34,976 bases of DNA. Source: a virus. The stretch spans positions 1 to 34,976 of the IMG/VR virus record IMGVR_UViG_3300009098_000018, one strand, 5' to 3'. The stretch's first letter is position 1; every line of letters starts with the position of its first letter. Shown here in pieces: positions 1-34,976 of this stretch. The notes under the pieces are model-generated. The model was given only the letters and a program-made list of their open reading frames with translations, was not told the DNA's origin and did not search any database. The position numbers and the translations under genes were made by a program.

Positions 1-603
1 CATCGGATCGCGCCCGAGCAGCTCGCCTCGCTCTTCAGCACGCGCGGGCGCGAAGGCCTGGCGTTCAAGCTGGCCGTCGCCGCCGAAGCGAAAAAGATCG
101 ATCCGGCCTTCAACTTCGAAGAGGCGTCGGCGACGTACACGCTGGTCAAGAGTCCGGCGTTCCAAAACACCATCCGCGTGATGGACAGCACGCTCGAATC
201 GATGCCGCGGCTGCTGCAGAACGCGCGCACGCTCGGCAATGGCGATTGGCGCTCCTGGAACCAGCTGAAGAATGCGGCGGCGGGTCAATTCAATTCGACG
301 GAGCTGAAGCGGTTCAAGACGGACGCCGTGCTCGTCGGCGATGAAGTCGCGAAGATCCTCTCCGGCGGCGGCACGGGCAGCGCGACGAGTGACGCGAAGC
401 TGAAACAGGGCATGGATCTGATCGGGCAGTCCGACAGCGTGCCGGCGATCGCGGCCGCGCTCGAGGAAATCCAGAACCTGATCGGCTTCCGGCGGAAAGC
501 GATGACGCGCGGCACGTACATGGAAGGCACGTCGGCGGTCAAAGAGCCCGCGGCCGCGGCCGCGCCCCTCCAGGTCGGCGGGTTTACGGTCGTGGTGCAC
601 TGA
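1..603 (+). CDS. Virion-internal / DNA-ejection-type protein, C-terminal part
   Basis: The frame is open from the first base, so this is the last 200 residues of a protein that starts upstream of the window. It is mostly alpha-helical in composition. A segment of about 90 residues (NARTLGNGDWRSWNQLKNA, then a Val-Gly-Asp-Glu-Val motif and a Gly-Gly-Gly-Thr-Gly turn) resembles the helical C-terminal block I know from large podovirus internal virion or transglycosylase proteins, where it precedes the fibre genes. The stop overlaps the next start as TGATG, so the two are translationally coupled. The family assignment is from memory and moderate. No catalytic residues fall in the visible part. 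Confidence 0.6.
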   Translation, partial: HRIAPEQLASLFSTRGREGLAFKLAVAAEAKKIDPAFNFEEASATYTLVKSPAFQNTIRVMDSTLESMPRLLQNARTLGNGDWRSWNQLKNAAAGQFNSTELKRFKTDAVLVGDEVAKILSGGGTGSATSDAKLKQGMDLIGQSDSVPAIAAALEEIQNLIGFRRKAMTRGTYMEGTSAVKEPAAAAAPLQVGGFTVVVH

Positions 604-1850
604 TGCCCGCGCAGACGATGACCGTGACGGCGCCGAACGGGAAGACGCTCGACATCACGGGCGATCACGTGCCCACCGAGAGCGAACTGCACGACATTTT
701 CCAGAAGGCGGGCGTGGACGCGGTCACGCCCCCCGGTCGCGACTTCACGGTGCTCGGCGTGAAGCTCCACGTCGCCGGCGATCGGCCGCGGCTCGATTCG
801 AACATGGTGGGGATCGGCGACCAGCGCATCGGCGAGCCGAGTGGCATCGCGCCGGAAGACGCGCTGATGTTCGGGCAGGCGCTCAAGCGCATCGGCGCGG
901 CGGGCGTCGGCGTGCTGCCGAAGATCCTCGCCGCCACGAAGGAAGCCACGCCGATCGTGAAGTACGAAGCGTTCAAGTTCGGCTTGAAAACGGCGCACGT
1001 GCCCGAGCCGTTGGCGATCCCGCTGGCGATGTGGCTGAGTGGCTACCAGAAAGGCGGGGCCGCCCCCGCCGCCGCGACGGAAGCCGCGAGCGTCACGGAA
1101 GCCAAAGCGCGATTCGAAGCGGCCCGCGCGGCGAACGACGCGGCGAAAACGAAGATCGCGACGATGGGCACGCCGCCGGCGGCTACTTCACCCGTCGAAA
1201 GTGTGCCCGGTGGTACGCCGCCTCCAGGCGGTCCCCCTCCCGCACCATCGGCGGCGGCACGTCCGGCCAAAAGTCCGTCCCAGATGTTGAACGAGGAGGC
1301 GATTGCGCGCGCGCGGGCGGCGTATCAAGCCCGGCAGGCCGCGGCGCCGGCGACGGCCCCCGCGACCCCCGCAGCGGCAGCCACCAAGCCGACCATGACC
1401 GCGCCGGAATCCCAGGAATATTTTCGGATGCGGGCGCAGGGCAAGTCGGATGCGCAGGCCCGGGACCTGATTCAGGCGGGGCGCACGTTGAATCAGTCTC
1501 TCGGACTGGCCACGCCCACGGCGGCCGAGACGCAATTCCCGAAAGGGCTGCGCGGCAAAGCGACCGCCACGCCGCCAGGGACCGACGCGCCGAGTGCCAC
1601 ATCGCCGCCACAGCCTACACCATCGGGCGCGGCCGCGTCGCTCGCGGACCTGACCGCGCCGCAACGCCTCAGCGTGAACCAGGGCGCCCGCGCGTGGAGT
1701 GAAGGCCGCGCGTACGTCGACAACGCCGGGAATTACCACACGCGCGCCCAGGGCAAGACCACCGGCCCGATCGCGCCGTGGAACAAGGACGTCAAGGCGA
1801 CCTTTCCCGATAGCCTCGCCTTCCACGACTACGCGAAGGGATTCAAATGA
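603..1850 (+). CDS. Ala/Pro-rich phage structural protein, unknown function
   Basis: A 415-aa protein. The first 35 residues (TVTAPNGKTLDITGDHVP) look like the short beta/helix module seen at the start of podovirus ejection proteins, with a 'PNGK...ITGDHVPTE' pattern. Residues 90-150 are helical and may include a weak hydrophobic stretch (EPLAIPLAMWLSGYQ). The rest is low-complexity Ala/Pro linker with scattered helices, which is typical of flexible virion-internal proteins. The start is fixed by TGATG overlap upstream and the end by ATGA overlap with the fibre gene. I infer a virion-associated role from position; no enzyme motif is visible. Confidence 0.6.
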   Translation: MPAQTMTVTAPNGKTLDITGDHVPTESELHDIFQKAGVDAVTPPGRDFTVLGVKLHVAGDRPRLDSNMVGIGDQRIGEPSGIAPEDALMFGQALKRIGAAGVGVLPKILAATKEATPIVKYEAFKFGLKTAHVPEPLAIPLAMWLSGYQKGGAAPAAATEAASVTEAKARFEAARAANDAAKTKIATMGTPPAATSPVESVPGGTPPPGGPPPAPSAAARPAKSPSQMLNEEAIARARAAYQARQAAAPATAPATPAAAATKPTMTAPESQEYFRMRAQGKSDAQARDLIQAGRTLNQSLGLATPTAAETQFPKGLRGKATATPPGTDAPSATSPPQPTPSGAAASLADLTAPQRLSVNQGARAWSEGRAYVDNAGNYHTRAQGKTTGPIAPWNKDVKATFPDSLAFHDYAKGFK

Positions 1851-3451
1851 TGCGGACCGTGGTCGGCGCGCTGCTCGCGTGCTTCGTGCTGTCGCTCTCG
1901 CTCGGCGCGGCCACCGGCACGATCATGCCGTCGCCGTTTCAAACCGAACTCGACGCGAACGGCAATCCGATCGTCAACGGCAAGATCTGCACGTACACGG
2001 CGGGGACGTCCACGCCGGCGACGACGTACACCGACGTCGGCTTGATGGCCGCGAACACGAACCCGATCCGGACCGATACGTCAGGCCGGTTCGTGGCGTT
2101 CCTCCCGCTCGGCGCGTCGTTCAAATTCGTCTACCAGGACAGCACCGGCACGGCCGGCACGTGCGACGGCGCGATCCTGAAGACGGTCGACAACATCTCG
2201 GCCGTGCCCGGGACGAGCGCGGGGATCGATGTCATCGGCACGGCGGGCGAAGCGCTGACGGCGGGCCAGGCCGTCTATCTGTCGGCCGGGGACGGCAGCA
2301 AAACCGCGGGCCTCTGGTACAAAGCGGATAGCGCGGCCACCTATAGCAGCACGCTCAACATCGTCGGGATGGTCCCCGCGTCGATCAGCAGCGCGGCGAG
2401 CGGATCGGTCCGGCTCTCGGGCAGCGTGACGGGCCTCAGCGCGTTGACGACCGGCGGCAAATACTACGTCGGCACGGCCGGCGCGATCACGTCGACGGCG
2501 CCCGCGAATGCGCGCTTGCTCGGCCAGGCCGACACGACGACGACTCTGGCGCTGACGGCCGACCCGCCGCCGCCGGTCACGTCGCAGTCGTTTCTCTCGA
2601 CGTTGGCCTGTGGCCGCCTGACGCTCACGACGGCGGTGCCGGTCACGACGGCCGACGTCACGGGCGCGACGACGCTGTACTACACGCCGGTCGGCGGGTG
2701 CAATCAGGTCGCGCTGTGGAACGGCTCGGCGATCATCGTCGATACGCTCGTCGAGACGTCGATCGTGGTGCCCTCGACCACGAGCCAGATGTACGACGTG
2801 TTCGCGTACGACAACGCCGGCGCGGTCAACATCGAAGCCTTGGCGTGGACGAACGACACGACGCGCGCCACGGCGATCAGTCTGCAGAACGGGTTCTACG
2901 CGAAGGCGGCGACGCCGGCGCGGCGCTACGTCGGCAGTTTCCGCACGACCACGGTGAGCGGCCAGACCGAGGACAGTGGCACGAAGCGGTACGTCTGGAA
3001 TTATTACCACCGGGTGCGGCGCTTCCTCGTGCGGGGGGAGGCCACCGCGAGTTGGACGTATACGACGGCGACGTGGCGCCAAGCGAACGCGGCGGCGGCG
3101 AATCAGGTGGAGGTGGTCGTCGGGGTGGCCGAAACCCTGCTTGATCTGACGGTGATGGCGACCAATCAATCGGCCACCTCCGTGACGACGAATATTGCGG
3201 TGGGCGAAGACTCGACGACGGCGCCGACCGGCGCGTTCCTGGGGGGGGCGGCGCGCAACGGGGACGATAGCCAGCCCTTGGTGCAGACGCTGACCGGCCA
3301 CCTCACGAAGTACCCGCCGATCGGCCGGCACTACTACGCGTGGCTCGAAGCGAGTACGGCGCTCGGCACCACGACGTGGTACGGGACGCCCTCCGCGACC
3401 GGCGGCATGGCGGGCGTGGCGAATGGCTTGGTGGGGTGGTGCGAGGGCTAG
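1847..3451 (+). CDS. Tail fibre/appendage protein with N-terminal signal peptide
   Basis: A 534-aa protein. Residues 1-25 form a classical Sec signal (MMRT, hydrophobic core, Ala/Gly/Thr-rich end). Residues 30-115 match the head-binding or appendage module of phage tail fibres: 'F..ELDANGNPIVNGKICTY', 'ATTYTD', 'NPIRTDTSGRF', 'FKFVYQD', 'TVDNI'. A middle beta domain follows. Residues about 270-390 form a module ('LYYTPVGG', 'YDVFAYDNAG', 'AWTNDTTRATAI', 'TEDSGTKRYVWNYYHRVRR') that is also present in the fibre at 26111. A virion protein of this kind does not need Sec export, so the signal peptide is odd. The start overlaps the upstream stop (ATGA); an alternative ATG lies one codon later. Confidence 0.8.
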   Translation: MMRTVVGALLACFVLSLSLGAATGTIMPSPFQTELDANGNPIVNGKICTYTAGTSTPATTYTDVGLMAANTNPIRTDTSGRFVAFLPLGASFKFVYQDSTGTAGTCDGAILKTVDNISAVPGTSAGIDVIGTAGEALTAGQAVYLSAGDGSKTAGLWYKADSAATYSSTLNIVGMVPASISSAASGSVRLSGSVTGLSALTTGGKYYVGTAGAITSTAPANARLLGQADTTTTLALTADPPPPVTSQSFLSTLACGRLTLTTAVPVTTADVTGATTLYYTPVGGCNQVALWNGSAIIVDTLVETSIVVPSTTSQMYDVFAYDNAGAVNIEALAWTNDTTRATAISLQNGFYAKAATPARRYVGSFRTTTVSGQTEDSGTKRYVWNYYHRVRRFLVRGEATASWTYTTATWRQANAAAANQVEVVVGVAETLLDLTVMATNQSATSVTTNIAVGEDSTTAPTGAFLGGAARNGDDSQPLVQTLTGHLTKYPPIGRHYYAWLEASTALGTTTWYGTPSATGGMAGVANGLVGWCEG

Positions 3452-3453
3452 GT

Positions 3454-3828
3454 ATGGACATTCCCATTGTGCTCGTGCTCGACAAGGCGCTGCGGACGGC
3501 GTTGATTCCGATCGACGGCGTGAGTGTCGGCGATCCCCGCGATCGCGCGACGTGGCGCGTCGCCTACGCGAAGGACGCGACGGACGATCAGCGGCTGGCG
3601 GGGAATCTGCTCGTGGCGACGATCGATCCCGCGGATGCGGTGACCGTGGCGGCGATTCGCGCCGATCAAGTCCGCCAGGTGCTCGGCCAGGGCGGCCTCG
3701 ACGCCGTCACGCAAGCGCTGTGGGAAGCGATCCCAGCGCCGCTCCTGACGCTGGCGCAAGTGCGCGATCGGCTGCAGGCGCTGCAAACGCAGCGCGCGAC
3801 GACGGCCACCGCGGTCAGCGAGGAGTGA
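3454..3828 (+). CDS. Small phage protein, unknown function
   Basis: A 124-aa protein beginning MDIPIVLVLDKALRTALIPIDGV. The open frame extends upstream into the fibre gene, but the ATG at 3454, two bases after the fibre stop, avoids a long overlap. The N-terminal half is beta-rich ('VAYAKDATDDQRLAGNLLVATIDPADAV') and the C-terminal half is helical ('LLTLAQVRDRLQALQTQRATTAT'). I do not recognise the family. Its place just after a fibre gene would fit a fibre assembly chaperone or a small tail protein, but nothing in the sequence proves this. Confidence 0.6.
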   Translation: MDIPIVLVLDKALRTALIPIDGVSVGDPRDRATWRVAYAKDATDDQRLAGNLLVATIDPADAVTVAAIRADQVRQVLGQGGLDAVTQALWEAIPAPLLTLAQVRDRLQALQTQRATTATAVSEE

Positions 3829-3832
3829 TCCG

Positions 3833-3898
3833 ATGCGACTAATTTTTTGTCTCTGGGCGTGGACGTATCGCGGGCCGCCGACGCGGTGGCAGCCATGA
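3833..3898 (+). CDS. Microprotein upstream of membrane coiled-coil gene
   Basis: A 21-codon frame (MRLIFCLWAWTYRGPPTRWQP) that starts five bases after the preceding stop. A GAGGAG ribosome-binding site lies at the end of the previous gene, and the frame ends in an ATGA overlap with the ATG at 3895. Good initiation signals and coupling at its end suggest it is translated, either as a tiny hydrophobic peptide or as a leader that delivers ribosomes to the next gene. It contains an AATTTTTTG tract that is unusually AT-rich for this genome. Confidence 0.4.
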   Translation: MRLIFCLWAWTYRGPPTRWQP

Positions 3899-4332
3899 GC
3901 GACACGGTGGTCGTCGCGTTGATTACGGGCTTGGGCTCCGTGATCGTGGTGGGGATTCCGGCGATTCTGGTGGCGTTGGCGGGGTTCCGGTCGGCCCAGC
4001 GGCTCGAAGCCACCGGCTTGCGCACCGAGCAAAAAATTCAGGACGTGCACACCACCGTGGCGCGGGTGGAGCAGGACGTCAACGGCAACCTCGACAAAGT
4101 CCGGACGCAGCTCAAAGAGTCCCTCGCGGCGCTCGAGCAGTACCGCAATGAACATGAATTGCTGCGGGACAAGCTGACCGCGGCGAACCGGGAAATCGTC
4201 AGTCAAGCGGCGATGGCCACGGCCTCGGCCGCGGAAGCCTTGAAGGCCACGGCCGCCGTCACGGCGTCGGAACTCCTCCGCGCCCAGGCGACGGCGGAAG
4301 CGCTCCGGGCCGCGGCGAAGAAGACGCCATGA
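3895..4332 (+). CDS. Membrane-anchored coiled-coil protein (holin/spanin candidate)
   Basis: A 145-aa protein. Residues 4-28 (VVVALITGLGSVIVVGIPAILVALA) form one strong transmembrane helix. The rest is a long, charged, Ala-rich coiled coil (residues 35-140: 'EQKIQDVHTTVARVEQDV', 'LRDKLTAANREIVSQAA'). A single N-terminal anchor with a long periplasmic or cytoplasmic coiled coil is the shape of an inner-membrane spanin or of some holin-like proteins. A TTG start 48 bases upstream is possible, but ATG 3895 overlaps the microprotein stop (ATGA) and places the helix at the N terminus. The lysis role is inferred from topology only. Confidence 0.6.
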   Translation: MSDTVVVALITGLGSVIVVGIPAILVALAGFRSAQRLEATGLRTEQKIQDVHTTVARVEQDVNGNLDKVRTQLKESLAALEQYRNEHELLRDKLTAANREIVSQAAMATASAAEALKATAAVTASELLRAQATAEALRAAAKKTP

Positions 4333-4562
4333 CCGCGAAGCGCCTCAACATCACGATCGCGGTCCGCTTGAAAGAACTCCATCTCCGCGAACACGCAGTG
4401 GAAGCCGAGATGGCGACGTTGCGCGATGGGCTGCAGGACTTGTTCCTCCGACGGTGGCACGTGCAACACGACGGTCTGAAGGTGCACGTCCACCAGGCCG
4501 CGCGGCGCGAGGACGCGGGGGCGCTGCGACTCACGCGCCGGACCACGGGAGACGCGTCGTGA
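4329..4562 (+). CDS. Small basic protein, unknown function
   Basis: A 77-aa protein coupled by ATGA to the coiled-coil gene. It is helical and rich in Arg, His and Leu ('LNITIAVRLKELHLREHAVEAEMATLRDGL'). It has no Cys and no transmembrane segment. Its frame has strong G/C in third positions, unlike the competing frames. I do not recognise a family. Because it sits directly behind a possible spanin, a lysis-accessory role is conceivable, but it lacks a lipobox or signal peptide, so it is not an Rz1-type lipoprotein. Confidence 0.5.
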   Translation: MTAKRLNITIAVRLKELHLREHAVEAEMATLRDGLQDLFLRRWHVQHDGLKVHVHQAARREDAGALRLTRRTTGDAS

Positions 4563-4732
4563 TCCTCTGGCGCGCGTGGCAGGTGCGGCTGCGTGGCCAT
4601 TATCACCTCCGGTTATGGGAACTCGGCCCGGCGCTGCACGTGATCGATGCTCGGTGGTCGAGTCTCGCGATCCATGGCTGGCTGTCGATCGGCTGCGTGA
4701 ACGTCCAACTGAGTCTGACCCACTACACGTAA
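4559..4732 (+). CDS. Microprotein, Trp/Leu/His-rich, unknown function
   Basis: A 57-aa frame beginning with GTG in a GTGA overlap with the preceding stop (VILWRAWQVRLRGHYHLRLW...). It contains five Trp and several His and ends LSLTHYT. It is not clearly a transmembrane protein. The overlap, the G/C-rich third positions and the absence of another good frame here support it as a real coupled gene. No family is recognised. Confidence 0.5.
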   Translation: MILWRAWQVRLRGHYHLRLWELGPALHVIDARWSSLAIHGWLSIGCVNVQLSLTHYT

Positions 4733-4747
4733 ACGAAGGGCATTCCT

Positions 4748-5827
4748 ATGAGAGTGTGTCGCGCTCGACTCGCCGGGCTCCTCGTCGCGCTGCTCCTCGG
4801 CCTCGCGGCGCCAGTGCGCGCCCAACTGCCGCCGGTCCGCCACGACAAACTCGCGGTCGTCCTGTACACGTTCGAGGGCAACACCACCAACGACAAGTAC
4901 GGAGTGCCGCAGCCGGTCACGTTCCTAGGCGACCCCGTCGTCGCCAGTCGCGACTACTTCGCCCGCGTCGCGAGGTTCTGGTCGGAGAACTCGAACGGCG
5001 CGCGGACGATGGACATCGCCGGCGTCTACGGCCCGTACGTGTTGCCGCGGCCGGCCGGATCGCCCGCGGGCTGTCTCTGGGATCCTCGGGTGCCGGCCAT
5101 CGGCGCGGCCGTGACGAGCGTGATCGCGGCGAACGTCCCCAGTGACACGACGATGCAGTGGTTGTTTCCGCCGTGTCCGGGGGATCAGATCATTCAGTGG
5201 GGCAGTCGCGCCTACGTGCAGAACCAGGGCGCCAAACTCTCGACCGTCTACGGGCTGTGGAAGCTCGAATTGTCGACCGGCTTTCCGTGGTACGGCTTTG
5301 AGCAGTGTAAGGACGCGGCCGGCGCGCCCGTCACCATCTCGGCCACCTGTGCGCCGTGGCGGCCCTATGTCGGCGTCGGGGGCGATCCGGTGGCGACCGG
5401 GCTGTTCTTCCACTCGCCCGCGCAAATCAAGCACCGCCTCGGGTTCCTGACGGACGCCAACCGGGTCCTGGTGCAGTCGTCCGGCACCCATCTCTTCGAG
5501 CTCGCGCCGATGGAGCGCCTGGTCGACGGACCGATGTACGCCGAGATCCACGTCAGCACCGGCGGCGTCTTCCCGACCTTCCGGACCTTCTATGCCGAGT
5601 GGCGCCAGCGGATCGGGGTGGATGCGAGCCTGCCGGCCGGCCTCGAACTCGGCCTGCTGCTGCGCCTGGGCGACCACTCGCTCGACATGACCCCGTTGTC
5701 GTCGAAACGCGACAACCCGACGCTGCTCGTCGGCCAGACCCTGCGCCTCGATCCGTCGGCCGCCAGCATCACGCTGCTGGCGCTTGAGCCCGGCGTCAAA
5801 GCCACCGTTGTCGTCGTCATTCCCTGA
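4748..5827 (+). CDS. Secreted degenerate M11/gametolysin-like protein (probable pseudoprotease)
   Basis: A 359-aa protein. Residues 1-25 form a strong Sec signal peptide ending VRA-Q. The overall pattern resembles gametolysin-type (M11) metalloproteases: an N-terminal strand with 'TFEGNTTN', 'ASRDYFARVARFWSENSNGARTMDIAGVYGPYVLP', a 'KHRLGFL' step where the family has K-x-x-LGW, then 'GTHLFELAP', 'FYAEWRQRIGVDASL', 'LDMTP' and 'LLVGQTL'. At the place of the zinc motif HExxHxxGxxH the protein reads WKLELSTGFPW (residues 171-181). The Gly is kept, but all three His and the catalytic Glu are replaced. I therefore expect no zinc protease activity, and possibly a binding or structural role. The family resemblance is from memory. 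Confidence 0.6.
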   Translation: MRVCRARLAGLLVALLLGLAAPVRAQLPPVRHDKLAVVLYTFEGNTTNDKYGVPQPVTFLGDPVVASRDYFARVARFWSENSNGARTMDIAGVYGPYVLPRPAGSPAGCLWDPRVPAIGAAVTSVIAANVPSDTTMQWLFPPCPGDQIIQWGSRAYVQNQGAKLSTVYGLWKLELSTGFPWYGFEQCKDAAGAPVTISATCAPWRPYVGVGGDPVATGLFFHSPAQIKHRLGFLTDANRVLVQSSGTHLFELAPMERLVDGPMYAEIHVSTGGVFPTFRTFYAEWRQRIGVDASLPAGLELGLLLRLGDHSLDMTPLSSKRDNPTLLVGQTLRLDPSAASITLLALEPGVKATVVVVIP

Positions 5828-5844
5828 CCACCTTGAGGCCTCCC

Positions 5845-6885
5845 ATGAACGTGTCCCGTGTCGCGCTCCTCGGTTTCGCCGGTCTCGTCGTCGTGAGTGT
5901 CGTCAGCGGGCCGACGTCGGCGGGGATCATTGCGCCGTGCGCGTCGCAACACCTGACGATCGGCGACCTCGTCCTCGACATTCGCGGCAACGAAGGATCG
6001 CAGCCGACGGGCGGGACGGACCAGACCAAGTGCATGAACGGCATCTCGTCGCTGACCCACGTGTTGTTGCCGTCCGCGAACGCCGTGAGCGCCAACCGGG
6101 CGTTGCTCGATGCCGAGCACATTTTGTCTGCAGTCTCGACGGGCAGCGATTTCAGCAAGACCGGCAACTTCGGGACCTTCTTCACGCCCCGCTTTGGCGC
6201 CTTCTCGACCGTGCGGGCCACGGCGGAGCAGGTCACCCTGCACCGGAACGCGTTCGATGAGCGCTGGAACGCGGCGTACTCGGACACGTTCACGGTGTCG
6301 GCGCCGAACCGGATCGATTTCGCCTCGACCATCACGCCGATGGACGCGACGAAGTTCACCAACCCCTATGGCACGTGGATGATGCGATTCCAGGCGAACT
6401 ACACGGCGGCCATGCTGGACCGCGCGATCTGGTTCGTTGGCAAGCTCGGGCCGGCTGGCGCCGAACAGTGGATTCGGGGCAACGCGCCGGATGATCCCGG
6501 CCTTGTCTACGGCGGGTCGTATCGACATGAGCTGTCGCCGGTGTTGGCGTTTGATCCGGCGAATGTGGCGCCTTACAACTTGGCCGCCTACGATTGGCCA
6601 CGGTACACGAAACCGTACTTCATCGTGCCCCTGGCGAGCGGGCAGATGCTGCAGGTCATCTTCGATCGCACCTACTCGCCGGTCGACGAAATTCGATGGC
6701 CGGAAATGAAGTGGTTCAAGGGCAAGCTCGCGACGGATTACACCTACATCGTCCGCCATCCGGTGTCCGGCCGGACCTATGGCTACCGGGGCCGGTTGCT
6801 GTTGGAGCCCTCGTTCGACTTCGGCGTGGCGGCGGCGAACGCTGCCGCCTACCACGCCGACATTGCCGGTACGTCGTGGCCCTAG
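5845..6885 (+). CDS. Secreted beta-rich protein, unknown function
   Basis: A 346-aa protein starting MNVSRVALLGFAGLVVVSVV with Sec cleavage after TSA (about residue 26). The ATG at 5845 has a GAGG site six bases upstream; an in-frame TTG at 5833 is less likely. The mature part is Gly/Tyr/Trp-rich and beta-like: 'LTIGDLVLDIRGNEGSQPTGG', 'NPYGTWMMRFQANY', 'YTKPYFIVPLASGQMLQVIFDRTYSPVDEIRW', 'GRTYGYRGRLLLEP'. The last two segments remind me of secreted bacterial proteins of unknown function. It follows the pseudoprotease by 17 bases with the same orientation and the same export signal, so the two probably act together outside the cytoplasm. Confidence 0.6.
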   Translation: MNVSRVALLGFAGLVVVSVVSGPTSAGIIAPCASQHLTIGDLVLDIRGNEGSQPTGGTDQTKCMNGISSLTHVLLPSANAVSANRALLDAEHILSAVSTGSDFSKTGNFGTFFTPRFGAFSTVRATAEQVTLHRNAFDERWNAAYSDTFTVSAPNRIDFASTITPMDATKFTNPYGTWMMRFQANYTAAMLDRAIWFVGKLGPAGAEQWIRGNAPDDPGLVYGGSYRHELSPVLAFDPANVAPYNLAAYDWPRYTKPYFIVPLASGQMLQVIFDRTYSPVDEIRWPEMKWFKGKLATDYTYIVRHPVSGRTYGYRGRLLLEPSFDFGVAAANAAAYHADIAGTSWP

Positions 6886-6919
6886 CGAAGGTGCACCAAT
6901 CACAGAAAGCACGGACCCC

Positions 6920-7552
6920 ATGAAACGCGAACTGTCGATCCTCGTCGTCGCGCTGCTCCTGCTGACGCGGCCCGTGTCCGCGCAAACCTCCGACTGCATC
7001 GCGACGCATCCCGCGCTCACAGCGCTCGACGACGCCACGATGATCGCCGCGTACAAAGCCAGCTTCCGCGGCCTCTATGGTCGTGAGCCGTCCATGCAGC
7101 CTGGCAGCGGGCTCGACGACGGGTTGTACTGGGTCTCGGTCAGTAATCATTTCGGCGCCTTCGGGGACCGAGTGTGTAGAGCCGGCTGGTCGCGCTATTG
7201 GGAAGGGAAGTTGCGCGGCGTGGATGCCTTGGATCCGTCGCTCGGCGATCAACCCGCCCAGTTTCAGCCGGGTGCCCCGGTGATCGTGCCGCCCGTTCCG
7301 CCGACGCCGACGCCCGTTCAGGGACCGCCGGGACCGATCGGCCCGCCAGGACCTGCAGGACCGAAAGGCGACCCGGGCGGCGTGCCGACGTCGACGCTCG
7401 AGGAGCTGCTCCAGCGCATCACGGCGCTCGAGTCCGACGTCCTCACCCTGAAGGCCCGACCCGCGCTGATCAACTGCGACGCGTCGGTCTCGCTGTTCGG
7501 GATTCGTCGGCAACCGGTGGATTGGGGCTGTGTGCCCAAGGGGAAACCATGA
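6920..7552 (+). CDS. Secreted collagen-like protein with coiled coil
   Basis: A 210-aa protein. Residues 1-21 are a Sec signal (MKRELSILVVALLLLTRPVSA-Q). Residues 22-105 form a small domain with four Cys ('DCIATHPALTALDD', 'VSNHFGAFGDRVCRAGWSRYW'). A Pro-rich linker (PVIVPPVPPTPTP) leads to six collagen triplets at residues 135-152 (GPP GPI GPP GPA GPK GDP). A heptad-patterned helix (TLEELLQRITALESDVLTLKA) and a Cys-containing tail follow. Short collagen runs joined to a coiled coil are known from phage fibres and bacterial surface fibres, where they trimerise. An exported version lying among secreted proteins is unusual. The stop overlaps the next gene (ATGA). Confidence 0.7.
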   Translation: MKRELSILVVALLLLTRPVSAQTSDCIATHPALTALDDATMIAAYKASFRGLYGREPSMQPGSGLDDGLYWVSVSNHFGAFGDRVCRAGWSRYWEGKLRGVDALDPSLGDQPAQFQPGAPVIVPPVPPTPTPVQGPPGPIGPPGPAGPKGDPGGVPTSTLEELLQRITALESDVLTLKARPALINCDASVSLFGIRRQPVDWGCVPKGKP

Positions 7553-7923
7553 AGACCCTGCTCTGCGTCGCCCTCGCGCTGCTCGTGCCGTCAGCGGTGC
7601 GCGCGGCCGACGAACCGCATGCCCTCGTGACCCACGTCGCGATCGCCGCCTACGTTGCGGCGTCTGGTGCGGACTTGTCCACGACGATGTACGCGATCGG
7701 CAGTCGCACGGGGCAGGAAGGGAATCCGGCCTTCGCGCCGTTGGTCGGCACGCCCTGGGCGGCCGGCGCGCTCAAGATGGGGATTGCCGCGGGCACGGCC
7801 TGGGGTCTCGTGAAGTTGCATGACTCGCATCCGACGATCGCGCTCGTGGCCGCGATCAGTGGCGCCGTGTTCTTCTCCGCGGTCGCCGGGCACAACGCCA
7901 CGCTCCACACGACGCCGAGGTAA
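7549..7923 (+). CDS. Small exported/membrane protein
   Basis: A 124-aa protein: signal peptide (residues 1-20, ending VRA-A), then two hydrophobic segments at about 64-80 (PWAAGALKMGIAAGTAWGLV) and 90-110 (IALVAAISGAVFFSAVAG). A motif near residue 37-56 (ADLSTTMYAIGSRTGQEGNP) has the D-x-x-T-T...E-x-N-P pattern seen in small bacterial membrane proteins of unknown function. It is coupled by ATGA to the collagen-like gene. Function is unknown; a role at the envelope during lysis or exclusion is possible. Confidence 0.6.
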   Translation: MKTLLCVALALLVPSAVRAADEPHALVTHVAIAAYVAASGADLSTTMYAIGSRTGQEGNPAFAPLVGTPWAAGALKMGIAAGTAWGLVKLHDSHPTIALVAAISGAVFFSAVAGHNATLHTTPR

Positions 7924-7928
7924 CGGAC

Positions 7929-8039
7929 ATGCCAAGCACTCTCACGCCCTATGCGCTCCTCGTCTGGTTTTGTGTCGGGCTCTTCACGGGGCTCGGCTGG
8001 GCGTGTGGCGCCTGGCTGGTCGGGCGGATCCTCAAATGA
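7929..8039 (+). CDS. 36-residue single-pass membrane microprotein
   Basis: The frame reads MPSTLTPYALLVWFCVGLFTG then LGWACGAWLVGRILK. It consists almost entirely of one transmembrane helix followed by a short basic tail. It lies five bases after the preceding stop and ends in an ATGA overlap with the holin-like gene, so it is flanked tightly on both sides. Small hydrophobic proteins next to holins often act as holin partners or antiholins; that role is inferred. Confidence 0.55.
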   Translation: MPSTLTPYALLVWFCVGLFTGLGWACGAWLVGRILK

Positions 8040-8347
8040 ACCCGATCGCCCAAGAAGCGCTCGCCGCGATCGTCCGCTGGGGCCTCGCGCTCGCCGCCGG
8101 CTATCTCGTGAAGGCGGGGATCTGGTCCGCGTCCGATTCGACGACGTATGTGGGCGCCGCCACGATCGGCCTGGTCGCGCTCGGCTGGTCGCTCTGGCAG
8201 AAGTACGCGGCGCGGCTGAAGCTGCTGACGGCGTTGTCGCTATCGCAGCCGACGTCGGAGGCGGCCGTCGAAGCGGCGATTGATCGCGGCTTCCCGACGC
8301 CCGCGATCACGTCCCGCAAGGACATGGCGCCCGTCGTCGGCGCGTAG
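8036..8347 (+). CDS. Putative holin (two-helix membrane protein)
   Basis: A 103-aa protein with two hydrophobic helices at about 10-28 (AIVRWGLALAAGYLVKAG) and 36-53 (TTYVGAATIGLVALGWSLW). These are followed by a basic stretch (QKYAARLKLL) and a soluble tail. The shape and length match class II holins, and this type of 'NPIAQEAL...W.L.L..GYLV' protein recurs in temperate phages of soil bacteria. It starts in an ATGA overlap with the 36-residue membrane protein. No endolysin is recognisable beside it, which keeps the call tentative. Confidence 0.6.
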   Translation: MNPIAQEALAAIVRWGLALAAGYLVKAGIWSASDSTTYVGAATIGLVALGWSLWQKYAARLKLLTALSLSQPTSEAAVEAAIDRGFPTPAITSRKDMAPVVGA

Positions 8348-8419
8348 CTCAGGCGTTCCGCGGGAGTGTACTTTTCGATCGGCGCGGCGCACACTACGCG
8401 CAGCCGTGGAGGAGTCCCG

Positions 8420-8848
8420 ATGAATGAAGCGCGTCAGGTGCCGCCGGGCGAGGCGGCGCCCGTGTCGATCGTGGTCAACGGCGATCTGCATTTGTATCTC
8501 GGCAACGCGCCTGCGATCACGCAGAGCCTGCAGCGCGCCGAAGGGGTTCTCGAGGTTCTGCGCCAACAAGGAGTGTCACTTATGAGTGCGATCGATGATG
8601 TGAAAGCGGACCTCGATGCGGTGAACGCGGACCTCGGCGCCATCAAGACGGCGGTGGGCAGTACGATCGGCGCGCAGCAAACGCAGATCGCGGATCTCCA
8701 GAGTCAGATCGCGGCGCTGAACGCGGGCGACGCGTTGACGGCCTCGCAGTTGGCGGATCTGAAAACGTCGGCCGACGCGGTCAAGGTCAGTGCGGATGAA
8801 GCGCTGGCGGCGGTGCAACCCGCGCCGACCGCGCGCAAGCACAACTAG
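8420..8848 (+). CDS. Coiled-coil protein with two possible starts
   Basis: A 142-aa protein. The first start at 8420 has a strong GGAGGAG site (8407-8413). The N-terminal 50 residues are a small beta/helix part ('VSIVVNGDLHLYLGNAPAITQSL'). From residue 55 (MSAIDDVKADLDAVNADLG) it is a clean heptad coiled coil up to a short basic tail. That inner Met at 8582 has its own AAGGAG site at 8568-8573, so a shorter 88-aa form could be made. Coiled coils of this second type occur as stand-alone phage proteins. The function is unknown. Confidence 0.6.
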   Translation: MNEARQVPPGEAAPVSIVVNGDLHLYLGNAPAITQSLQRAEGVLEVLRQQGVSLMSAIDDVKADLDAVNADLGAIKTAVGSTIGAQQTQIADLQSQIAALNAGDALTASQLADLKTSADAVKVSADEALAAVQPAPTARKHN

Positions 8849-8860
8849 ACGCCAGGGCAG

Positions 8861-8887
8861 GGACGGGGGAGGATCGCTCCCTCGTCC
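8861..8887 (+). terminator. Strong hairpin, probable end of late operon
   Basis: The arms GGACGGGGGAG and CTCCCTCGTCC pair over 11 positions (one G-T) around the loop GATCG. It lies 13 bases after the stop at 8848 and upstream of a small basic gene. There is no U-run after it, so it could be a Rho-type pause, an RNA-stabilising stem or an attenuator instead of a simple intrinsic terminator. Confidence 0.5.
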
Positions 8888-8914
8888 ACATCTCATAAAG
8901 GTGAGCCGGGTCCG

Positions 8915-9079
8915 ATGATTCTTCCACCCGAATGGCTCGAGCCTCGAATTCCGACGCCGCATCAGAAGCATCGGAAAGGCCGGATCGGGGCGACGCTCGG
9001 TCTCTCTGAAAAACGGCGACAGAAACGGCGGAGACGCGCGCAGATCGCGAAGGCTTCACGCCGCGCGAATCGTGGCTGA
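8915..9079 (+). CDS. 54-residue highly basic protein
   Basis: The frame begins MILPPEWLEPRIPTPHQKHR and continues with an Arg/Lys-rich helix (SEKRRQKRRRRAQIAKASRR). It has an AAGGTG site about 13 bases upstream. The charge suggests nucleic-acid binding. It is the last plus-strand gene before the minus-strand regulators and ends only five bases before the convergent gene at 9085. Confidence 0.5.
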   Translation: MILPPEWLEPRIPTPHQKHRKGRIGATLGLSEKRRQKRRRRAQIAKASRRANRG

Positions 9080-9084
9080 AAAAT

Positions 9085-9318
9085 TCACCACACCTCGAGC
9101 GCGCTGGCCATCTGGCGCAGTTGGGCGGCGATCGGTTTGGCGCGCGCCCGCTGGACCTCGAACCGCGTCGGATCAAACGCCACCTCGTACGTCGTGAAGC
9201 GCTCGCCACAGGCCCGGCAGTGGCGCCGACGGCGAATCGCCAGGCCCGTACACCGGCTATCGATCACGCCGGATCCTAACGGGCTGTCGCACAGGGGGCA
9301 GTGGAGATGATCACTCAC
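9085..9318 (-). CDS. Stand-alone NrdR-like zinc ribbon protein
   Basis: A 77-aa protein. Residues 7-45 match the N-terminal zinc ribbon of NrdR: '[19 protein letters not shown]', '[19 protein letters not shown]', with two C-x2-C pairs. NrdR represses ribonucleotide reductase genes and also has an ATP-cone of about 90 residues, which is absent here; only a short helical tail follows. The start is GTG, which is separated by two bases from, and coupled to, the stop of the XRE gene upstream, so both lie on one transcript. I infer a DNA-binding or competitor role. A paralogue lies at 21960-22163. Confidence 0.7.
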
Positions 9319-9514
9319 GGGCTTTCTTCGCGGGCTTCTTTTTCATGCGGGCGGCGAGTTCTCGAATCAACCGCAGCGCCAACGCATCCGGCCGACGTCG
9401 CCCTTGTTCCCAATCCTCGACCGTCCGAGACGAACGCGCGAACCGAGCCGCGAAGCTGGCGGTATCCTCTCGCAAGGTCGCACGGAGAGCGCGTACTTCG
9501 TCGGCGATGGTCAT
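9311..9514 (-). CDS. XRE-family helix-turn-helix repressor
   Basis: A 67-aa protein with a single HTH domain: '[51 protein letters not shown]'. The helix pair TASFAARF / [15 protein letters not shown] is typical of XRE/HigA-like repressors. The tail is Lys-rich ([11 protein letters not shown]). Directly upstream lie two identical palindromic operators, each overlapping a promoter, so autoregulation and control of the divergent early operon are likely. The ATG falls about six bases after the -10 box, so the transcript is predicted to be leaderless. It overlaps the zinc-ribbon gene downstream. Confidence 0.8.
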
Positions 9515-9520
9515 GGGCTC

Positions 9521-9550
9521 AGTCTACGGCATTGCCGTGACAGCCGTCAA
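9521..9550 (-). promoter_or_regulatory. Promoter of the XRE repressor operon
   Basis: On the minus strand: -35 TTGACG (9550-9545), an 18-base spacer, and -10 TAGACT (9526-9521). The repressor ATG begins six bases after the -10 box, so transcription should start at or next to the A of the start codon. No Shine-Dalgarno sequence is present, which agrees with a leaderless message. Confidence 0.65.
9526..9538. promoter_or_regulatory. Operator 1 (perfect palindrome)
   Basis: ACGGCA-T-TGCCGT, six-base arms around one base. It covers the spacer end and the -10 region of the minus-strand repressor promoter, so a bound repressor would block its own synthesis. Confidence 0.7.
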
Positions 9551-9558
9551 ATAAGCGC

Positions 9559-9587
9559 TTGACATCAATACGGCACTGCCGTAGACT
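9559..9587 (+). promoter_or_regulatory. Promoter of the early recombination operon
   Basis: -35 TTGACA (9559-9564), a 17-base spacer, and -10 TAGACT (9582-9587). Operator 2 lies in the spacer and touches the -10. A start near 9594 gives a leader of about 119 bases before the ATG at 9713. Confidence 0.7.
9570..9582. promoter_or_regulatory. Operator 2 (perfect palindrome)
   Basis: ACGGCA-C-TGCCGT. It is identical to operator 1 apart from the centre base and 44 bases from it. Each operator sits in the same position relative to its promoter (ACGGCAnTGCCGTAGACT on either strand). Confidence 0.7.
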
Positions 9588-9594
9588 CTCTTTA

Positions 9595-9712
9595 TAGGAA
9601 TGCGGCGCCGCCCGGTGTTACTAGCACCGAACGACGCCTGACCCGGTTCCAAGGCTGGTTGGTTACGCGGGCTGCCCGATTCTACCGGGAGCCACGCAGA
9701 AAGGCGCTCCCG
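9595..9712 (+). promoter_or_regulatory. 5' leader of the early operon with a small hairpin
   Basis: The leader contains a stem at 9613-9629: CGGTG pairs with CACCG, and a T-G and a T-A pair can extend it around ACT. A 13-codon frame at 9600 (MRRRPVLLAPNDA) could be a leader peptide, but it starts only a few bases after the predicted transcript start and is not claimed as a gene. Confidence 0.3.
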
Positions 9713-9931
9713 ATGATCCTCACCTCCCCCGAACTCAGTCTCTGTGTCCGCTTGATCGGCCGCGGCTGGACCCTGGCCGAAGCCCGCGCGCGCATCGCGG
9801 CGAACCGCCGGCAACTGAGCTTCCAGCAGCTGCTCGCGGCTCCCACGACCGGCGCCCGACTCGACGCCATGTTGACCGACAACGCCCGGATCGATGCGGC
9901 GCTCGAGCTCGAGAAAGGGCGTGCCTCGTGA
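9713..9931 (+). CDS. Small early protein, unknown function
   Basis: A 72-aa, mostly helical protein (MILTSPELSLCVRLIGRGWT, then 'LAEARARIAANRRQLSFQQLL'). The ATG at 9713 has an AAAGG site ten bases upstream; a GTG at 9659 would extend it by 18 residues but has no site. It is the first gene after the repressor-controlled promoter and is coupled by GTGA to the next gene. The family is not recognised. Confidence 0.55.
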   Translation: MILTSPELSLCVRLIGRGWTLAEARARIAANRRQLSFQQLLAAPTTGARLDAMLTDNARIDAALELEKGRAS

Positions 9932-10140
9932 CCTGGGCCGACGACGCCGACGACGTGCGCCCCAACGCGAATTGCTCCGACTGCGGCGTGGACTATTCGA
10001 AAGCCGACCACGATCCCACGACGACGTGTGACGCCTGCTCGGATCGCCGCGATCAGTGGGCCGACGCGTTCACCGCGCGCCAGATGGCGAAGGCGCGGCC
10101 GATCACCCCCATCACGAAGAACCAGGAGAGTGTCGCATGA
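9928..10140 (+). CDS. Small zinc-finger-like protein
   Basis: A 70-aa protein with two C-x2-C pairs (NCSDCGVDYSKADHD and TTCDACSDRR) that could bind one zinc ion. The N terminus is acidic (TWADDADDVRP). It lies between the first early gene and Erf with overlaps on both sides (GTGA and ATGA). Likely a DNA- or protein-binding accessory of the recombination operon; inferred only. Confidence 0.55.
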   Translation: MTWADDADDVRPNANCSDCGVDYSKADHDPTTTCDACSDRRDQWADAFTARQMAKARPITPITKNQESVA

Positions 10141-10892
10141 GCGCCGTCGCTGAAGCCGTGGCCCCCCCATCCACCGCGATGGTCCCGGCCGTTCTGATGT
10201 TCGAGCGTCTCGCCGCCAATAAAGACGTCGACGTGGCCAAGCTCGAGCGCCTGATTGCCATGCAGGAGCACATCCTCGCGCACCAGGCGCGCGCCGCCTT
10301 CAATCACGCGTTCGCCGCGATGCAGGCGGAGATCCCGACCATCCTCGAGGGCGCGGCCGGGGACGGCGGCAAGTGGACCTTCGCCCCGCTCGAGGACATC
10401 CAGACCGTCCTGCGCCCGATTCTGGTGCGGCACGGCTTCGGCTTGAGCTTCCGCACCGAGTGGCCCGATCCGTCGACGATCAAGGTCATCGGCCTGCTGA
10501 CCCACCGCGACGGCCATGAGCGCACGAGTGAATTTTTGGCGGCGGCCGACACGAGCGGATCGAAAAACGCGATCCAGGCGCGCGGCTCCGCGGTCAGCTA
10601 CGGCCGGCGCTACACGACGAAGGACCTCCTCAACATCACGACGCGCGGCGCCGACGATGACGGGCGCACGGCGATCGCGCCGACGCCGACGCCGACGCCG
10701 AAGGCGGCCACGCTCCATCCGTCCGGGTATCTCGCGTGGCTCGATGCGCTGCGCCAGACGGCCCAGCGCGGGACCGCGGCGCTCGAGCGCGCGTGGTACG
10801 ACGCCCCGACGGCGCTCCGGCGGCATCTGCGGACGACCAACGCGGCGCTCTGGCAGGACCTCAAGGCGATCGCGGAACGGCGGGTGTCATGA
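10137..10892 (+). CDS. erf: Erf-family single-strand annealing protein
   Basis: A 251-aa protein. It shows the Erf pattern: 'LERLIAMQEHILAHQARAAF', 'AFAAMQAEIPTILEG', 'WTFAPLEDIQTVLRPILVRHGFGLSF', 'VIGLLTHRDGHERTSEFLAAADTSGSKNAIQARGSAVSYGRRYTTKDLLNI' and 'GADDDG'. Erf proteins anneal complementary single strands and, in P22, help to circularise the genome and recombine. The length is normal for the family. A Pro/Thr linker (TPTPTP) joins a helical C-terminal domain that may recruit partners. It is followed at once by an exonuclease, the usual annealase-exonuclease pair. Confidence 0.85.
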   Translation: MSAVAEAVAPPSTAMVPAVLMFERLAANKDVDVAKLERLIAMQEHILAHQARAAFNHAFAAMQAEIPTILEGAAGDGGKWTFAPLEDIQTVLRPILVRHGFGLSFRTEWPDPSTIKVIGLLTHRDGHERTSEFLAAADTSGSKNAIQARGSAVSYGRRYTTKDLLNITTRGADDDGRTAIAPTPTPTPKAATLHPSGYLAWLDALRQTAQRGTAALERAWYDAPTALRRHLRTTNAALWQDLKAIAERRVS

Positions 10893-11569
10893 CCTGCACG
10901 CTGGTCGCCACGAGTCCCGTCGCGCATCCGTTCACCGTCGTCGACGTGCCCCAGCGATCGCCGGCGTGGTTTGCGGCGCGGCTCGGGCGCCTCACGGGCA
11001 GCCGCGCGGCGGCCATGATCGCCACAACGCAGAAGGGGACCCCGACGGCGGCGCGCAAGGACCTCCGCACGCAACTCGTCCTCGAGCGCCTCACGGGCAC
11101 CTGCCAGGAGGACGCCTGGTGCAGTCCCGAGATGCGGCGGGCGGTGCTGCAGGAGCCGCAGGCCGTCGCGGCCTATGAAGCCTTGACCGGGCGCGTCGCC
11201 TGGCGCAGTGGATTCCTCGCGCACGACACGTTGCCCGTCGGCTGCTCGCTCGATGGGCACCTGGGCGACTTTGCGGGCCTGCTCGAAGTGAAGTGTCCGA
11301 AGTCCGCGACCCACCTGGCGTCCCTCACGTCGCGCACCATCCCGGCCGAGTACCTCCCGCAGATCGTGCACAACTTGTGGATGACCGGCGCCGCCTGGTG
11401 TGACTTCCTCAGCTTCGATGATCGCTTTCCCTTGCCGCTCCAGACGATGCTGGTCCGGTACGCGCGCGACGAAACGGAGATCGCGCTCTACGCGCGCGTC
11501 GTCACGGCGTTTCTCGCGGAAGTCGACGACGAACTCGCAGCAGTGCAGACCCTCCAGGAGGTCGCGTGA
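10889..11569 (+). CDS. YqaJ/lambda-exonuclease-type recombination nuclease
   Basis: A 226-aa protein. 'QRSPAWFAARLGRLTGSRAAAM' (residues 22-43) is the YqaJ signature. The PD-(D/E)xK core follows as D122 (CSLDGHL) and E133-V-K135 (LLEVKCPKS). A conserved tail helix (YLPQIVHNLWMTGAAWCDFLSFD) matches the family. It should degrade one strand of a duplex to give substrate for the Erf protein. It is coupled by ATGA to erf and by GTGA to the HNH gene. Confidence 0.85.
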   Translation: MTCTLVATSPVAHPFTVVDVPQRSPAWFAARLGRLTGSRAAAMIATTQKGTPTAARKDLRTQLVLERLTGTCQEDAWCSPEMRRAVLQEPQAVAAYEALTGRVAWRSGFLAHDTLPVGCSLDGHLGDFAGLLEVKCPKSATHLASLTSRTIPAEYLPQIVHNLWMTGAAWCDFLSFDDRFPLPLQTMLVRYARDETEIALYARVVTAFLAEVDDELAAVQTLQEVA

Positions 11570-12114
11570 GCATCCCGACATTCCTCCGTCCCGAAGCCTG
11601 GCCGTACGTCGACGTCGAAATCATTCCGGCCGACGAACAGTGCGGCCCCGTGGTCGACGTCACGATCGCGCCAGTGTCCGCGCAGCCAAGTCTCTTCGGC
11701 CAGGCCCCCACCTTGGCCGAGCTCCAGGAACATCCCCGCGCGACGCCGAAGCACCGGCTCGGCTCGAAGCTCGATCGCGCCGTCGCGAACAAAGCGGCGC
11801 GCCTCGCCGACAAGCGCCTCCTCGACGCCTGGGCGCTCGCCGTGAAAACGCGCGACCAGTGGAAGGATCGAAAAACCGGGCGGCCCGTGCTGCGCAGTCG
11901 GCAGCTCGATCCCCTGCGCGCCGAAGCCCATCACATCGTCGACCGCGCCGATCGCCGCGTGCGCCACGACATCCGCAACGGCCTCTGTCTGAGCTTCGCG
12001 ACGCACTTCGCCGTCACGCGGCACCAGCTGCGCATCGAGGGGACGCAGTTTTTCTGCGTCGAGGGCCACACCTACATCGATGCGACGTTCCCGGTCGTGT
12101 TTGTTAGGCTGTGA
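11566..12114 (+). CDS. HNH-type nuclease
   Basis: A 182-aa protein. The C-terminal part has the His-Asn-His layout: 'AEAHHIVDRADRRVRHDIRNGLCL' (H122-H123, then Asn in DIRNGL), 'FATHFAVTRHQLRIEG', and ends with 'HTYIDATFPVVFVRL'. The usual Cys-x2-Cys zinc pair is missing, as in some phage HNH proteins from recombination loci. The N-terminal 80 residues include 'SLFGQAPTLAELQEHP', which may be a DnaN-type sliding-clamp peptide (Q-P-S-L-F). It probably acts on DNA with the Erf/YqaJ pair. Confidence 0.65.
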   Translation: MSIPTFLRPEAWPYVDVEIIPADEQCGPVVDVTIAPVSAQPSLFGQAPTLAELQEHPRATPKHRLGSKLDRAVANKAARLADKRLLDAWALAVKTRDQWKDRKTGRPVLRSRQLDPLRAEAHHIVDRADRRVRHDIRNGLCLSFATHFAVTRHQLRIEGTQFFCVEGHTYIDATFPVVFVRL

Positions 12115-12117
12115 CCG

Positions 12118-12432
12118 ATGCGGACGTACTGGCTGAGCTTCTGCGACAGCGACCGTCCGACCGGGCAGCAATTTCTCGGCGCCGTCGTCGTGGACGTGAC
12201 CGAGGCCGACGCGCAGCTCGCGTTGCAGCTGTTCCCCACGATGCACGATCAGCAGGAAGGCCCGTGGATCGCCGCGGCCGTGCGGGCGTGCTGGAAGGCC
12301 CGCGTCAATCCGGGCGGGGAAGTGGCGAGTCTGCGCGTCGACGACGCGCCGGAGTTCGCCCGTCGCTCGCCCCACTATCCCCGCCTGCAGCTCCTCAGTC
12401 GCGCCGACGTCGACGCGCTCGACGCGCGGTAG
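12118..12432 (+). CDS. Last gene of the early operon, unknown function
   Basis: A 104-aa protein (MRTYWLSFCDSDRPTGQQFL) with mixed beta/alpha composition ('GAVVVDVTEADAQLALQLFP'). It lies three bases after the HNH gene. Its stop (12430-12432) abuts the stop of the convergent minus-strand gene with no space between them. Phage proteins with a 'YWLSFCD...GAVVVD..' start recur in temperate phages, but I know no function. Confidence 0.6.
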   Translation: MRTYWLSFCDSDRPTGQQFLGAVVVDVTEADAQLALQLFPTMHDQQEGPWIAAAVRACWKARVNPGGEVASLRVDDAPEFARRSPHYPRLQLLSRADVDALDAR

Positions 12433-12717
12433 CTACTTCGTGGACTTCGATCTCCGGAGCGGCAAATACGCGCCGTCGGTGATCGTCACGTCCGTGAGCG
12501 GGACGATCGCGCTATTGCCGTCCCCGTCGACGCAGAGATACACGGGGCTGCTGCCGGGCTGATCGCCGAGCATCGAGATCCGCACCGCATCGCCGTCCAC
12601 CTCGCCGTGAATCGGCGTCTGGAACGGCGGCGCCCACGTCGCGCGGCCGGGCATCGGCACCTCGGTCGCGGCGGTTTCCTGGCGTTGGTGGGCTTTTTGA
12701 CGGGCCTTCAGACTCAT
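12433..12717 (-). CDS. Small protein downstream of the glycosyltransferase
   Basis: A 94-aa protein. A basic, Gln-rich helix (MSLKARQKAHQRQE) is followed by a beta-rich part ('HGEVDGDAVRISMLGDQPG', 'PVYLCVDGDGNSAIVPLTDV'). It is coupled by ATGA to the GT87 gene and probably belongs to the same moron transcript. The family is not recognised. There is no signal or membrane segment. Confidence 0.55.
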   Translation of the reverse strand: MSLKARQKAHQRQETAATEVPMPGRATWAPPFQTPIHGEVDGDAVRISMLGDQPGSSPVYLCVDGDGNSAIVPLTDVTITDGAYLPLRRSKSTK

Positions 12718-13916
12718 ACGGGAACCTCCTGGGGTTTGAACGGATGTTCAAACGGGGTACGGTTCAGGAGTCTACACCCGCCGTCCAGGCTCACCCACCA
12801 CAGCAGCAGCGTCGCCACGCCCGCCACCGGGGCGAAGAGCGCGCCCATCGGACCCGGCAGTACGCGCGAGAGGGCCAAGAGCGGCAGCGCGCCCACACTG
12901 AGCAGCCCGATCGCGATCGTGAGGCGTCGCGACGATTGACCATGAAAGGTGGCCAGTAGGGGCCCGGCCGCGAACCACAGGTAATACACCCACCCGATCG
13001 GCGAGATCAGGATCGAGGCGAGCCAGACGATCGTCCACTCGCGATCGACGGACCGCGGTCCTTGCGCGAGCCGCCACCCCGTCAGCCCCACCACCACGGC
13101 GCCGGCCAGCCCATACCAGGGACGGGGCAGGCCCCAGAGTCCGACCAGGCCGAGCAGCGAGGCGTTGCTCAGATTGGCGGTATTCACCGTGCCCACCACG
13201 CGGAACCAGGAGGCGTACGCGTCGACGCCGACGATCGCCGCGCCGAGCACGAGCGACCCCAGGCCCACCGCGCCACAGGCGAGCAGCGCGCGCCACTGCC
13301 GCCGCCAGGCAACGTAGATCAGGAACCCGAGAAACATCGGTTTCAACATCAGGACCAGCCCGAGCCAGGCGCCCGCCTGGGTCCACTGGTCCCGACGCGC
13401 CGATCGCCAGGCCAGCGTCGCCGGCACCATCAGCAGCCATCCGAGATTGCCGCTGTGCACCAGTTGCAGCGCGGGCAGGGACAGCCCGATCAGCACGAGG
13501 CCGCGCAGCGAGGGAGCGATCGCGAGCTCGCGGCCGAGGATCCGCAGCGACACCAGCAGGCCCAGGAGATTCAGGATCAGCCAGGGCACGAGCGCGCCGT
13601 GCAGCGGCAGCCACGCAAACGGGGCGAAGAGGAGCGTGGCGATCGGCGGATTCAGATTCGGCAGCTGGCCCGACGCATACACGTCCGCGCCGGCGATCCA
13701 CGCGCGCCCGGTCGCGTAGAAGGTCGCAAAGTCGCCGCCGTCCGTCCAGAGAGCGGACAGGGCCACGCTCTGACACACGACGAGACCCGGCAGCCAGACG
13801 ATCCAGGGATCCAGGCGGGGCAGGGACGGGGACAGGACCGGTCGTGTCGTCCCCAGCGCGACGACGGGATCTCTTGCACTCCAAATGCACGAATCGCTGA
13901 GACTCCGATCGCGCAT
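12714..13916 (-). CDS. GT87-family polytopic glycosyltransferase (moron)
   Basis: A 400-aa protein with about ten membrane helices. Residues 60-105 match the GT87/DUF2029 signature: 'GGDFATFYATGRAWIAGADVY', 'NLNPPIATLLFAPFAWLP'. 'GNLGWLLMVPATLAW', 'LKPMFLGFLIYVAWRRQW' and 'SPIGWVYYLWFA' also fit. Members move mannose or similar sugars from polyprenol-phosphate onto lipid or glycan acceptors on the outer face of the inner membrane. The Asp in GGDF is the expected catalytic base. It has its own promoter and a GGAAGG site, lies next to the integrase and faces away from early genes, as expected for a lysogenic-conversion gene that changes the host surface. Confidence 0.8.
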   Translation of the reverse strand: MRDRSLSDSCIWSARDPVVALGTTRPVLSPSLPRLDPWIVWLPGLVVCQSVALSALWTDGGDFATFYATGRAWIAGADVYASGQLPNLNPPIATLLFAPFAWLPLHGALVPWLILNLLGLLVSLRILGRELAIAPSLRGLVLIGLSLPALQLVHSGNLGWLLMVPATLAWRSARRDQWTQAGAWLGLVLMLKPMFLGFLIYVAWRRQWRALLACGAVGLGSLVLGAAIVGVDAYASWFRVVGTVNTANLSNASLLGLVGLWGLPRPWYGLAGAVVVGLTGWRLAQGPRSVDREWTIVWLASILISPIGWVYYLWFAAGPLLATFHGQSSRRLTIAIGLLSVGALPLLALSRVLPGPMGALFAPVAGVATLLLWWVSLDGGCRLLNRTPFEHPFKPQEVPV

Positions 13917-13983
13917 CTGGCCAACCCTTCCAGCCAGTTACGCGGTCCTGCACCGCGATCGTCGCCTGGCTTATGATGGACTC

Positions 13984-14012
13984 ACTTTAGAGGTCTAACC
14001 ACCAGTAATCAA
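13984..14012 (-). promoter_or_regulatory. Promoter of the GT87 moron
   Basis: Minus strand: -35 TTGATT (14012-14007), 17-base spacer, -10 TAAAGT (13989-13984). The gap 13917-14013 also holds a locally AT-rich stretch and is a possible attP site because it flanks the integrase stop; no repeat core can be shown without the host junction. Confidence 0.5.
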
Positions 14013-14013
14013 G

Positions 14014-15030
14014 TTATTTATTTTCCGGGACAGGCGGAGGCGCGTGCAGCTGGCCTGCCAAGGTCGCCGCCGCGCGATCCACGTCCTGCATCGCCCCCGC
14101 CGCATAGCGGGCCGTCGCCGCCACCGTCGAGTGCAGGAGAAACCGCGAGACCGTCGCGAGATCCTTCGTCACTCGATACAACATCGTCCCGAACGAGTGC
14201 CGCAAATCGTAGAGGCTGATGCCCGTGATCGGCGGCGTCGCGCGGCGGCCGGCCGATTTGAAAATGCTGTTCGCGGTCGGCACGCTGAACGGCCCGTACG
14301 CATTGGCCGCGTGAAAGGCTTTGAAGGCCTCGACGGCTTGCGGGAGCAGTGGCAAGGTTCGGGCTTCGACGCCGGCGCCTTTCCGTCGCGGCCGCACCCG
14401 GAGCGTCTCGGCGGTCAAGTTCAGATCGGCCGGCTGCACCTGGCCGAGCATCCCCGGCGGTAAGCCCGTCCAGGCGAGCACGCGGATCCGGATCTTCGTG
14501 ACGCTCGTGGGCATCGCGTCGATCAAGCGCTGGATCGTGTCGTAGGGCAAGCCGCGGGCTTCGGGCTTCGGTTCGCGCGGCGCTTCACTCGCGCGCACAG
14601 GATTGGGGACTTCCTTCCCGTCCAACTTGTTCCACATCGAGAGCAGGACCATGCGGCGTTTGCGCACCGTGCCTGGCGCCAGGCCGGCGACGAGCCACCC
14701 TTGCAACACGCGATCGATGTCGGCGGCTTTGATGCTCCGGCGTGGCCGATCGGCGCCGAGGGCGCGTTTCCAGAGCTCGAGCTGCTTCGTGCGTTGCGTG
14801 TAGGTGACGAGCGCGGTGACGCGGGTCAAGTACTCCTCGATGTCGGCGCCGAACGAGCCGCGGGCCGCTTTCGGGACGGCGTAGGTGTCGCGCTGGTCCT
14901 TGAGCCAGGCGCGCATCTCCTCGACCGGGGTGGTGAGCGGGTAGCTCTTCGCGTACGTCTTGCCGGCGATCTCGACGTACGCTTGCCAGCCGCCTTTCCA
15001 GGGCCGGATGTTTTTCAGGCGGCGCGGCAT
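14014..15030 (-). CDS. int: Tyrosine recombinase integrase with altered catalytic set
   Basis: A 338-aa protein. An N-terminal arm-binding domain ('WKGGWQAYVEIAGKTYAKSYPL') and a core-binding SAM-like domain (about 60-150) precede the catalytic domain. Visible catalytic residues are K217 (RPRRKGAG), R277 and H278 (YDLRHSF), H300 (FLLHST) and the nucleophile Y309 (TARYA). At the first Arg position the sequence is 'TGLPPGML': P191 replaces Arg. The box II His is Tyr (Y274). It should integrate or excise the phage if these changes are tolerated. It ends beside the moron promoter and possible attP. Confidence 0.8.
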   Translation of the reverse strand: MPRRLKNIRPWKGGWQAYVEIAGKTYAKSYPLTTPVEEMRAWLKDQRDTYAVPKAARGSFGADIEEYLTRVTALVTYTQRTKQLELWKRALGADRPRRSIKAADIDRVLQGWLVAGLAPGTVRKRRMVLLSMWNKLDGKEVPNPVRASEAPREPKPEARGLPYDTIQRLIDAMPTSVTKIRIRVLAWTGLPPGMLGQVQPADLNLTAETLRVRPRRKGAGVEARTLPLLPQAVEAFKAFHAANAYGPFSVPTANSIFKSAGRRATPPITGISLYDLRHSFGTMLYRVTKDLATVSRFLLHSTVAATARYAAGAMQDVDRAAATLAGQLHAPPPVPENK

Positions 15031-15036
15031 GACCGC

Positions 15037-15264
15037 TCACTGCAACTGCGCGAGGATCTCAGCGACGACGCTTTCGAACAGGAGCACGAGCACGGGCCTT
15101 TGCTTGGCGAGTTGTTGCAGCATGTTGCCGAGCGACGCGGGCGGCATGGGCCGATCGCTCCAGGGCGCCGGCTTGCTCAGCGGGTCGCGCGAGGCGCTCC
15201 AGATCACCAACCGTGCGGCGCACCTCTGCACGTGTCGCGTGGGAAACGGGATCAGTTTGGGCAT
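15037..15264 (-). CDS. Small protein upstream of the integrase
   Basis: A 75-aa protein (MPKLIPFPTRHVQRCAARLV) with a helical C-terminal part ('SLGNMLQQLAKQRPVLVLLFESVVAEILAQLQ'). Third codon positions are mostly G/C, unlike the overlapping frame of the neighbouring HTH gene. It ends six bases before the integrase start, so both are probably co-transcribed. The frame is open to an upstream ATG at 15357, which is less likely. The function is unknown; a directionality or integration accessory is possible. Confidence 0.55.
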   Translation of the reverse strand: MPKLIPFPTRHVQRCAARLVIWSASRDPLSKPAPWSDRPMPPASLGNMLQQLAKQRPVLVLLFESVVAEILAQLQ

Positions 15265-15601
15265 GGGGGCGTGTGACGGTTGAACCAGCAAGAGCGCGGC
15301 CGTTGGTTTCTTTCGGGTTCCCTGTTGATTCCTTAGGATCGGCGCCGGGCGCGCCAAACTTCGTCACGCCGGACTGACGAATCGTGTCGACGTCAGTGAG
15401 GGCCTCGCGCAATTCGTCGACGTAGGCATTGAACCCGTCGAGAGCCGCGACAGACACCGGCCCGATCCCGTCCTTCTGATTGATCCACCGGCTGAGGGTG
15501 GCCGGCTGCATCCCCATCTTCCCGGCCATAATTTTCTGACTGCATCCCAGGTTGATCAGGCGCAACGCGCGTTGTCGGAGCGTCTCGTTCGTGTCCACCA
15601 C
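15059..15601 (-). CDS. HTH regulator of the second switch (start and end uncertain)
   Basis: A frame of 180 aa from GTG 15601. The credible part is residues 1-100: 'VVDTNETLRQRALRLINLGC', 'SQKIMAGKMGMQPATLSRWINQ' (helix-turn-helix), 'DGFNAYVDELREAL'. After about 15264 the frame overlaps the 75-aa gene and becomes Arg/Ala-rich with poor codon bias, so the functional end is unclear. It is divergent from a Cro-like gene across a repeat-bearing control region, which fits a lysogeny repressor. No ATG or ribosome site is seen; TTG 15613 or GTG 15601/15598 are options. Confidence 0.5.
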   Translation of the reverse strand: MVDTNETLRQRALRLINLGCSQKIMAGKMGMQPATLSRWINQKDGIGPVSVAALDGFNAYVDELREALTDVDTIRQSGVTKFGAPGADPKESTGNPKETNGRALAGSTVTRPHAQTDPVSHATRAEVRRTVGDLERLARPAEQAGALERSAHAARVARQHAATTRQAKARARAPVRKRRR

Positions 15602-15654
15602 GCACGACGGTAACAAGCCGACGGCGCGGGCGGTGTCCCAATCAGGCAGGGTTA

Positions 15655-15728
15655 CGGGCTCACAATCGTTCGTACAATATCTTGTTGACGAGTACGGAAA
15701 AACAACGTAACGTACGGCACAACAACCT
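15655..15728. promoter_or_regulatory. Divergent control region of the second switch
   Basis: Plus promoter: TTGACG (15685-15690), 17 bases, TAACGT (15708-15713), starting just before ATG 15729 with no Shine-Dalgarno. A weaker minus promoter has TATTGT (15679-15674) with a poor -35. Two direct repeats, GTACGGAAAAACAAC at 15692 and GTACGGCACAACAAC at 15712 (13 of 15 identical, 20 bases apart), flank the plus -10 and are likely operators. Confidence 0.5.
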
Positions 15729-15932
15729 ATGGCTAAGCTGAACCTCGCCCTCAAGTTCGCAATTCTCGAAAGCCGGCTGTCGCAGGTCGACGTCGCCGAG
15801 AAGGCCGATCTGCATGAGAGCCGCCTGAGTCAGATCGTCAACGGCCGCCGGGACGCCTCCGAGGCCGAACGGAAGGTGCTCGCGCGGATCCTCAAGCGCA
15901 AGCCCGAGGAACTGTTCGAGGCGACCTCGTGA
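15729..15932 (+). CDS. Cro-like XRE DNA-binding protein
   Basis: A 67-aa single HTH domain: 'LALKFAILESRLSQVDVAEKADLHESRLSQIVNGRRDASEAERKVLARILKRKPEELF'. The QVDVAEKADLHESRLSQIVNG core is a typical XRE helix pair. It is transcribed away from the minus-strand HTH gene, and the direct repeats lie between them. The pair resembles a CI/Cro-type decision switch. It is coupled by GTGA to an excisionase-like gene. Confidence 0.75.
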   Translation: MAKLNLALKFAILESRLSQVDVAEKADLHESRLSQIVNGRRDASEAERKVLARILKRKPEELFEATS

Positions 15933-16162
15933 GCCTCCCGCCGCGGGCCTACACGACCGACCAGGTGTGCCAGATCCTGGCGATCCCGCGCCGGTCCTTC
16001 TTCCATCACCGGAAGCACGGGCATCTGCCGATGTGCATCGAGCTCCGGCCGCGCATCGGGCGCATCGTGCGCTACCAGGCCGAACCGATCGATCGCTACG
16101 CGGACGGCCGAGGCCTCGGCAACGGCCGATCGTTCTTCACGTCCCATCGCCGGACCGGTTGA
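15929..16162 (+). CDS. Excisionase/AlpA-like HTH protein
   Basis: A 77-aa protein: 'AYTTDQVCQILAIPRRSFFHHRKHGHLPMCIELRPRIGRIVRYQAEPIDRYADG'. This is the winged-helix pattern of MerR/excisionase-type DNA binders: 'T.dqv...L.ip.rsff...k.G.lP....p.ig....y....i..y'. The start is GTG, overlapping the Cro-like stop. Being the second gene from the early-type promoter and near the integrase, it could act as a directionality factor. Confidence 0.65.
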   Translation: MSLPPRAYTTDQVCQILAIPRRSFFHHRKHGHLPMCIELRPRIGRIVRYQAEPIDRYADGRGLGNGRSFFTSHRRTG

Positions 16163-16296
16163 TGGAGACGGCCGTCCTCCTCCGCATCGTCTGCGCCTGG
16201 TGCAAGACCGTGCTCCAGGAAGGGGATCCCGGCGCCCCGACGTCGCACGCGCTGTGTGTGGCCTGTCGCGAGCGCGTCCTGCGGCCCTTGGCCTGA
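16162..16296 (+). CDS. 44-residue zinc-binding microprotein
   Basis: METAVLLRIVCAWCKTVLQE followed by a SHALCVACRERVL segment: two C-x2-C pairs 20 residues apart with a His before the second. Small phage and bacterial proteins with 'CAWC...SHG.C..C' occur widely. The start overlaps the upstream stop as TGATG. The function is unknown; DNA or protein binding is likely. Confidence 0.6.
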   Translation: METAVLLRIVCAWCKTVLQEGDPGAPTSHALCVACRERVLRPLA

Positions 16297-16365
16297 GTCA
16301 TGGTTCCCACGGTGCCCGACCCGGATCGCGCGGCGCTACTCCTCAGAACGGAGAAACGCCCGCGC

Positions 16366-16647
16366 ATGGCGACCGCCGATCTCCGGAAAGCGGAGAGCAA
16401 CGAGGTCGGCCGGGCCATTGATCGCGCGCGGCAGTTGCGCGGCTGGAGTCTCAAAGAATTCTCCGGGGCGGCGCAACGGGAGGAACGACAGATCGCGCGC
16501 TGGATTGCCGGGACCGAACACCCGCAGCTCGACACCTTGTTTGCGATCGTGTCCTTTCGGCATGCGTTGATCGTGGCGTTGGCCGAGAGCGCGGGGCTCG
16601 GGGTGAAGGTGCACACGATCGTCACGATTGAGCAGGCGCCGGCATGA
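16366..16647 (+). CDS. Small HTH protein
   Basis: A 93-aa protein from ATG 16366: 'ATADLRKAESNEVGRAIDRA', 'LRGWSLKEFSGAAQREERQIARWIAGTEHPQLDTLFAI'. The SLKEFSGAAQREERQIARWI segment is an HTH with the Trp typical of prophage Cro-like proteins. An in-frame ATG at 16300 would add 22 residues. It is coupled by ATGA to the next gene. It probably binds DNA; its target is not known. Confidence 0.6.
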   Translation: MATADLRKAESNEVGRAIDRARQLRGWSLKEFSGAAQREERQIARWIAGTEHPQLDTLFAIVSFRHALIVALAESAGLGVKVHTIVTIEQAPA

Positions 16648-16877
16648 AACCCTCGCTCGTGAAACGCGTCGCCGAGGACATCAATCGCCGCCTCGAGCCG
16701 GACGCGTCGACGGTCGTGACGGCCGAAACCGAAGCGCTCTATCGGTCGATGCCGTATCAGGCACTCGTGACGTTGAAAGTGGCGTTCACGCTCGATCGGG
16801 ATCAGTCGACGAACGAAACGACGCGGGCGTTTTGTCAGAGCCGGATCGATCTGATCGAACGCGTGCGGAAGGTGTGA
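16644..16877 (+). CDS. Small helical protein, unknown function
   Basis: A 77-aa, helix-rich protein (MKPSLVKRVAEDINRRLEPD, 'YRSMPYQALVTLKVAFTLDRDQSTNETTRAFCQSRIDLIERV'). It is coupled by ATGA to the HTH gene upstream, so they may work as a pair. A gap of 107 bases follows (16878-16984) with two CCGCGG palindromes that could pair with one another, and no other feature that I can support. Confidence 0.5.
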   Translation: MKPSLVKRVAEDINRRLEPDASTVVTAETEALYRSMPYQALVTLKVAFTLDRDQSTNETTRAFCQSRIDLIERVRKV

Positions 16878-16984
16878 AGGTGGCGCTTAAGTAGGGAAGA
16901 GATCAGGAGACCGCGGTTAGTTGATTAGGCCAGCCGCGGCCCCTGGCGTCACAGCCGGCACGGGGTCAAGGAGGCCCGTCGGCC

Positions 16985-17308
16985 ATGTCAGCTTCGAGGG
17001 TAGCAGAGCCGTACGGGGCAACGTCAAGATCGTTCCTGACCGGAGACGTCGCGCGGGCGCTCCACGTGACGCGGGAGGCGGTGCGGTGGTTGGTGCGGGT
17101 CGAGCAGCTCGCCTGTGCGCGCACGCCGAAAGGGTGGCGACTCTTTGAAGCTGGCGACGTCTTGCGGCTCGCGCAGCGGCGCGACGAAGCGCGATTGCGG
17201 GGCGTGAAGGTGTTACGTCCGCGGAAACTCGGCGCCCGAGGCGGACCTCGACAGTTGTCGCTCTTCGGGCCGCGATTGGTTGACAAAGGTCAAGTACATC
17301 ATCCGTGA
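16985..17308 (+). CDS. MerR/excisionase-like DNA-binding protein
   Basis: A 107-aa protein: 'SFLTGDVARALHVTREAVRWLVRVEQLACARTPKGWRLFEAGDVLRLAQRRDEARLRGVKVLRPRK'. This is a helix-turn-helix with a wing (TPKGWRLF) as in MerR N-terminal domains. The tail holds 'RQLSLFGP', a QLSLF clamp-binding-type peptide. An AAGGAGG site lies nine bases before the ATG. A gap of 37 bases follows before the next start. Confidence 0.6.
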   Translation: MSASRVAEPYGATSRSFLTGDVARALHVTREAVRWLVRVEQLACARTPKGWRLFEAGDVLRLAQRRDEARLRGVKVLRPRKLGARGGPRQLSLFGPRLVDKGQVHHP

Positions 17309-17345
17309 ACGCTCAACAAAATCGGGGGGTCCGATAAGGGGCCTT

Positions 17346-17564
17346 ATGGCTAACCAGTCGCCCGTCGTCCAGGCGCAGACCCTCATCGATGAGGGGCGCC
17401 GGTTGTTCGCGCACGACGTCGACGCCCTGCTCGACAAAATCGCGGACGCCGTGAATCACCTGAACGACGCGGAACGGCAAGAGGCGCTGCGGTTAATTCA
17501 CGCGTGGGTGCTCGAACGGTTCGATGCGCGGATCGGGTTGACGGCTGAGGATCCGAGGGACTGA
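17346..17564 (+). CDS. Small helical protein, unknown function
   Basis: A 72-aa protein (MANQSPVVQAQTLIDEGRRL), all helical: 'FAHDVDALLDKIADAVNHLNDAERQEALRLIHAWVLERF'. An AAGGGG stretch lies upstream. An in-frame TTG at 17280 would extend it over a TTGAC/GTCAA inverted repeat (17280-17293). No family is recognised. Confidence 0.5.
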   Translation: MANQSPVVQAQTLIDEGRRLFAHDVDALLDKIADAVNHLNDAERQEALRLIHAWVLERFDARIGLTAEDPRD

Positions 17565-17566
17565 CA

Positions 17567-17863
17567 ATGCCCGAAAAGCATTCGGCGCGCAGAGGCACGA
17601 CGGGGAAGTCGCGGTCCTCCCGTACCGCATCGAAAGGCGCGGGTGGTCAGGACACCATCGTTCGGGATCGGTTGTTCGATCTGCGGGATTACTTCGCGGG
17701 GCAAGCGCTCTGCGGCGACCTCGCGGGCCAGCACGCCGGCGTCGCCAGTGACGAAGACGCCGACTTCATCGCGCAACGCGCCTACGACTTCGCTGACGCC
17801 ATGCTGAAACATCGCCGCATTCACCCCGGGGCCGACGACGCGGTACGGGAGGAGCCGGCGTAG
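17567..17863 (+). CDS. Small phage protein with YFAGQAL motif
   Basis: A 98-aa protein. A basic Ser/Thr-rich start (KHSARRGTTGKSRSSRTASK) is followed by 'LFDLRDYFAGQALCGDLAGQ' and 'DADFIAQRAYDFADAMLKHRR'. The 'DYFAGQAL...AY..ADAML..R' pattern is common in phage and prophage proteins of unknown function. The C-terminal codons (DAVREE) lie in a DNA segment repeated at 19707. It starts two bases after the previous stop. Confidence 0.65.
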   Translation: MPEKHSARRGTTGKSRSSRTASKGAGGQDTIVRDRLFDLRDYFAGQALCGDLAGQHAGVASDEDADFIAQRAYDFADAMLKHRRIHPGADDAVREEPA

Positions 17864-17883
17864 TCGATCGTTCGCCATTCGCG
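17837..17883 (+). repeat. Dispersed repeat, copy 1
   Basis: GACGCGGTACGGGAGGA (17837-17853) and CCATTCGCG (17875-17883). The same two blocks lie in the same order with nearly equal spacing at 19707-19752. The second block recurs again at 20307. Confidence 0.6.
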
Positions 17884-17884
17884 T

Positions 17885-18046
17885 ATGAGAGCGTTTCTGA
17901 TTTCCGTCGTCGTGCTCGTGATCGCCGCGGGGCTGAGACTGTGGCACGTCCGCCGCCGGCATCATCTCGATCGGAAACCCGACGTCTCCCCCACATGGCT
18001 TGTGAAACACCGCTATGACCGGGAGGGCGATCGGCGATGGAAGTAG
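17885..18046 (+). CDS. 53-residue single-pass membrane protein
   Basis: MRAFLISVVVLVIAAGLRLW is one N-terminal transmembrane helix, followed by a basic His/Arg tail (HVRRRHHLDRKPD, then 'WLVKHRYDREGDRRW'). Positive-inside topology would place the tail in the cytoplasm. It overlaps the acidic gene by ten bases. The function is unknown. Confidence 0.5.
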   Translation: MRAFLISVVVLVIAAGLRLWHVRRRHHLDRKPDVSPTWLVKHRYDREGDRRWK

Positions 18047-18180
18047 AAACGCACGTCGACGACCCGGACGATCCTGACGAGGACGCCGAGCCGGACGATG
18101 ACGACTTCGAGGATGACGACTACAACGATGGCAACGGAGAGGAAGACGATCCCGACGACGATGACGGCGATGGACTCTGA
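18037..18180 (+). CDS. Extremely acidic 47-residue protein
   Basis: MEVETHVDDPDDPDEDAEPD and then mostly Asp/Glu up to GDGL. More than half of the residues are Asp or Glu, and there is one His and no Lys or Arg. The frame is ten bases into the preceding gene and runs into the next. Such proteins can mimic DNA and block host DNA-binding enzymes. A simple GAC/GAT repeat expansion could also create it, so translation is not certain. Confidence 0.45.
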   Translation: MEVETHVDDPDDPDEDAEPDDDDFEDDDYNDGNGEEDDPDDDDGDGL

Positions 18181-18496
18181 CGAGGCGCGGGCCAACCGGG
18201 CGCTCACGATGTTCCGGATCGGCTTCGCCGCGTCGTGTGGCTTCATCCTGACCTCCGCGGGGATGCAGCTCGCGACGAAGGGGTGGATGGGCGTGCTCCT
18301 GTCGGCGGCGCTCTTGATGGCCGTCGTCACGATGCAGGCGATCGTCGAGATGCACCACTGGAAGGTGACGCTGCAGTGTCGCCAGTATCGCGCGCAAGGG
18401 GACGCGGCCGCGGAGATGTTGAAGCGCCTGCAGGCCGCGCACGGCATCGAGGTCACCGTCAGTACGGAGTCGGAAGCCTCGAACACGAAGCATTGA
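18170..18496 (+). CDS. Two-helix membrane protein
   Basis: A 108-aa protein (MDSDEARANRALTMFRIGFA). Hydrophobic segments lie at about 14-34 and 40-60 ('MFRIGFAASCGFILTSAGM', 'WMGVLLSAALLMAVVTMQAIV'). A soluble helical tail follows ('QCRQYRAQGDAAAEMLKRLQAAHGIEVTV'). ATG 18170 is preferred because it leaves the least overlap with the acidic gene; 18161 is possible. A superinfection-exclusion role would fit its place among early regulators but is not shown. Confidence 0.55.
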   Translation: MDSDEARANRALTMFRIGFAASCGFILTSAGMQLATKGWMGVLLSAALLMAVVTMQAIVEMHHWKVTLQCRQYRAQGDAAAEMLKRLQAAHGIEVTVSTESEASNTKH

Positions 18497-18506
18497 ATTT
18501 GGACGT

Positions 18507-18546
18507 GGTCGAACGATCCGGTGTGGGGACACGGGATCGTCCGACC
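18507..18546 (+). other. Long near-perfect hairpin
   Basis: GGTCG-A-ACGATCC pairs with GGATCGT-C-CGACC; inside it GTGT pairs with ACAC around a GGGG loop. Sixteen base pairs form with two symmetrical mismatches. It lies just after the membrane gene and starts a 343-base gene-free stretch (18497-18839). That stretch also holds an AAAGGAG motif with no good frame and a locally AT-rich TAGATATAG patch near 18728. No T-run follows the hairpin, so it is not a simple terminator. Confidence 0.55.
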
Positions 18547-18839
18547 TGACTGACACCCCGGCGGACAGAAAGGAGCGATCGAGGAACCGAGTAGCAGCTA
18601 AGCGCTTTCCCAGCGCGCACTCCCAACATAACCCACGAGGCCCCTCCGCGTACACGGCACTGTTGCTTTCCAGGGCGACGGCCGTGACGGGGAGGGGGTG
18701 TGAGGCGTGCGATGTGTCGACCGAGATCTAGATATAGCAGAGGCCGTTTTTCGAAGGCAAGATCCCGCGGGCCGGAATCAGAAAGAAAGGGCCGAGTTTT
18801 TTTCCGTCGAGCCAGGTGCGTACAAATTCGCTCCGCTCG

Positions 18840-19781
18840 ATGGTCGGGGAAGTCTTTAGGGAGGCAGACTCGGGGGCGGGCGTGACGTACCGCGCCTCGA
18901 TCGAAGAGCGCATCGCGTGGACCACGGGCTTTCACACGTCGTCCGATGTGCGCGTGCTGCAGGCGTTGGCGCGGTTCGCGGATTGGCAGACGGGGACGGG
19001 GGCTCGCCCGAGCGTCGAGAAACTCCAGGGACGTGTGCCGGACCTCTCGCCTCGCACGATCGCGCGATGCCTCCGACGTCTCGAACAGCAAGGCTGGATC
19101 GAAGCGAAGCGTCAGCATCGACGACCGACAACCTACCGGATCTGTTTAGAGCGGCTCGCGACGAGTGCCACGATGGCGAAAGTGATCGACCAACCGACCG
19201 CCGTTGACTGCCAAAATGGCAGTCAAAACGCGCGAGATCTGACTGCCACTTTGTCCGGCTTGACTGCCACTTTGTCCAAATCTGACTGCCAAAATGGCAG
19301 TCCATCTGTACTCAGTACCCTGACTTCTGATCTAAGTGCACCGCCGCTGCGCGTCGGGACGCTCACGAACCCCGAACCAGACCAAGAGCGAAAAGGCGAA
19401 AGTCGAGAGGAGTCGCGCGATGGACCGACGTCGATACCACCTGGAGCCGCCGACCTTCGGGCAGACCATCGCGATCATCCGCAGCCTGCCGACGCCGGAC
19501 CTCGAAACGATCAAGCGCGAGCACCTGGCGCGGGGGTTCACCTACGACAACCAGCAGATTCACAACGCCCTGGCGGCGCTCGACCATCGATCCCGCAGCA
19601 ACTTACGCTCGGGCCAGACGCGCGCCCGCACGACGCGACGATAACCCCGCAGTGGGGACGCTTCGCGGACGTGCTCCGACAGGCGTTGCAGCAACCCAAA
19701 GCGGCCGACGCGGTACGGGAGGACGTGGATCCACCCGTCGTGACCATTCGCGAGAAAGCTTCTTCTGGAGGTTCGTCATGA
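18840..19781 (+). CDS. Replication initiator-like winged-helix protein with internal iterons
   Basis: The open frame is 313 aa. Residues 12-105 form a winged helix like HTH_36/lambda-O-type initiators: 'IEERIAWTTGFHTSSDVRVLQALARFADWQTGTGARPSVEKLQGRVPDLSPRTIARCLRRLEQQGWIEAKRQ'. Residues about 122-155 are encoded by an iteron array. Beyond about 19395 the codon bias collapses while another frame (19420-19644) becomes well coded, so the biological C terminus is uncertain. The frame is well coded again from about 19600 and ends in ATGA overlap. The start may also be GTG 18816. Its role is probably to bind the iterons and load the replication machinery. Confidence 0.6.
   Translation: MVGEVFREADSGAGVTYRASIEERIAWTTGFHTSSDVRVLQALARFADWQTGTGARPSVEKLQGRVPDLSPRTIARCLRRLEQQGWIEAKRQHRRPTTYRICLERLATSATMAKVIDQPTAVDCQNGSQNARDLTATLSGLTATLSKSDCQNGSPSVLSTLTSDLSAPPLRVGTLTNPEPDQERKGESREESRDGPTSIPPGAADLRADHRDHPQPADAGPRNDQARAPGAGVHLRQPADSQRPGGARPSIPQQLTLGPDARPHDATITPQWGRFADVLRQALQQPKAADAVREDVDPPVVTIREKASSGGSS
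19204..19302. repeat. Iteron array, probable replication origin
   Basis: Four direct copies of TGACTGCCA start at 19205, 19240, 19261 and 19283. The outer two are palindromes: TTGACTGCCA / TGGCAGTCAA around AAA (19204-19226) and GACTGCCA / TGGCAGTC around AAA (19284-19302). The inner two are exact 17-base copies, TGACTGCCACTTTGTCC, 21 bases apart. They lie inside the initiator-like gene, as in lambda O. Confidence 0.7.
19420..19644 (+). CDS. Small protein in shifted frame inside the replication ORF
   Basis: A 74-aa protein (MDRRRYHLEPPTFGQTIAII, 'TPDLETIKREHLARGFTYDNQQIHNALAALD'). It has a strong GAGAGGAG site seven bases upstream and G/C-rich third positions, so this frame is the true coding one here. 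The end (RSRSNLRSGQTRARTTRR) looks poorer, while the other frame becomes good ('TPQWGRFADVLRQALQQPK'). That suggests an indel or a frameshift near 19590 that would join the two into one protein of about 120 aa ending at 19781. Confidence 0.55.
   Translation: MDRRRYHLEPPTFGQTIAIIRSLPTPDLETIKREHLARGFTYDNQQIHNALAALDHRSRSNLRSGQTRARTTRR
19707..19757 (+). repeat. Dispersed repeat, copy 2
   Basis: GACGCGGTACGGGAGGA (19707-19723) as at 17837, and TGACCATTCGCGAGAAA (19741-19757), which recurs exactly at 20304-20320. At protein level the shared parts read DAVRE and TIREK. Confidence 0.6.
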
Positions 19782-20014
19782 AAGTCACCCTCGAATCCGT
19801 TGCGGATGATCTTGTGAGCACCATCAACGACAAACTCGGCCTCCGCCGTGCCGGGAAGCGACCGATGATGAAGCTCCCCGCGAACAAGATCGAGGCCGCG
19901 AAGATCACGTCGGCCCGCTGTCCGATCTGTCAGCACACCGGCGCGCGCGCCTCGAAGACGCAACCGGGCGCGCTCTACTGCACGTGGTGTAACCACATCT
20001 GGGAGCTGACATGA
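19778..20014 (+). CDS. Small zinc ribbon protein
   Basis: A 78-aa protein: a helical start (MKVTLESVADDLVSTINDKL), then a zinc ribbon 'ARCPICQHTGARASKTQPGALYCTWCNHIWEL' with two C-x2-C pairs. A TGGAGG site lies upstream, and the ATG overlaps the stop of the preceding frame (ATGA). Zinc ribbons of this type are common next to phage replication genes. It is coupled by ATGA to the next gene. Confidence 0.6.
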   Translation: MKVTLESVADDLVSTINDKLGLRRAGKRPMMKLPANKIEAAKITSARCPICQHTGARASKTQPGALYCTWCNHIWELT

Positions 20015-20334
20015 CCCTTGAAGACTTCGTTCGACGCGGACAGGCCGCGCAAGCCGCGGTCGATGACCTGACCGGCAAGGCGCTGACCGACGACGACCGC
20101 GCACGACTCGCGGCGATCCTGGACGCCCACGATCCGGAAGAGCTCGCGAACCTGATCTACGGCTACTACCGCGATGCGGACCGGGCCGATCGCACGTCGC
20201 GCAGTCAGATGTATCTGCACCTGGGATGCTGGCCGGGGCCGTCCTTCGCGCGGGGAACGCCAAGCGGCGGGCGCGGTAAGGCTATCGATGAGTCAACCCA
20301 TCCTGACCATTCGCGAGAAATCGCATTTTCCTGA
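20011..20334 (+). CDS. Small acidic helical protein
   Basis: A 107-aa protein (MTLEDFVRRGQAAQAAVDDL). 'TDDDRARLAAILDAHDPEELANLIYGYYRDADR' is well coded. The last 40 residues ('GPSFARGTPSGGRGKAIDES') look weaker and overlap the next small gene by 47 bases. The function is unknown. Confidence 0.5.
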   Translation: MTLEDFVRRGQAAQAAVDDLTGKALTDDDRARLAAILDAHDPEELANLIYGYYRDADRADRTSRSQMYLHLGCWPGPSFARGTPSGGRGKAIDESTHPDHSREIAFS

Positions 20335-20404
20335 TGCAGGTTCCACGGGGAACGTCTCAGAGATCGCAGAACTCTCAGAACCTCCGAAAGGTTCTCAGAA
20401 GTGA
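20288..20404 (+). CDS. 38-residue peptide with TIREK motif
   Basis: MSQPILTIREKSHFPDAGST followed by a Glu/Ser-rich tail. An AAGG site precedes the ATG, and the stop overlaps the next gene as GTGA. The PILTIREK segment is encoded by the 17-base repeat shared with 19741-19757. Its tail DNA holds three TCTCAGA repeats and a 7-bp hairpin (AGAACCT / AGGTTCT, 20377-20395). It may be a real peptide or mainly a regulatory leader for the gene at 20401. Confidence 0.4.
   Translation: MSQPILTIREKSHFPDAGSTGNVSEIAELSEPPKGSQK
20304..20320 (+). repeat. Dispersed repeat, copy 3 (second block only)
   Basis: TGACCATTCGCGAGAAA, identical to 19741-19757. Confidence 0.6.
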
Positions 20405-20811
20405 CCAGCCCCGACTATTCCACCTGGCTGACCAAAGCCCAAGCCGCGGACGCGATCGGCGTCAGCACGAAAACGATCGAGGCGTTCGCCAAGGACGCCA
20501 AAATCCAACAAGCCGCCTGGCGGCCGTCAGGACGCGGGCCCGAGAAAGCCGTCTACAACCCTGACGACGTCGCGAGAATCGCCCAGGAGCGCCGGCCAGG
20601 CCTGCCGCCGTTCGTTTTACCGGCGAGTTCAAATGGGAACGGGAACGGGCGAGGGGTCTCAGGCCTCTCAGGGGTATCAATCGATACCGGAGCCGCGCTC
20701 GAGCGCTCGGGTCCACTACCGACCGGGGAAGAGATCCTCCGCCTCGTCTTTGCCGCGGCGCTGCGATCGTTGGCGTCTGAGAAGTCCGAGACTTCTGAGA
20801 ACTCTCAGAAG
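20355..20811. repeat. TCTCAGA repeat cluster
   Basis: TCTCAGA occurs at 20355, 20373, 20393 and 20803, its complement TCTGAGA at 20776 and 20794, and TCTCAGG at 20657 and 20666. CTTCTGAGA / TCTCAGAAG around AC (20792-20811) is a perfect 9-base palindrome. GGTATC / GATACC around AATC lies at 20673-20688. The cluster sits before and inside the double-HTH gene, so it may be its binding-site array. Confidence 0.5.
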
Positions 20812-20952
20812 CTGTTTCTGACGATCCCCGAGGCCGCGGCCGTGTCCGGCTTCAGCCAGGCGTACTTGCGGCGCGCGTGTCGGGGCGGGTGGTCCGGGGC
20901 GATCAAGGACAAGGGCTGGAAGATTCGGCGGAAGGATCTCGAGCAGCTGTGA
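20401..20952 (+). CDS. Protein with two excisionase-type HTH domains
   Basis: A 183-aa protein. The N-terminal domain (residues 6-65: 'TWLTKAQAADAIGVSTKTIEAFAKDAKI', 'YNPDDVARIAQERRP') and the C-terminal domain (137-183: 'LFLTIPEAAAVSGFSQAYLRRACRGGW', 'GWKIRRKDLEQL') are both winged HTH folds of the excisionase/MerR type. The Ser/Glu/Asn-rich linker is encoded by the TCTCAGA repeat cluster. Two DNA-binding heads on one chain suit binding to paired sites, as in a partition or replication-control protein. GTG start, overlapping the upstream stop. Confidence 0.65.
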   Translation: MTSPDYSTWLTKAQAADAIGVSTKTIEAFAKDAKIQQAAWRPSGRGPEKAVYNPDDVARIAQERRPGLPPFVLPASSNGNGNGRGVSGLSGVSIDTGAALERSGPLPTGEEILRLVFAAALRSLASEKSETSENSQKLFLTIPEAAAVSGFSQAYLRRACRGGWSGAIKDKGWKIRRKDLEQL

Positions 20953-21158
20953 AGAAGGCCGCGCGTCACTTTCGGTGGCACTGGCGCTGCGATCGCTGCG
21001 GGAAAGGCGGTTCCGTCCTATTGCCCGTGCACATCGACGGGTGGAGCGGGGCGATGGCGGTGCTGGAGGCGCATCGGGGACGAGCGCCGCGCTGTCGAGG
21101 CGACGTGCGGACGGTCCGAGTCAGTCAGGTGCCGATTCGGCGAAAGGCTGTGGGGTAG
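20949..21158 (+). CDS. Small zinc-finger-like protein
   Basis: A 69-aa protein from GTG (VKKAARHFRWHWRCDRCGKG, 'VLEAHRGRAPRCRGDVRTVRV'). C-x2-C plus a His-x10-Cys later could hold a zinc. The start is fixed by a GTGA overlap with the double-HTH gene. It is the last gene of the plus-strand early region and its stop lies in the hairpin at 21153. Confidence 0.5.
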   Translation: MKKAARHFRWHWRCDRCGKGGSVLLPVHIDGWSGAMAVLEAHRGRAPRCRGDVRTVRVSQVPIRRKAVG

Positions 21159-21171
21159 GTGTGACCTACCC
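21153..21171. terminator. Bidirectional terminator-type hairpin
   Basis: GGGTAGG pairs perfectly with CCTACCC around TGTGA. It lies between two convergent genes (stops at 21158 and 21174) and includes the stop codon of the plus gene. No long T-run flanks it. Confidence 0.45.
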
Positions 21172-21173
21172 TG

Positions 21174-21563
21174 TCACGGCCGTTTGACGCGCGCGCCTTT
21201 CGACGGCTTCACACTCGCCCACAGGGCCGGATCGCCGGTCTCCGTACTCGCCGCGATCGCTGCATCCACGACGTCCCGCGTGAGGCCGGCCGCCACGAGT
21301 TGCGCGATGAGCGTCGCCTGATTGAGTCCCTCCGCGCCCTTCCGCCGATGGTGCTGGACGTCGTAGCCGTTGCAGGTGACCACGTCGCCTGAGGCCATCC
21401 CGGCCTTGATCAACAAGACATCGATCTGCTGCCGAATCGTCTTTTCGTCCTCGACGAGCGGCGCGACGGCCACGATCTTCGCCTCGAGCGTGCGTTGCTT
21501 GCGCACGAGCGGCGGCAAGTCGGCGAGCGCGGGGTAGGCGGTGTAGGTGCCGGTGTCGGCCAT
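21174..21563 (-). CDS. Phage protein of unknown function
   Basis: A 129-aa protein. A helical N terminus ('LVRKQRTLEAKIVAVAPLVEDEKTIRQQIDVLLIKAGMASGDV') precedes a compact part ('VVTCNGYDVQHHRRKGAEGL', 'ALWASVKPSKGARVK'). The 'V.CNGYDV.H..R.G......L...L..AG' pattern is common in small phage proteins. It is the last gene of a minus-strand operon and is coupled by ATGA to the excisionase-like gene. Confidence 0.6.
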   Translation of the reverse strand: MADTGTYTAYPALADLPPLVRKQRTLEAKIVAVAPLVEDEKTIRQQIDVLLIKAGMASGDVVTCNGYDVQHHRRKGAEGLNQATLIAQLVAAGLTRDVVDAAIAASTETGDPALWASVKPSKGARVKRP

Positions 21564-21742
21564 CAGGCTTGGTCTTTCTCACGCCACAGCGTGTCGGTGA
21601 AGATGCGGATCGATCCGCCCGCCGTGCGTTTGAATTCGAGTTTTCCGCTGTCCAACCAGTTGTAAATCGTGCGTCGACTCACATCGACGAGCGCGGCCGC
21701 TTTCGTGATCGAGAGCGAGGGGCGATCGGGGTCAGGGACCAT
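21563..21742 (-). CDS. Excisionase-type HTH protein
   Basis: A 59-aa protein: 'SLSITKAAALVDVSRRTIYNWLDSGKLEFKRTAGGSIRIFTDTLW'. This is the classic HTH_17/excisionase fold: helix AAALVDVS, recognition helix RRTIYNWLDSGKL, wing RTAGGSIRIF. It overlaps its neighbours on both sides (TGATG upstream, ATGA downstream). It could be the true excision factor or a regulator of the minus operon. Confidence 0.7.
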   Translation of the reverse strand: MVPDPDRPSLSITKAAALVDVSRRTIYNWLDSGKLEFKRTAGGSIRIFTDTLWREKDQA

Positions 21743-21963
21743 CAGGCGTGCCCGTCACAGAGATCGCAGCCGGGATGCAGCAGACACGGGCGGCACGTCG
21801 GCGCCGCCGCACGCGAGCTCGAGGCCGGACGCGGTAGTTCCTGCCGATCGGGGAGTCGCTCCCCAGGCACGCGCGAAGAATCGCTTTGATCGTTCATCCG
21901 TCGGGCTTTCGCCGTCCGTTGCACCACGAGCGCGGGGGTGTGCCGATGCCCGAGCCGTCTCAT
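21742..21963 (-). CDS. Small Cys-rich protein
   Basis: A 73-aa protein (MRRLGHRHTPALVVQRTAKA ... 'TCRPCLLHPGCDLCDGHA'). The C terminus has two C-x2-C pairs and His, a compact zinc knuckle. ATG 21963 gives an ATGA overlap with the zinc-ribbon gene upstream; an inner ATG at 21897 is possible. The middle is Pro/Ser/Arg-rich and probably disordered. Confidence 0.5.
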   Translation of the reverse strand: MRRLGHRHTPALVVQRTAKARRMNDQSDSSRVPGERLPDRQELPRPASSSRAAAPTCRPCLLHPGCDLCDGHA

Positions 21964-22163
21964 GAGACCGAGACGCCAGGCGCCGGATCCACGTGCAAGG
22001 GAATTTGCCGCCCCGTCGCCTGTTCCGCCGTTTCGAAGACCTGGTGACACTTCACACAATGCCGCCAGCGCAGAAACCGCGTGCCTTCGGTATCGGGGCG
22101 GGAGTCCACGACGCGGGATTGCCAGCCGCCGCAGTGCGGGCACCGGAATTTGTCAGTGGTCAG
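21960..22163 (-). CDS. Second NrdR-like zinc ribbon (start uncertain)
   Basis: A frame of 67 aa from a possible CTG start at 22163 (LTTDKFRCPHCGGWQSRVVD ... 'GTRFLRWRHCVKCHQVFETAEQ'). C-x2-C pairs, the 'VVDSR' turn and 'RxRHC.KC...FET.E' match the NrdR zinc ribbon and the phage paralogue at 9085. No ATG, GTG or TTG is available at the right place; an AGAGG motif lies just upstream of the CTG. The coding character and the ATGA overlap at its end support a real gene. Region 22164-22311 has no gene; divergent promoters are likely there but weak. Confidence 0.5.
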   Translation of the reverse strand: MTTDKFRCPHCGGWQSRVVDSRPDTEGTRFLRWRHCVKCHQVFETAEQATGRQIPLHVDPAPGVSVS

Positions 22164-22311
22164 AACCGCCTCTGACCGCCCAGCGTACGCCGATTTCCCG
22201 CCCCCTCGCCCTAGATGTAGAACATTCGGCCCCGCGTTCAGGGCAAGCTGGACCCTCTCACCCCTCAGCCCTCGCTTCGCGCGGCGCCCTCAGTTGCTGG
22301 AGATTTGCGCC

Positions 22312-22497
22312 ATGCCCCACGACCAGTACGGCCACGAACTCCGCGTCGGCGAACGGGTGACCGTCGCCTGTCGCGTCAAAGCCATTCACTTGACCGAGGA
22401 GTACTGCAACCTCGATCTCGAAACGGAGGAGACGCTCTATCCCGCCGATCGCGTCACGACGTTGACCCTGAACAGTAAACAAGTGGTCCGGGCGTGA
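22312..22497 (+). CDS. Small beta-rich protein before the terminase
   Basis: A 61-aa protein (MPHDQYGHELRVGERVTVAC, 'VKAIHLTEEYCNLDLETEETLYPADRVTTLTLNSKQV'). It looks like a small SH3- or OB-like barrel. A GGAG site lies upstream. It starts the late plus-strand run and is coupled by GTGA to the next microprotein. The function is unknown. Confidence 0.55.
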   Translation: MPHDQYGHELRVGERVTVACRVKAIHLTEEYCNLDLETEETLYPADRVTTLTLNSKQVVRA

Positions 22498-22601
22498 GGC
22501 GCGCCCCGCGGCGGCTCCTCGTCGACGGCATCGAGATCCCCGCCGACGAGCTCGAGCTCTGGGCGTGTGTCTGGACCTGGTGCTGCCGCCGGCGCCGATG
22601 A
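22494..22601 (+). CDS. 35-residue microprotein between barrel gene and terminase
   Basis: From GTG: VRRAPRRLLVDGIEIPADEL, then ELWACVWTWCCRRRR. It overlaps its neighbours on both ends (GTGA and ATGA), which is strong evidence for translation. The sequence has a basic start, an acidic middle and a Trp/Cys end with C-x5-CC. It may mainly pass ribosomes to the small terminase gene. Confidence 0.5.
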   Translation: MRRAPRRLLVDGIEIPADELELWACVWTWCCRRRR

Positions 22602-23158
22602 AGAAACGCACACGCCGCCGACCCACGCACGCCCTGAACCCCAGGCACGCGCGCTTCGTCGCCGAATACCTGGTCGACCTAAACGCCACGCAGGCCGCGA
22701 TCCGGGCCGGCTACAGTCGGAAGACCGCCAACGAGCAGGGCGCGCGGCTGTTAGCGAATGTTAGTGTCGCGGCCGCGATCGCGGCCGGCACGGCGCGGCA
22801 CCTCGACCGCGCGGAGCTCTCCGCCGTGCGCGTGCTCGAGGAACTGCGGCGCCTGGCGTTCTCGAACGTCCACGACCTCTTCGATGCCGACGGCAACCTG
22901 CGACCGATCCACCGCCTCACGCGCGAGGAGGCCGCGTCGATCGCGAGCCTCGAGGTGGTGATCAAGAACGTCGCGGCGGGCGACGGCCACACCGACACGA
23001 TCCACAAGCTCAAGCTCTGGGACAAGGTCCGCACCCTCGAGACGCTCGCCAAGCATTTCAAGTTGCTCGTCGATCGGATCGAAGTCACGGGCATCGAGAC
23101 CTTCCTGGCCCGGGTGGCGGCGGCGCGCAAACGCGTGGCCCCGAAGGAGAACCCGTGA
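22598..23158 (+). CDS. terS: Terminase small subunit
   Basis: A 186-aa protein. 'LNPRHARFVAEYLVDLNATQAAIRAGYSRKTANEQGARLLANVSVAAAIA' is the Terminase_2 HTH signature. The rest ('AVRVLEELRRLAFSNVHDLFDADGNLRPI', 'KLKLWDKVRTLETLAKHFKL') is the usual oligomerisation core. It should recognise the packaging site and hand DNA to the large subunit. It is coupled by ATGA upstream and GTGA downstream. Confidence 0.85.
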   Translation: MKKRTRRRPTHALNPRHARFVAEYLVDLNATQAAIRAGYSRKTANEQGARLLANVSVAAAIAAGTARHLDRAELSAVRVLEELRRLAFSNVHDLFDADGNLRPIHRLTREEAASIASLEVVIKNVAAGDGHTDTIHKLKLWDKVRTLETLAKHFKLLVDRIEVTGIETFLARVAAARKRVAPKENP

Positions 23159-23370
23159 CGCTCCCGGAGGCGATGGCGGCGCTCGCGAAGGCCGAACACG
23201 ACCGCGACCACGTCAGAGCCGCGCTCGAGACCATCCTCGATCTCTGCGAGCGCCGGGTGGCGCAACTCGAAGACGAACGCGATCGCCTCCGCGCGCGGGG
23301 GCTGAGGAATCCGTGGCACCCGTGGTTTGCGGGCGCGCTGCGGCGCCTCAGTGACACGGACGGCCGCTGA
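23155..23370 (+). CDS. Small coiled-coil protein between terminase subunits
   Basis: A 71-aa protein (MTLPEAMAALAKAEHDRDHV, 'RAALETILDLCERRVAQLEDERDRLRARGL'). It is a heptad-rich helix with a Trp-containing tail. The GTG start overlaps the small terminase stop, and it ends one base before the large subunit ATG. It may be a terminase accessory; inferred from position only. Confidence 0.55.
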   Translation: MTLPEAMAALAKAEHDRDHVRAALETILDLCERRVAQLEDERDRLRARGLRNPWHPWFAGALRRLSDTDGR

Positions 23371-24933
23371 ATGGCGACGATGCGCCGTCGCTCGCGGCAG
23401 GGCGCGGTCCTCGCGACGGTCGGGCCCGGCGCGCTCGTCACGCCGTCGCCCGAGGCGTCCGATCCGCACGCCGACCTCTACGAGCTCGTCGCCTCGTGCT
23501 ACCACGATCCGCTGCGCTTCGTCCGTCTGGCGTATCCGTGGAGCGAGCCCGGCCCCCTCGAAGACGAAACCGGCCCCGACGCCAATCAAATCGAATTCCT
23601 CACCGAGCTCGGGCACCAGGTCACCGACCGCGGGTTCGACGGCAACACGACCGTGATGCCCGTCCAGATGAACGAGACGAGCGGCCACGGCACCGGCAAG
23701 AGCGCGATGGGCGCGTGGATCGCCGACTGGATCCTGTCGACCCGGCCCTACTCGATCGGCACGGTGACCGCCGGCACGGCGACGCAGCTCGAGGAGCGCA
23801 CCTGGGCGGCGATCCGCTGGTGGACGCAGTTGTGTCTGACGGCCGACTGGTTCGACATTCAGGCGCGGGGGATCTATCACCGCGATCCACGCTACGCCGA
23901 CGTCTGGAAAGTCGTCGCGCAAACCTGCAAACAAGAGAACGCGCAGAGCTTCGCCGGCCAGCACGCGAAACGCTCGACCTCCTGGTATCTCTTCGATGAA
24001 GCCAGCCAGGTGCCCGACAAGATCTGGGAGACGGCCGCCGGCGGGCTCACGGACGGCGAACCGATGTTCTTCGCGTGGGGCCAGCCGGTGCGGAACACGG
24101 GCCAGTTCTATCGCGTGTGCTTCGGCGACCTGGCCGCGCGGTGGAACCATCGCCGCGTCGATTCGCGGACGTCGCGCTTCACCAACAAAGCCCTGATCGC
24201 GCAGTGGATCACCGACTACGGGCTCGAGAGCGATTACGTCCGCGTCCGCGTGCTCGGCCTCCCGCCCAGCGCGTCGGAGCTGCAATACATCGACAAGGGC
24301 CGCGTCGACCTGGCACGCAAGCGGACGCTCGAGGCGCTGCCTGATGACCCCCTGATCTGCGGCTTCGACGTCTCGGGCGGTGGCAAGGCGTGGAACGTCC
24401 TGCGCTTCCGGCGCGGGCTCAGCGGGCGCGTCCTGCCGGCGATTCGGATCCCGGGGGAACACGATCCGGACCGCTCGCAGCGCATCGGCCTCTGCGCGGA
24501 GCTGCTGCGCGATCAACGGCCCGATCATCGGATCGCGGCGATGTTCGTCGATGCGGCGTTCGGGGCGCCGATCGTCGTGCGGCTGCAGGCGCTCGGGTTC
24601 ACCAACGTCTACGAAATCAATTTCGGCGGCGCGTCGCCCGACGTCCACCGGAAGAACATGCGGGCGCACATGTACGCCAAAGGCAAGGAGTGGCTGCTCC
24701 TCGGCGCGCTGCCCGACGACGACCTCCTCTGCGATCAGCTCTGCCTGGCGGGCTACCACCTCGACACGGCGGGGAAGCTCGTCATCGAGAGCAAAGCGGA
24801 CATTCAAGCGCGAGGCGAGGCGAGCCCCGACGATTCCGATGCGTTCTTGTTGACGTTTGCGCAAGTGGTGGCCGTGCCGGAATCGGGGCCGCCGACGTCG
24901 GCGTCGCCGCGGCCGAAAACGAAGTGGGGGTAG
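23371..24933 (+). CDS. terL: Terminase large subunit (packaging ATPase/nuclease)
   Basis: A 520-aa protein. Walker A is GHGTGKS with K110; 'TVTAGTATQLEERTWAAIRWW' follows; Walker B is WYLFDEAS (D209-E210). The C-terminal nuclease shows the RNase H-like acidic residues D333 (GFDVSGG), D394 (MFVDAAFG) and D488/D490 (PDDSDAFLL). The length and motif spacing are normal. It is the motor that pumps DNA into the procapsid through the portal and cuts concatemers. Confidence 0.92.
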   Translation: MATMRRRSRQGAVLATVGPGALVTPSPEASDPHADLYELVASCYHDPLRFVRLAYPWSEPGPLEDETGPDANQIEFLTELGHQVTDRGFDGNTTVMPVQMNETSGHGTGKSAMGAWIADWILSTRPYSIGTVTAGTATQLEERTWAAIRWWTQLCLTADWFDIQARGIYHRDPRYADVWKVVAQTCKQENAQSFAGQHAKRSTSWYLFDEASQVPDKIWETAAGGLTDGEPMFFAWGQPVRNTGQFYRVCFGDLAARWNHRRVDSRTSRFTNKALIAQWITDYGLESDYVRVRVLGLPPSASELQYIDKGRVDLARKRTLEALPDDPLICGFDVSGGGKAWNVLRFRRGLSGRVLPAIRIPGEHDPDRSQRIGLCAELLRDQRPDHRIAAMFVDAAFGAPIVVRLQALGFTNVYEINFGGASPDVHRKNMRAHMYAKGKEWLLLGALPDDDLLCDQLCLAGYHLDTAGKLVIESKADIQARGEASPDDSDAFLLTFAQVVAVPESGPPTSASPRPKTKWG

Positions 24934-24935
24934 CG

Positions 24936-25085
24936 ATGGCGAACCACTTGATGTCGTGGGACTGGTTGTGGAAATCCATCGTCAAGGACGCGAGGACCAT
25001 TCAACGGCGAAATCGACGGATCGAACGGGAGCGGGCCGCGTCGAAGGCCACGCGGAAATCGAAACAGAAGCCGGCGAGGGACTGA
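24936..25085 (+). CDS. 49-residue basic protein
   Basis: MANHLMSWDWLWKSIVKDAR followed by a Lys/Arg-rich helix ('TIQRRNRRIERERAASKATRKSKQKPARD'). An amphipathic Trp-rich start plus a very basic tail suggests nucleic-acid or membrane contact. It lies two bases after the terminase stop. No family is recognised. Confidence 0.5.
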   Translation: MANHLMSWDWLWKSIVKDARTIQRRNRRIERERAASKATRKSKQKPARD

Positions 25086-25086
25086 G

Positions 25087-25509
25087 ATGCCGTCAGGCGT
25101 CTATCGCCGCTCGGCGTTTCATCGGCGCCGCGTCTCGGAGGGCGTGCGCGCGGCGCTCCGGGCCCGGGGACGGCGTCCGCGCATCTTGCGGGCACCTAAA
25201 GCGCCTGCTCATACTTTCCTCGTGATCGATCCCGACAGTCTCGCCGCCTGGCTGCGTGCGCACCCGCAGGCGTGGCACGGCTGGCCGGCGCGAATCCTCT
25301 TCATCGGCCGCGATGACAACGACGGGCCCCGATTGCGGGCACTCGTCGCGCAGATGCCGGACGCGCGGCTGCCGCAGTGGTTCGGGCCGCGCGTGGTGTG
25401 GGAGCCGCGGAAACTCTTTTCGCATCTGAGCGTCGAGATCGCCGATCTGCGGATCGCGCACCGCCGCCACTACACCGCGCAGATCGCGGCGCTCGAGGCG
25501 ACGGCCTGA
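25087..25509 (+). CDS. Protein with NUMOD3-like N terminus
   Basis: A 140-aa protein. 'MPSGVYRRSAFHRRRVSEGV' followed by RAALRARGRRP resembles the short DNA-binding motifs found on homing-type nucleases. The rest ('FLVIDPDSLAAWLRAHPQAW', 'ILFIGRDDNDGPRLRALVAQMP') is alpha/beta with no nuclease residues that I can identify. Stop and next start overlap as TGATG. Function is unknown. Confidence 0.5.
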   Translation: MPSGVYRRSAFHRRRVSEGVRAALRARGRRPRILRAPKAPAHTFLVIDPDSLAAWLRAHPQAWHGWPARILFIGRDDNDGPRLRALVAQMPDARLPQWFGPRVVWEPRKLFSHLSVEIADLRIAHRRHYTAQIAALEATA

Positions 25510-25664
25510 TGGCGAAGCGCCCCCTCCCGCCGGCGTTGAAGGCGCGCGCGGAGGCCGTGAAGCGCGCCCATGCACAGTTGTCGACGGAGCCCGGCTTTCG
25601 CGCGCTGCCCGGGCACGAACAGATCCGACGGACGCAAGCACAGGTGAAGAAACATGGCGCCTGA
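25509..25664 (+). CDS. 51-residue basic helical protein
   Basis: MAKRPLPPALKARAEAVKRA, then 'HAQLSTEPGFRALPGHEQIRRTQAQVKKHG'. It is a simple helical, basic small protein that overlaps the next gene by eleven bases. Its TGATG coupling to the previous gene fixes the start. No family is recognised. Confidence 0.5.
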   Translation: MAKRPLPPALKARAEAVKRAHAQLSTEPGFRALPGHEQIRRTQAQVKKHGA

Positions 25665-25929
25665 GGCCGTCCCGGTCGGCTTCCGGCGGGCCGAGAGTGG
25701 CCTGATCCTGCCCGAGCCGCTCTCGAGAGCGCGCGAAGTCTGGACCAAAAGCGAATGGCAGCTCCTGGAGCGGACGACGAAGCTGCTCGCCTCGCGCGGC
25801 GTGCTCGTCTATCTCCGCTGTGCGCGGAAAGCCTGCCAGGCCGCACCCCTGCAGCGGCTGCGACGCGTCGACGGCGGGATCACGCTCCAGTGCGAACACC
25901 TCGATCGCGAATTCCAGGGGCATCTGTGA
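25654..25929 (+). CDS. Small protein with possible zinc site
   Basis: A 91-aa protein. 'ESGLILPEPLSRAREVWTKSEWQLLERTTKLLASRG' is helical; the end 'VYLRCARKACQAAPLQRLRRVDGGITLQCEHLDREF' has C-x4-C and C-x-H and could be a zinc ribbon. It is coupled by GTGA to the next gene. The function is unknown. Confidence 0.5.
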   Translation: MAPEAVPVGFRRAESGLILPEPLSRAREVWTKSEWQLLERTTKLLASRGVLVYLRCARKACQAAPLQRLRRVDGGITLQCEHLDREFQGHL

Positions 25930-26114
25930 CCCGCCACACCAACACGTTCAGCGTCGACCGGTGCATCGCCTGTGAACATCCGATCTCCGCGCGATCGCTC
26001 ATCGCGCGCGAGGAGGCGGTCGCGGCGCATGTGGCGTATGTGAATACGCACCTCGACCGGGCGACGGATCCCCATTTTGCTCCCGGCCGGCTCGATCTCC
26101 TGGTGGAGCGATGA
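25926..26114 (+). CDS. 62-residue protein with C-x2-C pair
   Basis: From GTG: 'TRHTNTFSVDRCIACEHPIS', 'ARSLIAREEAVAAHVAYVNTHLDRATDPHF'. One C-x2-C followed by His residues. It overlaps the fibre gene by ATGA, so it may be co-translated with it. Function is unknown. Confidence 0.5.
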   Translation: MTRHTNTFSVDRCIACEHPISARSLIAREEAVAAHVAYVNTHLDRATDPHFAPGRLDLLVER

Positions 26115-28531
26115 GGCGCATCGTCCTCGTCCTCGTCGCGCTCCTCCTCCTCACACGGTCCGACGTCGCGCAAGAGCAGTTCAGCAATAACTGCAGTGTC
26201 GCGATCGCGAACGGCGGGTCGATGGGCGCCGGCGATACGTCCGTCACGGTCGCCTCGGGCACGTGCTTCCCGGCGTCCGGCAACTTCCGCGTCATTGTCG
26301 ACAACGAGATCATCCTGGTCGGGGCGCGCAGTGGGACGGTCCTCTCCGCGCTCAGCCGCGGCACCGAAGGCACGACCGCGGCCGTCCATGCGAACGGCGC
26401 GACGATCACGCATATCCTCACGGCCATCAGTCTGCGCACGCTGGAGCCCTACAGCGTCGTCAACGGCCGGCTGACGACCGAGAGCGGCGTTCCGGTCAGC
26501 CCGACCGACCGTGCGGCGCAATCGACGATCTACTGGACCCCGTTCAACGGGTCGCAGATCGGCCTCTATGACGGCGCGGTGTGGGTCCTCTACCAGTGCG
26601 CCGAAAAGACGCTGGCGCTCAGCGCCCTGACGACGGCGAAGAACTACGACGTCTTCGTGTACGCCTCGGGCCTGACGTGCGTGATGGAACTCTCCGCCGC
26701 CTGGACCTCCGACACGACCCGCACGGACGCGATCGCCCAGCAGGACGGCGTCGACGTCAAGAGCAGTGACCATACGCGGCGCCTGGTCGGCACGATCCGC
26801 GCCTCGAGTAGCTCCACGACAGAGGATTCGGTCGCGCAGCGCTACGTCACCAACCGCTACAACGACGTCGCGCGGGCGCTCGTGGCGCCGGTGCCGTCGT
26901 ATCTGCTGACCGGCGGGCAAGTGGTCTGGATCTCGGCCTACACGTTCCGCGTGTCGGCGGCGGTCTATGTCATTCAAGGCGTGCAGTACGCGAGCCCCGA
27001 GACGGCCGTCACGCTCGCCGCGGCGCATGCGACGCTCGATCGGATCGACGTCATTGCGCTCACGACGTCGAACACCGTGGCGGTGATCCAGGGCACGCCC
27101 GCGGCCCAACCCTCCGAACCCGATGTCAACCCGGCCACGCAGCTGCGCCTCTCGTTCGTGCTCGTGACGGCGGCGACGAGTGCGCCCGTCGGGGCCGTGT
27201 CGACGCTCGTCTACGCCGAGAACGTCGGATCCCCGACGGAGTGGAACTGGACGGCGAGCGGCGCCTCGATCAGTGTCAATTCAACCAACGTGCCGCGGGC
27301 CGGCACGAAAGATATCGAAGGCACGACCGTCGTCGACACGGTATACGCCCAGGGGCAGATCGGCGCGGGCACGTACGATCCGAACCTCCAGAACTTCCTC
27401 GTCTTCTACCTGCGGAGTAAGGCGACGTGGACCGCGGGCCGCGGACTGCAGGTCTCGCTCAGGACCGCGAACGTCCTGCAGGGCGTGGCGGTGACCATCA
27501 CGCCGGTGAGTGTCTTCGGGTTCGACTCGTCGATCACGACCACCTACCAGCAGGTGGCCATTCCGATCACCACGTTTGCCGTCCCGACGGGCAGCACGAT
27601 CACCCAGGTCCGGATCGCGGACTTCGGCGGCGCGATCGGCTTCTACGTCGACGATGTGAGCTTCCAGACGGGCGTCGTGTCCCCGTCCGGCGGCCTGACG
27701 CAGAAGCAAGCCGATGCGCGGTACGTGCAGGCGACGGCGACCCTGACGGCGAACCGGCTCATCATCGGCGCGGGGAACCTAGTCGTCTCGCCGCTCGGCT
27801 CGCTCGGCACGACGACGACGCTCTTGCACGGCAACGCGGCCGGGGCGCCGAGTTTCGCGACCGTCACGGAAGCGGATCACACCTTCGCGGACAACACGAC
27901 GGGGAACGTCTCGACGTCGGCGCATGGCTTCATGCCGAAAGCGACGGGCTCGACGAGCACGTTCTATCGGTCGGACGGCACGCAGGCGGCGCCGTCGGGG
28001 GGCGGCGGGCTCGTCCTCGTCGAATCGCACACCGCGAGCGCGTCGACGTCGCTCGATTTCACGACCTGCTTCACGAGCACCTACTCCGTGTATCAGATGG
28101 TGCTGGACGGCCTGACGCCGGGCACGAGCGCCCATGATCTCCTGCTCGAGATCTCCACCGATGGCGGCGCGTCGTGGATCACGACCGGCAACTACCAGTG
28201 GGCGCATATGAGCTCGATCTCGGATACCGCGAACGGCGCGAACAGCGCCGCCAACGACACCAAGATCAAGCTGACGACGGCCAATCGCGTGTACGCCACG
28301 AGCGGGGGGAACACGTCGGGCCATCTGCAGCTCTACAACATGCTCAGCGCGACGAAGGTCTTCAACATGGCCGGGCAGATCACGGGGAACCCGTTCAACA
28401 CGGCCGGCGTGATCATGGGGAGCATCGCGGGATCGTATTTTGTGGCGAACACCGCGAACGCCGTCCGCTTCATCATGGACGTCGGGACCATCGCCTCGGG
28501 CACCATTCGCTGCTACGGGGAAGCGCAGTAG
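26111..28531 (+). CDS. Large fibre-like protein with signal peptide
   Basis: An 806-aa protein. Residues 1-20 (MRRIVLVLVALLLLTRSDVA-Q) are a clear Sec signal. Residues 21-100 form a beta module with 'GDTSVTVASGTCFP...EIILVGARSG', also seen in the gene at 34118. Residues about 138-260 hold the same module as the fibre at 1847 ('IYWTPFNGSQIGLYDG', 'YDVFVYASG', 'AWTSDTTRTDAIAQQDGV', 'TEDSVAQRYVTNRYN'). Long beta repeats follow, then a C-terminal jelly-roll-like end ('SLDFTTCFTSTYSVYQMVLD', 'IASGTIRCYGEAQ') typical of receptor-binding tips. It lies between terminase and portal, an unusual site for a fibre. Confidence 0.75.
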   Translation: MRRIVLVLVALLLLTRSDVAQEQFSNNCSVAIANGGSMGAGDTSVTVASGTCFPASGNFRVIVDNEIILVGARSGTVLSALSRGTEGTTAAVHANGATITHILTAISLRTLEPYSVVNGRLTTESGVPVSPTDRAAQSTIYWTPFNGSQIGLYDGAVWVLYQCAEKTLALSALTTAKNYDVFVYASGLTCVMELSAAWTSDTTRTDAIAQQDGVDVKSSDHTRRLVGTIRASSSSTTEDSVAQRYVTNRYNDVARALVAPVPSYLLTGGQVVWISAYTFRVSAAVYVIQGVQYASPETAVTLAAAHATLDRIDVIALTTSNTVAVIQGTPAAQPSEPDVNPATQLRLSFVLVTAATSAPVGAVSTLVYAENVGSPTEWNWTASGASISVNSTNVPRAGTKDIEGTTVVDTVYAQGQIGAGTYDPNLQNFLVFYLRSKATWTAGRGLQVSLRTANVLQGVAVTITPVSVFGFDSSITTTYQQVAIPITTFAVPTGSTITQVRIADFGGAIGFYVDDVSFQTGVVSPSGGLTQKQADARYVQATATLTANRLIIGAGNLVVSPLGSLGTTTTLLHGNAAGAPSFATVTEADHTFADNTTGNVSTSAHGFMPKATGSTSTFYRSDGTQAAPSGGGGLVLVESHTASASTSLDFTTCFTSTYSVYQMVLDGLTPGTSAHDLLLEISTDGGASWITTGNYQWAHMSSISDTANGANSAANDTKIKLTTANRVYATSGGNTSGHLQLYNMLSATKVFNMAGQITGNPFNTAGVIMGSIAGSYFVANTANAVRFIMDVGTIASGTIRCYGEAQ

Positions 28532-30994
28532 ATGGCCTTCACCTCCCAACTCGGCATTCCCGAGAGTCACGCGGGCAACGAGATTCTGGGCGGCGGCGTC
28601 GCCGCGCCGGCGGGGGCGGGCGCGACCAGCCAGCCCGGCGGCGATCTGCGCGGCGATCGGGAGCGCGTCGCCCCCCGGCAAGGGCGCGGGCGCACCGACG
28701 ATCAGATCCTGCAGGAGATTCGCACCCGCTACGACTACGCGCAATCGGCCTGGTCGCCGATCGTCGACGAAGGCGATACGGACATGCGGTACGTCAGCGG
28801 CGATCCGTGGGATCCGATCGAGCGCAAGGAGCGGGAAGACGCGAACCGGCCCTGTCTCGCGCTGGATGAAATCGGCCAGTACACCAACCAGGTGATCAAC
28901 AACGTCCTGGCGAATCCGCGGGCGATGAAGTTCGCGCCGACGGGCAACGGCGCCAACGACCAGGGCGCGCAGTTCTACGCGAGCAAGGCGCGCGAAACCG
29001 AGTATCGCTCGCACGCGCAGCTGGCCTACACGACGGCGCATCAGAACGCGGTCGAGCGGTCCTTCGGCTGGGTGCGCGTGACGACGCGCGAGTCGTCCGA
29101 TCGCTCCTTCAATCAGGATCTCTGGATCGAGGACATCCCGAACCCCAACATGGTCCTGCCGGATCCGGACTTCAAGCGGCCGGATGGCAGCGACCTCCGG
29201 TACTTGTTCTACGTCGAACCGACGCCGATCCGGGAATTCAAGATCACCTGGCCGCACGCCGCCATTCAGGACTTCACGCTCGAACTGCGGACGCTCGCGC
29301 CGTCGTGGGTGAACGGCGATCGGCAGACGGTGAAGGTCGCCGAGTACTGGACGAAGGAACTCGTGCGGATGCGCCGCCTGCTGCTGATCAAACGCGCCGA
29401 CCGGCGCGGCCCACTCGAGATCTTCGAGGACGAGCTCGCGCCCGGCGCCCTCGCCACGCTCTCAGAGCTGATCCTCCGCGAGCGGGAGGTGCCCGAGCAC
29501 GAAGTCACGCAGTACATGACGAACGGCGTCGAGATCTTGAAGACGACGGCGTGGAAAGGCAAGTACATCCCGTTCGCCTCGTGCCTGGGCAAAGTGATCT
29601 ACGTCGACACGGGCAGCGGCCCGAAGCGGCAGATCCTCTCCATGGTGCGCCTGGCGCGGGATCCGGTCATGGCGCATGCGTACGGCTGGACGACCGAAGC
29701 GGAGATCGTCGGCGGCATTCCAAAGTTTCCGTACTTCGTCTATGAGGGGCAGCTGACGCCGAAGGAACTCGATCTCCTCGCGCGCTCGACGCGGGAGCCC
29801 GTCGCGGTCATCACGTTGAAACCGGTGGTCGATGGCGCGACGCAGCAAGTGCTGCCGCCGCCCGTCCGCCAGTCGTGGGATCCGGCGCTCGCCGGCATCG
29901 AACAATTCAAAGAGTCGGCCCGCCGTGCGATTCAGTCCGCGATCATGGGCTCGCCGCTGCCGACCGAGGCGCAGCGCCACAACGAAAAGTCCGGGATCGC
30001 GCTGAAGCAGATCGAGAAGAGCGGCCAGATCGGGAGCTTCCATTTCAACGCGCACTACGACGATCTGATCCGCCACGTCGGCGTCATCTTCGAGGACCTG
30101 CTCGACAAAATTCTCGACACGGCGCGCGACACGGGCATCCGCGACGCCGACGGCACGGCGAAGATCGTCCGCGTCAACGACCCGAAGCCCGACGCCAAGC
30201 ACTATCCGGACAACGTCGCGCACGATCAGGCGCTGCAGGCGTGGAAGGGCCGGCTCCCGAGCGGCTGCGAGGACTCGGTCGACACGAAGGGCGACTACCT
30301 CGTCACGGTCTCGAGCGGGCCGGCGGTCGACAGCGAGCGCGAGGCCGTCAACGAGTTCGTGCAGAGCCTGATGCAGATTCCGGTCGTGGCCGCGCAGTGC
30401 GCGGACCTCATCGTCCGGCTCCAGGCGGCCACGATGGGCTTCGGCCAGCTCTCACCGCTCCTCGACGAGCTCGCCGATCGCATCACGCCGCCGCAGTTCC
30501 GCAAACCGAAGGACGGCGAAGGGCCGGATCCGCAGCAACTCCGGCAGCAGCTCGCCCAGGGACAGCAGGAGGTGGGGCAGCTCAAGGAGATGCTCCAGAA
30601 GCTGAGCCAGGAGATCCTCACGAAGAAGGCCGAGACGGAGTCGCGGGAACGCATCGCCGCCGCGGACATCCAGAGCAAGGAAAAACTGGCGGCGCTCGAT
30701 CGCGAAACGAAACTCGGCGTGGCGGAGCTCGGCGCCAAGGTCGATCGCCTCACGCTGTTCATGGAAGAACGCGGCCGGGTGGGCGCGCAGCTCGCCGACG
30801 CGCATCAGGCGGATCTGGACCGCGCGCACGCCGTCGGCCTCGCCGGCATGGGCCAGGCGCACGCACTCGAGCAAGGGGACCAGGGGCACGCGCAGGCCCT
30901 CGAACAGAGCGACCAAGGGCACGCGCAGGCGCTCGAGCAAGGGCAGCAGGCCGCGGATCTCGCGCCGCCGGCCGACGCCGGCGCGGACGCCTGA
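28532..30994 (+). CDS. P22-type portal protein
   Basis: An 820-aa protein. 'RYDYAQSAWSPIVDEGDTDMRYVSGDPWDPIERKERE', 'RPCLALDEIGQYTNQVINNV', 'NAVERSFGWVRVTTRES', 'WIEDIPNPNMVLPDPDFKRPDGSDLRYLFY' and 'SPLPTEAQRHNEKSGIALKQIEKSGQIGSFHFNAHYDDLIRHVG' match the P22 portal family (725 aa in P22). The C terminus is a long coiled coil (about 650-760) and ends in Gln/His repeats; this corresponds to the P22 barrel but is elaborated. Twelve copies should form the DNA channel. The start follows the fibre stop directly. Confidence 0.9.
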   Translation: MAFTSQLGIPESHAGNEILGGGVAAPAGAGATSQPGGDLRGDRERVAPRQGRGRTDDQILQEIRTRYDYAQSAWSPIVDEGDTDMRYVSGDPWDPIERKEREDANRPCLALDEIGQYTNQVINNVLANPRAMKFAPTGNGANDQGAQFYASKARETEYRSHAQLAYTTAHQNAVERSFGWVRVTTRESSDRSFNQDLWIEDIPNPNMVLPDPDFKRPDGSDLRYLFYVEPTPIREFKITWPHAAIQDFTLELRTLAPSWVNGDRQTVKVAEYWTKELVRMRRLLLIKRADRRGPLEIFEDELAPGALATLSELILREREVPEHEVTQYMTNGVEILKTTAWKGKYIPFASCLGKVIYVDTGSGPKRQILSMVRLARDPVMAHAYGWTTEAEIVGGIPKFPYFVYEGQLTPKELDLLARSTREPVAVITLKPVVDGATQQVLPPPVRQSWDPALAGIEQFKESARRAIQSAIMGSPLPTEAQRHNEKSGIALKQIEKSGQIGSFHFNAHYDDLIRHVGVIFEDLLDKILDTARDTGIRDADGTAKIVRVNDPKPDAKHYPDNVAHDQALQAWKGRLPSGCEDSVDTKGDYLVTVSSGPAVDSEREAVNEFVQSLMQIPVVAAQCADLIVRLQAATMGFGQLSPLLDELADRITPPQFRKPKDGEGPDPQQLRQQLAQGQQEVGQLKEMLQKLSQEILTKKAETESRERIAAADIQSKEKLAALDRETKLGVAELGAKVDRLTLFMEERGRVGAQLADAHQADLDRAHAVGLAGMGQAHALEQGDQGHAQALEQSDQGHAQALEQGQQAADLAPPADAGADA
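30838..30950 (+). repeat. Short tandem repeat encoding the portal tail
   Basis: In-frame 30-base units encode HALEQGDQG HAQALEQSDQG HAQALEQGQQ. They extend the coiled-coil barrel end of the portal. Copy number could vary between relatives. Confidence 0.6.
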
Positions 30995-31224
30995 TGGCCA
31001 ACACCTTTGATGGCCTGCCGATCGTGGGCCAGGCGTTCGCCATCAAGGCGCACTGGCCGACGGTCGTGATTCAGTGCAGCTGCGAGGCCGAGACGATCCT
31101 CGTGCTCATGGGCACCGGCAACGTCGTGCCGTGTCCGGCGTGTCATCGCGCCTTCGCGATCGTCGACGAGATGAAGGTGGGCGTGGGGCAGGCGATTCAG
31201 CGCGGGGCGCTGTCGCCGTCGTAA
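30994..31224 (+). CDS. Small zinc ribbon protein after the portal
   Basis: A 76-aa protein (MANTFDGLPIVGQAFAIKAH, 'VVIQCSCEAETILVLMGTGNVVPCPACHRAFAI'). C-x-C and C-x2-C pairs form a zinc ribbon. It overlaps the portal stop as TGATG. The function is unknown; small zinc proteins in this place have been seen in other phages. Confidence 0.6.
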   Translation: MANTFDGLPIVGQAFAIKAHWPTVVIQCSCEAETILVLMGTGNVVPCPACHRAFAIVDEMKVGVGQAIQRGALSPS

Positions 31225-31239
31225 CCACAGGAGGCACTC

Positions 31240-31461
31240 ATGGGGGAGCAGAAGCCGAGCATCGGACGGATCGTGATCTACAACCATCCCGGCAGCGCAG
31301 ACGGGAAGTACCCGCCGACGCAGAGCCCGGCCATCATTCAAGCCGTCGCGCCCGATGGCACCGTGCGGCTGTTCGTCTTCGGCCCGAAGGGGCAGCACAT
31401 GGACGATGGCCTGACGCAAGGCGACGGGCCGTGTCAGTGGAATTGGCCGCCGCGCGTGTGA
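31240..31461 (+). CDS. Small conserved-type phage protein
   Basis: A 73-aa protein (MGEQKPSIGRIVIYNHPGSA, 'SPAIIQAVAPDGTVRLFVFGPKGQHMDDGL', 'CQWNWPPRV'). The pattern 'PS.GRIV.Y......AII..V..DGTV.LFVF.P.G...W.WP' is very common in phage genomes and looks like a small beta barrel. A perfect AGGAGG site is present. The function is unknown. Confidence 0.7.
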   Translation: MGEQKPSIGRIVIYNHPGSADGKYPPTQSPAIIQAVAPDGTVRLFVFGPKGQHMDDGLTQGDGPCQWNWPPRV

Positions 31462-31493
31462 CCAGTTGCGTTTAACCGATCCGGCTCCGCACA

Positions 31494-31583
31494 ATGGATT
31501 TCGACATGTGGCCAGCGGACGTGAACGAGCTGATGATTCGGCTCAAATTCTACTGGTCGCGCTCGATGTGGTTGCTCGTATGA
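31494..31583 (+). CDS. 29-residue peptide, doubtful
   Basis: MDFDMWPADVNELMIRLKFY, then WSRSMWLLV. It is amphipathic and Trp-rich, with no ribosome-binding site. It lies at the start of the 335-base gap before the scaffold gene and may be a real small peptide. Confidence 0.3.
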   Translation: MDFDMWPADVNELMIRLKFYWSRSMWLLV

Positions 31584-31621
31584 GATAGCCGACTCCCGCG
31601 GCGCGTCTAGAGCCTGCAGCT

Positions 31622-31748
31622 CGAAGAGCGGTCTCGTCCACCGCTGACGCTTCGCACAAGGGACTACACGATACGACGGCGTGTGATGGAAGGCCAGGAG
31701 CCTGAAAACTCCCGAGGCGCCCCACACGCCGTTTGTCGTTGTAGCCCT
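31622..31748 (+). ncRNA. Two-hairpin structured RNA candidate between portal and scaffold
   Basis: Hairpin A (31622-31654): CGAAG-AGCGGT pairs with ACCGCT-gacg-CTTCG. Hairpin B (31659-31748) is one long stem: AGGG pairs with CCCT (A bulge), CTAC with GTAG (T bulge), ACGA with TCGT, then a small internal loop and ACGGCGTGTG with CACACGCCGT. A branched top contains GGAG / CTCC around CCTGAAAA and GCC / GGC. About 22 base pairs form the main stem. No frame of good coding quality covers 31584-31796. Confidence 0.5.
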
Positions 31749-31796
31749 CGCATCCGGACGTACCGCCCGCTGGGACGAGCGCGCTGAGGGTCCGAC

Positions 31797-32846
31797 GTGG
31801 AACCAAGCGCCGCCGCTGCACCCGCGCAGCCCGCAGAACCGATCGCCGCGCCGCCGCTGACCGCGGCCGAAACAGCCGTCGCGGCGGATGACTTTGCCGC
31901 GTTTCATGCGGCCGACCGTGCGGAACGGCTCGGCAAGCCCTTGCCGGTCCCGGACGCGAAGCCTGCCGTCGTCGAGCCGCCCGCGGTCGTCGAGCCGCCG
32001 AAGGTCGTCTCCAAGCGTCAGCAGGACATCAACGACCGCATTCGCGACTCGACCGACCGCGCCACGGCGGATCTGCGGGCGGAAAACGAGCGCCTGCGTG
32101 CGCTGTTGCCGCCGACGCCGCCGGCGAAGGACCCCGCGAAGCCCGCGCCGATCGCGCTCGCGCCCGATCCGGCCGATCCGGAACCCGATGCGACAGACCT
32201 GACGCGGTATCCCGGCGGCGAGTACGACCCGAAATATTTGCGGGAAGTCGGCCGGTGGGATGCGCGTCAGGAACTCCGCACGCGTGACGCCGCGCACCAG
32301 GCCCGCACGCAGGCGACGCAGGCCGAGACGGAATTCCGCACGTCGGCCGGCGCGATGGCGAAAGCCTTCACGGACCGCATGACCGCCGATCCGACCTTCA
32401 AGGATCGGCTCGATCAGGATCTCCTTGGGCGGTTGATTCCGTTCGCCTCGCTACCCCCGGGCACCGCCGGCGGCCCGATCAACGCCATTGCGACGGAACT
32501 CCTCGCGACGCCCGACACGGCGCCCGAGATCGTCGCCTATCTCTCCGCGCACCCTGACGATCTGACGCGACTCACCGCCGTCGACGCGCAGGGGATTCCC
32601 GTGCTCTCGCCGCGCCAGCTCCTTCGCGAGCTCGGGCGCCTCGAGGCGCGGCTCACGCCGTCCGCCGCCCGCGATACGCCGCCGGCGCCGAAGACGGTCA
32701 CTGATGCCCCCGCTCCACCCGTCGTCCTCGGATCGCGCGCCGCCTCGGCCGCCGATCCCGTCGCGGACGCGATCAAGCGGGACGATTTCGCCACCTTCAA
32801 CCGGCTCGAGCTCGAGAAAGCCGCCGGGGCACGCCTCCACAGGTAA
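31797..32846 (+). CDS. Capsid scaffold protein
   Basis: A 349-aa protein. The N-terminal 150 residues are Ala/Pro/Glu-rich and disordered ('AAPAQPAEPIAAPPLTAAET', 'KPAVVEPPAVVEPPKVV'). Helical segments follow ('ARQELRTRDAAHQARTQATQAETEFR', 'LSPRQLLRELGRLEARLTPSA'). The C terminus 'DAIKRDDFATFNRLELEKAAGARLHR' is the short basic helical end typical of scaffolds that bind coat. It lies between portal and coat, the P22 position. Start is GTG with a GAGGG site six bases upstream. Confidence 0.75.
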   Translation: MEPSAAAAPAQPAEPIAAPPLTAAETAVAADDFAAFHAADRAERLGKPLPVPDAKPAVVEPPAVVEPPKVVSKRQQDINDRIRDSTDRATADLRAENERLRALLPPTPPAKDPAKPAPIALAPDPADPEPDATDLTRYPGGEYDPKYLREVGRWDARQELRTRDAAHQARTQATQAETEFRTSAGAMAKAFTDRMTADPTFKDRLDQDLLGRLIPFASLPPGTAGGPINAIATELLATPDTAPEIVAYLSAHPDDLTRLTAVDAQGIPVLSPRQLLRELGRLEARLTPSAARDTPPAPKTVTDAPAPPVVLGSRAASAADPVADAIKRDDFATFNRLELEKAAGARLHR

Positions 32847-32849
32847 ATC

Positions 32850-34103
32850 ATGGCTAACGCCTTTCAAACCGTCGACTGGATGTCGATGAAGTGTCTGTCG
32901 CTGCTGAAGAACAAGCTCGCAGTGGTCAGCAACTTCTCGACCGACGCGCAAGGGGATTTCGAAAAACCCTTTGCCGTCAACGACTCGATCCGGATGAAGA
33001 AACCGCAGCGCTTCCTCATCCGCAACGGCCTCGGCTACACGCCGGATCCGCTGAACCGCATCTTCACGACCATCAACCTGAACCAACCCTTCGGGATCGA
33101 CTTCGAGTGGGACTCGTACGAGAAGGCCGTCAAGATGGAACGGTCCAACGAGCAGCTCGAAACCGAGTACCTCGCGCCCGCGATGGCGCAGATCGCCCAG
33201 GAGATCGACTCCCGCGCCGCGCTCTGGGCCTATCAGAACAGCAACAACTTCGTCGGCGTGCTCGGCACCGATCCGACCTCGGACGTCTTTGACGGCACGT
33301 CGGCCGCCGCGCGGCAGCGGCTCGTCGAGCTCGGCGGCGCGAACGATGAAGGCAACCGCGTCTGCATCGTGCCGCCGAACATCATGCGCGCGGCCAAGAA
33401 GTCGTCGATCGCGTACTTCAACCCCGTCTCGGACATCAGCAAGCAGTTCCGCACGGGGATCGTCGGCTCGGGCGACGGCTTCGAGTGGTACGAGTCGATG
33501 TCGCTCTACTCTCACACGTCCGGCGTGTGGGCCGGCGCCGTCACGGTCACGACCGCACCCGTCAACGGCGCGACGACCTTGGCGGTGACGTGCACGAACG
33601 GGGACACGTTCCTCCAGGGCGACGCGTTCGATATCGCGAGCGTCTACCAGGTCAACCCGATGACGCGGCGCAAGACGACCTCCGTCTTGAAGCCGTTCGC
33701 CGTGACGGTGCCGACCACGGGCGCCTCGTCGGCGGCGACGCTCACGCTCAACATCCCGATCTACGGGCCGGGCTCGCAGTACCAGAACGTCGACGCCCTG
33801 CCGGTCGCCGGCGCGGCGCTCACGATGTTCCGCGGCACCGCGGCGCCGACCTCGGCGCACAGCGGGATCAACGGGCTCGCGTTCACCAAGCATGCCTTCG
33901 CGTTCGTCGGCGTGCCCCTCGAGAAGCCCTCGGGCTCGGTCGAGATCTGCTGGCAGCGGCGCGATCCGGAAAGCGGCGTCGCCATTCGGTTCATTCGGCA
34001 ATTCGACGGCCAGCTGTCGCGGATGATCAACCGCTTCGACTGCCTGATCGGCTTCGGCAACCTGTACAACGACGAGTGCTGCGTCCGCATCCTCGGCGCC
34101 TAG
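32850..34103 (+). CDS. Major capsid (coat) protein, P22 gp5-like
   Basis: A 417-aa protein. 'VSNFSTDAQGDFEKPFAVND', 'VKMERSNEQLETEYLAPAMAQIAQEIDSRAALWAYQN', 'VCIVPPNIMRAAKKSSIAYFNPVSDISKQFRTGIVGSGDGFEWYESMSLY' match P22-type coat proteins. The insertion region ('AVTVTTAPVNGATTLAVTCTNGDTF', 'VYQVNPMTRRKTTSVLKPF') fits the I-domain. 'ISKQFRTGIVG' and the C terminus 'LIGFGNLYNDECCVRILGA' are also typical. The length is close to P22 (430 aa). It lies three bases after the scaffold stop. Confidence 0.9.
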   Translation: MANAFQTVDWMSMKCLSLLKNKLAVVSNFSTDAQGDFEKPFAVNDSIRMKKPQRFLIRNGLGYTPDPLNRIFTTINLNQPFGIDFEWDSYEKAVKMERSNEQLETEYLAPAMAQIAQEIDSRAALWAYQNSNNFVGVLGTDPTSDVFDGTSAAARQRLVELGGANDEGNRVCIVPPNIMRAAKKSSIAYFNPVSDISKQFRTGIVGSGDGFEWYESMSLYSHTSGVWAGAVTVTTAPVNGATTLAVTCTNGDTFLQGDAFDIASVYQVNPMTRRKTTSVLKPFAVTVPTTGASSAATLTLNIPIYGPGSQYQNVDALPVAGAALTMFRGTAAPTSAHSGINGLAFTKHAFAFVGVPLEKPSGSVEICWQRRDPESGVAIRFIRQFDGQLSRMINRFDCLIGFGNLYNDECCVRILGA

Positions 34104-34117
34104 AAAGGAGACGGCAT

Positions 34118-34876
34118 ATGAAGACTCTGTTTCGCCGGGCCGTCTCGACGCTGATTGTCGGATGGCTCCTCTTCGCCGGATCGGCTGCGTTCGCGCAGAC
34201 GGTCCTGTCCTCCACGACCCTGTCCTCGGCCGTCACGACGGCCGCGGGACAGATCATGGTCGTCGCGTCCGCCACGGGGTTTACGGCCCCAGGCACCGGC
34301 GCGACGCTCGTCTACGCGTTGATCGATCGCGAAGCCGTCGCCGTCCGCACGGTGACGTCGACGACGATCGGGATTACGCGCGGGCAGCTCGGCACCCGGG
34401 CGACGCCGCACGCGAGCGGCGCGACCGTCTGGGTCGGGCCGCCGGTCGCCTACAACGGCTACATCCCGGGCGGGCAGTGCACGCGCTCCACGTTGCTCTA
34501 TGTGCCGTGGATCGTCTCGGGCGGCTCCAATCTCGGCGGCGAGGTGGGCGCGCTCTTCGATTGCCTGGGCGTCACGACGGCCGGGCAGTGGGTGCAGACC
34601 AACGGCGCGAACGGAATCGCCGTCGCGGGCAGCACCGTCTCCTCGGCCACCTCCGTCACGCCGACCGGCTCGTACTTCAAGATGTCCGGCACGGTCAATC
34701 CGGTCAGCACGATCGTCGTGCCGGCGGGCGCGGCCGCGGGCTTCCAGTTGGCGATTGAGCCGACGGGCGCGTGGGTGACCGACACGGCCGGCAACGTGCT
34801 CATCGCGAGTACGGCCGTCACCGGGAAGCTGATCATCATGACCTGGAACGGCGCCAAATGGGCGCCGTCGTACTGA
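34118..34876 (+). CDS. Exported protein after coat (decoration/fibre-like)
   Basis: A 252-aa protein. Residues 1-26 are a signal peptide ending AFA-Q. The mature part has beta modules: 'SAVTTAAGQIMVVASATGFT', 'LVYALIDREAVAVRTVTSTTIGITRGQLGTRATPHASGATVWVG' and 'PTGSYFKMSGTVNPVSTIVVPAGAAAGFQLAIEPTG'. The second part resembles the N-terminal module of the protein at 26111. An AAAGGAG site lies upstream. Head decoration proteins normally stay in the cytoplasm, so the signal is unexpected. Confidence 0.65.
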   Translation: MKTLFRRAVSTLIVGWLLFAGSAAFAQTVLSSTTLSSAVTTAAGQIMVVASATGFTAPGTGATLVYALIDREAVAVRTVTSTTIGITRGQLGTRATPHASGATVWVGPPVAYNGYIPGGQCTRSTLLYVPWIVSGGSNLGGEVGALFDCLGVTTAGQWVQTNGANGIAVAGSTVSSATSVTPTGSYFKMSGTVNPVSTIVVPAGAAAGFQLAIEPTGAWVTDTAGNVLIASTAVTGKLIIMTWNGAKWAPSY

Positions 34877-34888
34877 GGGGGGTGGCGC

Positions 34889-34976
34889 ATGGCGGCTGAT
34901 CTCAATACGACCACGCTGGCGGGGCCGATCACGGCCTCGCAGACCGTGATCCGGCTCACGTCGGCCTCGCTCGTCA
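34889..34976 (+). CDS. Start of another beta-rich structural protein (partial)
   Basis: The first 29 residues are MAADLNTTTLAGPITASQTV followed by IRLTSASLV. The pattern 'TTTLAGPITASQTVIRLTSAS' is common at the start of phage structural proteins and resembles the module at 34118 and 26111. The rest lies outside the window. A GAGGGGGG stretch acts as ribosome site. Confidence 0.6.
   Translation, partial: MAADLNTTTLAGPITASQTVIRLTSASLV

Follow-up and report, generated by a model that had tools for sequence, protein, structure and literature searches.

A conserved structured RNA between the portal and scaffold genes

What occupies a 213-nt gap between the portal and scaffold genes in the late operon of a phage, and is it likely to act as RNA? 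We addressed this question in IMG/VR record IMGVR_UViG_3300009098_000018, all 34,976 bases of which are referred to here as the window. The gap (31584-31796) is genuinely free of genes, the last small open reading frame (ORF) upstream ending at 31583 and the scaffold gene starting with a GTG at 31797. We demonstrate that positions 31603-31796 encode a conserved structured RNA, which comprises a three-way junction of helices P1, P2 and P3, a 90-nt hairpin termed P4, and a 3' part that reaches the Shine-Dalgarno sequence of the scaffold gene (Table 1). The first-pass annotation had proposed a candidate structured RNA at this place, a proposal that is strongly supported by covariation, by shuffle tests and by a link to the Rfam family int-alpA. 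The 29-aa ORF just 5' of the gap (31494-31583) has a 50% identical relative in locus L017 (tblastn E 4e-6) and may be a real small protein, and a search for tRNA and tmRNA found none.

Table 1. Features of the portal-scaffold gap and of the genes around it (positions in the window).
Feature	Position	Strand	Evidence or remarks
P22-type portal gene	28532-30994	+	PF16510, E 5e-90
P1 5' arm GCGUC	31603-31607	+	4 of 5 P1 pairs with changes on both sides; 12 sequences, MAFFT alignment
Junction UA (of CUA)	31608-31609	+	CUA invariant in MAFFT alignments A10 and A11; also in int-alpA consensus
P2 hairpin GAGC-CUGCA-GCUC	31610-31622	+	3 of 4 pairs with changes on both sides
Junction GAAG, GAA conserved	31623-31626	+	MAFFT alignments; int-alpA consensus GAAAA
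P3 hairpin AGCGGU-CUCGUCC-ACCGCU	31627-31645	+	Loop L3 at 31633-31639; 5 of 5 scored pairs with changes on both sides
P1 3' arm GACGC	31646-31650	+	Covariation, MAFFT alignment
x'1, in conserved ACAAGGGAC	31656-31664	+	GGAC at 31661-31664 complementary to L3; swapped-partner test, 20 sequences
P4 long hairpin	31659-31748	+	5' arm 31659-31685; apical part 31688-31721; 3' arm 31723-31748 with U-rich 31732-31740
P4s small hairpin ACACG[AUACGACGG]CGUGU	31666-31684	+	x'2 (GACG, 31675-31678) in loop; alternative to long P4
x'3 GGACG	31756-31760	+	Complementary to L3; post-P4 complementarity test
P5 weak hairpin CGC[UGGGACGA]GCG	31768-31781	+	Five-pair version CACGC[CGGGACGA]GCGUG in L003
x'4 GGACGAG	31773-31779	+	7-nt complement of L3 (CUCGUCC); mostly inside P5 loop
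Shine-Dalgarno GAGGG	31786-31790	+	6 nt 5' of scaffold GTG; x'4 ends 6 nt 5' of GAGGG
Scaffold gene, presumed target of the RNA	31797-32846	+	PHROG 8865 head scaffolding protein, E 5e-8; relatives upstream of coat genes
P22-type coat protein gene	32850-34103	+	PF11651, E 1e-22

Both the complete gap (z -2.24, with 3 of 200 dinucleotide shuffles as good) and a 97-nt stem that was chosen for the test because it looked good (z -5.70, 0 of 200) folded better than their shuffled counterparts, the gap somewhat and the stem strongly. The same stem reached z -5.77 in an independent relative, L003, which is 75% identical, and the P4 region averaged z -4.6 over 20 sequences. An RNA from the minus strand of the gap, which also folds (z -2.71), was dropped as a candidate given that the plus strand is the one that carries the conserved loops and matches int-alpA. 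Covariation in homologues, which had been named together with shuffling as a check on the structure, was found for several helices. For P1 to P3 it was measured on a MAFFT alignment that had not been fitted to any structure, in which 95% of the cells were paired compared with 67.5% after shuffling, 47 cells carried changes on both sides compared with 14.8, and the covariation score was 0.694 compared with 0.190 for shuffled alignments and at most 0.118 when the partners were slid. Hammerhead and HDV-type ribozymes were set aside, as the junction sequences are not compatible with them and Rfam gave no match.

The hairpins noticed earlier fit into this anatomy to different degrees. A 33-base hairpin (31622-31654) is present in the window, but only its inner part, P3, is conserved; its outer CGAAG/CTTCG pairs, which relatives lack and which compete with the covarying helix P1, were rejected. 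The 90-base stem described as following four bases later corresponds to P4, whose lower part contains 25 pairs; its top is structured, and the two single-base bulges are located at 31674 and 31739. Helix P1, the three-way junction and the pseudoknot sites discussed below had been missed.

Relatives in P22-like phages

Searches of viral contigs with the coat and scaffold proteins yielded 83 loci, whereas the portal as query returned no relatives, and a direct blastn comparison of the gap with named phages gave short chance matches only. In L003 the gap is retained at 75% DNA identity and folds into the same stem. A covariance model built from these two sequences gave eleven matches at E < 0.001 in ten loci (L002, L003, L004, L010, L012, L016, L018, L033, L034 and L082), each of which has one match in the gap between portal and scaffold; in L002 the RNA occurs twice, the other copy (L002:760-903) lying on that contig 3' of the terminase gene, with a small ORF immediately after it. 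Eight further loci that bear P4 (L207, L208, L210, L215, L217, L219, L220 and L228) came from a motif search, as did L209, a repeat of L208. By tblastn, the portal-scaffold context was confirmed for L207, L209 (the phage type of L208), L219 and L220 (portal and coat). The incomplete neighbourhoods of L208, L210 and L228 are consistent with it, and no neighbours of this kind were found for L215 and L217. Twenty sequences share the RNA of the window, most of them between the portal and scaffold genes of P22-like phages. The P22-type phage BIS08P22 has a portal-scaffold gap of 13 nt and is therefore without such an element there, so that P22 itself is unlikely to use it.

Two observations concern the surroundings of the element. 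L082 and L083 have two to three kilobases between portal and scaffold, compared with a few hundred bases in the others. In addition, 11 of the 20 P4-type sequences, namely the window (31580-31588), L003, L208, L210, L016, L219, L220, L215, L033, L010 and L012, show a minimal ATG(NNN)TAR frame or overlapping TGA/TAR stops 25-36 nt 5' of the CUA.

Loop L3 covaries with several downstream sites

The loop of P3, L3, is complementary to repeated sites further downstream, and its sequence covaries with theirs. Across the 20 sequences, the complement between L3 and the spacer holding x'1 measured 4.2 nt compared with 3.33 when partners were swapped (0 of 500), and that between L3 and the P4s loop 4.1 nt compared with 3.22 (0 of 500). 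For L3 and the sites after P4, the complement was 5.35 nt compared with 4.52 +/- 0.22 (0 of 200). The matches of x'1 and x'2 to L3 are short (4-5 nt). Compensatory changes are seen in the L3/site pairs CACGUCC/GGACGUG in L004, UCGGCC/GGCCGA in L012, CAUCC/GGAUG in L010 and CUCAUCC/GGAUGA in L210.

Long P4 covaries (score 0.317 compared with 0.140 for shuffles, 0 of 500) and is formed in the full-length fold of all 20 sequences. It occupies the same strand as x'1, x'2 and the small hairpin P4s, so that the P4 and P4s folds are mutually exclusive. P4s was found in 20 of 20 parsed sequences, scoring above the 95th percentile of its own shuffles in just seven of them; its helix covaries weakly in the close set (32 of 500 shuffles) and shows six distinct arm combinations in a wider set. 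The stability of long P4 greatly exceeds that of P4s, so that any switching between the two would have to be kinetic. When early, shortened transcripts were folded without pseudoknots, P4s appeared in 11 of 20 sequences, the window not being among them.

The GC-rich stem of P4 is followed by a U-rich strand and resembles an intrinsic terminator, the U fraction after the stem being 0.55 in relatives compared with a background of 0.16. The U-tract of the window itself, GUUUGUCGUU, is weak, and a scan of the window for consensus terminators, which allows only loops of 3-8, called none.

A three-way junction whose L3 forms a pseudoknot with a downstream site, together with the highly stable P4 that most P4-type relatives carry between portal and scaffold, could also belong to an element that stabilises or processes mRNA. 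If the scaffold-coat mRNA segment began with such a knot and hairpin, these would block exonucleases or guide cleavage and thereby raise the yield of scaffold and coat. In flaviviral xrRNA, too, the third loop of a three-way junction pairs further downstream, but the likeness is one of topology only: the window RNA has no sequence relation to xrRNA, offers multiple partner sites and is tied to start codons. We regard this explanation as unlikely, as it leaves the presence of at least two alternative partners for L3, the second of them at the Shine-Dalgarno sequence, unexplained.

A divergent and enlarged relative of int-alpA

At the gathering threshold Rfam returned nothing in the window, and the link to int-alpA (RF02996) was seen only in a relaxed search, with 29.7 bits (E 5.2e-6 when the complete record is searched) against a gathering cut-off of 35.8 bits. 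This sole int-alpA match in the record covers the whole model (31600-31662). The window shares with the family the three-way junction P1-P2-P3 and its C-UA-P2-GAA junction sequences. Where the family has a U-run directly after P1 and then AAGG, the window has ACAAGG but no U-run. It differs by the addition of the 90-nt P4 and of a second set of sites complementary to L3, and by its location between portal and scaffold rather than between integrase and AlpA genes, which, going by the family name, we take to be the usual place of int-alpA. The RNA of the window is a divergent and enlarged relative of int-alpA, and since both the Rfam cut-off and the usual location of the family are missed we do not file it as int-alpA. 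Canonical relatives exist: int-alpA scored above the cut-off in 8 of 20 loci scanned, and the cultured Enterobacter phage Tyrion is one phage that carries a canonical element.

The motif CTAGGGTNGCTCCCGAA occurs in at least 120 viral stretches and in at least 116 stretches of bacterial or archaeal genomes, some of the genome matches being due to chance. Since this motif fixes P2 and the junctions, their conservation among the matches is by construction, while the pattern sets no condition on P1 or P3, on the L3 sites, on the distance to the start codon or on the promoter. Among the matches listed, P1 of at least five pairs was present in 62% (8.9% with swapped flanks), P3 in 94% (28% shuffled) and two L3-complementary sites in 104 of 107 (54% in the control; a few P4-bearing loci are included). 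In 42 listed elements with both sites assigned, x'1 is the longer in 38, the two sites are spaced by 15 nt (IQR 14-16), and x'2 ends about 9 nt 5' of the start codon, overlapping or abutting the Shine-Dalgarno sequence in 35. The start codon follows CUAG at a median of 79.5 nt in phage contigs (n=92) and 79 nt in bacterial genomes (n=91), again among the matches listed; we took as start codon that of the best open frame within a restricted range, a choice that makes the spread somewhat tighter, and annotated genes agree. A -10-like box lies 12-26 nt 5' of CUAG, just upstream of P1, in 61 of 115 listed matches, compared with 11.8 (maximum 19) in shuffled sequences.

These features bear on the way in which the class is understood. 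Rfam files int-alpA as Gene; sRNA, in a model without pseudoknot or downstream hairpin, and our literature search found no functional study of it. If this classification of the closest family held for the window, the RNA would act in trans, the exposed C/U-rich loop L3 pairing with other transcripts and its downstream copies being incidental. We consider this improbable: the sites with which L3 covaries belong to the transcript of L3 itself, the second of these sites lies at the Shine-Dalgarno sequence, two independent sets show the same tight spacing to the start codon, and in the window the element is part of a late operon, where no consensus promoter was found close to it. The class is best read as a putative cis-acting 5' leader because of the fixed start-codon distance, the second L3 site at the Shine-Dalgarno sequence and the promoter at the 5' end.

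The genes that follow class members are diverse: some encode nucleases, among them HNH and endonuclease VII, others encode replication proteins, and many are unknowns. Annotated cases are the deep-sea thermophilic phage D6E, with the element before an HNH endonuclease gene; Salmonella phage BIS08P22; and E. coli prophages, with the element before DUF551 genes. An element specific to scaffold genes was dropped as an idea once the core was seen before unrelated genes. The frequent position before HNH, endonuclease VII or GIY-YIG genes would also suit a mobile or recombination site that acts as DNA and travels with homing endonuclease genes, the L3-like repeats being its targets. This strikes us as very unlikely, given that the unpaired motifs are strand-specific, that a promoter-like box marks the 5' end and start-codon spacing is fixed, and that the gene downstream in the window encodes the scaffold.

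The same diversity bears on the roles suggested in the first-pass annotation, which were packaging, control of scaffold expression or host regulation. A structural RNA that binds the portal or procapsid in the manner of phi29 pRNA would match the location of most P4-bearing copies between portal and scaffold. A packaging role is nevertheless unsupported, since other phages, and bacterial genomes too, have this core in front of unrelated genes, such as those for HNH endonuclease or replication; moreover, one copy in L002 lies 3' of the terminase gene and the window has no Rfam match to pRNA, and we give this explanation hardly any weight. Control of scaffold expression fits best, as relatives of the core, whether from phages or from bacterial genomes, stand directly 5' of start codons and the sites complementary to L3 reach the Shine-Dalgarno sequence.

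Elements with twin L3 sites were also seen in L275 and other genome loci from many bacterial phyla and in one archaeal MAG; the int-alpA-like elements on genome contigs are possibly misbinned phage DNA.

A proposed leader for scaffold and coat expression

We believe that the gap probably encodes a cis-acting regulatory RNA within the late mRNA that controls scaffold and coat expression in the way of an attenuator or riboswitch. In this model, the three-way junction with its invariant C-UA / GAA junction would present the 7-nt loop L3 (CUCGUCC), which would pair with one partner at a time: x'1 after P1, x'2 in the P4s loop, or x'3 or x'4 beyond the long hairpin and just 5' of the Shine-Dalgarno sequence. 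Competition between the fold that combines the junction, L3 and P4s and the fold that contains P4 could set read-through into scaffold and coat, while pairing of L3 with x'3 or x'4 could set scaffold translation. In canonical relatives, which are without P4, the translational half would be present alone, and the additional long hairpin of the window with its U-rich 3' strand suggests a terminator-type platform placed on top of a translational one. The RNA structure, the covariation of L3 with its sites and their positions are observations, whereas the switching itself, its direction and its trigger, be it a ligand, a protein or the ribosome, are inferred.

Parts of this model resemble known systems. 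Transcription attenuators and riboswitches use mutually exclusive terminator and antiterminator hairpins, and the window likewise has a conserved junction core 5' of two exclusive hairpins, one of them terminator-like, the same core being joined to a Shine-Dalgarno-type platform in other relatives. In contrast to these regulators, the core of the window offers loop pairing with several repeats of one site, and both a ligand and termination are putative. In IncI/IncB-type plasmids, translation of repZ is controlled by a pseudoknot in which a loop pairs with a site near the Shine-Dalgarno sequence; the loop of the window also pairs with a downstream site near such a sequence, but has at least two alternative partners and no known antisense RNA. 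The scaffold gene of phage P22, gene 8, is autoregulated by post-transcriptional control. Although the gene order portal-scaffold-coat is shared with the window, the 13-nt gap in a P22-type genome implies that the P22 mechanism works without this element.

More tentatively, int-alpA-like RNAs could form a riboswitch-like class of 5' leaders in phages and mobile elements of many phyla, in which the loop of a three-way junction picks between repeated sites, with a translational platform in most members and an additional terminator-type platform in P22-like phages, placed to time scaffold and coat expression. The present data give int-alpA, an RNA catalogued without a function, a full anatomy of pseudoknot partners, a second site at the Shine-Dalgarno sequence, a promoter at the 5' end and a fixed start-codon distance, and recast it as a candidate leader whose function can be tested directly in reporter assays. 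The variant in P22-like phages would then place the scaffold-coat step of virion assembly under RNA control.

Two further observations were made along the way. A contig with an int-alpA element also carries a GP20-b RNA (Rfam RF03003) at its end (L086:4621-4676). In the window, the translation of an ORF on the minus strand (14014-15030) reads like a tyrosine recombinase/integrase, which suggests a temperate phage.
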